From Apostichopus japonicus (lineage: Eukaryota > Echinodermata > Holothuroidea > Aspidochirotida > Stichopodidae), in NCBI RefSeq assembly GCF_037975245.1, contig NC_092565.1, positions 21,595,499-21,659,498 on the forward strand: a stretch of 64,000 nucleotides of DNA, written 5' to 3'. This document shows, in pieces, positions 1-64,000 of this stretch (position 1 is the first letter of the stretch; the number at the start of each line of letters is the position of its first letter). The notes under the pieces were generated by a model. That model ran no database searches. It was not told the origin of the DNA and was given only the letters and a program-made list of their open reading frames with translations. A program made the translations under genes and the position numbers.

Positions 1-578
1 GGCTGTCACAGTTTTCTCTTCAGGTGCGTACGTCTGCTGTAGACAGGTCTGCCGGTAAGCAGGCTGGGCACATGGGTACGGCACGTGCCCCCACCCCCAC
101 CCAGCCCCCTCCCCCATCACAACTCAATTTAGCCTCATATTCCTCTATATGTGGCACCATCATATGTACAAAAACTTCACAAGTTACAGGACAAAAGTAT
201 TGTACCCTCCTTCAGAGATTGGTGCCCCTATTAGGTTTAAATTGTTGATGCCATTCCAACTCAGAAGTCCCGGCTACTGGCCTGCCTGTAGGTTTATCGG
301 TTTTGCTAATCCAAAATCTGAGATGAAAATATTTCTAAAATCAATGGATCATTTTTCTGTTGGGCTCAAAGATACTCTTTTGCTAAAGTGTCTTCCCTTC
401 TCCGGATTTCGAAGTCACGGAACATAAACATCATCGATGGTGAATATAGGCGTGCTCAATTCCCGATTACCTCTGCGCTTCGTTAAAACAGTTACACGTT
501 GTATCGGTTATTCATCTCTAGTTTAACTTGCGATTGATTGTCTTAGATTGTCTCCAAACTTAAAGTTATTACTATAAC
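1..578. other. Intergenic DNA 3' of the GPCR
   Basis: No exon or RNA gene is recognised here. The stretch lies downstream of the minus-strand GPCR stop codon and should hold its 3' UTR. I see no minus-strand AATAAA or ATTAAA in it, so the polyadenylation site is either non-canonical or beyond the window edge. A C-rich run sits near 90-118. Confidence 0.5.
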
Positions 579-1811
579 TTATTTTCTCGCTGAAACGATC
601 GGAATAAATCCTGGTCCACGTAGTCGTAACATCTTCTTAAATGCTAAAAGAAAATCCTTTTTAAAAATCGTGTATATAGTAGGATTAATGGCAGAATTGG
701 CCCAGCCAAACCATTCAAGTAGTGTAAATACTTCCCACGGAATTTTCAGAGAGGAGACCAGATTCGAAAGAACGTTAATAGTAAAAAATGGCGCCCAACA
801 GAACAGGAAAACACCGATTAAAATGGTCACCGTTCGCGCTGCTTTTCGTTCCCTCCTCAATGATATTCGAGAGCGAGGTCCTATGGTATACTTTCTTCGT
901 ATTGGTGGATCACCTTGACTTTCAGCTCTATGATTCACGTCATTATCTGTGAAAATAAAGGATGCAGCTCTACAGTTTACGCTGATTTCCCTCTCATGTC
1001 GTCTGCAGGAAGTGCTCATATTTTGTTGTGGCACCGTACACAGAGTTGAGACGCGGACGCCACTCTTTACATCGCACATACTAAGCATTACCGATGTCAC
1101 AGCCGGTGCTATGCTTGTCCTAGCGGTGTATTTCGCTACGTTATAAATTTTGACATAGAGGATAACTATTATTAAAGACGGTATGAAAAATGACACCGTG
1201 GCCGGTAAAACCGCGTAAACCGTACTACCGCCTAGTCGACAGTGATCCTCTACGGTCGATAGTGCAACTACTGTGGGAACAGATACCACTACAGAAGTAG
1301 TCCAAACAATACCGATGTACTTGTAAGCAAAGGATCGGTTGCGAACTCGTGATGCATGTCTCACTGGTTTCGTGACAGCAAAGTACCGGTGTATCGACAC
1401 CGCGCAAAGACTGAGTATAGACGCAGTGGAAAACATGACAGCGAGAAAAGTCCAAGTAGCGCAAAATACGGTACCGGTATACCACTTTCCATGATGCAAA
1501 AAATTGTAGATTGCAAGTGGCATAACAAGAGTAGAAATGAGAAAATCAGCAAACGTTAGTGATAAAATAAAATAATTGGAAATAGTTCTAAGATGAGGAT
1601 ATCGCCAAACCGCTACTATCACCAAACTATTTCCAATAATACCGGTTATCGCAATAAGTCCTAAGAGAATTGAAATACAAACACGTGACATGTAAGAGTT
1701 ACCTTCGTCACTCTCCAAATGTTCGTGTCTTGTCGTTGATGTTAATAGCGTACCCATTAAAATGGTCGAAGACAAATCCAATTCTGAGATTTCCGGATGG
1801 CTTAAATTCAT
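579..1811 (-). CDS. Class A GPCR, aminergic type, lacking Asp3.32
   Basis: Uninterrupted 410-residue reading frame with seven hydrophobic segments; a plasma-membrane receptor. The N-terminus has an N-glycosylation motif (NLS) and no signal peptide. TM2 carries LTFAD (Asp2.50). TM3 begins at FCATW and ends in HRY in place of DRY. ECL2 holds the partner cysteine (EDHC). ICL3 is about 100 residues, TM6 has FCWAPFF, and TM7 has NPTIY followed by a basic helix 8. The TASI motif in TM3, CWxPFF and WFGWxNS place it with biogenic-amine receptors. Counting from Cys3.25, position 3.32 is Ala rather than Asp, and 7.43 is Trp rather than Tyr, so a classic amine ligand is unlikely. No Cys for palmitoylation is seen in the short tail. 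Which G protein it uses cannot be told. The absence of introns fits many rhodopsin-like receptors or an old retrocopy. Start chosen at the first ATG that leaves a plausible extracellular N-terminus. Confidence 0.88.
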   Translation of the reverse strand: MNLSHPEISELDLSSTILMGTLLTSTTRHEHLESDEGNSYMSRVCISILLGLIAITGIIGNSLVIVAVWRYPHLRTISNYFILSLTFADFLISTLVMPLAIYNFLHHGKWYTGTVFCATWTFLAVMFSTASILSLCAVSIHRYFAVTKPVRHASRVRNRSFAYKYIGIVWTTSVVVSVPTVVALSTVEDHCRLGGSTVYAVLPATVSFFIPSLIIVILYVKIYNVAKYTARTSIAPAVTSVMLSMCDVKSGVRVSTLCTVPQQNMSTSCRRHEREISVNCRAASFIFTDNDVNHRAESQGDPPIRRKYTIGPRSRISLRRERKAARTVTILIGVFLFCWAPFFTINVLSNLVSSLKIPWEVFTLLEWFGWANSAINPTIYTIFKKDFLLAFKKMLRLRGPGFIPIVSARK

Positions 1812-3149
1812 CTTGAATTTTCCCCCCTGAATGTATCCCTATAACACCTTACTAAGGAAAGCGTGAACGCAACAGATATGTTGATGATATGGACCAGAGG
1901 TATAGATATAGGCTTCATGAACTTTTTCTAACGTTTATTCCCCCAGAGTTTGTTTTTTAGCATCAAGCCACTGCCTGTGGCTACTTACTAAAATATCAAC
2001 ACTTTAGACTTGCTGAGGACATTCTCTGTAAAAATAGCAATTTCACAAAATGTGAAAAAGGAAATTTTCTTGAAAACTATAGCTCCAAGTGGATGTGAAT
2101 GTCCGTTAATCGGAATAAAAGGCACCTAGTTTGAGTAAATGAAAAACCTTTCTCCAAAGTGGACAGCTTGACTGTGGTTGCAACTAACATACAAAACTGC
2201 GGTTGAAGATTTTATGGAAACGACGAGAACCTATTCAACTTTCGTTCGCACGACCAAACGTCATGATGACGTCACGTTAGGCACCTTCATGAATCCTTTG
2301 TTGCTAGGTGACACGTGAATCAAGATGATTAAAGACAGGTCTCGTAAGCTGAATACACGAGTACAGTAACAGTAAAAACACATATCCATCTCAAGGCAAA
2401 TACATAGTTACAGAATGTTTTCTTCAAATCTGTTTGACCTACATAATACTGGCCCATGCATGGAAGTGTTACACTTAGTGGGTAACACCAATTCCATGTA
2501 TGAAACTCCGTAGTAACGTGTGAATGAAGCAACTGCCAAACAGAATAGAAGTCTCCATGAGTATATTTCATAAGACGAAGACGCCGTGGCGGAGCGTCCA
2601 TACAGTCAGGGACGGATGCACCCCCCCCCCCCCTGACGGAATCAAATGTGCTGCTGGCGCCCTTTTCAGCTTTTTACCACTTTTTACTTATTCGCAATTA
2701 TTGACTTTTTTATTGCGCTCTCATCTACCTATTGACACTTGTCACATTTTGTTGGCGATGACACCTATTTATTCTTCGTTTATCTGCAAAATAGCAAGGC
2801 CCGGAAAGGGTCATTTCCGGCGATCTAGGGAGTATCTCTACTCAAAAAATTGGAGGTTGAGGTAGGTGGTGGGGTAGGACTTGGCACGTCAACGGAAAAT
2901 AAACACTTAAGCATCGGCAGGCCTGACGAGAGGAGGATGGGTCAGGGGTACGACAGCCTCGGGTTCCGCGTAAACATTGGACCAAGGATAAAATCAAAGC
3001 TCATTTCCATAATAGACGAAAGAAGTAATAGACGAAAGAAAAATGAAGACCATACAAGAGGTTTGGTCATAACATTGCTGTCGAAGTCCGACCTGGCTAT
3101 AAGTGCCACTGAGCACAGCGAAAACTCAAATTAAAATTAGTATAAATGT
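1812..3149. other. Intergenic DNA between GPCR and repeat cluster
   Basis: This should include the GPCR promoter and 5' UTR (just above 1811) but I see no convincing TATA box. A C-homopolymer next to GGGACGGATGCA near 2608-2632 and a GGAAAGGGTCATTTCCGG segment near 2803-2821 look like transposon debris; the latter resembles the degenerate family that recurs near 3720, 4860, 38050 and 56350. No coding exon recognised. Confidence 0.5.
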
Positions 3150-3194
3150 ACAGGTGCGTATCCAGGGGGGGGGGGCGTTGGGGGCGCGCGCCCC

Positions 3195-3350
3195 CCGGGT
3201 AAGGAAAAGAGGAGAGAAAAAAAGGGAAGAAAAAAGGGAAAAGGAGGGGGAAAAAAAGAAAAGGAGGAGAGGAAGGAAGGAAGGGAAAAGAAAAAGAAAA
3301 AAAGAGGGAAAAAGGAGGTAGTAGAAGATAGCCAAGACCTCGGGAAGAGA
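3195..3350 (+). repeat. Polypurine (A/G) tract
   Basis: About 150 bases almost free of pyrimidines, built from irregular GGAAGG, GAGGAG and GAAAAAG runs. The short reading frames across it on both strands are low-complexity artefacts (K/R/E/G-rich or F/L/P/S-rich). Confidence 0.85.
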
Positions 3351-3949
3351 AAGAGGAACAGTCATAGTTAAAGCGCTGATCCCTATTATGACAGATCAAG
3401 GATTACGGAAGGGGTGTGCGCCTCACCCTACCCCTTACATCGACAACTCCATTTTTGACGTTTCCATTTTTCCTCTCTCACTAATGTATCTATATAAATA
3501 CTATATATGGTCTATCATAACGCGTGTGTGTGTATGGACGCCTTAAACAATTGTAGAATTGTGCTATATGGAACCAACTGTGGCTAGTCTTGAACTCGAC
3601 CGAGTCGTCGGGGAACATTTCGGGAAGGGGGCGACCGCCCCCCCCCCCCGAGCAAATTTTCTTTATGACATCGCTAGTAATTTCAAAATAGACAATGCTT
3701 AGATGCAACTTACAAGGCCTGGGAAGTGTCATTTCCAGCGATCTGGGAGGCATTTTCGGCCAAAATTTTTATTGTACGCTTCGCGCCAACTCATGGTGGC
3801 GCTTCGCTTAGATAGTTTGCCTACAGGCAATTACTCGCTACACGCCTGTTCGAATTTGTAAAGCAAAGAGCAGATATAACATCATATCAGTGAGCATTGA
3901 AATGCATTTTCCACGATGAACAGCCTCAAAAACTGCCTATGTGTGTAGT

Positions 3950-4377
3950 CAAAGGCGTAGGAGCCCAATTGGATTTGGGGGCTGTAATGACTTGCCCGAA
4001 AAAAAGCCAAAATTTTTCGCGCGCAAAGCGCGCGTTCAACATATCGATGCCAATATCATATAAGCAAACATCGCTCATTATATTGCATGGCATCGTGTAC
4101 CGCACGGTCCGTCAAAGTTGCACAGTATACCGCCAAATGCTAATGCAAACAACCAAATATCTTATGTAGATGGAGAAAACCATACAGATCCATTTATGTC
4201 AAAACTCTCTTTTACAGTAGTAATGTCGGCCAAGCTTACAACTTTATTTTAATTACCAAGGAGATCATTTTTAAGCTATTCATTGCTATTTATTTTTCTT
4301 TCAGTAGGTGTCCGAAAAAAATTGGTTGCGGGGGGGGGGGGCTGCAGCCCCCGCCTCCTACGGGACCTACGCCTATG
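3950..4377. mobile_element. hAT-like short element with 8-bp target duplication
   Basis: A 428-bp element with imperfect terminal inverted repeats: CAAAGGCGTAGG at the left and, read as reverse complement, CATAGGCGTAGG at the right (11 of 12). It is flanked by the direct repeat TGTGTAGT at 3942-3949 and 4378-4385. The match extends 7 bases further left (GCCTATG before the left duplication and at the element's right end), which may be chance or microhomology. There is no transposase frame, so it is non-autonomous. A truncated relative starts at 52575. Confidence 0.7.
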
Positions 4378-4993
4378 TGTGTAGTGTTCGGTTTCGATAT
4401 ACCTGATATCTGCTATTTTTCTGTTCCTTCAACCAAGTTTTACAATAGCCATTATAAGAGGTTGCAATATTTCTACACCAATAAATTAACTCTGTCGGAA
4501 TTTTCCAAAATTTCCTCACCAACATTATTCATCATACTTTCCTCTACTCGTGCAATTTTGACCTGTCTGTTAGGGGTTCATTATGGGTATGTTTTCAAGT
4601 GATTTTATTCACGAGAAATCTGAATTTTCAAATTCTCAACAAATAATGGGCTTAAAACCTTGAAAAGTGGGGCTTTCGGATATTCTGGGCCGTGACGTAG
4701 AATCACCTACAAAAGCAATCATCCATAGGACATGCAATCAGGTCGAACATGATGTGTGCCTGGTGACAATCTTCAAAAAGGTTATGGATGGAAAAAAAAC
4801 TTTTGGGAAATACTTGGTTCTCAGGCAAAAGTGTACATCTGGTTGCTCATTTTCAAGCCCGAGAAGTGCCATTTCCGGTGATCTGGGGGGTATCAAAACC
4901 AAAAATTTTCTTGTACGCTCCGCGCCAACTGATGGTGGCGCTCCGCTTAGTAATTCGCGCCCCCCGGGTTAGAAAATCCTGGATACGCGCCTG

Positions 4994-7900
4994 ATGTATA
5001 TGTACAAGATACAGAAGTCTGGTCTGAAGGGCCACTTTTACGATTGTGACTAGTTCTTATCCACACACACATAAGACCCAGTCACTTCTCCCCATCAATT
5101 TGTAGATAAACAAAATCAATCTTGTGATTACAACAACAAAAACTCCATAATAATATCTCATATTTGCCAAAACGTTTTAATTTACTCTAGAAAGATGAAA
5201 CACGTGGCAGGATAATTATCCGCGACACGTGTTACTTTTTTTTCTTTTTAAGGTTTCCTTTTTTATTTTATTTATTATCAGTAAGTAATAGGTCAAACGT
5301 TCAACAATTGTCCTTGAAAATTCCTTGAAAGAATTGAGCTGAGCACAAATGCTCTGTTTTGGGAAACCGGGACTAATCACGATCCTGTTTTCTCTCACGG
5401 GAGGTTATAAAGCTGCCTCCGATAGGTTTCACATTTGAGAGTGGGCGGTGGACTTTGCGTTCATTATGACCTAGAGTGTGGTAAGCCATACATACTCTTT
5501 GACCAATTAATGTATTGTTTGAATCAGACGAATTGCCTTATTGGCAAAAGACTTCACGTTGGTCTTATTTTATCATTAATTGATGGTACCAAACATTGCA
5601 ACCGTGTCTAATAAGCCCAACAAGTTTCACGGGATTGTGGTTGCAGTGATTTTGGTGAGAGAGCTGTTAGTATGAGAGAGGGGAAGTTTTTGTTGGGGGA
5701 GGGGAGGGGAATGGCAAAACTAATAGCCATATATACCAATTAGAGGAAGCGACGTTATTGATTTTGGTAATAACAAACCCAAGATGAACGTTACAAACTA
5801 CTTTTCATAAACGCCATAGAAGAGAAAACGTTTTCCTTTTTTTTTTTTTTACATGGGTGATATTTTTTATCATGATTTTCATTACATATAATTTACATAT
5901 CAAAAGTTCTATTCTTTGATTAGCTTTAAAAGATCTTATGAATACTTACAACACTCCACCACAACCCTTTGTAAAAATGGAGAGTTCTTTTAAAACTTTC
6001 CCCCTTTCCAATAAACAGGCAAGACTGAACTCTTTACGACTGCTCAACAAAAAGGTGCAGCCATTTCTGACTGAACAAAACTAGGTTTAGCAGTTTTTCG
6101 GGACTATATTTCCAAAATATTTAAACGACCATATAAACATTGTCTGATAGCAAAATGGTCTCTTAAACCGATTATTTCCACTGATTTTGCCATCACCATC
6201 AATCACCCTTATCTCTCCCGTCCTAATTTTGCATCAACCTGGTATTGATCAATATTATCGTGCTTAATAACTCAAGGCCAAACCCCTTCTTTGTCTTCAC
6301 TCTGTATCAACTACCCTTAGTAACCCTACCCCTCTCCTCCCCTAAAACCAATTACTTTCAAATCCTGTATAAAATCAAGAAAACAAACATAAAAGAAGTA
6401 AAAATCCTTCAGCCCAACATCCAACATCCCCCAACCCCTTACACCTTCCCCGACCCCCCCCCCCTTCACCTTCCAAATTCCACTTGGTAATGGTCTAGAG
6501 ATTAATACTTTCATCAAGGTCAAGAACCCTCTGATGAATCTGCCTTAACAAAATAACACATGAAGTTATCATCATGCCAACTAGATGATCCGATTTAACA
6601 CCCTTCGACACCACCTGAACATAACATTTATCTGTAGTAACACCTAGAGAACACAATTGGTTGAGTGGAGTTTGTCGGTTCTGCAACAAAGGTTAAGAAA
6701 ATCTAGTAATGGTATGCAGCCAGAAGGGCGCCATGATAATCTTATGACCATGCAGATGTAGATGCAATTTACCTAAGGAAGCATGCTTGACCAAAGACGA
6801 TGCTAAATGTTTGGAGAAAGAAAGTACTCGCACATTTTGTCCAAAGAGCACCCAAAAAAAATGAAATAATAAACATTTATTATAAGATTGATATCTGGGT
6901 CCTTCAAACAGATCATGGGTCTCCCTTAAATTTTATGACAGGCTTCAAAACAGCCGATAGCTTTTGTCCAGCAACCTGTTTCACCAAAAATTAAAAATAA
7001 TAATAGTAATAAACATACTTGAAGAGAAACTATACTATATTTCGGTTGTGAATGGCCTGTGTTAGCATGATGCAACTACACCTCAAAATTGCAGAACTGA
7101 CAAGTCACAATAATATGATACCTTGATAATACAGTCAAGTTACTGTGTTAGATACTTAACTCAACTTGTTATGTCATTCTTTACATGACAACTTGACGAA
7201 AAAAATTAACATTTTTGAGATGTCGCTTTTCAGTAGCACGGTAAGTCTACAAAATATTTGCCTCTAATATTGCTAGTTTGTTCCGTTAACGTCACAACAG
7301 ATGTTCAAGGTTTTGAATGAACTGTCACTTACATAACACCAACCAGTTGCAGATGCGGGATTCCTCAGAATATATGACCGGGGACTCGGGGAGACAAGTT
7401 TCGATGGACACCGAAATGACTCCCGAAAAAGCTGTGCATAAGAGACAATGGTGAACAGTAAGGGATGCCTCCCTTCCTGAATCCACCCCTGCCTACCAGT
7501 CTTTAGTAGTAGATATTTCTAGCCTAGCCTTGTTTGCATTTGAGAAGCAGGGCTGTAATTGTAACTGTTACTGCCAGATGAGATAAATTAGTGGTTAAAA
7601 ATGTTGCCTTCCTTTCAAGAAAAGGAAAGGAAAACTTTACGAGGGTTGGGTTATGGAAACATTCCGCAAGTAAAGTGGGTCAAATTTATGAGAAGAGAAC
7701 TAAAGGTATGGAATTCAACTTAGTTACTTTGCCAGCCGAAACCAATGACATGGACATTCAGAGCTACAAGGAAACGACCGAACATTTCATTGAAAAAACA
7801 AGTTGTTATGTCTAAGCATTTGTACTCTTTATTACACCTCTTAGCTTTATACTGGCACTGCTAGGATTAACATCAACCAACAAGGAATTACCTTGAGGGG

Positions 7901-8427
7901 CAGGGATGTAGGGGGGAGGTGGGAATTGAAGTTTTGAGAGCAAATCTGTTGAGGAAGGTCGTATAATGTTCGAACAAATAAAGGACCTGTATGAAGCATC
8001 GCAGGGAATAATTTACTGTTCAAATCTGTCCAGCACTTTTTTTTTTTTTTTATGGCTTTGTATTTTTAGCTATTATAGAATACTAGGTTCCAATGTGTGC
8101 GTAAACTGCTATACATCCTGCTATACCATGTTAGAGCTTTGTAGCCTCTTTTGCCTCTTTCCTCTTCATCTGTAAACCATTTAAACCTCCCCATTCACAC
8201 CTTTCTGTTTGCTCTTCTCCACCTCCTCCTTTCAACCTTCTAGTCTTAACACCTTTCCTTTTTCCCTTCTACACCAGCTCCTTTCAACCTTCTGCAGTTT
8301 TACACCTTTCCTATTACCCTCTATACCCTTTACACCTCTCTTGTCACTCTTCTACACTTTCTACTAATGACAAGAAACTAATACTGGAATGTCTACTGGC
8401 TGGCCATTGTGATGCTCTGGAATACAT
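4994..8427. other. Intergenic DNA and tankyrase 3' UTR
   Basis: No exon of a further gene is recognised. The part nearest 8427 is the tankyrase 3' UTR; a minus-strand AATAAA at 7828-7833, about 600 bases after the stop, is the first canonical polyadenylation signal. Between 8170 and 8360 runs a pyrimidine-rich degenerate tandem repeat (units carrying CTCCTTTCAACCTTCT and ACACCTTTCC). Homopolymer T runs occur near 5830 and 8038. Confidence 0.5.
7828..7833 (-). terminator. Candidate polyadenylation signal of tankyrase
   Basis: AATAAA on the minus strand, the first canonical signal downstream of the tankyrase stop codon at 8428. It would give a 3' UTR of about 600 bases. No independent support. 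Confidence 0.35.
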
Positions 8428-11400
8428 TTATGTTGAAGGAGCGTCTGATGCTTCTGGTTTCACGATTTGATAAGTTATCAGGTATTCTGGATAAGCCTAA
8501 AAACAAGAAAAATGCAGAAAGTAATTAAAGAATCAATCAAGCTTTACATTCTTGCAAAAATGATATCAAATATACCCAGGTTAGACCCCATGCTATTGTA
8601 TTGTCACCCCCCACCCCCCCAGCCCCCACCCTGCCTTAAAAAAACACAGAATCAGCAGAACATCAGTGACTGAATTCAACCTCCAATGATTGATCAACTT
8701 TTCTCTTGACTGCTTGGAAATAAAATATTTATAAAATGTGGCTATTGTTCCAAAGCTTACCTCTCCTTCTAGAATTTAATTAATTGATCATTCATCCTTG
8801 GAAAGAGATACAATTGAAAAGTTTGCTTAGCTAGCAATGGTCTCTATAAGTCAGAGTTTCATCAAAAAGAAACTTTCTTTGTAGAAATATTATTGTTTCA
8901 ACTCTATGAATAAATACTTTAATATATTATATTTAATAAATCATAAAAGAAAGACAAAAAACATTTCAGTTGAATTGCAAATGATGACAACATACACTGT
9001 GCTATTGCCAGATACATTAATGACAAAATATCACTTAACCTAAAAAAAAATTCATTTATCTTCACCATACAAAATGCTGTAAGGTATTGACATAAAGATG
9101 AAGAAATTTTCCAACCATACTGTTAAGCAAACAACTTCAAGCCCACTTTAGATCAGATTATCTGGAAGAAAAAACCTGTAAGTAAGACTACTGACCTGTT
9201 CCCCTCTGTATATGACATACTCAGCAAAGGCCAGACCTCCCACGCTGGGCCTCCCAATCACGGCATGGTGGCCCGGGGGTGCATGAGCCATCTTCATTGC
9301 ACTAAACTGGAAAAACGCTTTACCTAGAACAACTCTACAGAAGAGCATTTGCCTGCCAAGGAGAGATACAAGTAGAAGAAGCTGTACGAAACTAAAACCA
9401 GAATGCCAAAATGTATTGTGGTTTCGATGATGTAACATGAGCAGTTTTCGTCATGAATCTGGTGTAATGTATAGTGAGGGTGTACCAACATACTTGATCT
9501 TAGTAAAGCAGTGTGATGTGACAAACAGTAAATTCACATTGACACAGGCTGTCGTGAAATGACCATTGACCTCAATAACAGGCTTCTTGTACTAAACGTG
9601 ATACATCAACATACTAAATGTGATATATCTGTCCTTGTTGAAATATTGTGTAAAACATGGTTTAAACAATTTGACCCCTGGGGAGCTCAAACGACCATTG
9701 ACCTCCGCCCACAACATAAGATTTCTTGTACTCAATGTGGTACAAGTACAAATAACAAATATGCAATCTGTCCAAGCTTCCCTTGTGATATTATGTTTAG
9801 GAAGGTGTTAGTGTAGAGAGACAGGTAAGAGGGGAGTGAAGTAAACATTTGGTGTTTGTTGACCTTTGTCCTCCACCAAAAGCAATATTAGGCTCCTTAA
9901 AATTTGATATGGTGCATCTACAAACCAATATGAGATCTGTCCAAGCTTCCCTTTTTGCAATATCATGTTTACCAGGTTTACAAAATTTGACCTCTGATGG
10001 CCCCAAATGACCTTTGACCTCCACCCAAAACAATGTGCTTCTTGTACTCGTGTGGTACTTCTGCACACTAAATATGAGATCTGTCCAAGCTTCCCTTCTT
10101 GAGATATCAAGTTTACAAGGCACAATTTGACCTCTAATGACCCCAAATGACCTTTGTTCTGGCCTTCCCTTTCTTCAGATGTAGTGTTTACAAGCTGGGC
10201 ATCACAAATGCACACACATACACACACACTGCCATCATGAATTAAAAGGCTACGCTTGTCATCGAAACTAAACAGGAAGAACAAGAAAACCACACATAGA
10301 GATTGCTAGGAACTTGAAACCGCTAAACACCTGACTAATTAAAGGAAGACTTGCTTCATCATTATCGTTTTTCCAATTATCCAAACAAGGAGAGGGCAAT
10401 CTCCCACGATGCACAGGGGGTGCAAAGCATTGCAATTAAATATCATCAACACAAACATGATGGCTAATGACCAAGCTACCGGAAATGTTTGTCTTCTTTT
10501 CATTTATTGCGAAAGAAAATATTTATGAAAGTACTCCTCCTGAACTAGTCCTCAGACAAATAACCTGCTATAATGATGAATAATATTAATAATCTCACTG
10601 TCATGTTCCCCACTTCATTTAATCTTTTTAATTAGTATGAACTTTTTCCTCTCCCGTAAAATCTTTTTGTCTAAAATGTACCGTTAGATAAGAAGCGATG
10701 ATTTCAGATTTCAGTAAATTATACAAATTCAGAGACAAACGAAAGGAGCGGGGGAGATGAGTGGAGGACGTACCTGTGACAGATGTAACAGGACCTGTCT
10801 TTATGAATAGGACATCCTGTACCCCCTCCGATACCGTTGACGTACTGGTTACTCTTGGAGGAGTCCTCGGCAAAGTAGATACCGGCACCGAACATACCTC
10901 CAATGTAAGCATGCCTCTCATCGAAACCCTTATTGACAATAGCATTGATGAATGGCGATCCTAAATTAAAATAATAATAATAGTAATAATACATTGTCTA
11001 GCAAATTTATATATGGTAAATGTGTTGCTTTTGTTGGGGGATGACTTTTAGACATATATAGTAGTATGTTTCATGTGTTGTGTTCAAATGCATTTAAACA
11101 CAAAACTGTATACGGAATGAAGATAATGGGACATGAGCAATAAAGAGATTAGAGTAACAAAACTGATACAAGCAAAGCAGATGAACTTCAGAGTCAGATA
11201 GGACGGTGATGGGGGGGGGGGAGGAGGATGGGGGGGAGGAGGAGGAGGAGGAGGAGGAGGAGGAGGAGCTAGGAGTTACCCTGTTCCCTTGTAGACTAAC
11301 AGGGAATCTCTGTCGGGCCAAATGGACCCACAAATATGTAACAGGATGACTGGGAGACAACTGCTGAGAAAGACTCAAAAAATTAGTGAGCGAAAAATGG

Positions 11401-11777
11401 GGGGCAAAATGGGGGAAGGAAACCTCCTTTCCACACCAATAATAAATGGTCTTCCTGACTGAGGAATACAACACAGTTCATTTAATCATTGTACGAGTAT
11501 CTTTACCCACTTGTCGGCAGAGAAAGGTTGACGGTTTTACTCGCAAACACTCGACTGAATAAGACAGAACGATAAGAAAACTTTAGGTGTAAATACCGTG
11601 GAAGAGCATCCGTTCGTTGTCGTTGCTGTGGTTCTCCTCGCCGACCTCTTTCTTACGATGGCAGTACCTCTCCCACATCTTCTTGTTCCGTACCTTCTGC
11701 AGCTTGATGATGTTGTAGCTGGAAAACAAACCGCCCGCTGCACCGTTGTCACGATGGTCTTTGATGGTGTTGATCAT
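8428..11777 (-). CDS. TNKS: Tankyrase exons 19-22: PARP catalytic domain
   Basis: Exons 11597-11777, 10774-10960, 9196-9352 and 8428-8496. The catalytic triad is complete: His1086 in MLFHG, Tyr1115 in GAGIYFAED and Glu1193 in [11 protein letters not shown]. The tankyrase-specific zinc site is also complete: Cys1136, His1139, Cys1144, Cys1147 in [15 protein letters not shown]. The last exon is short: 22 residues starting [15 protein letters not shown], then TAA. Its acceptor is TTTTTAG. An active polymerase is predicted. Confidence 0.93.
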
Positions 11778-14700
11778 CTAAGTCAAAGCAAAAGCCAACA
11801 AGATTTCCTATCAGGTGTGCTTTCTCTCCTTCTCTCTTCATTAATTGATACATGATCATCTCAGTATATTGTTTCTAATTGGATGTTTTGCCTGGCTAAA
11901 ACTTCCATTACTCCAGGGAGAGGATTGCAGTAGATGGTCTGTCTTTTGATGCTCTTCGAGAGCTTTACTCAAGTTAATTTAATCTTCTTGTCATATCCAC
12001 ATGATTCTTGAAATGGATATATTGTCACCATAAACAACCTCTACCTTCTCCCCCACCCTCCCCCCCCCCCCGCACCCACTATTTGGTGATTGGATCTTAC
12101 CTCATCAACCACTGACCGATACTCTTGGTCATCTGTGCCGAGATCGATCAGTGTTGACCCTTGTTGGCCATGGTGTACCAGGTGAGGGTTAGGGGTGATG
12201 TGGGCACCAAACATCCTCTCCAATCCTTTCAGTATTTTATGACGGTGACCAAATGCATGGATTCCTATCTCCTTCAGTTCGTCATGGCCCATCTCTACTA
12301 ATATATCCATGGTAACCTGAAAACAAACAAACAAGGAAAGGAAAAAGTGCTCAAAATGAAGAATACCTGTCACAAATCGTAGATGAGCAAATCATACCAT
12401 CTATGACTTGAGGAGTCTTGTTGTTAATTGTAATGTCTATACTAAGTCACAAAGTAAAATACAGTAAATATCACTTTCATGCAATGTTAAAGGAGACTTC
12501 TCTGGAAGTCATCAAATATTTGCTCAAGAATGACGACATCAATATAGCATCCAAAATTGTCCAAGATGTTTGAGAATATCATCACCACTGTCACTCACAA
12601 AAGGACTTGGTTAAATACCAGGATGGAACAAATGCACAGGAACAAAATGACTTTGAAACCCTTGTATCAGATTACCCACTCAATATATTTCTTCTGCTAC
12701 GTCATACCTTTCACACCAACTTCAATTTCCAACCATCAAGTCCCAGTTTCTTGACGCTACACAAGATCTTAACAGAAATCTCACCTGTTCCTTATCGAAT
12801 ACATCTCGGAGATGATCCAACTGTATGGACCTGAGGAAAGCACCCACACTGATATCCATCGGATGAGTCACCATGAGCAACTCTGGCGACTGTTTGTCTA
12901 CTCCTCCTACATCTGCTGCCCCATCCCCTGTCTGACTACCGCCTGTCACATCCCCCGTCGGAGGGACACCTGGTGGTGGTGCTACCTTGGGCACGACTGG
13001 CCCTGCGGTGGAGGGTACCACTGCTGCTGGTGCTGGGGTTGGAGGTATGGGGGTAACCGTGGCTACTGTATTACTGGCAGAAACGGTACCAGTGGTATTT
13101 GATGACTGGGGGGCTGCGGTGGTGACCGCATCTGGTACAGGTGCGGCCACGCCGGACGTCACCGGTCTACTGGTAGTCATGAAGGGTCTGGACATGGGTA
13201 CCGTGGCTGCGGTAGCATTCGCTGCTGTCTGGGATAGGGTACCGTGAGGCATTGCATCTAGGAGTAGCGCCCTCACATCTTCAGCAGTGGCAAGATCTAA
13301 TGGAGTCTGACCTTCTTGGTTCTTCATGGTAGGATCAGCTCCATGAGCAAGCTAGAGACAAAAGGAGGAGGTTACAAAACAAAACCGGGAATGTTGTCTT
13401 GAGAAATTTGGCTCGTTTCTTTGGGAAGAATTCAAAGTTTCTTGTTGAGTTGTATGAGTAGCAGCACAGTGGATTGTCTGACATGATACATTAAAGTAAA
13501 GAAACTGTACAGAAACAATGTAGTGATATTCTGACAATAAAATACTGAATAGTCTCTGATAAATAGAGGCTCCTCTTACTTATAAGAAAAGGGTCTCGAT
13601 AAATGCTAATAAGTAGAGGATCAAATGAACAGAACTTTTTAGTAAGGAATGTAGATTAAGAACTATAATTTCAAGGACTAGCTGCAAACAAAATTTATGT
13701 CTAGTTACAACTCCCTGGTAAGCTTGATAGTAAATTTTAATCTGTCCCAGTTCTACTGAACACTATTCATCTCTGCATTAGCAAAACTTCAGGAAAGCAT
13801 CATATATTTTGATGTATACGAAAACAAGACCATAATTTAACATTGTCTATTTTACCATGAATTTGATGAGAAAACGGTCAATGTAAGAAATTTGAAAAAT
13901 TCTGTCGAAAAGTGTTGTAATGAAAGCAAGGCCATACTTTAGCCCTGTTTTGTAACATAAATTTCACGAAAAAACTGTCCACAAAAGAAATTTGAAAACT
14001 TCTGTAAAAAGAGTGATTATACAAAACACAGAGGTTTTGACATCAAACTTCAAATTTTTTGGGGGAGTTTTGTGATTTTTACCAGTAAAGCACAGAGTTG
14101 TGTTCTCCCTTTCTGAGCTGCTTCGTGTAGTGGGGTGAAATTCCACCTGTCGACTGCGTTCACACAGGTGTTATGCGTAATCAGGAGCGCTGCTATATCC
14201 AGATGCTGGAAGGACAGATGCAAACATGATAAAATATCAACAGATTTATCCAGCACAAAATACCAATCATGATAAAAAACAGAAAACGTTTAGCGGTTCC
14301 GATGCCCAAGCATATTCAAAGTGTGGTAAGCCATACATAGAATTTTTATTCCAATTCCTTATGCAAACCCCTTTAAGATTTGTTAATAGACTGAGAGCTC
14401 TACATGAGATTATGAAATATTTTGACAAGCTACAAGTCATCTGGTATAGATCACAACACAAATTGCCAGTATGAGACCAATTGTGATAACCTTTTGATTA
14501 GATAATTAGAAAATCATACCATTGGAGAGTTGGCAGCTTTATTGTATCTTTAATTTTGAAGTTATCAGTTTCACGTGTACATACACGCACACACTCACAT
14601 GCCAACTTGACTGTATAGGTTACTTGCCTGCCTACTGCAAGTAACCAAAAAATCACCACCCACTCGCAAATTTTATTTTCATAATGCATTATGGTCCCAT

Positions 14701-17700
14701 GAAACACTTGTTGAAAGGGTACAGCATCAAAATCAGAATGGTCAACTAGGTAAAGATCCAACCTCACAAAAATATATCTTCCATCATCTCAAGTCCACCG
14801 CTTCCCCCCTCCTCCCCCTCCACCCCACCAGATTGATAAAACAGTACATACCCCATATGAAGATGCATTATGCAATGGAATCAGGCCTCCTTTGTCTCTT
14901 GCATTGACATCCGCTCCATTTTCAAGAAGGAATTCGGCAACTTCCACATTATTGTAGCCAGCTGGAAACAACAAAAACAGCATACAACTTAATAACCAGC
15001 AGGCTGAGTGAATCCTTGCCTTATAAGTTTATACTGTATATGGAATCACCTGATTGATAGAGCAACTGAGGAAAATGTGTCCTGAAGTCAAGTACCAGAA
15101 CATGATACCAGATAACTTGATCATTGCAAAGGTATTACACTTCTGAATGTTGATGACAGATAACAGTCATTACTGAAAGTGGAAAACCCTCTCAGCCACT
15201 TTACAATACACAAAGCTACCATACAATGCATATATGAGCTCCTTTCATGTTCTGGTTCTGGAGATATAACACTTTCGATATTTTCACATTTTGCCCTTTG
15301 GTGACCTTTGACCTCCACCACAAACAACAGGGTTTGCTGAACTAATTATAGGAAATCCACATGCCAAATATTATAACTGCATAAATGACTTTCCTTGAGA
15401 TATCGTTTTTAAAAGATTTTCACACTCTTTTTCCCTGTTAACCTCAAACAACGTTTGACATTCATGAAAACCTATACAGATCGTCTACTCACCAATCAAG
15501 CTACACACTGAGTTTGAACTTCCTGCAACTTCTACTTCTTGAGATATTGTTTGAACAATGTTTTCAGACTTTGACCCGTGCTGACCTCAAATGTCCTTTG
15601 ATCGATACCAACAACAATCCCAAACCGATTCTACCTAAGGGAATCTACATACCAAATGTGTACCCCAGTTAGAAGTTACAGCATTTACAAGCAAGTGTCA
15701 CATACACACACATGCATCACAATTGCATAGATTCCTTCTGCCTTATGTTTGTGTATTCAAAACAGAAAAATATACACTATATACAATGTCTATGTGCACA
15801 TGTACATTAACCAACACTGTTTACCAAAAAAAAAATGGTCAGGTTAGTCTTGGGTCAAACAGAAATTCTTTTCAACATGGATGTGTAGATCTTTTGCTAC
15901 TTCCTTTAGGGAGAGGGAGAAAGTACAACCTTTTTCCATATTTTGCATAGTATAAATTAACAACATACCTGCCAGGTGGAGAGGTGTTGAATTTCTCCCC
16001 TGTGAGTCTCTACAGTTAATATTATCCATTGATACAAGTTTCTGCAGCCTTGTCAAGTTTCCCTTCTTGGCTGCATCCAACACTGCTGCATCGCCCCTCA
16101 ATAGGTCCAGAATGTCCTGGTCTCCCTCCTTGGCCACGTCTAGGGGTGACTGGCCATCGCGATTCTTTTTTGTCGCTTCTCCACCATGCTAGATGAAAGA
16201 AACAAGAAACGAGAGAAATATGAAATGAGTTTACTACGGAATGCAATTTAGAATCCTATCATTGGTCAGGCTATGTCCTTCGGAATCAACTATTGCAGTA
16301 AGTTATTTTAAGATTAGAAGTGTGCATATAAAAGGTGTGGTACTGTAAGTACTGTATACTTAGGCAGACAACCCACTTGAACATACCATATTCAAAATTG
16401 ATTGGTAACACTAAAGGAACTGCTCATTTGTGACACTAAAGGAACAGCTGATTTGTAGCACTAAATGAATAACTCATTTGTAACACTAAAGCAGTAGATC
16501 ATTTGTAACACTAATGAATAACTCACTGGTAACACTTAAGGAGTAGCTGATCTGTAACACTTAAGGAGAAGCTCATTTGTAATACTAAAAGGAGTAGCTG
16601 ATTTGTAACACTAAAGGAGTAGCTCATTTTCTCTAAACAGACTCAACAGCAGGTAATTATCGTTGGTACATTAAGCCAAACTACCAAACAACTATCCTTC
16701 TCCCAGTCCACCATGCACTCCTTACCTCATCCAGTCTAACCCCCACCCCCCTCCCCCCACCAACCTGCATGGTCACCAATTTCCATATAACATTAACCCT
16801 TGCACATTCATGGAACAGTTAACTACACCACTCAGTATTGACCACCTCTTTAAACTTCTATCTAATCCCTTCCACCTATTCCCCATCGGGTTCAATCATG
16901 ATCATTAAATGCTGGCAGTTCAGAAGAAGAACAGTGAGTTGTGTCTGCAATCTACCATTCCATCCCAACCACCTAACTAAACAAAAGAAAACCAGCATGT
17001 TTGACTTATGACATATCATGTAAATCATGTACTCACTTTTAAAAGTAATTTACATATTTCATATTTGCCCTTGGCAGCAGCCTCATGCAGAGGGGTAAAC
17101 TTCCAGAGATCGGTAGCGTTTACGATTGCACCGTGTTCCAGCAGGAGTTCTGTCACCTCGTAATGGCCAAACGAACAGGCATTATGAAGAGGAACAAGAC
17201 CCCTGAAGATAAAAGATAAAGCGAATGCAAATAGGCTTTGTGATACCTTACCACAATTTGTATGAAAATATTCAATAGTAACATTGTACACAACAGTTTT
17301 ACTTACATCTACTTTGAGTGATCAGCAAAGCTCTTACACTCAAAGTGGACCTACATATCAATTTCAATCAAGCATACTTTTGGAGTTAGTATGTAAACAA
17401 GGCTTTCAGAGTGTGCCTACTGTCACCTCAAGTGAAATTTGTTTCTGTTTCCCCTCCCCCCCCCAAAAAAAAGCTTTCACACTCACTAGGGTGGGTCTAC
17501 TGTGCACAACATGTATTGTGCTGAACCAACCTTTACCTTTGGATTTACCATGTTCACAAACTTTTTAGAATTTTGACTTCTGCTGACCTCACGAATAAAG
17601 AAACTACAGGGTTCTTGTTTCTAATATTATATTATACTCTACATATTATATTATATCAAACTCTACATATTACATTATACTATACACATCTTATTTATAT

Positions 17701-20700
17701 GATCTAATATTATACTATACATATTTCATTATTGTATTGTACTAAGTTTTACTTACATACCAAGTAGGAAGTTCATACTAACTTTTGAAATAGAGCTAGT
17801 ATGATGTTCTTGCTAGTATAAAGTTAATACTAACTTTTGAAGTAGAGCTGGTATTGAGTTCTAGCTAGTATGAAGTTGATACAAACTTTTTAAGTAGAGC
17901 TAGTATGATGTTCTAGCTAGTACAAAGTTCATACAAACTTTTGAAATAGATCTAGTATGAAGTTCTAGCTGGTAAAAAGTTCATACAAACTTTACTGTTT
18001 AGAGTGTTCATTTGTCTTTATATGGTTTTGAGACTTTCAGCTTCACCTCAAATGATGTTTGGTCTCTCATGTCAGATGGGTGAAAGTTACAAGATTGAGA
18101 AGTATTTGCTTTCCTATCGGTCTATTTAGAATCCACCACAAGCACTCACCCTTTGTCCTTGGCATGGACATAAGCACCATGTTCTAGAAGGTACTCCACT
18201 ACCGCTACCCTGTTATATCCAGCAGCAAAATGAAGAGGAGTAGAATGTCTTCCCTCCTTGTCCCTGCAATTCACTATATGCTGGTTCTTCATGACCATAC
18301 TCTGAAATTAAAAGTAAGTTAAGGTCAAAGATCTCTTAAAAACATTGCCTGAGAGAAGTTGTGATTACTTCAAAAGTACCGCAGGTAAGAATACCCAGCG
18401 GATGAGAGAGAACACAACCATTTGGGGGGGACTAGTTGTGATCTAGACGGTCCCAAACTTCTCAAGATAAAGCTACCCCTCATTCTGTAATTCTTCTCAA
18501 AACACTGCAGTACGTAAACATTACTCTACTAACGGCAAAGGGAATATTTACTGAATAGAATGACGAGCAAACGCGGCATAGAGCTAGTGATCAAAACTAA
18601 TTCAACAAAAATGAAACTTATAACAGCCATCTTTTCAGATAACCAACCCCACCAAAAAAAAAATAAAAAGAGGATTTGCGACTCATGGTGATAATTTTTT
18701 CCCAAAGTTACCTGATTGAGATAGCAACTGAGATAAACTTGTCAAAGAATTAAGCTGAACCAGTGAGTTTATAGCTCTCTCAACAATGCAGAGTAGTATT
18801 ACTGCACATATAAGTGTGTGTGGGATCACACACACACTATTACAACACAGTCTTCCTTACTGTTTGCAAAGAAAACATTTCAGAAACGCTTGGCTTTTTG
18901 CAAGACAATTTCTCAAGCAGCTCACCTTTCTTGTTCATCTTTCTTATTCTTTTTTTTTTATCATTGTAACAACAAATCTAATCAATTGACAGACAGGGAC
19001 TTCACTTTACTGTCTTTATTTATGAGTAATGTGAATATCTCTGTACATTCAACAACCACATTGTTCAATAAGATAGAGTAGTCTAAAAACAGAAAATTAA
19101 TCCATGTAGATTCTCAACAGGCAAACTCTCACCTTTCTATCCCACATCCCAGCCTTCTCTTCCTCAAATTTGCCAAAGTACAAAAAAAAACAAAAATCAT
19201 TATTACATGATTAAAAAAAAGATAAGCAAAATTACATTTTTTTTTACCTTCATGAGATCCATATCACCCGCCTTGGCAGCCTCTAGAAATTTAGTATTAT
19301 CATCCACTTGGTTCACGAGATGCTCCTCTGTCGGGGGAAAGGAAAATGTTTATCTCATAAAACCATAATCTGTCTGAGCATGTGTCCTGCTAAAATAATT
19401 CATACTTTAAAAACCCCGTTTGATACTTAGCTGGTCAATTTTCATTTTAAAAGTCAAACACCATAAACAGGTCAAAGAAAGAATTGTTTCAGAAAACAAA
19501 AAAGTAATTCTAAGAGTGTAACAGGTTAAGACTACAGGACAAAACAGACTAATCATATCTTAAAATCAACTTTATCCTTTCCGGGGTTTTCTGGTGGCAG
19601 AGCATGTGACACTTATATGGAAGAGAAAAATCTTCTGCACTGTTAGTTGAAAACCTCATATCAATATGTTGTCCTTAACTCTAGGTATGGTTGTTTGCAT
19701 CTAAACAATTTTAATAATAATTTACCAGGACAGGCTAAGAATTTCAGAACTTTTAACCACTTGCTAAAAATTGTGAATGCTTGAAAAAATAATTTACTGG
19801 CTATTAATTTTTTCCACTCGCATTTTTCCTGTATTACAGCACACGTCACTTTACGTACAAGCACCAGTCCACAAACATTTTCGCCGATGACCCAGGGTCT
19901 TCTATGATGACCGAGCCACTGCCCACAAGACCTCGGCTGCTAAGAATCGATGCTTGAAACGAAAAAGCTAGTTTTGGCTATGGACTTGATGTTAAATACT
20001 AAAATAACTACCTCCATTGGCAAGCTCCAAAAACTGTAGAAACATTTATGATGGCTGGAAAAATCCCATGACCCACTGATAATAATTTTGCAACCCTCTT
20101 TTTGTTGGCAATCCATAGTTTGCAGACTGTCATGTGAAACTCTGTAGGCCAGCAACTTTGATTGTTGTTTGAAGGGGGCTCAATGTGGCACAAATATGCA
20201 GGGAATCATTTAGTGTACATTGTGTGTAGCAGTTTTGAAGATTAACAAATTTTTGTCTCTTATGATAAGATACTATGGTTGCAGTGCTATATATCTTCTG
20301 TCTTGTATAACAATTCGGGCATTTCATGTAGCATTTTGCGATGCGATACCCGACAAGTCTCATTCCTACACCAGATTCACAAGTAGACAATACCTTTGAG
20401 AATCTTCTGTATATTTTCAGATCCTAGCTGCTGAGGAGTCATGCCTTGTAGTGATAGCACAGTGGTGTCAGCCCCATATGACAAAAGATGTTTGCAAGCA
20501 TCTGCAAGGTCTTCTCTTGCAGCCCGGTGAAGAGGTGTCTGACCTAGATTGTCCGTCGAGTTTACCTGCAAAATGATATTTTTATACATCAAAAACTTAT
20601 TATGAAATACTTGTGTTGATCTCGACCAGGTTTCCTTTCTTATTTAACAGTCTTTTACAATACATTTTTTATTTTAAGGGATAACCAAGTCTAAGTTTTA

Positions 20701-23700
20701 AGAAATATTATAAAAAACGAGTAGAAGTGGGAAGACAAATTTAAAAAAAAAAGTTGTCTGTCCAACTCTCAGTTTGTTCTCTTTTCCCTTTCTGAAATAC
20801 AAAACCTCAAATTTGTTCAATTCATATGGAGAAGTAAATCCAGCAAAGATTTTTGATGCCAAACATGAAAAATGCGATAAATTGTCTTTGTGTTCACTGA
20901 TACAATTTGGGCGTCAACGATTGAAAATCTGTTTGATGACGTCACTTGACCTTACTAAAACACTCCCTTTTGATACATCCTGCCACAGGTTGAAATTTTT
21001 TGGAAAATGAAATAAATTATTTCCATATTTGACGGGATAACAGAAGTTGTTTGTGCAGTACATGTTTGACATCACGTCTTACTGCAAAATGGAATCATCC
21101 AATTAAAGTAAATAAGTCATAGTTTGCATTTAAACATTGAAACAAGATATAAAGCTGGTAGTTGGATTTGTTGAAGTCAGTTGACTATACCTTACTAGGC
21201 TTACTAACATATTCTCTGGCATTCTGACACAAATGGAAATTTTTTTCAAAAAAAATATATAATCATTTCCATTTTTAAGAACACCAGAAGTTGCTTGTGT
21301 AGTATATGTATGATATCACAGCTTACTGCAAAATGGAATCGCCCAACTAAAGTGACTTAATCCAAAAACAGACATAAAATCAAAACTTTTTTTGTATTTC
21401 AACAATGAAACAAGATATAAAGCCGGGAGTTGAATCAAAAGTGCTTCTTTACAACAAGTTTTGTATCATATCGTTAAATTATTACTTATTAAATCTCTCT
21501 CTGTATGATATCTTTAAATTTGTTAATGATTCAGATCATATTATACTTAAACTTTAATGAAGGAAAAAAGAAAAGAAGAAGAAGTGTTATACTTTAAGTG
21601 GTATGCAGTTTCTGGTTAAGACTTGTTTTTTTAAAAAAACATGATACTACTGATTAACATACTTTATAAATACATCTTTTTGAAATTGTTTCCTTTGAAG
21701 TATTTATAGATCTGATATCACGTAAGATGGCTCACCTTTGCACCACTCTTAAGAAGAAGTTCCATGACAGCTAAATGACCCTTGGCTGCTGCTAAATGAA
21801 GTGGCGTTGAACCCCTTTAAATACGAAATGAAAATTAATATATGATTCAGTGAAGTTATACATTATACATGTAGTCAGGAGAATTCAAATTGTAATTATC
21901 TAGTGTAAACCATATCCACATACTCTTGTTTGTTAGATACAGAATGAACAGTGGAGCAGTTCAACTAGGCAGAGTGGTTTCTCATCATCAATTTATGTGA
22001 AGTATTAGGGAAAATACTGTGTTTATCAGAATATCCTTTTCAAATATGTTCCTAAAGATTGGTTTGTTTCATGTATTTCTATGCAAAACATAACAGAGGG
22101 TGTGTTTAAGATGCAAAATATCAAAGAGATTTATGCTTCTCTTTTATTAATGCAAATTTCAAGTCGATGTATCGTGAAATGCCAACACAGACAACTGATT
22201 GAGACTTACTCGTTGTTTTTATCGACCAGATTTGCTCCTTTCCTGATAAGAAGTTCCACAACTTGCTTCCTCTTGGATGATGAGGAGGTTGATGTGGTTG
22301 CACAATGCTGTTTAGGGGACAGCAAAAAAGAGAGTCATGTCAGAGAGATACAGACATACACGCAAAAACAGAACAAAATAGTTTACAATCGAATCAGCAG
22401 TATTTTAACCAGCTCTGTTAAGGCTTCAACAGTGCTAGATACACAATGGATACATTCAATGTACAAAGAAGTTGGAAATTCAAGACAGAATATGAAAGGA
22501 AACAATACCAAACTTAGAAAAGAGGTCGTACAACATGTGGATCACTAAATCAATTCAACACATTTCCAGTTTTCTTCTTTTTCTCTTTTTTTTCTTCTTT
22601 TTGTACTTCTTAATTTGTTAAAAGCTTTGTATTATTTTAGTATTTTTAAAAAGCTGTCAAAGCAAAACCGATTGTATTCACATGAATAAATTCTAAACAA
22701 GGAATTGATTGCTGAAAGATTGAAATATTTGCTTCTCTATGTATTAATTGCTACAAGAGGCGAGAAGGAGTTAGGTAGGGGAGGAGGAGGTGTTTGCAAA
22801 AGTAACAACTTGAAACCTGATTTAAGAAAACAACAACAACAATCACTTCGGTACAGAACCATGCATTGTACGATTCCATTTACTTATACAGACAGAGGTT
22901 GAGAATCACTAATCTTGGTTCGTCTAATAGTAAAATGTCATACGTACCAATGGACTCTCTTGGCTATGAGGGTGCTTAAAATTGACAATGTCCACAGCCA
23001 GGAGTTTCTTTGCTTTGGTATGGTCTGCTTGTCGACAGGCTTCTAATAGAGAATGACCTCTGTACTCGTCTACAAAGACACATGCAGAAAACAGTACTGA
23101 GATGGCATTTCATCATCTTGTGATATTTCGTGATCGAGGAAATAATTTATCCAGTATCACATAGGTTAACGACATGCAAGACAGGGAAAAATTGTTACAC
23201 AAATTATGCGAATATGTCTAGCAATTTTTACGTACAGACTGAAGCATACTAGTTTCGGTACTTTATGAGAAATAAATCCACAAAATGAAAAAACTGCTTT
23301 CACAGAATGTGAACACAACTGAGTGCTTCCTGGTCTGTAAAGATGCATAAACAGTTGTTTTGTGGGATTTGTTTGTTTGTATATGTGTTATTTTGTCAAA
23401 TTTAGTTTGCAATGATCAGTTTTTGAGGATAAATATTAGCTAGAATATCCTTCAAACTTCACAGGTCACAGAAACCACGACAGCTTCTTCAGAACCTCTT
23501 TCACAGATCAAACGAACATTTAAGTTTGCTTGTTTTCTACGCTTTCCATCATCACAGATTGTACGAACATTTAAGTTTGCTTCGTGTTATGCTTTTGCAC
23601 AGATTATACGAACATTTCTTGCTTTGTGATGCTCTAATAATATTACCCATTGCGCCTACTAAGCCAGCTTCTCAGAAGGGTTAACAACCCTTTTATAAAA

Positions 23701-26700
23701 ATGAACGCAACTCCTGAGGTGGATACCACCCCCACTTGCTCAGAGAACTTACATTGCAAGGATTCCTTGAGTTCTTTGGTCGGGGCAGCTTCGATGGCAG
23801 TCTTAGCGTGACAGTTGGGAAGGTTTGGATCAGCACCGTGGCTCAGTAGCAGTGAGCATACTTCAAGTCTGAAGAGATAACCCAAGCAAAATGATATGAG
23901 GAGAGACCGTGCAATTTCTTATTCTAAAACAAATCTCTAACCATCCGATGACTCTTGGATAAACATATGCTTACATCAATAATATAATGCTGTACTCTTC
24001 ACCATTCATACTCCTAGCGCTTAGAAAATTGAATCATGCATTTTGCAACTTACTCTGTCATTCAGGTAACTTCAAGATAGTCGGAAGTATTGTGAAGTGT
24101 CATAACCTGTAAATCAGCCCTATAGCCTAGGGGGCGAGGAATGGGGACTTCAAAAACATGGGTAACCTTACCTTCCTAAGGTTAAAGAAGTTTTGTGAAG
24201 TGAAGCAACCACTAACTGATCTTACAACTTACTCCAGGCTACCTTCATTTCTTACTGACCAAGCCCTGTAGGGTAAAGTAATCTGTCAGTAATCCACATC
24301 ATTGATAACCAACTAAGAAAACAAAGGCTGTCTTAGTCACTTACCTCACTGGAAGGCAGCCCCCAGTAGAGTGGAGTAAACTGCCCATAACCAGTAACAA
24401 TGCAAAAGAAGAACTCATGGCTACCATAGTTTCTAATACCTAGACTTCCAAGAATGCTAATGCAGTGATGTGAACTGCCAGTGATCCATGGCATTGAGAA
24501 ATAAGAACAGTTATGTCACCTTTGTTTCTTACCTAGACTTTGAGGAGGCCTCATGGGGCTGAATAAACCGCCTGCGATCCGTAGCATTGAGAAATAAGAA
24601 CAGTTATGTCACCTTAGTTTCTTACCTAGACTTTGAGGAGGCCTCGTGGGGCTGAATAAACCGCCTCCGAACCTTGGCATTGAGAAATATAAACAGTTAT
24701 GTCACCTTGGTTTCTTACCTAGACTTTGAGGAGGCCTCATGGGGCTGAATTAACCGCGTACGATCCGTAGCATTGAGATATAAGAACAGTTATGTCACCT
24801 TAGTTTCTTACCTAGACTTTGAGGAGAGTAAACTGCCAGTGATCCACAGAATTGAGAAATAAGAACAGTCATGTCACCTTAGTTTCTTACCTAGACTTTG
24901 AAGAGGCCTCATGGAGCGGAGTAAACTGCCAGTGATCCATAGCATTGACGTTCGCACCATGTCTAATGAGTAGTTCAGTCACTTCATAATGTCCATAAGA
25001 ACAGGCATTGTGTAATGGTACCAGACCCCTGGAAGAAATTATTAGGTTGGTACTGTTTATGCTTCTCAACTGAGAGATGAAACCAACTGAGGATCTTACT
25101 GTTGTTGTCTCACTGTACAGCCTTAAGAATAATTTTGATGATATGGTCTTTTAATAAGAAAAGCATCCATAAAGGAAATCAAAGAGACCAAGGCTCTTTG
25201 ACAATACGCAGTCTCAAGACAGAATTAAAGCTACAATGCAGCACTGCATTAGACACACACAGATGTGAACTTTGAAGTTTAATACAGTTTCAAAGAAAGC
25301 TCAAAAGTACCCTTTATCTTTTGCGTGAGCGTCTGCACCATGTTGAAGTAGAAGTTGTACTATACTGATCCTGTTATAGCCAGCCGCGAGATGTAACGGT
25401 GTAGACTGATGAATGGAGAGAAGAGAATCGTTGTAAATCATAAAGGTCTGTATATATATTTAAAAAGCAGTGTGGTTGTATTTGCAGTATAATTTCTTTC
25501 ACAGAAAAGAACACTAAAACATGAGAAATTCTACATTGTTCTGGGGATACTTTATCCAGTAAATCATAGCAAAATGGTATACGACTGGAAAGATGGATGA
25601 TGATGTAAAAAAAAAATTATGTACAAAACGTGAGCAGTTACTTTATTCCCTGTCGTTAATTTCTTGTTTTATTATTACAACGTATGTTTACAATATTTCA
25701 AATGTCCTATTATTTTGTAAAATAAATTACAACCAATAGTGACAAGCCTCTATGACTAACATTAGCCTACTAATTAAACATTACAAATTACATTAAATCC
25801 TGGCATCTTGATGGCATCTGACAGTTTAATAAAGAAAGAGTGGCTGTTAATCTCTTGCATGCCCAACACTAATCAATCTTCTTCATATCTATGCATCCCC
25901 TGGGGTAGATCCAATAGGGTGCAGAGGCACGATCGGGTGCATTTTAAAAGTGCCCCACAGGTCCCTACCCCCCCCCCAAAAAAATAGCCTAGGTAAAGAG
26001 AGACAATGGAAATTAAGTGTCTTGCCCAAGGACACAGCATAATGATCTGGCCAGGACTTGACCTGCAATCCTTAGATCACAAGTCCCTTGAGTTAATCAC
26101 TGACAACAACATATTGCATGTGTCCTTTTAGGCATGATATAAAAAAAACCTCCTCTTTCACTTGCTAGTATTCTTATAGAATTGAGCAACCAAATTGAGA
26201 TTTTGGGAAAAATTACTAAAATTAAAAACAGTTTCTTTACTAATTCATTGTTTCATGATTATGTCCAAAATAAGTTACCACAATACAGAGTTCCTTTTAC
26301 TCCATCAGAACTCAACACAAACCTTTCAAGTTCATTGTGCTGTTAAGCTACTGTACATACCTTTCGGCCATCACTAGCATGACAGTTGACATTCAAAGGT
26401 GTTAACAACGACATCATTTTCTCTTCGTTTCCACTTCTTGCTGCTTCTAACAGATCGTCTTTCCTATAGTCGCCCGTGAGCACCGCCCTCGCTGGAGGAT
26501 CGGCCAAGTCTAGAGGCGTTTTGCCGTCAGTGTTACGGATATTTGGATCGGCACCATGCTGAAGCAAAACTACAGAGAAGAAAAGGAGACGCTCACAATA
26601 CTAGTCTACAAGCTGCTCGACAAGACATGAGTGACTAGAGAAATGAGGTATCAAGTGAATTCTATCTGCATGAAAAAAGTTGATTGTTGTTTGAATTAAA

Positions 26701-28884
26701 TTCTGTTGTAAACAGTACATGACACATATATATACAGCCCTGGTTCCAGGAGAACAAGGTTTCACAATTTCTTGCTTTACTCACCGATGCAAACGTCTAT
26801 CTTGCCCTTGATAGCAGCCTCATGAAGGGGTGTGTAATTCCAATTATCTCTTGCATTGGCATCACCTCCATGACGAAGTAATAACGTAACCACTTCAGCA
26901 TGACCGAAAGAGCAGGCGTTATGGAGGGGGTTGAGTCCACCATCGTCGCGGGCATGAACATTTGCTCCATTTTGTAGAAGGTATTCTACCACATCCTTCC
27001 GACCAAAGCCTGTTATGGAAGAGATTCGATAGTATCAATAAACAAGGTTCAATTCCACTATTCCACTCAAAGAAAGTCTAAAGGAAACACGTTTGAGATC
27101 ACTTTGAAGAGTAGAAAATCGTTTTTTCAATCTTGTTGCAGCAAATGGTGATAGCCCACAGACAGTACTCCATTCACTTTTGTTTTCCTTGTAGTTTTAG
27201 AGATCGCTGTCTGTGCATAACTAATTTACTGTAGTCACCACAGGAATATTGGAACCCTTAATTGGTTGCATACTATTTGAGATTTCTTTATTTTGCCGTC
27301 TCAATTTACCAAATTATTGTTCCAGTTTCAGGAAAAACTTGTCCTTGTGTTGGATTTCTCCTTCTCTCTCAATCTATCTTTGTTACTATTAAATGCATTT
27401 GATGTTTGGCAATGGAAAAAGCTACACAACTCTTTTTTAATGTACTGTACAATAGCATATCAACTTTAATACTGTATGAATTTTCAGATGATTAAAGACA
27501 ATAAGTAGTGTAATAAATTACAAATTGATGTCACCTTGTTTCACTCCGTACACTAAACTAGGCAATTTGAGTTGTTTTCACTTTGGCTTTTGGTCTAGGA
27601 ATGGTTTTCTAAGGTATGGAATATATGGTTGTTGGATAAAAATGATTTATTAGCCATCACAATTTATTTATTTATTTAGGTTATTTTACTCTTTATTTAT
27701 TTTTTATTTGCAAGTGTTTATATGTGGTAAAGGTGGCCTAGTAGGCTAGAATTACCCTTATTTTTAATTTATCATTTTGATACACCTGCCGGCTTCATAA
27801 CAGATTAACCAACTGAGAAATAAGTAGCTGAATGACAGTGAGTTACCAAGAAATTTTCAAGATGTTTTACTTGCAGTTTTGAAGAACCTTCAGATTAAAT
27901 AGGAAATCTATTACAGTTACTTTCTGTTATTAGCGCCTAGAAGAATGGTGGCAGAAAACACCAAGTTTGTGGCAGAAACTGACAGTGGTGAAAACTCTCA
28001 TCCCTCACAGCTTAAAACTTACACTGAAGAGGGCTAGTTGGTTAGGCCTACAATTTTATAAATTTAACATGGCAATTAGGCCTACTGATATCTGAAGCAG
28101 TTAAGTCGACAAAAATCCTACTAGAGGAGATAAATGCCAACTGAGTGCTACAATTATGAGTAAGAGTTATAAGTTATTATATCTAATCAGTCAGTTCAAA
28201 TTCGCATGTAACACAGAACTTACAGAGTGTGTGAATTTATGGAACATGCAAGATTACCAAACAAATATAAGTAATGACAACACTAGGCTATTGTACATTT
28301 CTGAAGCCTTATCTCAATTGCGTAGGTAGTCTACCAGTAACGGACTAGGCTAATTAATCTAATTGTTATGTTTGAGTTCTTTGACTACTGTATGAATGTC
28401 TGTATCACTAGTATCAATGATAAAAACTGAATCACTGTAGGATACTACACCTAGTATGTAATTCACTCACACTGGTGTAACCTATGTCCCCAAATATGAA
28501 AGTCATCTCACAAGGTAAAGTTAATATTAGGCTTAATTTCGGTTTGGCCTTATGTAAACATACTGCCTGACCAAGCACAAGTTGGGGATAGGCAGAGTCG
28601 TAGATCTATGGCGCTGCGGATAGGCCTAGCCTATCCAATATTAGAGATAGTAGAACGATCTAGCCTAACGTGATTTGTAATTACAAAAGCGTACCAGCGG
28701 CAAAGTGCAGAGGAGAGCTTTTTCTTCCTGCAACATCTTTTGCGTTAACGGTTCCCGATGTAACATACTTCTTCGTCCTAGCCAAATCTCCGTTTCTACA
28801 AGCCTCAAAGAGCTCACGATTTGGATCGTTTGGTAAGTTATTCGACGTTAAAAAGCCACTTAATGCAGTACGTCTTGCTGCCAT
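8428..28884 (-). CDS. TNKS: Tankyrase (poly-ADP-ribose polymerase with ankyrin repeats)
   Basis: A complete gene of 22 coding exons with 3672 coding bases, giving 1223 residues; human TNKS2 is 1166 and TNKS1 1327. Tankyrases bind partners such as axin and TRF1 through five ankyrin repeat clusters, multimerise through a SAM domain and poly-ADP-ribosylate them, which leads to ubiquitination; they act in the cytosol, at the Golgi and at spindle poles. Order: short N-terminus, ankyrin clusters (about residues 15-795), a Pro/Ala/Thr/Val-rich spacer (about 795-925), SAM (about 930-991), PARP domain (about 1010-1223). Exon phases agree at all 21 junctions and every intron uses GT-AG. The start is the ATG at 28884, in good context (A at -3, G at +4). 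The N-terminus lacks the long His/Pro/Ser region of vertebrate TNKS1 and so resembles TNKS2. It is head-to-head with the iduronidase gene. Introns carry several minisatellites and SINEs. Confidence 0.95.
9660..10250. repeat. Tandem repeat, about 170-bp unit, in a tankyrase intron
   Basis: Three or more diverged units share TGACCTTTGACCTCCACC, a TGTCCAAGCTTCCCTT segment and TTTACAAG. A related stretch with TGACCTTTGACCTCCACC lies at 15290-15700 in another tankyrase intron. The array ends in an ACACACAC run near 10212-10230. Confidence 0.7.
11210..11270 (+). repeat. GGA microsatellite with G run
   Basis: A G homopolymer, then about 12 GGA triplets, in the intron between tankyrase exons 20 and 19. 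Confidence 0.85.
12101..13351 (-). CDS. TNKS: Tankyrase exons 17-18: spacer and SAM domain
   Basis: Exon 17 (12785-13351) completes the last ankyrin repeat ([20 protein letters not shown]). It then encodes about 130 residues dominated by Thr, Ala, Val and Pro, with few charged residues, unlike the vertebrate spacer. It ends inside the SAM domain ([19 protein letters not shown]). Exon 18 (12101-12316) gives the rest of SAM, including [11 protein letters not shown] and [13 protein letters not shown], and the linker to the catalytic domain. The polymer-forming SAM core is intact by eye. Confidence 0.92.
14083..28884 (-). CDS. TNKS: Tankyrase exons 1-16: ankyrin repeat clusters
   Basis: Exons in transcript order: 28695-28884, 26785-27009, 26361-26569, 25311-25405, 24891-25028, 23753-23868, 22948-23069, 22210-22307, 21736-21814, 20394-20565, 19248-19327, 18150-18301, 17037-17202, 15969-16188, 14852-14961 and 14083-14205. 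Recurrent signatures are [12 protein letters not shown]-type repeat starts, [14 protein letters not shown] and FTPLHEAA. The third cluster region (exons 7-10) is the most divergent from vertebrates, with a Ser/Thr-rich stretch after HCA (exon 8); it is also the least conserved part of the family. Exon 9 (79 bases) and exon 11 (80 bases) are small and only visible from splice logic. Exon 5 has spawned the tandem array at 24340-24890. Confidence 0.92.
15290..15715. repeat. Diverged copy of the 170-bp intronic repeat family
   Basis: Contains GACCTTTGACCTCCACCA and repeated TTGAGATAT...TTT and TTTGAC...TGACCTCAAA segments, like those at 9660-10250, and ends in ACATACACACACATG. The orientation is the same as the first copy. 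Confidence 0.5.
16404..16630. repeat. Minisatellite, about 26-bp unit, nine copies
   Basis: Units follow TAACACTAAAGGAGTAGCTC + ATTTG with substitutions. The array lies in the intron between tankyrase exons 14 and 13. Confidence 0.85.
17640..17995. repeat. AT-rich tract followed by 57-bp minisatellite
   Basis: 17640-17750 is an irregular TATTATACTATACAT tract. From about 17760 four units of roughly 57 bp follow, each with ACTTTTGAAATAGAGCTAGT and GTTCTAGCTAGTA segments. It lies in the intron between tankyrase exons 13 and 12. Confidence 0.8.
23500..23635. repeat. Tandem repeat, about 60-bp unit, three copies
   Basis: Three units share ACGAACATTTAAGTTTGCTT (the third shortened). It is 120 bases from the donor of tankyrase exon 6. 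Confidence 0.7.
24340..24890 (-). repeat. 93-bp array of partial tankyrase exon 5 copies with splice donors
   Basis: The minus-strand end of tankyrase exon 5 (24891-25028), including its donor AAGTCTAG/GTAAGAA, is repeated immediately downstream. Copies of CTTACCTAGACTTTGAGGAG (plus strand) begin at 24528, 24621, 24714 and 24807, spaced exactly 93 bp. The true exon copy starts 79 bp further, at 24886. Two more decayed copies precede 24528 (near 24430 and 24340). Each unit keeps about 55 bp of exon-like sequence, but frames drift and only the donor is consistently preserved. Confidence 0.85.
25905..26105 (-). mobile_element. tRNA-derived SINE, old copy
   Basis: On the minus strand it has a tRNA-like head with a degenerate B box (CAGGTCAAGTCCTGG), then the conserved body GTGTCCTTGGGCAAGACACTT. 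It is the same family as 48960-49272 but more diverged. It sits in the intron between tankyrase exons 4 and 3. Confidence 0.65.
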
Positions 28885-28895
28885 TTTTCGTTCAT
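28860..28895 (-). promoter_or_regulatory. Overlapping upstream ORF at the tankyrase start
   Basis: An ATG at 28893-28895 lies 11 bases upstream of the tankyrase ATG, in another frame. It encodes 11 codons and stops at TAA (28860-28862), inside the tankyrase coding region. If the transcript includes it, it would reduce initiation at the main ATG. Seen directly; the effect is inferred. Confidence 0.5.
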
Positions 28896-30621
28896 GGTGT
28901 TAAACTAAATTTCTATGATCAAGTCAAAGATCTGGTTGGATGAAATCGGCGGCGCCAGAGCGTTTTTCATGATCAACATATCATATTTTAGCCATCAAAA
29001 TAAATTTCCATTCTTCATAAATCCAGGTCTCTCTATCAATCTTCTGATGATCCTGGCGAAGAGTGTACGTTGTCTCAGGATTGACATAAATTATAGACGA
29101 GGTCATAAAAGTTCTACACATGAAATTTTTTGTCTGGGTAGAATGTAATGTGACGATCAGGTCAGTATAGTAATCTAGGCCTAGATTTAGCAGTAGTATT
29201 TGACATTTGTAACATTTTTATTTATTTGCTTGGCCAATATTTTTGTCTTTGGTAACTTAAGCAGTGCACAGGCATTATACCATGGAAGTTAGGGTGGCTT
29301 TACTAACTTGACATTAAAAAAGAGTCCGGTCTTGGGGACAACATTTTGTTCTCTTCATAATTCCAACAGCAGACTCATACTCTTTATCCAATAATTCCCC
29401 ACTCCCAATTTCACTGGTCTCAAGGCTGTTGCCCATGCCATCCATTGCCCTTCCTATAAGTTTGTCAGGCCTGGGAATATCAACGCAACCAGTATAGTAA
29501 GTATTGCGAAGTTCGGAACACTGCAAAGTTTGGACACCCCTTAGACTTACTCGATTTAAACATGATAACCTACAGCTAGAGCCAATTTCACGAAAAAACT
29601 ACGAAGCTACAGTTATTTTCTCCACAAAATGACCCGTGTGCAAGCAAGTACTGTACTTACATATTTGCCAATAAAAGGAAGTTATAGTTTTGGGGTGTTT
29701 CAAGGCTTAGGTGTCCGAACTTCGAAGTGTCTATGCTACTCCGTAGATGATATTAGAAGATTTCATGGGCGCTCCTAGCCATGAACCATGTTCAAAGCTT
29801 GTGGGAAATTCCTGCAGAATATATATTTCACAATTTGTATAGCCTAGAAAAAATAGGCCAAATAATTTTCTAAATGATCAATATGATCATTACGATTTTC
29901 CCTGCCTATAGTAAATTCCACCAGAGTCCCCTGTTTTTGGCCAAAAACAGGGGAGATTGAATATCTAGCTGAGTTGGTAATGCTAGCCATACTGCACACT
30001 ACTCTGCACAAATTCATGATTAAACACACAGTGTTTTATTTCAGTGGTCAACCCAAACTATTCTTCACACTTAGTGGCGTCGCTAGGGGGTGCACAAGCC
30101 CTCCCCACAAAAATCATGCCCCCCAGGTGCCCCTTTTTTACAAAGGATGATACGTATGATGTTCAAAAATTTGCTAATACTCTGCATGACTTTAAATTTC
30201 ATATTTTCAACACTCTTATTTGAAACATTATCAAAGCAAGTTACAGGGATAAACATAAATATTGGACAGACTAAGCCCGAAAATTTTTCAACATTAAAGG
30301 CATCGAAGACTCGCCCCAAACCGCATGCTGCCTACGGAAGAACGCAGAGGTTAGTGAATGGAGATTTTACAAAATGTAGTAGTTCAAAGAAATTCATCAG
30401 TTTAACATTGTACAGTATTCCTTGGCAGTTAATTTCTTTTACTGATATTTACACATGTATCTGTACATCAAATTGAGAGTCTCATGATGGTTGGCGAGTA
30501 CGCAAGTCAGGGATTGTAGCACCGTTGGTGACTGTTTTATATGTAAGCAATCTTGAAAGCTTCAAGGCTGTAAAGGATACACATATTTATTTAATTATGT
30601 AATCTGTTAATTCATCCATAG
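28885..30621. promoter_or_regulatory. Divergent promoter interval, tankyrase / iduronidase
   Basis: The two genes are transcribed away from this 1737-bp interval. I see no coding exon. A perfect 28-bp palindrome lies at 29927-29954, and a transposon end with AGTGGCGTCGCTAGG and a C-rich block at 30074-30135. Neither a TATA box nor a CpG island is obvious by eye; the transcription starts are unknown. Confidence 0.55.
29927..29954. repeat. Perfect 28-bp palindrome
   Basis: Arms TCCCCTGTTTTTGG and its exact reverse complement, with no spacer, about 1 kb upstream of the tankyrase start. Confidence 0.9.
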
Positions 30622-33600
30622 ATGGATAAGAATACCAGAACTATGCCTAAGTTGTTGTTTTCGGTCCTCGTGTTCCTCGTCAGTTTATCCAGTGCTTTCC
30701 TAAATGTGTCTGCCAAACAATGGAACTTTACGATAGATGTCAGCAACTCCACCGGTGCTTTCTCTCATTTTTGGAAAAGCACAGGACTTTGGTAAATTGT
30801 TTTTAAAAATATATATATATATATATCAGTTTATTACAACTAAGTTCTGAGCATTCACTGTAAAGGGATAACATAGTCAAATATTTTGCTTTCAACACCC
30901 CTGACTGTGATTGGTCAGACTCTTGTCCCATTCTCAACCCTTCCCCCTGCCCCCCTCCTCTCCCCTCCCCCAACTCAAACCTGTGACACCAGTGGCGTAG
31001 GAAGGTACTTTTGAGTGGGGGGGCTGAAGACTGATAGCCGGCCTGGGGAAGGGGTCTAAGGGGAGGGGGTGACCCCCTCCCCTTTGGATTTTTTTGCATT
31101 TCCAGGTGGCCTCAGATGCAATTTGGTGCAATAAGCGCTTTGAGCAGTAACTTTTGTTTACTGACTTGGCGCTATATAAGTCTCATTTATTATTATTATT
31201 ATTAATATAGCACACTTCAACACCCACTCCATTTTGTAAACTTAATTTTGTATTTTCACCTGGCCTTAGATGCAAGTTGGTGCTCCAAGTGACATTTTTT
31301 TCTCATTTGGAAATGGAAAAGGGGTTTTCTGACTTGCGAAGCGGGGGGGGGGGGGGGGGCGGAATGATACTTCCGCCCCTCCACATTTTTCACTGGGGGG
31401 GCTGGCGCCCCCCAGCCCCCCGGTTCCTACACCCTTGTGTGACACCAACATACACCATTCTGTCATGTTTAGCACAACTTGTACTCTTAGGCTGTCAACT
31501 AACAATCGTCACAGCTAAATCACAGCTGGAGAAGATCCTGCGAGGATGATCGAAAACATCAAACTCCCTGTTAAGCTTACATCTAAACAGGTAGATAAGC
31601 AGTTAGTTAACAGTTTTTTTCTTTTTAATTGTTAATAGTAGTCCATAAACAAGACCCCCCCCCCCCCTTCTCTACACAGTTTTAGAGCTTGCCTGGAGCA
31701 GTAGTACTGCATGTGACGTTAGTATTAGAACACTTAATTGATGGTGTCATTTAACTTGACATTCAAGATGTTCCTAATGTTGAGATCATCTTCTTTTTTC
31801 TTTCCAAACAACTATTGTTAGCCCTCCAGCACCACATCAGGAAGACTTTAAGTTCCTCTTATCTGATGATGAAACTCAAAATCTAGCTCTTATTGGGTCT
31901 GTTCCTAGACATGGAATAGAACAAGTCAGAATCCATTGGCTGCTGGATATGGTTACAATAATGTGAGTAATTCTTGGGTTTTTTTTTCTTAATTATACTG
32001 TAAATAAGGGTTGAAACACATTTCTTTGTCAGTAAATTTCAACATTAAATAGCTAATTAAATAATCAACTAACAGCTAAATAATCAATATTTATATATTA
32101 TTTAAGGCCGATAACCTTCAGCATTATTGATGCATTTTTTGCCCCCTTTTCTTTTTCAAGCAATGTCCAAGGAAACGAGTTGACTTACAATTTTACACAA
32201 TTGGATCATCTAATTGGTAATCTCTGGTCAAACAATCTGAGACCAGGATTTGAAATCATGGGTAATCCATCTAATCACTACACAGACTTTGAAAATGATA
32301 CACAAGTTCATCAGTGGAAGGATTTGGTGCAGACTCTGGCAGAGAGATACATAGGTAAGAATCTGTTCCACATACCTGCAAAGTTTCAAGATTATTTGAT
32401 TTTTCAAAAAAAAGTCAAGTTTGTTTTAGGCATTGTGACTTGGACAATTCTTTGAATGACAAAAATGGCTGCTTTAACTTCATCAAGGTACCTCTGTGAT
32501 TTGGGAATCGTAGTCTTGACTTCAAGCTATTGTTGCAAAATCCAAACAGTTTAACCAGGAAGTTGTTAAGGACACAGCATTCACCCACTTTTGTGTGCCC
32601 AATAGCATATTTGTCACAGCATTCAGTACAGGCTGTCACCCACAAAAAGAATGCAAGTGGCAATGCGACACATTCGCCTAGCGGCTATCCAAAATCAATA
32701 TGCAATGTAAAAAAGAAATACTCCAACCAACTAATGATGCAGAACAAGTTTTATAAATTCAACTTCTTAAGTGAATAGGTATTTATTGAGGAGGAACTTT
32801 CTCCTTAAAATAATAAAAAAAAGGAACATGCAAAATAAAGGTTACAGCGTTCTGTAATACTGCTTAGGAACACGTAGGACTCCTGAATACTTAGAGATAA
32901 CAGATTGCTTTGGCGCAATCTTTACCAGAGGATAACATATACTAGATTTAGCTTAACTACTGAAAAGGTTAAGACTTTCCAAAGTTTTGATACCCCTGGA
33001 TCTTTTTCAATTGCGAGAGAGCAAACTGGCACGTATAAATTTAGTCTTAATATATATTAATTGGATATTCTTTTCTCTATAAAAGAATGAGACTACCTCT
33101 TCTAGTCTGAAGAGTTTTCCCCCCTTTACATCATGAAATTCTGATTTAACATTTATCTTAAAAAAAAAATGAGTTCTGAGTTGTCACTGTGATGAATATT
33201 GCCTAAAGATGTTGATAATACTTGTTGACACGTGGTTGCTGATATCAGGTTGTGGTAGGTGTTATAGTCGGTGATAAAACTATCCTCAAAAGCTTCCGGT
33301 CTTCGACCCAATGTGAGAGGAAAGTGGCACTGTATCGGAACAAAATACACAATCAGATTCTCTGATAATACTTTGTCCAAATACAATATACTAAATATGT
33401 TGCATAAATTTATAATACAAAATTTGTAACAATAAGCCATATATGAATCTTGAACAAAGTTTAGTTTGTTCCACATACAAACAAAAAATTGGTTAAACTC
33501 AAACATATATACATTCCTACTCCAAAGCTATGGTGAGCACATCATAACTCTCCTTTATGCACACTAACCTCATGTTCACTCCACTAAACATATAACCCCT

Positions 33601-36600
33601 CTCGGCCAAAATCACTTGAATTAATTTGTAATGCTATAAAAGTTACCATCACTATTACAATCATAGCAAACATCCACTTTCTTAAGGAAAGTCAATTAAG
33701 GCGTGACTTTTACTATCCAACATAATGAAAAATTACTACACAAAATTAAACTGACTTTTGTATGCATATTCACCTCCAAAAGTATACAAACTTTAAAGTG
33801 GTTGCATCCCGAATATTACATATACAGAACAGATTAATATAACAAGTTTCTACTTACAATGGTTCCAGTTCTTAAACTGTCAGACGAGCTCTGCAATACA
33901 GCTTTACTTTATCCGGTCAGGTGATGTACTTCCATCCCAACTCTGCCGACAAGCTGCCCTATCCAGAACACTAAATATTGTGTGATACTGGAATCTCCAG
34001 GGAAAAATTGTGTTTCAAGCTTTCACAGTTAAATGCCAGATATTAATTAAAGTATGCCAGCCCAGGCTTCAATACAGGTATCCTATATATAGGATCCTGT
34101 GCCCCATGATATGAAAATCACAATATTGTAGCTCCGTCTTTTTCAGCTAAGAGATACTTTTTAAGAAAAAGTCACCCAGGAAAGAACCTGGGCACGAAAA
34201 CCAAACTACCAAACGACTGATCCGCTCTCAGCCCCAGTCCCCTTGCATCGGGACTGTGACTGTGTGATCATCGTCAGGTGTGTATCACCATTCCCGAAAA
34301 GAACAGATACTACAAATGATCTTAGCCAAAAGGCCGAGAAGCGATATAGCTAAGAGATATAGCAGGACTCAATCCGATGATGGTATTTTGGAGAGTGAAT
34401 AAAAATCTTATCCAACACTCACTTCACTGGCTGGATGTGATGTCACACATAATTAATAGTGTATCAATTTGCATAACTTGGCAATACAATACATTGTCAT
34501 CTTGACTATGTCCTGCCCTGGTAGGTTTCTTTTGTGTGCACTAGTTATGCTATGCTACCCTGTACCTTTGTATTATTATACTATGCCCTGACCTGGTGAT
34601 GTTTCTTTTGTATACATACTCAATTATGCTACCTTGTATTTTTGTAGTGAATAGAGGGATTAGGGTTTATGTAAATTGTCCTACATCCTTGGATACTACT
34701 TTCCAACATCAACAACAACCAGCATTGACTAAAGTAAAAGTTACTAAAAAAAAAACTTTCTAAAATAAACAGCTGACAGATTGACTTCTTCTGTCATACA
34801 AATACAAATTAACTAAATTATACTATTCTAATGTGACACAGGCCACAGATAAAATTAGTTGTGCTGTTAATATTGGCCTACTGCTGTACCTGCTGCTTAA
34901 CCCTTTCAAGAAACAGTTTGAATGTTAGATGATAGAGCATTGAATGGAAAGATATAGTTAGAGTGACCCTGTTAGACTCCTATGAGGGGTTTCCTTCAGG
35001 GCAATTGGCCAGTATTATAATACTATGGGGGAGGACAATGGTTGACGTTTTGAAATATTGAAGTTGCATTAAAGCTGAAATAATACTGATTGTAATAGAG
35101 AGAGGAAGAAAGAATGGAAAGGTAGCAGAGGGGAAAGGTGGAGGGGATGTGTCTAGAGGGAAGAGAGAGTGAGTTTCTCAGCTAGGGAGAGGAGAAGAAG
35201 ATTAGCTGAGAACATAGAGCTTCTTTTCTGTAGAGCCTATACTTAGGTTATTATTGTGGACTTTTAGCAATGAATTCTATAACCACTAAGTGCTAGTCTG
35301 CTCTTTAACTAATCCAAATTGATCTATTAACAGCTTTTCTGTAATCCATGCAACCTTTATTTTCTTATTTAAATTGTTGGTATCTACCTTTCCTGCCTTT
35401 TTGTCTGTCTACTTCTTGTGTGGCTCATTAAAACCTTAGTGAGAAGTTAGTAAACATTTGGCAATAAGTAAAATAACAAAGCTTGCTTTGGTATTGTCAT
35501 CTTTTGTATTTATCCTTTTTCAGTGAAATTTTGTATCCAATCCATGGACCGCAACCCTTAAGGATTTATTATGACTACTTTGACGGAATGAAAATATTTC
35601 ATGAGATGGGAAATAAAAGATCAGGAACTTCTGCATGTTTATTGGTTATCTGTTGTGGTGAAACTTCTTAAGTTCTCATCACAAGTTTGCCGTTGAGTTG
35701 AAATTAATAGTATCAGTTGTTTTATATGGCTGGATACAGACGTTGCATTGATATTAAAAGTTTTCACAGGCTTCAGTATTTGCGTTCTGAAAACTCCGCA
35801 GAAATTTTGGCGTTTTACCCACCTGTGTTCTGCACCCTTTAACATCTTGTTTAACTTCTGTTTTTGTAACAGGGATCTACGGCCTTGACTATGTCTCCAA
35901 ATGGAACTTTGAAACTTGGAATGAACCAGACCATGGCGATTTTGATGGCCTAAAGTTTACAGTTCAAGGTACAAGTATATAATGCTTCATTCATTTCATT
36001 TCATTTTCATTTTTTTTATTTTTGTTCTATCACAACATAAGTGAAGCGAACCGCGGATAGCGGGGGAAATTACCGGGTTTAGGGTCCTTCGCTTCGAACT
36101 CCTAAGTTATCAATGAGGAGGCAAGAGTGTTCTTGCGTTGAAACAATGGCTGACTTTTATTACAAACTCTACACAATATGAAAATGAAAATATACAAATG
36201 AACAAATCATGATACATGACAGTATATAGTAAATGGCTTTATGAAATTAAATGGCTTAATAAACTGGGGGAAAACCTATACTCATTCTGTGAAATATGCA
36301 CAGAACCTGTGCTCAAACTAAGTAATATTCATACAACATGAATACAATTAAAGAATCAATACCCGCAATCACTCTTGTACTCTGTACACTGTACAACAAT
36401 GCATAAAGTGTATAAAGGAAAAATGTAAAATGAACATTATGAAATAAACTGCATAAATAATATTAAACGTTTGCCAACAGGCGAAGAATTTTACACCTTC
36501 GTAATGGTCAGCCTAGGGCAACACATGCCAGCTGCAACACATTATAGGCCTTTTCACCATACTGTTCCTAGACAGCAGGAATTTCCACCTCCTGAACCCA

Positions 36601-39600
36601 CAAACTCTTAAGAGACTTGGCACTCTATAGCTGTCCATAAAGGCTAAGATTAAAAGGACAAGCTCTGAGACAACTCTATAGTGACAACAGTAATAATAAT
36701 GTTCAAAATACAAAATACGAATACGTACACTCTTTACACTGCGAGCAGTACAATACTAAAATGAAGTCACAATAAATAATCTTTAAATACAACTGAACTG
36801 TCAATTCTACAGTACAATACAATAAATAAACTTTCAATTACTTTCTGTATACTACACATAACTGTTAATAACTCTCTGTAACTTAAACCCAACCTAACCG
36901 GTACTGTCACTCTACAGTATATTAAGGTACGCAATACTAACACATGTGCTTCACGATACACAAGACCCGCTATAAACCCATAGGACCAAGGTCCAAAACA
37001 CAACCTATCATGTACTTTGTACGGTCAAGTACAACCTAGCCAAAGGGGCAACATTCAAAACTACATTTCAATTAATTAACAATAAGGGTACATACTGCAG
37101 TAAACAATACAATATTTATGACTTAATATCTTACTAAAAATGTGTGAAGCTCACTCGCGGTAACAAAGAAGAGGACTCTACGCTCGCGGTAAAGGAAGCT
37201 CGCGGACATCGAGACTCCATCGCCGCTAGCCAGCTCGCTATACAGTATGTTGGTATGATCCGCCATCTTGGAAACCAGTGGCTTCGAGCCAGAAGCCGAA
37301 CCATCCAAAACCTGAGGCATCCTGCCTCTGAGAAGGGTGACATCTCCTCACGGACTCCAGACAGTAAAGATATAGAGTAAATCTGGGCTAATGAAGACCC
37401 AAGATAAATGAAATTACGGAAGGGATAACGAGGCCGACCCCGGAGCTCTGCAGGGACGATGCTGCCATTAAAACGACGTATACAGAACTGAAGAAATGCA
37501 CGTGCAAACAACTAACGCTAAAAACTCACTGTTACGAACTATTACATAATACCAAGGGCGGCGGAAGCACTTTTAATCTGGGGGGGCACCGACATCAAAG
37601 GGCACTTTGCAGAAATTCGATTGGACTGATGCAGCCTTATATTTAGTACCCTTGATAACTCTTATTGTATTAACTTATTTGCGTATACACATCACTCCTT
37701 CTACGTCCCGCCCTGCCCCCCCCCCCCCCCAAGGAAAATATGCATACTAGCACTGCAATATCCAATGTGCAAATTGGGAAACAAGGAACAAGTTTTCTTT
37801 CGAGACAAAATGAGGTGAAATCATGCTAGTTGCTAATGTAGGAATCTTCCGAATTAGAGTTTATTTCTTGTTAATATCTTAACCAATTTTATTTCCATTC
37901 GAAATAGCTTTGAGTTTGACCCACAGAAATTCATTAAAAGTCAGGGGCATAGCCAGGATTTGCAAAGTTGTATGCACAACTATCTGAGCGGAGCGCCACC
38001 ATCGGTTGGCGCGGAGCGTACAAGAAAATTTTTGGTTTTACAAACCCCTCAGATGGCCGGAAACGGCCCTTCCCGAGTGTTCATTCTGGTTCCCTGGCCT
38101 CTTGCTAACTTGAGACACCTCAATTTTTATGTAGAAAAAGGGCACATTTTTAACCTGAGGAAAAGTGGGGGGGCACGTGCCCCCTGTGCCCCCCCGGTTC
38201 CGCCGCCCTTGCATAATACATGTAAATACAACGGGTGCACACAACAAAATTTCACTTTACTACATAAGTATGACATAAAGGAGATAAGAAACAAAACTTG
38301 TGAAAGGAAGTGTACTAAAAAACCCTATAAGGCTTGTCGGGTAGTGACACTCCCTGAAAAAATACAGAATTTTACAATTAGGAAAGAGAACAAAAAAAAT
38401 ACAAAATCACTGTAGAAAGTGACTTTCATTGTACAGTTTTTACACAGATACAGTAGTTCTGCAGAGAAACAGAATAGGGTTGTTAATTGGCAAAAGGTTA
38501 TGATCAAGAGAAATTAAAACATAAATATTTCAATTTTTAAAAATAAAATACAGTTCAGCTTATAAGGTTTTCCCAGCAAAGAATTGTTTAATTGTAGCCT
38601 TGGCCTTTTGATGCTTACTTTGGTTTAGGTTATCAGAAAATGAGTTTTCGTTTATTTGTAATATATTTTCATATCCTACAGGGTTCATGAATTATTACGA
38701 TGCCTGCTCAGAGGGTCTCAAAGCAGCCGACCCCTCTTTGAAGTTTGGTGGACCCGCGGGAGGATGCAAAGACCCACCAAAGTCTCCAATCTGTTGGACT
38801 CTTTTACAACATTGTAGCAATGGCACTAACTATTTTACAAATGAGACAGGTGTCAGAATTGATTATATATCTTTCCATCACAAGGTACTGTATGATGTTT
38901 ATATTTTCAATTATTTGATCACTAATATCCACCTACATTTCCAATTGCATTTTCTTTATATTTTTTTAACTTTTCCTACAACACTTTGATACTTCCATCA
39001 TAGTTTATCAAAATACTATGGTGACAGCAGTGGGATTAAATATCTAAGTGATGCAAATGATATCTCAGTTATCGAGGCATAAAACATTTGCAATCATTGT
39101 AATTCCTACCCAACAAATATGGAAAGGTTCAACTAATTTGTTTGTCTTAATGATTTCCTATTTCAAAAATCACTTTAAGAGGAAGTAAACCCAAGTATCA
39201 TCTTTGACTGATATGGTAAAGATCTTCATGAAGAAAAACTTCCCCAAAATTCTTTAGTTTAAAATACCTGTCAAGAAGCTTTCATTTTGTAAACCTGTGA
39301 TGTCATCATTGCCACTATGATCAGGTATCCTTTTTTTTGTGCATTGATGATAGACTGTTAACAGTATTGATCCTGGAACCAGTGCTATCATTTATGTAAT
39401 GTTTAGAGCTTCCATATTTTAGAATCAGCATTTGTGAAAAGCCATCTCCAAATACAGAAAATACACAATTGTTTTAATTAAGAAAAAAAAAAATATGTAC
39501 AAAAGTGAAGCACATGTGGCTCGATGATGTCATATTTAGACTTGATCAAGTCTTCTTCAGCCTTGTGTGTGAAGAAAACATTAAATCTGTGCTCTCAAAT

Positions 39601-42600
39601 GGAATAAGAGTTCTCTTAGCTGTTTGGTGATGTTGTTCATGACAGTTATTTCTAGTTATCTCTCAAATAGACCAAAAATAATAGTTTGGTCTGTGTCTCC
39701 ATAACTATGAAGTCTTCAGTTGTGTTTCTTTGTGATTTAACAATGAAAGTCTGGAGCCGTGTGAGAGTTCGTATAACGAATTGAAAAGACATTAGCCTTT
39801 CTTTCTCCCACAGGGTGGTGGATCCTCCATGACTATCCTGAACACTGAATTTGAAACAATCGACATCATTCGACAAAAATACACTCTCCTAGCAAAGGTG
39901 CCAATTTTTAATGAGTAAGTTAATCAACTTTACAATTTTAGATCAAATCTCTAGCTGGGTATATTCCCATTGTGTCACCTGTGGAGAAAACAAGTGACCA
40001 ATTAAATGTTTTTATTATTGCCTGTTTGGTTTTTAACTCATGTTTACTTTCATTTTGGACATGTCCGTCAATGGTAAACTATTAAGAAATATCTTGAGAG
40101 TCCCTGACTGGTGGGACAAGAGAGGCAGGCAGTTGCATCTCACCGGATTGGGGACCATACAGGAAGAGCAGTTACATCTAAATGGAAGGCTCAGGGGTGG
40201 GGTAGCGCATTATTGAGCCTAGCTCAGAAACTGACAATGAAAAGCATTGTATAAGATTATCATGAACAGACAACTGATTAGGAAGTTTAATGAACCTTAT
40301 CGAAAAGCAAAGAATTTATTGGCTGGTAAGGGATGGAAACCTGCATTGAACTTAGGAACCCACTGCCTGTGCTCTCGGCTGGCCACTTGCATCATGTAAG
40401 AAGCCCATGAACTGTTGCTTAAATGTTGTCCCCCCCCCCCCCGAATTCAAGTTGGTAATGGATGGCTAGTTAAGTTAATCAAGGAATGTTTAGAGAGACA
40501 AACTTTCTGTCATCATAACTGGATTTACTACCATCAAGAGCTGGTCATGCTTACTTTACTTTTTGCTGGGAGAAAATATGGATTCATCGGATCAACATTA
40601 GCCACTGACCAAAAAACTTAGCCAGCAAAGGAGGTATTTGAGGGGGGAAAAAAAGCCAAGCAGGGTGGAAATATTCATAATCTGCTTTGTCACATGGTCC
40701 TCCACGAGAACATTCATGTTCTGTTTAAATCCGATTAACTCATATGTTATTTTAGGAGATTTGTTGTCGTTTATCAAATTATTTTGTTTGTACTTTTGCT
40801 TTGTTAGTGAGGCTGATCCCCTAGTGACATGGAGTAGACCAGAATGGTGGCGTGCAGACACAACATATGCTGCGGTGGTTGCTAAGGTAATACCTGGCTA
40901 TAGCATATATTGTAGTTACATGTATTAGTATATAATGGAGAAGGACTGCTGACAATCGTGGGGGTGAAAAAATTATCGAGTCATATATTTCAAGCCTTTT
41001 TTAAAACATCATTGCAAACAGTTCTTAAGAACTGTTTGCAATGATGTTTTAAAAAAAGCTTGATACCAATTGGTATAGTGCATGAATGACATCAAAGATT
41101 ATGACAAACATATACTCTCACCCAAATAAAGTGAACAACCTATTTTATCTTGAAACAAAGAACACACTATGAAGCTGTGGATTGGTTCAATGTGCTGCAT
41201 TTCTCAAGCTCCCCTCTGTGGAGAATAATATTTTATAAATATCAAACTTTGTGATCCAATTCACGGTGCATAGACAAATTACTACTGTATAACATCATTT
41301 CCATATTTTCATCCACTCAATTGTTTAATTTTGAGGTGATCATTCTCAGCTTTAAACTATCTCAGTTTCAGTAATTTATGTTAAGTTAATAAGCATGCAG
41401 CAATAATCCTACAGACTACCAAATTCGATGTTGTTTTGTTTTTAAATTTCCAACAGATAATTATCCAGCATCAACATTTACTCATAACGCCCAAGCCAGA
41501 CTACCGTTACTCTCTCCTTAGCAACGACAATGGATTCCTCAACTATTACCCTGCTTTCTTTGAGCAACGCACTCTGAACGCCCGCTTTCAAATGAATAAT
41601 ACAAAACCCAACAGTGTGCAGTTAATCAAGAAACCGGTTCTAGTCGTTATGGGTCTACTATCAAAGCTAGGAGATCAGTTGGTTCATGTTGAAGACTTGA
41701 AGAAAACATTTATGACAGATATCGGTATCCTAGCAACCACAGAGTCAACTGAAGCAGGGTATGTACATGTTTTCACATCTTCTCATTATTCCTATTTATT
41801 TTTGAAGGACCAATCAGATTCTTACCCTAACATGAAAAGAAAAGCCTCCTTGGTTGTAGGAAGGATCAATTTTAAAAGGGGGTTTTCTGAGGATTTTCTT
41901 GGTGAAACTGACAGAAATTTGGAAAATATTTCACTCGAAAGGGTATGGTAATATTCAGCACTATAAAATCACTTAAAAATATTCTTTAATAGGGTGTCTC
42001 CTTTTGATAGGAAATCCCTTGTTAATGGGATTAATGTTAGAACAAAGAATTGTTTGAAATGTGAATATTTAAAAAAATTACTTATTTCATGTCTAAGAGT
42101 AACATATAGTCCTGTTTTAATGGTAAGGAAGTTATGAATCTGTTATGGATGTTGCTGACATACTTGATCTAATCAAATGAGGTCATAGGTCAACACCATA
42201 AATCTCAGTTTAAAGCATTTTTTTGCTTTAATTTTTATCAATCTTCCACATCATTTCTGTCATCTTTTCATAGTACATTTCATTAGTTTGTACTCATCAA
42301 ATTTGTTTCAAATGAAAATGGAAATGGTCAATACTTCAAGTAGAAAATGTAATTTACACTGTTTTCAATAGCATCAATGCAACAAAATTTTCAGATTTAT
42401 TGTCAATATTAACTATTCCACTGATTACTTTAATTTTGTTATAAAAATTTAGAAGGATGCCTTTGTTTGATTTGTAATCTTAACTTAACAAAAAGCAGAG
42501 AATTTTGGGCGAGAACAGGGGCTGAATAGCTCAGATGATAGTGAGCACAGGACTTGAAATCTGGATGTCATTGGTTTAAATCTCATTTTGGCCAAAAAAA

Positions 42601-44883
42601 TGCCTACTCTTTTCACTTTTGTTTATAATTTCCCAGTCAATTTTCTGTTGTTGGTTTTACTTGCTATGTTATCTGGAGACAGCTCCCACTTTTGTGATAA
42701 AATTATTTTTAATTTGCCAAAATCAGTGCAGAGATTCTCTGTAATTAATTAATTATCAAATTTGAAGAAGTTGTTATGTATCAAGCAGCAAACAAGACCC
42801 TGTTTGCTTTTTTTTTAATGAGAAATATGTTTTTTTTTTCCATCTTTTTGATTACTTACAGTATTATTTTGGAGTCAAGATTTATAAACAACTTTTTCAA
42901 AATTTAATATCGCTCATTCACCCTCAGTTGGTCTGCTGCAATCTTGATTTCCAACAGTGCAGATACAACCTATACAATAGATTCAGATAAAGTGAGCTTA
43001 ACAGTAGATGGCATACCAGCAGATGGTAAGCATTGGACTAACTTGTCACTGAGTCATGGTTCCTGATATTCACTAGGTCCTCTGGTCCGCGCATTTTGCC
43101 CTCCTGTGCATTGACTGCACTCCAACCCCAAGGTCATATTTGTATAGTGTAAATGCAGTTGACAAACATGTGATAAATAACAAAAGTATGAAAAATGTAA
43201 ATTGTCAGTGTCCTGTCAGATTTGGTGTCACATGGTAACGTTGATCCTCTTCGATTAAAACTCAGACGAGATAAGTTAAAGAGAATGAAGCGATTGAGAA
43301 GTTACTATCCTGAACAGCAGTGAGCCTCCATGTCTCCACAAAACAAAAGAAAAAGAGAAACTATATTTTGTACTTTATATCATTTTTTTTTTATTACTTT
43401 ATATCATATTCTTCACAGAAAATTTGTATTTTTTTGTGTTCAGCCTCGTCGATGGTATACGCCCTCTACCTGTTGGACAAAGAACATGGCAATCCACACA
43501 GACATTATGTCAATCAGGGCAAACCAGTCTTTCCAAGCAAGGATGTTTTTAGAAAAATGAGGCAAAATGAGGTTGGTAAAACTGAGACACAATAACAGGT
43601 TTTCCACAGAATTCAGTTGTGCAGATGTCCTGCAACAATAGTTAAAACAAATTGATGTTAGAGATCATCAGTTTTTTTGGCCCCAAGTTTTTAACCTTTT
43701 TTTTAATACAGTTTACATGAGCATGAATGAGGTTGTTTAATAATACTTGTCTGTTTCAGTCCTTTTTTTACAATTAGTCCCACTTTTTTTAATCTTTTTT
43801 TAATTTTTTTATATTCATTTCCTACATTTGTCCTATGTTTTCAGCATCTAGGCCCTGTTTCTTCCTTAGTTTAAGATACCATGGCCCTTCACAGCTGCAA
43901 TCATCTCAAAAGCAAACCATGTAAGCTTGATTCCTCTCCCTTTTGTGTGTATAGAGTTCGAATATACAAGAATGGTGCCAGAAATCAGAAAAAATACAGA
44001 ATCATCTATTTTTGTCCTTGTCTTGCAGGAAGCAGTCAGAGTCGAAGGACCGTCTGAGATTCCTGCCAAAGTTTTCAACCTTGCGTTTACCTTAAAGAAA
44101 CCTGGCATCATGCTGGTGCATCTATGTAATAAGTCTACCTCTGCTCCTGCACAGGTATGATAATCCGCATAAACCTTGGCAGACGTAGATTTAGAAGGGA
44201 TAAATTTGAAAGATTCCAAGTAAACCTTGTTGTCATTGGAAAGTCAGTGAAACTGCAGTGTTGGTCGTTCATCATCTTTACATCTTCGCTTCAGAATGTG
44301 TCAACTTCAAAAACCAAAGGTATAAATTATTTGTTGACTGATAATTAAGATTCACCAAATATATCTCCAAACTCTGGCAGACATGTTTGGGATTAAATGT
44401 TAACGGGTTTGGGGAGAGTGAAATTTCTCTTTGCCCCAAACGGCAGAGTGCAAAGTAGTTTTCATGAGACATCGGCAAGGATTAACGTTTTGTTCCATTT
44501 CCCTCCCAGGTTCAGAATGTAACAGTCCATCCTGTAACAGCGAGTGATGTCTTAGTAACGTGGAGCGATGCTCTCATCTCAACACCGTGCATCCTGACCT
44601 TTGAAGTAGAATACTCCACCCAGAGCGAGACAGGACCTTTTGAACGGATAAATAGCCATGACATTACCTTTACATCATTTGTGTTTTCCACAGATGAGAC
44701 CGGTTGGTACTTTTTAATTATTGCTTTGCGAGAGAAGTTTGGAGTTTGTTATTGCTTCAGGCAGGTGGATGCATTTCATCACAAAAATAGAAATAATACT
44801 TTATCTTTCACTTCCCATCATCTTCATTTGAGTTTCTGTTTTCTTAACAACTTCCATCCCAATTGTTATATGCATAAATATAT

Positions 44884-44917
<34 letters not shown>

Positions 44918-45214
44918 AGGTGGAGGCTGGAAGTTTTTTCACTGTTCTTGATCTCCAACTCATTACGATTTTCAATTATATATATACATACAATTATATA
45001 TATACATACAATTATATATATACATATAAATACATATATATATATAAATATTGTCTGTATAGATATTTATTTTCATTTATTTATTTTAATTCATGTCAGC
45101 TTAACCTTTTGATTTTTTTCAGAATCCATAAAAGGTTGGTTTCGCGTACGGGCAGTAGATTACTGGTCGAGAGCTGGTAGCTACTCAGTGGCCATCCACT
45201 TTCTTCCACAGTGA
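30622..45214 (+). CDS. IDUA: Alpha-L-iduronidase (GH39, lysosomal)
   Basis: A complete gene of 13 coding exons giving 640 residues (human 653). It removes terminal iduronic acid from dermatan and heparan sulfate in lysosomes. Exons: 30622-30791, 31822-31962, 32161-32354, 35873-35968, 38682-38884, 39814-39914, 40808-40886, 41457-41758, 42928-43025, 43444-43571, 44029-44154, 44510-44702, 45123-45214. All phases agree. A hydrophobic signal peptide follows [10 protein letters not shown]. The acid/base Glu186 is in FETWNEPDH and the nucleophile Glu303 in NDEADP. Other family blocks: [62 protein letters not shown], and the C-terminal fibronectin-like [15 protein letters not shown]. Several NxS/T sites suit mannose-phosphate targeting. 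A second in-frame ATG (codon 8) could also start a good signal peptide. The exon 10 donor GAG/GTTGGT was chosen because only it keeps frame. Confidence 0.95.
30990..31437. mobile_element. hAT-like short element with TGTGACAC duplication
   Basis: A 448-bp element in IDUA intron 1. The 8-bp duplication TGTGACAC is at 30982-30989 and 31438-31445. Ends: CAGTGGCGTAGGAAGG at the left and CAAGGGTGTAGGAACC at the right (as reverse complement). The interior holds two copies of a segment with AGATGCAA(T/G)TTGGTGC (near 31110 and 31268). Between them lies a SINE-like tail, GGCGCTATATAAGT then an ATT microsatellite. No coding capacity. Confidence 0.7.
34157..34347 (-). mobile_element. U2 snRNA-headed retroposed element (SINE-like)
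   Basis: Read on the minus strand from 34345, the first 47 bases match the 5' end of U2 snRNA: ATCGCTTCTCGGCC, TTTTGGCTAAGATCA, and the branch-point-recognition segment GTAGTATCTGTTCTT. The sequence then leaves U2 completely for about 110 bases of unrelated body. It closes with a hairpin (CCCAGG-TTCTTT-CCTGGG, 34175-34192) and a T5 run. The 12-bp direct repeat AGCTAAGAGATA flanks it at 34145-34156 and 34348-34359, a target duplication. It is not a U2 gene: stem IIa, the Sm site and the 3' stem-loops are missing. It lies in IDUA intron 3. Confidence 0.75.
36042..37081 (-). mobile_element. Candidate solo LTR
   Basis: A 1040-bp segment in IDUA intron 4, starting TG and ending CA, with the 5-bp direct repeat ATAAG at 36037-36041 and 37082-37086. 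On the minus strand it carries AATAAAAGTCAGCC followed by a GC-rich 3' part ending GGTTCGCTTCA, as expected for the R/U5 end of an LTR. No internal gag/pol sequence is present. The GC-richer block 37140-37520 beside it may be a second regulatory or LTR fragment, so the boundary at 37081 is tentative. Confidence 0.5.
37553..38211. mobile_element. hAT-like element, CAAGGGCGGCGGAA ends, CATAATAC duplication
   Basis: A 659-bp element with perfect 14-bp terminal inverted repeats CAAGGGCGGCGGAA and the exact 8-bp duplication CATAATAC at 37545-37552 and 38212-38219. A second module with its own hAT-like start (CAGGGGCATAGCCAGG at 37942) appears to be nested within. It is the inverted partner of the element at 52405-53176. 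Non-autonomous; in IDUA intron 4. Confidence 0.82.
40991..41062. repeat. 72-bp near-perfect palindrome
   Basis: Two 36-bp arms meet without a spacer (40991-41026 and 41027-41062) and differ at one base pair. The centre is GTTCTTAAGAAC. It lies in IDUA intron 7, 105 bp after the exon 7 donor. Confidence 0.92.
42518..42600 (+). mobile_element. tRNA-like SINE head
   Basis: A plus-strand tRNA-like segment, GGGGCTGAATAGCTCAGATG (A box) then GGTTTAAATCTCA (degenerate B box), 40 bases apart. It lies in IDUA intron 8. The cloverleaf is imperfect, so a retroposed head is likelier than a gene. Confidence 0.4.
44884..45055. repeat. TA microsatellite and TATATACATACAAT repeats
   Basis: A TA run at 44884-44915 and, after 60 bases, a tandem ATACATACAATTATAT stretch, in the last IDUA intron. 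Confidence 0.85.
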
Positions 45215-46926
45215 AAGTCGGTAGTTTGAGAGGTATGTTGCAATCAGTGAGTATAAGCCTTCCACGTCTATAATGACTTCATGTTACCTAATAATCAGAT
45301 ATACTGTAATCGTTGAGTCTGAGCCTTGCATGTATGGCTTCTTGACTTCTTGGTACCTAATAATCAGGTTCTTTTTCAAATTTAATTAATAGGAATGGAG
45401 TGTGACTGTTTTCACCTTCTGAAAATTTGGGAAATGAAACTAATGTTATTGTATTTTGTCAAGTTAATGTAGTAGAATTTGGATTCGATATTACTGCATC
45501 AGTAGCAAAAAAATCCAAGTGACTTTTTATAAAGGAAAATAGTTTAATTGACCTCTGTCAAGCCTTCATATGAATATTTTATATATCAGTGATATGTGAA
45601 ACATTTCATTAAAAATGGCAAATTAATTGTACCTAATACTGAACGTTGCAAACTTGTGTTAGGTGTTCACTGTGAGGTCGAACATAAAATCATGGAAAAA
45701 GAGTACAAGTTTAATGCATCTTTGTATAAAATGTAAGGTCTGAGTACAAGGTATAGTGCTCAAGTTAAGTAGGAGCACTACTAGCTATGTGTATTGTCAA
45801 TTGACATTTTGCACACCATACGAATGATGTTATAACTCGGTGCATTTTCCTTCCAGGGTTGAAGGTAAGTTTTGAAGGGCTCAAATATTGATCAATTATC
45901 TACTGGTCAAGAGTTGAGGTTATGCAATTTTCTACTGGTCAATAGTAGAGTTAATGCAATTGTCTACTGGTCAACAGTAGAGGTTATGCTATCAAGTTTA
46001 ATATGCAAGTGTTAAAAATGTATTTTAATTGCTCTGTATCCATAGTATATATATTTTTTCAAGGAACTGAATTTATTCTCCACAAGGTTAGGCTAGATAG
46101 CTTAGTTTGTTTGAACAGTTTAATGCTACATCCAAAGAGATGGTGTTAAACTCATGAACTCTGTGAAGAGTTCAAAACGGACTTGCTGGCCGATTAATAC
46201 ATATTGACAATGGTTTTAAAATATTTAAAGATGATAGCTTTAAACCTGTGATGGGAACAATTGGTTGATGTATTAACTTCAACACAGAATGGAAAATCAA
46301 AATACATAAATATTAGCTGTATTAATGTAATGTTATATGTAATCATTTCCCGCATCTTACTTTCTCAGAGGTACACAATACATAAATCTCAGACTAACTA
46401 ACTGTTATGCATTTCCACATTAAGTTACTGTATGTAAACGAAAAAATGTAATATCTACAGAAAAGTGCAAATTCAACACTTAAATATAAGTATTGGCACC
46501 TGTACCTGGAAGTCCAATGCTGTGCAAATGTGTTGAAACGATAAATAATACTGTCTTTACAAATTGAGTAAAATATTCCAAAGGAATGCCTCAGATTGTC
46601 ATAATAGATATCCTTTCATCAGTTACATTTGGATGGTCTCTCTCGCCTTTTTTTTTTTAATCTGAGCCCATAATGCAGAGCTCTCTTCCATGGGTTCGTC
46701 AAGTGAAGCGAAATGAGAAATAAACAAAAAAATACATGTCTAAATGCAGCATTGATCCAAGACAGAAAGAAAAAGCATTTTTTATTGATGGAGGTTGAGG
46801 AGTGGGAGAGTAGGGTGGAGGCTTGCGGCAGCTTTCTTAGTCACTTTGTGAGTTTTGGGGCGTCACTCGGGTAGCTATCAAGAAGTTGCAGGTACTGGTC
46901 GGTTGTGGAAGGCTCTCATAGTCAGA
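45215..46926. other. Convergent interval: 3' UTRs of IDUA and LOXL
   Basis: IDUA (+) and LOXL (-) converge here. Plus-strand signals are ATTAAA at 45608-45613 and AATAAA at 46719-46724; the minus-strand AATAAA at 46781-46786 is 141 bases past the LOXL stop. Three copies of a 35-bp unit with TCTACTGGTCAA lie at 45897-45985. No exon of a third gene is seen. Confidence 0.6.
46781..46786 (-). terminator. Candidate LOXL polyadenylation signal
   Basis: Minus-strand AATAAA, 141 bases beyond the proposed LOXL stop codon at 46927. A plus-strand AATAAA for IDUA lies only 57 bases away, at 46719-46724. Confidence 0.5.
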
Positions 46927-49900
46927 TCATTGATCATTAGCTGCAAGTAAAGAGCAATAGAAATGTTTACATTACTCTATTACATATAAACCGCATTTCT
47001 CAAAAATAGCATGAAGTACTTGAACAAATATTTTACCAGGATAAGTTTAGATCATATTTCATTATTACATGTCAAAAGAAACAAATTTACCTCAGAACTG
47101 AACATCATCACTCAAATTGGGTTGGATCCGACTCAGTTGTTTATTGAGAACGTTAATCCTTAAGATGTAACTAGTGAAAGTTTATGCAAATGCATTAAAT
47201 ACTGTGGACTTAAGGCAGCTGTTTCATCCAGCAGCCATTAGCTACTTACACTGTCCTATTTACCAAGCATAATAACCTAGTAACCTAATAACCTAGTAAC
47301 CTAATAACCTAGTAACCTTTAACACTACATCCTCTCTTTGAGGTCATCTCCTAGACTACCAACTCCTAATTATATTTAGGATTAATCCTAATATTAATCA
47401 TATTAATCCTAGGATTAATCCTAACCCTAAATATTTAGGATTAACCCTAGTTAGGATTAATCCTACTCAAGCATTCTTTTCTTCAAACTTTTCTCTGTTT
47501 CAATCAGATTAGGCAAAGAAAAAGAAAAAAAACTGTAAAAAGGGGTCGTTCCCACGAAAACTTGATATATCTTAAAAAGTTTAATATTAAAATAAGATAA
47601 GGGAATTACTCACTGTATCTGCAGTTTCGTGTATAGGCAGTCTGTCCGTTGTAGAAGAGGTTACATATAATCTCATTGTTGGAGTAATCACTCTCGGCAA
47701 CAAACTTGTCAGGGTTGACATCAATCTGGATTGAAATTGTAAAGAGGAAAAGTGTCCGGTTTTTAAGAGAGGACGAAGAAAAATTACCCACGTATTGAAA
47801 GAAAAAATCTTTTTCACACCAGTAGGTTGCCTGTTTTGAGCACTAACATAGTATTGTAGTTCATAACATGATAGATGTATTTCTTGCCTTGGTTGGTCTG
47901 ATCCTGTTTACTGTGGTCTGTCTTTGTCTGGGATTATCTGATCTCGTCTGGACTGATCTTATATTATCTAATTTCATCTGCTCTGCTCTTACCTTATCTG
48001 ACATGATCAGATTTCATTTCATCTGATCTCAACTCATCTGATATGGTTTCATCTGATCAGCACTGATCTCATTGCATTTAATCTGTCCTGATCTGATTAC
48101 ATTCGACCTGATCTGATCTGATCCCATCTCATGTGACCTAACCTGATTTGTTTTCATTTGCTCTAATCTGATCCTATATCAGCTGATCTGATTTCATATG
48201 AGCTGATCTGATCACATGCTATCTGAACTGATCTCATCTCATATCACCTGATCTGATCTCATCTGGACTGATCTGATCTCGTCTGGACTGATCTTATATT
48301 ATCTAATTTCATCTGCTCTGCTCTTACCTTATCTGACATGATCAGATTTCATTTCATCTGATCTCAACTCATCTGATATGGTTTCATCTGATCAGCACTG
48401 ATCTCATTGCATTTAATCTGTCCTGATCTGATTTCATTCAACCTGATCTGATCCTATCTCATGTGACCTAACCTGATCTGTTTTCATTAGCTCTAATCTG
48501 ATCCTATATCAGCTGATCTGATTACATATGACCTGGTCTGATCTCATATCACCTGGTCTGATCTCATCTGGACTGATCTTCTTCTGATCCGATTTCATCT
48601 CACCTCACCTCATTGCACCCCTTCTGACTTATACCGTTTTGCAATTTTTGGCACTGCCTTACCTAGATATATTTAGTCTGATATTGTGTAATTCCATATT
48701 ATATATTGTCCCATCCTTGCTTCATTGGCATGTATCAATGATACATTCTAGTCTGAAGTTGTATGTAGTAGTGACTTTGAATTTTATGGTCTGACCCTCG
48801 ATTCAGTGTACTCTTGAGACTCAGCATCATGACTTTATCATGTGACCAGGTCTTACCTCATTAGGTCTCTTCTTTAATAATAATAAAGTTATAAATAAAG
48901 TTGAAGGTTTACAGTCTTGTATGAGACTAATGCCTCCTCACATGACTTTACAACTTAACCCTTGGTCATTGGTAACTTGTCACACCCACACACCAAAGTG
49001 TGCCCAATTCAATCAGTCTCTCCTGGGACACCACAGTGCACCACATTCACATGTCCCCCGGGGGACTTCCCATAGGGTGCAGCCACAAGCCGGCGCACAC
49101 AACTATATTTACAAGTTATCTCACAAGTCCCCATTCATACACCTGGGTGAAGAGAGGCAATGGAGATAAAGTGCCTTGCCCAAGGACACAACGCAATGAT
49201 CTGGCCAGGACTCGAACCTGCAATCCTTAGATCACAAGTCCACTGCCTTGACCACTTGACCACAACGCTCCCGTAATAAATACCTCTTCAGTGCTCCCAC
49301 TGAATTTGTATCTGATCGCAGTATCTTTGTTTTCATTTTCATATTCATCAGACTGTAAATAATAAAACCAAACATGTATAAAAAAGGGGGGGGGTGGAAA
49401 TAGAAAACATTTTTGTCTTACCCTTAGTAGGTACCTGTCTGGATTCAATCCTGTGATATCTATCCACTGACAGTCTATATCATTACGATACAGGTCCACA
49501 CAGTTTGGGGAAATTCCCTGATCTCCATTGCACGAGAAAAACTTCTTAGCTCCCGAATCACAATAGCCATCCTCGAGACAGAAGCTAGCTTTGTGACCCT
49601 CCGCTACTTTCTCTCCGGACATATTAGTGATGTCGTAATGAGAAAATACTGACATGCTGTGGAAATGCCTGTTGATATAACATATAAGTCCAAAAGGTCA
49701 ACGTTACAATATGTAGTTTATTCTGTTGATCCTTGTAGTTTCATTACTGTGACAGAGTTGATTTTATACCCACCAAGATTCAGGGGCAAAGATAACGTTT
49801 TTTTGGGAGTGGGGGGGCTTATGAAGGATTACGTCTTTAACAGGACAAGGGACAAGTTTAAGTTGCTACCATGAAATGATCAACTGCTGGTCATGTCTTC

Positions 49901-50706
49901 TGTGACAACATTCCCCTTCTCCCCCCCCCTCCCCCCACCTGCTCAGTCACATCACTGAACATATTAATGTTCTATTTCATTGAACAGCCTATTATTTAGT
50001 TTACAATACCTCATTCATGCTTATGTTTACTTAGAATGGAATAACTATATAACATATATTGCAAAAACTGTCCTAAGATAAATTCAAAAAATAAAGTATT
50101 AACTGTCAACCATGTTGCGAAGAAATGTGTTTTTGATTCACTTACGTACAATTTGTTTACAATATGTATTGTTTCAATTTGTGTGTAACCATTACTAACC
50201 TGCAAAATTGGCATTATGCATCTGAAGTTTGTATTTTGTGTCTAATACTTCTGTAATAGTAGGTATTGTAGTTTCAAGCAAAATTGGCATTAAATGCATC
50301 TGAAATTTGTATGTTGTATCTAATACTTCTTTAATAGTAGGTATTGTAGTTTCAAGCAAGTATGATCCTCTGAATATCTTTCCTATCTTATCTTTTATAA
50401 AGTGTTCCAATCGATGAATATGAAACGATGAATGGTCTGTGATAACATTCATGCGATGTAATTGCACTCACATGTGACAGGCATGCCACTCCCAGTCGCC
50501 CCTGGAGAGGAAAGGCTTAAACGGGCCAGTTCCCCGATTCATGATAGCGCTGGAGAAGCGGAGAAGCCGGCGCAAACGATAACTGGGCGTTGGAACGGAA
50601 GAGAGGCAGTTTTCCTCCTTAGCACAAACCAGAGCAGCCTCTGGATAATCTTGTAGCCAGATGGACGACTCTAAGATTGGCAGGTCTAACAGAACATCTG
50701 GAACCA
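46927..50706 (-). CDS. LOXL2: LOXL exons: lysyl oxidase catalytic domain
   Basis: Exons 50472-50706, 49422-49668, 47614-47725 and 46927-46940. The copper site WHACHMHFHSM is assembled across the first junction. The LTQ cofactor residues are present: Lys in [12 protein letters not shown] and Tyr in [11 protein letters not shown]. The third exon gives VAESDYSNN. The last contributes only a few residues, ending CRYTNDQ then TGA; this terminal exon is the least certain (donor ACA/GTGAGT, acceptor TTGCAG). A catalytically competent enzyme is predicted if the 23-residue cassette at 49284-49352 is skipped. Confidence 0.88.
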
Positions 50707-53700
50707 CTGTCGATAGGAAAAAGCATTAAAATCGAATCAAATGTTGGTAGAAAATTCCAAGAAAACGGGTATAGAAAAAACAAAAATGTAACTTAGAAAT
50801 TTTGCCTCCCATCAACACTATACAGGGAAATATAAAAACATAAGCTATTAGTTCACATGTAACAGTTTAGATGATGATTTTTTGTACATTCTTTATACTT
50901 ATTCTTCTCCAGCAACTTGTTCATAAAATGCGTTCCAAACCTTGTACGAAAGCCAATACATATTGTTAACTGCAGAATGCACAAATGATGATTTACATGA
51001 GAATCCCTAAGATTACTGTATACACTGAATAGCCTGATAAATCATTTCAATGTTAAAACTTTGGGTTAAGACAGCCTTTAACGAAATGCAGTAATGTCTA
51101 ATAGCTTGAGTTTTTGGTTGTTCTCCCTAAAATTGTTCAGCACATTGTTTTGTTTAGTTGGTGATTTCAGTGTTCATTGTGTATTATACTAGCCTAAATC
51201 ATGCGCATGTGTTTTCTTACCTTTATCTCAGTCTAGTCTAAGTCAATAAACAGATCATTTATTTCTTTAATTAGGGCATTCTCATAATGTAACATCCTCT
51301 GTATGTGCACCCATTCACCCATGTGCACCTCAAACCCAGAGGGAGTTACCACGGGTGAAGGAAGTGCCATTTCATATAGATCACATGGCACCAGTTAACA
51401 GTGAGTATAACACAAAACCTCACCTGTAACTGTGGTGTATTCAGTCTTTTAATAATCGTACAATGTAGGAGGAAAGGATATAGAAGTCATGTTAAATAGT
51501 CCCCCCCCCCTCCCTCCTTCGACTACGATTTATCCTAGATATTGTTTGATGTAAGATGGGTGTGTGGAACTGACTATTGCTAAGGCTTTTGTTTGAAGTA
51601 GATCCTAGTGTATGCATATGATTTTTGACATCATCATCATATCAGTGAAATCTCATAACCAGAATTCAAAGCAAGGCACTGTTTTTGGAAGGCAAAAATG
51701 AGTGAGGGACTTGGACAAGTTCAACCATTGATCTACTTACCATCAGTGCAGGTCAATCCAGCTTTGAATTCTGAATCACAAGTACAGCTGTCATTTCCAA
51801 CCATTGATTTATAGTTACAATCTTGTAAGCTTTTCTCTGTGCCATCACAGTCCATCTCTGTAACGAAGATAGCCATGGATGTGGATCTCAGGAAAAATGT
51901 GCTCTAGATGAGAAAAGACAAAACAATAGGAATGTTGCACCAAATCTAAATTATGGCATAATAATATATGATGAAAGAAGTGTGGCTTCGTCTTAAACAT
52001 ATATGTACTTTAGAGGGTGACTGTATTAGGAGTACAATGTATGCCACGCACGAGTTATTCTATCACAAGTGTTTTAGGATTCTGTTTGTGATGAGGCTTT
52101 TCTCAACAAAATGATTAGTTGCAGAAGGGAATCTTGCTTCAGAGCTAAAATCTTGTTGTGTTCTTTGTTGCAATAAGTGTGCCAAGTTTATTGGGGAAGG
52201 CAGGTCAACTTCAGGATATCAAAATATTGAGTAATAGGGATTATTTCCCAAACAGGATTATCTTGTAGGGTTGGGGGATGGATGTGGAAATGTTGTTATA
52301 AATCATTGAACAAAATATAAATCTGCATCACAATAGATTATCTTAGAATGGGCTTCTGGCTGAGTTGTTGTCAAACTAATGTCTCTGGTTGTCAATGTAA
52401 TAGGCAAGGGCGGCGGAACCGGGGGGTCACAGGGGGCACGTGCCCCCCCCACTTTTCATCAGATTAAAAATGTGCCCTTTTTCTACATAAACATTTCGAA
52501 ATAAAAAAAAGAGTTTACAAAGCGAAACCCACGTCGAATGAAATATTTCGGGAAGTTTTAAATGTTTACTACTACAGGCGTAGGAGCCCAATTTGATTTG
52601 GGGGGGGGGGGCTGTAACGACTTGCCCGAAAAATATTACCAAAATTTTTCGCGCGCTACGCGCGCGTTTGACATGTTATTGTCATATAGGCATGCGTTGG
52701 TTATTACATCGCGTGCCAATAACATACAGTTATTTGCCGTGTTATAACCCTTCCAAATTGGATATACTTATTGGCAAAGTCGTTACAATAATAATGATCA
52801 TAATAATATCAGTTTAACCATTGAAAAACACATAGAAAATTACTTTTCTTTCAGTATTTTCACATATTTCATTTGCTTTCATGCATGTATCGATCGCGTG
52901 TGCAGGGACTTGGACTTTATAATGATTTCACCTCATTTTGTCTTTTTCCTTGTTTCCCAAGTTGCACATTAGATACTGCAGTGCTAGTATGCATTGTTTC
53001 CTTGAGGGGGGGGGGGGGGGTGGCGTTGATGGAGTGATGTGTATACGCAAATAAGATAATACAATAAGAGTTATAAAGGGTACTAAATATCAGGCTGCAT
53101 CAGTCCAATCGAATTTCTGCAAAGTGCCCTTCGACGTTTGTGCCCCCCCAGATTAAAAGTGCTTCCGCCGCCCTTGGTATAGGGCTGGTTGGGTGGTAGT
53201 CTAGGGGGGTGGGGGGTATTTGATTAACTAATGTCAGGGATTTATTATCCATTTCACCACAGTCCCTTAGAGTTGCCTTACCTATATGTTATTGTCAACA
53301 TAATTTTCACCTCTGTGGGTGAAATTTGTTTGTTTTTTGGCCAACTATGTAAACCTTTCTTGTGTGTGTGATTCACATCTCTATTTCTGTACTTTATTTG
53401 ATTGAGAGAAGGGAGAATAAAACATATTTTTTTTATATTGAGATTATGAGTTTTATGATTTGTTTCATTATTTGGAGGATAATTTTAAGTAACTGCTAGA
53501 TGAACACTTGTAAATCACCATCAAGTAGACGTAAAAACTTTGCGAACTTGATGTGTGCATGTCCACATGATTGCAAGCACCTTTGACTTGATTTGTGTAT
53601 GTCCACATGATTGCAAGAAACTGTGACTTTATGTATGTCCACATGATTGCAAGAACCTTTAACTCGATGTGCGTAACAGTGTAAGCCTACATGATTGCAA

Positions 53701-56700
53701 GAACCTGTGACCTTATGTATGTCCACAAGATTTCAAGAATCATTAACCTGATGTGTGCATGTCCACATGATTGCAAGAACCTTTGATTTGATGTGTATGT
53801 CCACATGTTTGCAAGAACCTTTGACTTGATGCGTGTATGTCCACATGATTGCAGGAACCTTTGACTTAATGTGTGTATGTCCACATGATTGCAAGAACCT
53901 TTGACTTGATGTGTGTATATCCACATGTTTGCAAGAAAGTTTCACTTGATGTGTGTATGTCCACATGATTGCAAGAACCTAAACTCGATGTGTGCATGTC
54001 CACATGATGGCAAGAACTTTTAATACTAATCTCTTCAAGGTAGCAGTGGTCAACACTCAGTATCGAAGAAAAGTTGTATACAGTGTTAAATTGACATGAT
54101 TTCATATAAAACCTGTCAAAGGAATTACTAAGCCTTTTGTTTTAATGTGGTGCATCTTGTACTTCAAATTCAGAAAATTAATCGCTTTATTAGACACAAC
54201 AACAACAACAAAAAGGCATAGTTAACTTTAAATCCATTTAAAAGAAATTCTTGGAAAATTCAAGTTAAAAAGAAATGTCCATTGTACTCGTTTCCTCTCC
54301 TGGGATTGTGCGTGGGGGGGGGGGGTTCCAGTTGGTAGGGAGATAACTGCGATATCAGCGTTTGTGTGCTTATTTGAGTTTCACTCACTTTTGGTGCATT
54401 AAAGGCAAATCCTAGTCCTAGCTGCCGACAAGCTACCGCCGCATCTATAAGGTCCCATCCGTCTCCACAGATAGTTCCCCAGTGTCCATCAACCAACATA
54501 ACCACGCGTCCTTCTTTTTCATATCTTCCGTCCACCAGTTCAATCTATAAGAGACAAGAAATTGACCATATGAAGAGAAAATTTCACTGTGAATTCGACG
54601 ATAGCACGTCTCCGCCTGTCCGCCGACACTGTTACCTTTACCTACCACAGCGTTTACTTCTGCCGCACGTTAACTTCTTCCGTCATACAGTTCTCCCGCC
54701 ACCACTCGCATTCAAAGCACAAATTAGTCGAACCAAAACAAGAGTTTAAAACATAACGTAATGACTTTTTTTTATATTAAGTAATAACATAGGTCTAACC
54801 TAGACTGCAGATATTTCATTGTTTTCACCACATTATTTTGGCTACTTGGGATAACTCGTAGTGGGAGTGGGGAGGGGTTGGATGGAGCAATTATTATCAT
54901 TATTGTTTTTTTTTTATGGGTGGTGGGAAATTTTGGTATGCACCTGCACAAAAGGTACATCACAGGCAAATTTAAGTGGTAGAGGGGCTTCAGTTTTGTT
55001 CTTCCGGGGAGGACTGTTTGTGTCTGGGTGGGTGGGGGTGGGGGCGGGCGACGACACGGCATAATGATCTTTTACTTATATTTACCTTCTCTCTGACTCC
55101 TAGATCGGGTGCGTTACAAACGATACCTAAGTCGTGTGCGTGGATACAATTACTTCTGTTAAATCGTCCTTGTGGACAATCGAAGATGGTCCTCTCGTTA
55201 CCATTACAACGAACATCCCACATCCAGATAGGGCCGACCCCTAAAACGGATCAAAGTGGTAAAACGATAAATTATGGAGGAATTTGGAAGACAAGTGTCT
55301 TCAAGCCGTGTATACACTTGCATGTTAAGCCTTAGTTGCATATCGTAAAGACAGTTATATTTGTAGAGCGTCAGAAAAGACGTTTAGAAAATCAGGACAA
55401 TTTAATGAGTCGGTGGGACAATATATTATTGTTGCAAAATCGGGACAACCCCGATCAATCGGAATATCCGGTTTTCCAAGTTAGTTACTTTTGTAAAGAC
55501 AAAATCGACATGTAACACCGATGCGGTATCTTGTGTTAGTTGACGCCCCTCGAGTATCGGCTTCCTAATTTTTTTCATACAATATGGGAAAAGATAACCA
55601 CATTAAGTCACACCCCCCCCCACCCCACTCATCGGAATCCAATAACCATACCTTGTCCCATTGATCCATTGCTGAAGATTTTCTTTACGGTTCCAAATCC
55701 CATTTCTCGGCAGAGTACGTTGCCGCTTGCGTTCGTAAAGTCTTTAGAGCAGACGGTACCCCATTGTCTGTTATGGAATATCTCCACACGCCCTTCTCCG
55801 AAAGCTTGTCCGGCCTTGAACCTTATACGTGGGTGATTCTCTGCTGGAGGTGGCTGTAAACGGAAGGAAATCATCATTAGCAAAGAGTAACCACAGATAT
55901 TTCTATCTGCTGAGTGTAGGTTGTGTATACTATAAAGTCAGTTCTACATTTACAGTAGTATTTCGGACGGATATGGCAAGACCAGTCGTTTGCAACCGTT
56001 ATTGCCCGAGCCACTTTCCCAGATCTTCCCCTTCCACACAAACCTAACCCCCATCCATCTCCCACTCCCACCCACCAATTGAAGCATTCCTTCTTTGCTA
56101 TTTTGTTTTTTTACATCAGTCAGGGCTGGCATTCATTACATATAGGCTGTCTTCCATATGCCCAAAACTTATGGCGCGAGAAAGCGGAATAGGCTATATT
56201 AAGTACAAATATATATGCTGTACTTGCGACAGGCGCGGCGGAACGGGAAAATTATAGGGGGGGGGGCTAATGTGTGGAGACTATCTAAGCGGAGCGCCAC
56301 CATCGGTTGGCGCGGAGCGTACAAGAAAATTTTGGGTTTTTCAAACCCCAGATGGCCGGAAACGGCACTTCCTGAGTATTTTATGCTGCGAATACCTAGC
56401 CCTAAAATATGGGTCTCAAGCCTGCAATTTCTCAGATTGCACGTAAAAATTTGTAAAAACATTGTAATTTGTATACTCGATGGTGTTTTAAGAGAGTAGC
56501 TATTACTCGTAGTGTACTCGCAAAGACGTTTTTGAGTGTAGTAAGGCGATGTTGTAGAACTGGCTGAAATGAGGCAAGTCATTGGCCTAAGACGAAGTTG
56601 TGTTGCGCTTACCGGTACTCACACTCACTGCTTCCACTTTTCACGGGGCGTGAAGACGCGGTTGGGGTGACAAAATGTGGTCTATAGCCAGGGGACGGGC

Positions 56701-58552
56701 CGAGGGTCCCCCCAGCATTTACTAAAATTATTACACCTATATAGTATACGTGTGCATCGTACAGATCGACAAGTATGCATTGAAAAATGGGCAGATGCAC
56801 GTTTCGGAGCCTTGGTAAATATTGGGGGGGGGGGCTTATCGTGCATTTGCCCCCTCAACTTTTTCACTGGGGGGCTGAGCCCCCCCCCCAAGCCCCCTGG
56901 TTCCGCCGCCACTGACTTGCGAAATACATAAATGGTTAACTCAAAAATACATTTTAGACATATTTATATATATGTTTACACATATATATATTCCCTGAAA
57001 ATTATATTTATTCCTTTAAAGTATATAATTTGGCAGAGAAAAAATATTTTCTGTGTTAGAGAATATATAATTTTGACAGAATATTTACTGTAAGAGAATA
57101 TATATATTTGCACAGAATACATATTTGTTATTAAGAAAATACTTTCTGTACGCCTGGAGAATATATAAGTATATACTTTAAGGGAATAAATATAATTTTC
57201 AGGGAATATATATGTGTAAACATATAAATAAATATGTCTAAAATGTATTTTTGAAGTTAACCATGTATGTATTTCGCAAGTACAGCATATATATATATTT
57301 TTTTTACGTAATATATTCCGCTTTCTCACGCCATAAAAAAAGTGCTTAGTTATTCGATTTTGCTCACTTTTTTTGGTGACTACTTGATTTGAGTGACAAT
57401 GAGTACTATTTGATAAAAGGTTTGGTTTGCTTTTTGTTGGCAGTGACAAAATATGCACATGGCTGTGCTTAGAACCACAATGGCGGTTAGATGCCCGTTT
57501 ATGGCTATGATGAATTTGGAAGTTTTTCTTTAATAGCTAGGTGTAGAGTAAAACAATCCCTAAGAAGGGTCTTCTCAAGAACAAGACATTGAAGACGGCC
57601 TGATGTTAGTACAAGTAAGACTGTATACTTACTCTATTGGCAGATTCTATGGGACGACCATTTTCAGTTTGTTCTGGAAAGTTAGGGCTATCGATGACAA
57701 AGGTACCGCGGTTACACATGACGTAAGCAGCTTTGGTACTCTTACATTTTTTATAGTTATTTATTTCTTGAACTGTACATTCCGACAACCAGGTCTCTTG
57801 GCCTGTACACGCAAAATCCCGTAATACGAAACTCTTTCTACGATGGAATATTTTTCTGTAAAACAAGGAAAAAATCTATGGAAAGGTTAAGGTACCGTCA
57901 AACTGTTAGCATCTGTTTGTAAGTAGAGAATTCTTTTTCAACAAAATTATTAAATTGTACAGTTAATATGTTAATAATTATTCAAAAAATGACAACAACA
58001 AAATTCATTACAGCCTCTCTCTTAAAAGTGAGCAATTCAACATCGCACTGCAAAATGAAAAAATTGATTATTTATCAAATGTCATCAATGCAACATTTTG
58101 CCGCAACGACATGATCAATTATGCTCACATCGGGAAGTCTTCATTTCAACAGTTTGTAGCAAATGATAAATTATTGATACAATCCAAGATTTAGCAATCA
58201 AATTATAGAATTGACCATTTAATAATTCTCGTGAAATCAACATTTGGGAACAAACTGACTAGTTACGCTCAAATTGGAGAATGCAATCAAGCCAGTGCTA
58301 CAACAACCTGGCCACTATAAAGGGTGCCAATATTGCTCCTGTTTAACGTATGTCTTTAATTTCTCAAATATTTGGGAAATTCTCTCCTGGAGGTTATGTT
58401 TCTCCTTTAAAGGTTCGGAGGTTAAATTGGACATTATATGCATGGCTTAGTGCACGACAATATAAAAGCTTTCAGAGAAGGAATGTTTAAATGATCCCCA
58501 AGAAGGGAGGGACTGACGATGATCTCGAACCCCGGGCAAATATATGTATAGG

Positions 58553-58646
<94 letters not shown>

Positions 58647-58680
58647 CATATACATATATATATATATATATAATTCAGTT

Positions 58681-58713
<33 letters not shown>

Positions 58714-61483
58714 TATTCTCTACATGGTTATGATCCACTGGCTAATTCTATTTCAATAAAACATAATACCGTTATCTCCACAATAATATTAATATAACTG
58801 CATATTATATTAAAACATTCCCAGAATAGATAAGGTTCCCTGCCTAGTAACCCAGGCCATCGGTCAATGTTTGATTGCCCGACCGGTCAGCCGGCTAAAT
58901 TGTCTCTATAAAGAGAGAGAGAGAGACACCGTAACGGCCTAGTCTCGGTAAGACGACTCACTCAGTTGGTATATGCGTTATGACATCAGGAAAGCCAGCA
59001 GCGCCGCAAGCGACACGGGCATCTTCCATGTCCCAACCATCTGAACAGATGGTCCTCCATTTTTCCTCGTAGAGTACTTCGACCACTCCCTTCGAATGTG
59101 GATAATGATGGTCGAAGCGATCGTTAATCCTGTACTTCCATTCGGTACGACGCTGTAAAGAAAAGGAGGTTTTGTTTTTCTTTCGTTCTTTAGATGAATA
59201 TGCATATCGTGTTAATTAGGTTTGTGACTTGTGGTGTCGTCTCTGTGATCAATCATAACATTGACTTTGCACTTTTTTGCTCTTGTTTACGTAGGTCTCC
59301 ATGGTTATTGATTACCCATGGTACCGCACTGTTTCAATGATCACCAATGGTACTGTCATTATAAATTACCTATAATACTGTCTCCATGGTAACCCATGGT
59401 GCAGTCGCCACTAATTACTATCACCCATGATATTTGTCTCTATGATTACCCATAGTGTTGTCTCTGTGAATACCCACGGTATTGTCTAAGGGTGGCACAT
59501 GATTTTCTACCCATGGTATACCTTTCGTATTATCTCCATGGCTACCCATGGACATGATATTGCCTCAGTGATTACTCACGGTGTTGTCTCCATGAGTATA
59601 ACCTATGTACTGATATTATAAATGAGAGTGAACTTGATCTTATATAAAAAATATATATATAAAAATGGGAACAGAGCGGATGAGACGTGGGCAAAATTAT
59701 ACTTTATATAACAAACGAACGATACTGAACTACTACGTCATTTCTAAACTATAGTCTATATATGGTGGATTTTTAATTGGGAATACTTCAAGGCGGCGGT
59801 ACTCTACAGTTTCACCACGAGTAGTCAAATCATGATTCAAATTTAACCTATATAGATCGATAAACGTTGTATTGCGTATAGTCTATTACATATCCTATGG
59901 TCGTCCTTCGAGTGTCTTAATTGTTTCCGTGAGGTCTGCGGACATAAATAAGGCTTTATGTTTTAACTGTTAGTATAGGATACTCTTATCAGGGAGTTGC
60001 CATTTTGAATGGCAACTCCCTGCTGCTCTTATGTAAGTGCAACACCGCAATGCTGGTTGAATCTTTTACACAATAGGCTGCGTTGGAGCATTTATAAACC
60101 GTGCACAAATTATCCTGCTATTCGAGGGTTAAAGAGAAAATAATTGAAGCACGTTTTTTAACGTGCTATTAATGGAGATATATATTTTTTTATGAAATAA
60201 ATTAAATTCTTAGAGTCAGTGTATATGAGTTGTTTGTAGAGATCAACGTATATTAATCTAAATCGATAAACTGTTTATATGTTTCTGTCTGGGATAACTA
60301 TTTTGTAAGAGTTGTTGACCTTGCGTTATTTCTTGTATATGATGTTATGACAATAACAGTTGACCTATATGAAGTGATTGTGTAAGGGCAGAAACTTTAA
60401 GGCATCAGGTAATACCGGTAATCATATACCGTAAGTGGTTCTCCACCTATTTTAGTCACGTAGCCCACGTATTGATCATTATAAACAAAGAAAGCTAACG
60501 TCACCATAGTCAAATCACTCAAGTGACACGTTTTATGATCAATATGTGACACACACACACATTTACCAATACACACACTGATACACACCCACACGTACAC
60601 ACACCCTCACACGTCATCGCCATCGCAAAGTTTCCTTTGCCTATCGGAAGGAATTATAGAAACACAGATGCGAATAACAATTATAGGGGTTTGTAAATGG
60701 TCTCCAACCGAGTTTGCCTTCAGAGACGGAACGGTGCCATCTATACCATATATAGGCTACACATTGTATTTAATGATGTAATTTGCAAGCTGAAGACAGC
60801 TATACGGTCACCGATGCTTCTATTTGATAAGGAAACGAAGTTGTGATCGCCCTTCACTCACGTGACCAATCCTCGCAGTGACGCTTCCCGGTTAAAACGG
60901 CTGAACATTCAGAATGAGACTTTGAAAAGTTTCTTAAGGGCGAATTTATCTTTTCCTATATAGGCCCTTGCCAAGTGCAAATTTCAAACCCGCTGTATGT
61001 ATTTCTTCCTAAAGGCAGTTCCTCATGTATATATATATATGTGTGTGTGTATGTGTAAATATATATGTATGTATATATATATATATATATTATTAGAGAA
61101 AACCAGAGAAATAAGATATGACTCATAATTGACAAATAAGGAGTAAGTTTTAGAAAATATATTGGAATTTTCGGTCCCCCTGGGACCTTCGTCAGCAATA
61201 CTTGGCAGTCGAATGAGAAGTACAAAATGTGACACAATGAAAGTATGACGCTAGATAAGTGTAAGTTGCAATGATGGAATTAAAACCAAATAAACCATGA
61301 CTATACAGGAAGCGGATTAAGGAGCAAAGAACGGATTACATATGCTTGTAGAACTGGTAGTTGTTAAGGGGTCCCAAGTCTTTGTTGAGGCCGGTGATGT
61401 GAGACTTAATACGAAAGATCCAATCGATTTCTTTATACGTTTACGTTGAGTAGTTGATTTGAAGTTCGAGGCAATTAAAATAC

Positions 61484-61560
<77 letters not shown>

Positions 61561-61776
61561 ATTTGCGTGTATGTGTGCATGTATATATATATGTATATAA
61601 ATGCTCACTTACCCTCTCTCTTTCCCTTCTTTCCTTCTCCCTAAATGTGAGTGAGTTACACTTAATAGATATGTCTTCATCGTGCGTGCAGTCGTGCACC
61701 GCTGGTTCGCTGTGCTGGCAATCCCAAAGGCTTGTCTCATTACCGTAACAAAAGAGTTCATCTAACATAATAGGAT
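46927..61776 (-). CDS. LOXL2: Lysyl oxidase-like protein, LOXL2/3/4 class, 5' partial
   Basis: A secreted copper amine oxidase that oxidises peptidyl lysine in collagen and elastin to allysine for cross-linking. Eleven coding exons (1862 bases) are visible, in phase throughout: half of SRCR1, full SRCR2, SRCR3 and SRCR4, then the LOX domain. Four SRCR domains before a LOX domain define the LOXL2/3/4 class; LOX and LOXL1 have none. The exon with the first half of SRCR1, the signal peptide and the start codon are not in 61777-64000 as far as I can see, so the gene runs past the window. The symbol is given for the class; 2, 3 and 4 cannot be separated here. The protein ends soon after the last conserved Cys and lacks the C-terminal extension of human LOXL2. 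Confidence 0.92.
47273..47465. repeat. TAACCTAG and TTAGGATTAATCC repeats
   Basis: First, tandem CTAGTAACCTAATAAC units (47273-47320). Then a palindromic ATTAATCCTAGGATTAAT cluster (47365-47465). It resembles telomere repeat only superficially. It lies in the last LOXL intron. Confidence 0.75.
47880..48620. repeat. TGATC-rich satellite with 335-bp higher-order unit
   Basis: About 740 bp of CTGATCTGATCTCATCTG-type sequence. A block starting ATCTCGTCTGGACTGATC recurs nearly unchanged after 335 bp (47941 and 48276), so a short-period repeat has been re-amplified as a larger unit. It lies in the LOXL intron between catalytic exons. Confidence 0.85.
48960..49272 (-). mobile_element. tRNA-derived SINE with conserved core
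   Basis: On the minus strand: GGGAGCGTTGTGGTCAAGTG (A box region), the perfect B box GGTTCGAGTCC, then GTGTCCTTGGGCAAGGCACT and a body containing TGCACCCTATGGGAAGTCCC. The 3' side runs into an A/T-rich tail near 48885-48900. A diverged copy is at 25905-26105. The body resembles deeply conserved animal SINE cores, but I cannot assign the domain name without a search. Confidence 0.75.
49284..49352 (-). CDS. Possible 69-nt cassette exon in the LOXL catalytic domain
   Basis: Flanked by a good acceptor (TTATTATTTACAG) and a donor (GAG/GTATTT), with phase 0 on both sides, this segment would add 23 residues ([17 protein letters not shown] and six more) between YLLR and IDVNP. Skipping it gives the conserved family sequence, so it is either a minor alternative exon or a chance frame. 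The intron separating it from exon 49422-49668 is also 69 nt and has no in-frame stop. Confidence 0.35.
50203..50360. repeat. 77-bp tandem duplication
   Basis: Two adjacent copies, each starting GCAAAATTGGCATTA and ending GTAGGTATTGTAGTTTCAA. They lie in the LOXL intron 110 bp from the donor of exon 50472-50706. A few differences between copies suggest a moderately old event. Confidence 0.85.
51741..55853 (-). CDS. LOXL2: LOXL exons: SRCR3 and SRCR4
   Basis: Exons 55652-55853 ([26 protein letters not shown]), 55086-55240 ([20 protein letters not shown]), 54389-54544 ([32 protein letters not shown]) and 51741-51903 ([15 protein letters not shown]). Each SRCR domain is encoded by two exons, split after the GxGxxxx region. 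The intron before 51903 holds a hAT-like element and a minisatellite. The second half of SRCR4 (TFFLRS...) is diverged from vertebrates but keeps the cysteine pattern. Confidence 0.88.
52405..53176. mobile_element. hAT-like element, inverted partner of 37553-38211
   Basis: Ends CAAGGGCGGCGGAA and its reverse-complement family end (TTCCGCCGCCCTTG), 772 bp. The flanks GTAATAGG and GTATAGGG look like an 8-bp duplication with one indel. The interior contains a truncated copy of the 3950 family, starting CAGGCGTAGGAGCCC at 52575. It is in the intron between the two SRCR4 exons. Confidence 0.75.
53535..54015. repeat. Minisatellite, about 41-bp unit, about twelve copies
   Basis: Units follow GATGTGTGTATGTCCACATG + ATTGCAAGAACCTTTGACTT. 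Several minus-strand reading frames (repeating HTHIKSK and AIMWTY) cross it only because the unit happens to lack stops; they are not genes. Confidence 0.9.
56172..57333. mobile_element. Long-hairpin (fold-back) element with TA flanks
   Basis: Left arm 56172-56229 resumes at 56923 and runs to about 57022; right arm is about 57175-57333 in inverse orientation. The arms match nearly base for base, for example TGCTGTACTTGCGAAATACA, GGTTAACT...AAAAATACAT, ACATTTTAGACATATTTAT and GAAAATTATATTTATTCC. The outermost ends are TGGCG(C/T)GAGAAAGCGGAATA, flanked by TA on both sides, as in mariner-like MITEs. Removing the nested insertion leaves about 470 bp. Confidence 0.72.
56230..56914. mobile_element. 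hAT-like element nested in the hairpin element
   Basis: A 685-bp insertion with the exact 8-bp duplication ACTTGCGA at 56222-56229 and 56915-56922. Ends CAGGCGCGGCGGAAC and (reverse complement of the right end) CAGTGGCGGCGGAAC. The interior has the GGAGCGCCACCATCGGTTGG module also found at 37990-38080 and, on the minus strand, near 4900. No coding capacity. Confidence 0.82.
57633..61776 (-). CDS. LOXL2: LOXL exons: SRCR1 second half and SRCR2
   Basis: Exons 61613-61776, 58962-59152 and 57633-57855. The first gives the SRCR1 C-terminal half ([23 protein letters not shown]) and, up to a strong donor AGG/GTAAGTGAG, a very basic linker ([10 protein letters not shown]) that the next exon extends with RR. 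SRCR2 is split between the second ([31 protein letters not shown]) and third exon ([15 protein letters not shown]). The middle exon is readable only from splice phase (two bases into the next codon). An alternative weaker donor just after IKC would shorten the linker. Confidence 0.88.
58553..58712. repeat. TA microsatellite block
   Basis: Three TA runs separated by GTATGTATATA, ACATATACATATAC and AATTCAGTTC. It is in the intron between the two SRCR2 exons. Confidence 0.9.
59275..59620. repeat. Degenerate minisatellite with CCATGG core
   Basis: Irregular units of roughly 30-40 bp around TCTCCATGGTTACCCATGGT and ATTGTCTC. It lies in the LOXL intron just upstream (gene sense) of exon 58962-59152. 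Confidence 0.65.
59990..60022. repeat. Perfect 15-bp inverted repeat with 3-nt loop
   Basis: CAGGGAGTTGCCATT, loop TTG, then the exact reverse complement. It is in a LOXL intron. Too short for a standard miRNA precursor, and no T run follows. Confidence 0.85.
61027..61092. repeat. TA/TG microsatellite
   Basis: TA and TG runs directly next to the retroelement relic that begins near 61095. Confidence 0.85.
61095..61460 (-). pseudogene. Retroelement 3' relic, possibly Penelope-like
   Basis: On the minus strand one frame reads [20 protein letters not shown] and stops after QFYKHM, like the WI..L.....GLNK end of Penelope-type GIY-YIG domains. Further on comes [13 protein letters not shown]. The relic is stopped and bounded by TA microsatellites on both sides. 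The family assignment is from memory of motif style only. Confidence 0.35.
61484..61550. repeat. TA microsatellite beside a LOXL exon
   Basis: About 33 TA units followed by TGTGTGTGTATTTGCGTG, ending about 60 bases from the donor of LOXL exon 61613-61776. Confidence 0.9.
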
Positions 61777-64000
61777 CTGAGGGGAAAACCGGGAGAAACA
61801 CCACGTATCTTAGCAACCATTAATAAAACCCATGCATGTAGTGCGTTTGTCTTAAACTTCATATATTATCTTCTGTTTCGTTTCGGTATTATAAACTCGT
61901 CCATAACGCCTTCGCCAAGCCAAGGTATAGTTATTATTATGAGTTCCAAAAGTAACCTGCATATAACTGACTAACAAACATAACTCTAGCGAAAGCAAAT
62001 TCAGGCTTATATCAGGTATAATGATGTCACCTTCAATTGCAAAAACTTCTCATCTCAATATTTCCAAGTTGTTTTATTGCCCTAGTAACAGATTTAAGTG
62101 AAGTGCTATACATTGTGCGTATATAGTATTTATCTATCTGGAAACAATTAAGGCATTGCCAAGTCCGTTACCGTGTTTAGCCATAAATTTATTCAGGCAG
62201 AGAGCCAAATTTTATTTGATTTCTACCGGCCATTGTACTCTCCATGTTTGTAATCAATTCGAAAATATTTCTTCGGAACTAATCGTTCTAAAGAGCTTCC
62301 TGAATTCACGTCATACCAGCTTTCAACTTTGCAACCCCCTCGTCAGTGGTGCGATGTAACTGATATGGCCGCCTAGATTACGGTTCAAGGGTAAATGTGC
62401 GGATGAAAGGACGACTCGAATGTCGTTATTAGAGATCTGATGTGTTCTTGTGAAGCTATACCGATACGTTGGAAAGTATATACGAGTTACGTTCGATGAG
62501 TATAACGTACGCTAGGCCCTGTCACCTGCATGAGTATCAAATGAGCCGTAATGGGATAACACTGACCTCATGCATGTACGCCAACGGTCGTTCGAAAATT
62601 TAACGTTTACTGCGCATGTAATCGAACGAATCATAGATCAACCGCCTCCTCGCCCCCCTACCGCCCCCCCCCCAAGATGTTATGAAAACCAAAAACGCCA
62701 ATTTAGCATTTCCCACAGTGGCATAAACAGGATCTCAGATGTGGCCGCGGTTGGGGGAGGGGGCAGCAATTTTTTAAATGTATTTCTTCAAAAATGGTTT
62801 ATATACAGGCGAGGATGCAGGATGTGTTGGGTGTACACTACGTGACTTTCCAACCACCCACAAAAATGCACAAAAAATGCACCATTACAAGTTTCATTTT
62901 ATCTAGACCCCCTATATGAGAACAGCTTCAACGAATCCAGGGCCACCCTCCCGCTTTCTAAATCTTGGATACCACCCCCCCCCCCTCCCTGCCCCGAAAA
63001 ATATGGTACTCTTTGCGCATCATCCTTCAAGAAGGATTCCAGACTTTCGACCTTAGGACTGATCTCAAGTCACCTTTTTACCTCCAACAAAACTAAAAGC
63101 CATATAGACTTCTAAAGATAATATATTGTTAACAGAATGAGATAAGTTACTTTTTTTTAAATAATATTTACACAAGCTGGAAGTGTCTGTCATACTTTCC
63201 CTGATCCTAGAAGACATTTAGCGCACGTATACATGCAAGCTGGAAATGATACGGTAGATTCCAACTTTAACATACAACTGCACACAGAGCATGAAACAAA
63301 ATAGACCAATATTCATACTAGATACTGTTGTATCCATGCAAACCGATGACGTAAACAAAACAATACACACGACCTCTGACCTTGGGAAATAATAAAATAA
63401 TAATAATACCATCAACTGGTTGTCAGGTAGCATAACATTTATAACCATAAAAATACGATTGAACAGAACAAAATGGATTGGTTTGTGTTGCTTCTCCTAA
63501 TGTCAGCATCGACAAATATTAAGAGAATATGTAAGCAACAAACATCGAGTTTACATCACCGAAACACGATACTGTCAGAGTCGGCTACAGTCGAGCCTGA
63601 GATTGCATGGCTTTGAATGAAAGAATCAATGCTGAAGAAGTTATTATTATAAATTGCGGGCAAAATGTTTCCATAAAGTCACAACTTACTGCCAAAGCAT
63701 AAAGAAAATGGGCGATTTTGAGTTCATTTGAGATAATCTGTTGGCCCCTTTCAAGCTCAGAGCGGGGGTGGGGTGGGATGAGGGGGGTGGGCTAATAAGT
63801 GAGTGTGTAAAGTGAGTGGTTAGAGATTTTCAACAGATTTGAAGCAGATTTCATTTCCTGAATGTCTGTATGTTTTGTTGAAGATTTATAGAGCCCTACT
63901 TCGCCAAACTAAACTGGACTGGATTTGACCAAACTATGTTCACCAAAAGAAAATCATCCCATTGGATAAATCACAGGTTAATTGTAGCTTTAAATTTGGA
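61777..64000. other. LOXL upstream intron or flank, no exon seen
   Basis: I searched the minus strand for the missing first half of SRCR1 (a WGTVCDD-type motif) and found none, so this is presumably intron. C-rich runs lie at 62655-62675 and 62975-62990, with a transposon-like CAGTGGCATAAACAGG at about 62718. No RNA gene or other coding exon recognised. Confidence 0.5.

Follow-up and report, generated by a model that had tools for sequence, protein, structure and literature searches.

Short interspersed elements (SINEs) that begin with part of a small nuclear RNA (snRNA) are reportedly found in crocodilians, where the SINEU elements described by Kojima in 2015 are said to carry heads of U1 or U2 snRNA, to be linked to a LINE of the Tx1 clade, and to have received U1 or U2 sequence recurrently. 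SINEs of this kind pose a puzzle: transcripts of an snRNA gene such as U2 do not include its promoter, which should leave a retroposed U2 head silent. Parts of PMC5753468 and PMC8010984 treat SINEU. A different life style is described in sections of PMC3414825 for the Short Internally Deleted Elements (SIDEs) of R2 in Drosophila ribosomal DNA, which bear the R2 5′ ribozyme and a 3′ end from R2 or R1; their authors call them SIDEs, not SINEs, because they depend on being transcribed together with the 28S gene, and the same sections report U12 snRNA joined to R2 through template jumping. U2 genes are themselves targets of two autonomous LINEs, Keno, with an APE-type endonuclease, and Utopia, with a restriction-like endonuclease, whose 3′ U2 flanks are identical; the sections of PMC4640811 that describe them mention no non-autonomous U2-resident element. 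Among the titles listed in our literature search, none named a U2-gene-resident SINE or an snRNA-headed echinoderm SINE (the original SINEU description lay outside this search).

Here we describe a U2-headed SINE family of the echinoderm Apostichopus japonicus, starting from one copy in a stretch of 64,000 nucleotides (hereafter the window; C5:21595499-21659498 of the 671.6-Mb assembly). Like SINEU, which we compare by description only, the family combines a SINE-like length, a 5′ head derived from one of the two snRNAs U1 and U2, many copies, and a target preference; unlike SINEU as described, it also occurs inside U2 genes with U2 sequence on either side, which offers a direct route for gaining a head. 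Like the R2 SIDEs in the sections cited above, it is non-autonomous and occupies a LINE insertion site within a multicopy RNA gene (seven places, at U2 nucleotide 35), and by analogy the R2 SIDE would be its closest precedent in life style. Unlike those SIDEs, it keeps the 5′ part of the host gene as a head and is mostly dispersed. Both ends of a SIDE derive from LINEs, whereas here the 5′ end is U2, the window element has no Rfam ribozyme match, and no similarity to the ends of the LINEs in the U2 array was found. With Keno and Utopia, as far as the relevant sections of PMC4640811 describe them, it shares the U2 neighborhood, U2 resuming at about nucleotides 35-39, although those two LINEs, unlike the SINE, are autonomous. 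The family thereby hints at how hybrid SINE/snRNA elements arise, and it connects SINEs with R2 and its SIDEs, which live in a host gene and are transcribed together with it, the gene in this case being that of an snRNA needed for splicing. Since dispersed copies, U2-resident copies, and a fresh chimera coexist in a single genome, both origin and transcription are directly testable.

The window element and its family

On the minus strand of the window, the Rfam U2 model (RF00004) matched 34345-34251 with 56.3 bits (gathering score, 46), at E = 1.8e-8 over the whole window and E = 8.9e-11 when the region 34100-34420 was scanned alone. A preliminary description, made from the letters of the window, had recognized a U2 head of 47 bases; its U2 origin holds, and its length was slightly short, as the head (34296-34345, minus strand) comprises U2 nucleotides 1-50, of which 49 of 50 are identical to the U2 genes of the host genome, the single mismatch being G31T. 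Within it lies AGTATCTG (34304-34311, minus strand), that is, U2 nucleotides 35-42, which is the residence site in U2 genes and also the point where the heads of other copies are interrupted. The U2 identity then ends as abruptly as had been noted, with U2 going on AGCTTAAT and the element GGGAATGG. It is followed by a 137-nucleotide non-U2 body (34159-34295, minus strand), which is identical at 137 of 137 positions to two copies within U2 genes. Near the 3′ end of the body, the hairpin CCCAGG-TTCTTT-CCTGGG (34175-34192, minus strand; arms 34175-34180 and 34187-34192) is followed by TTTTTC, TTAAAA, AG (34158-34157), and the flanking duplication TATCTCTTAGCT, so that the terminal hairpin and the T run noticed previously are both present. 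When folded, the minus strand of the element gave z = -3.06 relative to shuffles, 2 of 200 of which were equally stable.

The flanking 12-bp direct duplication AGCTAAGAGATA was found where it had been seen before, 100% identical between its 3′ copy (34145-34156) and its 5′ copy (34348-34359; TATCTCTTAGCT on the minus strand, by repeat comparison), with two additional bases (34346-34347) between the 5′ copy and the head. The AGTA that follows TTAAAA (34155-34158, minus strand) equals U2 nucleotides 35-38; its AG lies outside the target duplication and is not target-derived, and the next TA lies inside the duplication, the earlier account being accurate to within a few bases. In the predicted fold of 34220-34345 (minus strand), a helix joins CGCTTCTCGGCC, the 5′ end of U2, to GGGGCTGAGAGCG in the body, and several diverged copies carry GGGGTTGAGAGC at this pairing segment. 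Compared with Rfam, the body yielded nothing besides U2 and one hit far under its gathering score. Neither the Rfam scan nor a tRNA search matched the window element to tRNA, 5S, or 7SL RNA, and an origin from any of these was ruled out for want of matches.

The body proved to be multi-copy, as the body-only search suggested earlier would have it: a 38-nucleotide body probe, allowing up to three mismatches, matched 1,675 places genome-wide, 865 in forward and 810 in reverse orientation, and the reversed-pattern control matched none in either. Head and body recur together, flanked by different target duplications in different copies, and exact head-body junctions, with a five-place center of four free letters and a T, numbered 149 (78 + 71; control, 0). 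At least 57 genomic matches were obtained with the whole element (40 of 2,812 first-look candidates scored) and likewise at least 57 with its 3′ 136 nucleotides alone (40 of 2,408 candidates scored), where 41 of the 57 scored matches, including the window copy, were identical across all 136 nucleotides; the repeat family is young. A detailed sample of 47 copies, distinct by their flanks, was extracted, which is skewed toward young, well-matching copies because most came from the tops of ranked lists. These data support the reading of the preliminary description, namely a retroposed, multi-copy family with a U2 head in an invertebrate. The mitochondrial contig C35 likewise indicates an echinoderm host: of the codes tried for its COX1 (tables 2, 4, 5, and 9), table 9 (AAA = Asn, AGA = Ser, ATA = Ile) gives a clean reading with the residues expected at conserved sites, table 2 introduces stops, and the frames downstream resemble nad4L, cox2, and atp8, arranged as in echinoderms. 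In the broad sense the family is a SINE, being short, non-autonomous, and retroposed, with target duplications that differ among its many dispersed copies; in the strict sense it departs from one in its head, which matches none of the Pol III RNAs tRNA, 5S, and 7SL. Its tail ends TTAAAAAG. Head-to-tail clusters of copies were seen at C11:20354624-20355220 and C2:21947644-21948939; the former (locus L017) holds three copies that differ in sequence but share the TACCTTTCCT that comes next, which might reflect repeated hits on a single site.

SINE copies and LINEs inside U2 genes

A genome-wide Rfam search returned at least 46 U2 hits, each covering U2 nucleotides 1-192, at least 42 of them on the minus strand of C16 (31015207-31155899) and at least four on C15. 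The C16 hits form a tandem array with a spacing of often 645 bp and some larger gaps. Thirty U2 genes were fetched, 27 from C16, which were all identical, and three from C15, which were slightly different. SINE copies were found residing inside these genes, which had not been anticipated in the earlier account. A pattern of the SINE 3′ end joined to U2 35-58, with one mismatch allowed, occurred at seven places (reversed control, 0): six on C16 (31006757-31134570), in or beside the tandem array, and a seventh on C20, where an old U2 copy carries the pattern with one mismatch. In all seven, the 3′ side of the SINE is joined to U2 nucleotide 35.

Two of these copies, SINE-a (C16:31132164-31132509) and SINE-b (C16:31059147-31059492), share the layout U2 1-45, complete body (137/137), and U2 35-193, SINE-b having one change in its U2 part; they may be duplicates of a single event. 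Locus L071 contains one copy with U2 1-45 followed by CCCTCGGGAATGG and the body, and another in which U2 1-53 is joined to a body truncated to CTGACG, followed by U2 35-193. At L081, a LINE end is followed by U2 35-53, a SINE truncated to its last 68 nucleotides, and U2 35-193, the insertion bearing a 19-bp target duplication. L095 is a nested pair, running from U2 1-40 through a truncated SINE into U2 35-45, a full SINE joined to the latter by a CCCTA junction, and U2 35-193, and reads as a second insertion at the same U2 nucleotide. The C20 copy (L096) is an old SINE, 84% identical, in decayed U2 sequence (90%); its 3′ flank resembles that of a C15 U2 gene, which makes an old U2 gene copy likelier, and a retrocopy of a read-through transcript was accordingly set aside as less likely.

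Upstream DNA was compared for SINE-a, SINE-b, both L071 copies, and L095, that is, for all but L081 and L096. It equaled the intact U2 unit at 440 of 440 bases for SINE-a and both L071 copies, at 439 of 440 for SINE-b, and, over a shorter stretch, at 167 of 168 for L095. To judge from this sequence, the interrupted U2 genes would be transcribed from the U2 promoter. No promoter motif was recognized upstream of the U2 genes, and this DNA aligns poorly between the C15 and C16 genes.

The junctions between head and body are of several types. Among the first 100 of the 149 exact junctions, the center read CCTTA in 42, CCTTC in 37, TTTTA in 8, TTTTC in 4, and CCCTC in 3, with six singletons. The window copy is of the TTTTC type; these letters are U2 46-50, and its head therefore extends to U2 nucleotide 50, which is also where the 5′ U2 part ends before one of the LINEs of the array (LINE A, below). 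In four of five fetched copies of 85-95% identity the junction center was TTTCGAGGGG, so the junction stretch also alters with age. The resident copies display CCTTA, CCCTC, and CCCTA, which could differ by mutation and not by separate capture. No source of CCTTC, TTTTA, or TTTTC was present among the seven resident places, though these types are common in dispersed copies; loss from a homogenizing array may explain this. The junction of the truncated L071 copy, TTCTTTTCAGC/CTGACG (U2 1-53 plus body), occurred once genome-wide with up to one mismatch (control, 0), and this chimera is a fresh new head, so far without offspring.

At least four LINE families, A, A2, B, and C, also interrupt the C16 U2 genes. 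LINE A, of 5.3 kb, lies between U2 1-50 and U2 35-193, and LINE B, of 5.0 kb, between U2 1-30 and U2 from nucleotide 38; LINE A2 follows U2 1-25 and LINE C follows U2 1-29, U2 resuming at nucleotide 35 in both. LINE 5′ junctions at U2 nucleotides 50, 25, 30, and 29 were thus seen across the array at C16:30.97-31.16 Mb (L042-L071, L081, L082, L089, and L091-L096). Two long open frames are present in both LINE A (L069) and LINE B (L070): one encodes a zf-CCHC domain, the other an APE-type endonuclease (PF03372) and a reverse transcriptase (PF00078). Their ORF2 proteins are 36% identical, and the best solved match of LINE A ORF2 was human L1 ORF2p (5.6e-82; R2, 3e-20). By domain content and position, both appear Keno-like in enzyme type and site, lying in U2 near the Keno/Utopia site as given in the sections of PMC4640811; unlike Utopia, which encodes one protein with a restriction-like endonuclease, they are APE-type with two long frames. 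LINEs A2 and C were recognized by C-terminal similarity to A alone (44-45% and 39%). With the LINE A C-terminal query, which did not retrieve LINE B, 150 of 1,095 candidates were scored, and the A, A2, and C matches all fell within C16 30.97-31.16 Mb; six LINE A matches with long open frames were identical across the 222-amino acid query, which suggests recent activity. Because A, A2, and C were seen near the array only while the SINE is mostly dispersed, they are unlikely to be its main driver: They share its site, but the driver need not be their enzyme.

The LINE sharing the 3′ end of the SINE, for which the preliminary description had advised looking, was not found, the tails of LINEs A, A2, B, C, and E having no significant similarity to it. 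A pattern for the tail without the body occurred at nine places, most of them diverged or truncated SINE copies; this screen was weak, as its exclusion letters removed SINE copies at one position only. One locus with a reverse transcriptase motif upstream of the SINE tail (L077) was dropped as a partner LINE, since an opposite-strand LINE B fragment just downstream makes a truncated SINE within decayed LINE sequence likelier. The end of LINE D, a large dispersed family (eight copies, L099-L106), resembles that of the SINE in having GTTTGGTAGT, a hairpin, and TAAAAAGCAC. In unanchored comparison with the SINE tail, loose scoring gave p = 0.03-0.05 in seven copies and 0.38 in the eighth, and strict scoring gave p = 0.10-0.36; anchored at the 3′ end with the last 11 nucleotides removed, p was 0.07 for L102 and 0.59 for the diverged L103. 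LINE D is thus a candidate partner as a lead only. Its copies lie on C17, C16, C7, C3, C11, C23, and C12, with many matches at C17 15-25 Mb, and terminate GTAAAAAGCAC after the hairpin, which is faintly SINE-tail-like. At L084, repeated tRNA-like sequences (GTAGCGTCGCCGAGTGGTCTAAGGCGCTGG...) follow a LINE that ends in poly(A).

Footprints of the dispersed copies

Subtracting four from the sample of 47 left 43 copies outside real U2 genes. A head was recognized in 35 of these, and 23 of the 35 start at U2 nucleotides 1-3, which is the start of the U2 transcript. When U2 upstream DNA from four regions was compared with 40 upstream stretches of 300 bp (L001-L038, lying before the head sites, some loci overlapping), a single 25-nucleotide match of 84% was obtained (E = 0.01), which we take as chance; the dispersed headed copies thus show no sign of a U2 promoter before their heads. 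On the 3′ side, CTTAAAA is followed by AGTA in 38 of the 41 copies scored, a set that omits six copies whose flank begins AGTATCTGTTC (four U2-resident and two nested). AGTA, being U2 35-38, could stem either from a template RNA running on into U2 35 onward or from the element's own end. Of the letters after it, the first is T in 26, the second C in 26, and the third T in 30 of the 41 copies, and TCT follows directly in 13 (p = 3e-13, assuming the base composition of the window and independence). Dispersed copies thus appear to prefer U2-like TATCT targets (U2 nucleotides 37-41); some of the letters after AGTA may come from the RNA of the element and not from the target.

Duplications of 7-25 nucleotides were detected mechanically in 28 of the 47 copies (four headless copies fell outside the test, and the four U2-resident ones yielded none). 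For 24 of these 28 copies, the start of the duplication lies 2-5 nucleotides past CTTAAAA, so that at least the AG is not target-derived. Two nested cases were found in which one copy interrupts the head of another exactly between U2 nucleotides 34 and 35 (L005/L036 and L033/L034).

Promoter capture and its alternatives

The family apparently carries the start of U2 by inserting into U2 genes and being copied out together with them, and the window copy is probably a dispersed, dead-on-arrival member of this non-autonomous retroposon family. We consider it likely that the element itself is promoterless and is transcribed as a U2 co-transcript while in a U2 gene, the dispersed copies descending from such sources. 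The sources would be the copies inside U2 snRNA genes, where U2 resumes at nucleotide 35 on the 3′ side and where the upstream DNA of intact U2 genes is retained in the four compared. The U2 promoter would transcribe the interrupted gene into an RNA running from U2 nucleotide 1 through the SINE into U2 35 onward, and a LINE reverse transcriptase would copy this RNA by target-primed reverse transcription, with insertion into U2 genes and into other places similar to U2 nucleotides 37-41 (TATCT). Heads mostly from U2 nucleotides 1-3, ends that are nearly all AGTA, and flanks that are U2-like at their start would be the footprints of this process.

We also lean, with somewhat less confidence, toward a full cycle of promoter capture, in which a promoterless element is transcribed in U2 genes only, its head is refreshable host DNA, and its sources are few and lie in the array. 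A 5′-truncated SINE landing in a U2 gene would gain a head made of the U2 sequence upstream plus the target duplication, as was seen once and may hold generally. Upon each new U2 insertion the 5′ duplication would set the junction between head and body, and the head, as the upstream part of the host gene, would be captured together with the promoter, so that recapture would be possible. Each dispersed copy, bearing a U2 head, would form a new landing site, and the family would be sustained by a handful of source copies within an essential array of splicing-RNA genes, which it shares with several LINE families.

The U2-resident copies could, alternatively, be bystanders of the target preference. 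A reverse transcriptase working on SINE or LINE RNA would then have switched once to U2 snRNA or a 5′ fragment of it, the insertions in U2 genes being a side effect. Jumps of R2 to U12 snRNA and tRNA are reported in sections of PMC3414825, heads from U2 nucleotides 1-3 would be expected after such a switch as well, and the majority of copies lie outside U2 genes (1,675 places versus 7). However, the heads end within U2 (nucleotides 45-53), where a target duplication would stop, and not at the U2 3′ end, and the fresh head/body chimera is still within its U2 gene with U2 on either side; both make a template jump the less likely origin. A jump would also leave the transcription of promoterless dispersed copies unexplained, and we regard it as unlikely. 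Still less probable, in our estimate, is a self-sufficient SINE in which the body holds a cryptic internal RNA polymerase III promoter and the U2 head is a passenger. Many near-identical dispersed copies would fit this reading, as would the T run near the 3′ end, which could stop Pol III; against it, tRNA, 5S, and 7SL matches are lacking, and in the inspected copies the sequence continues beyond the T run to CTTAAAA, meaning that the T run did not terminate their RNAs. Co-transcription with the U2 gene is what the evidence favors instead, a life style that resembles that of the R2 SIDEs more than that of an element transcribed by RNA polymerase III. Although animals commonly have U2 pseudogenes, an ordinary pseudogene, or a lone chimera beside unrelated sequence, is refuted by the 1,675 body places and the 149 exact head-body junctions, and we give it virtually no chance.

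A few further observations concern other parts of the window and genome. On the minus strand of the window, a weak Rfam tRNA match at 49202-49264, where ARAGORN called no tRNA, lies within a segment (49142-49266) that is 85% identical to 25988-26110; the two segments are possibly copies of a tRNA-derived SINE. Another tRNA-like Rfam match (42520-42594; 37.1 bits) likewise received no call from ARAGORN. On C29 (14745-31219), a second set of COX1 pieces was present besides the mitochondrial contig C35, as either a nuclear copy or an effect of assembly.
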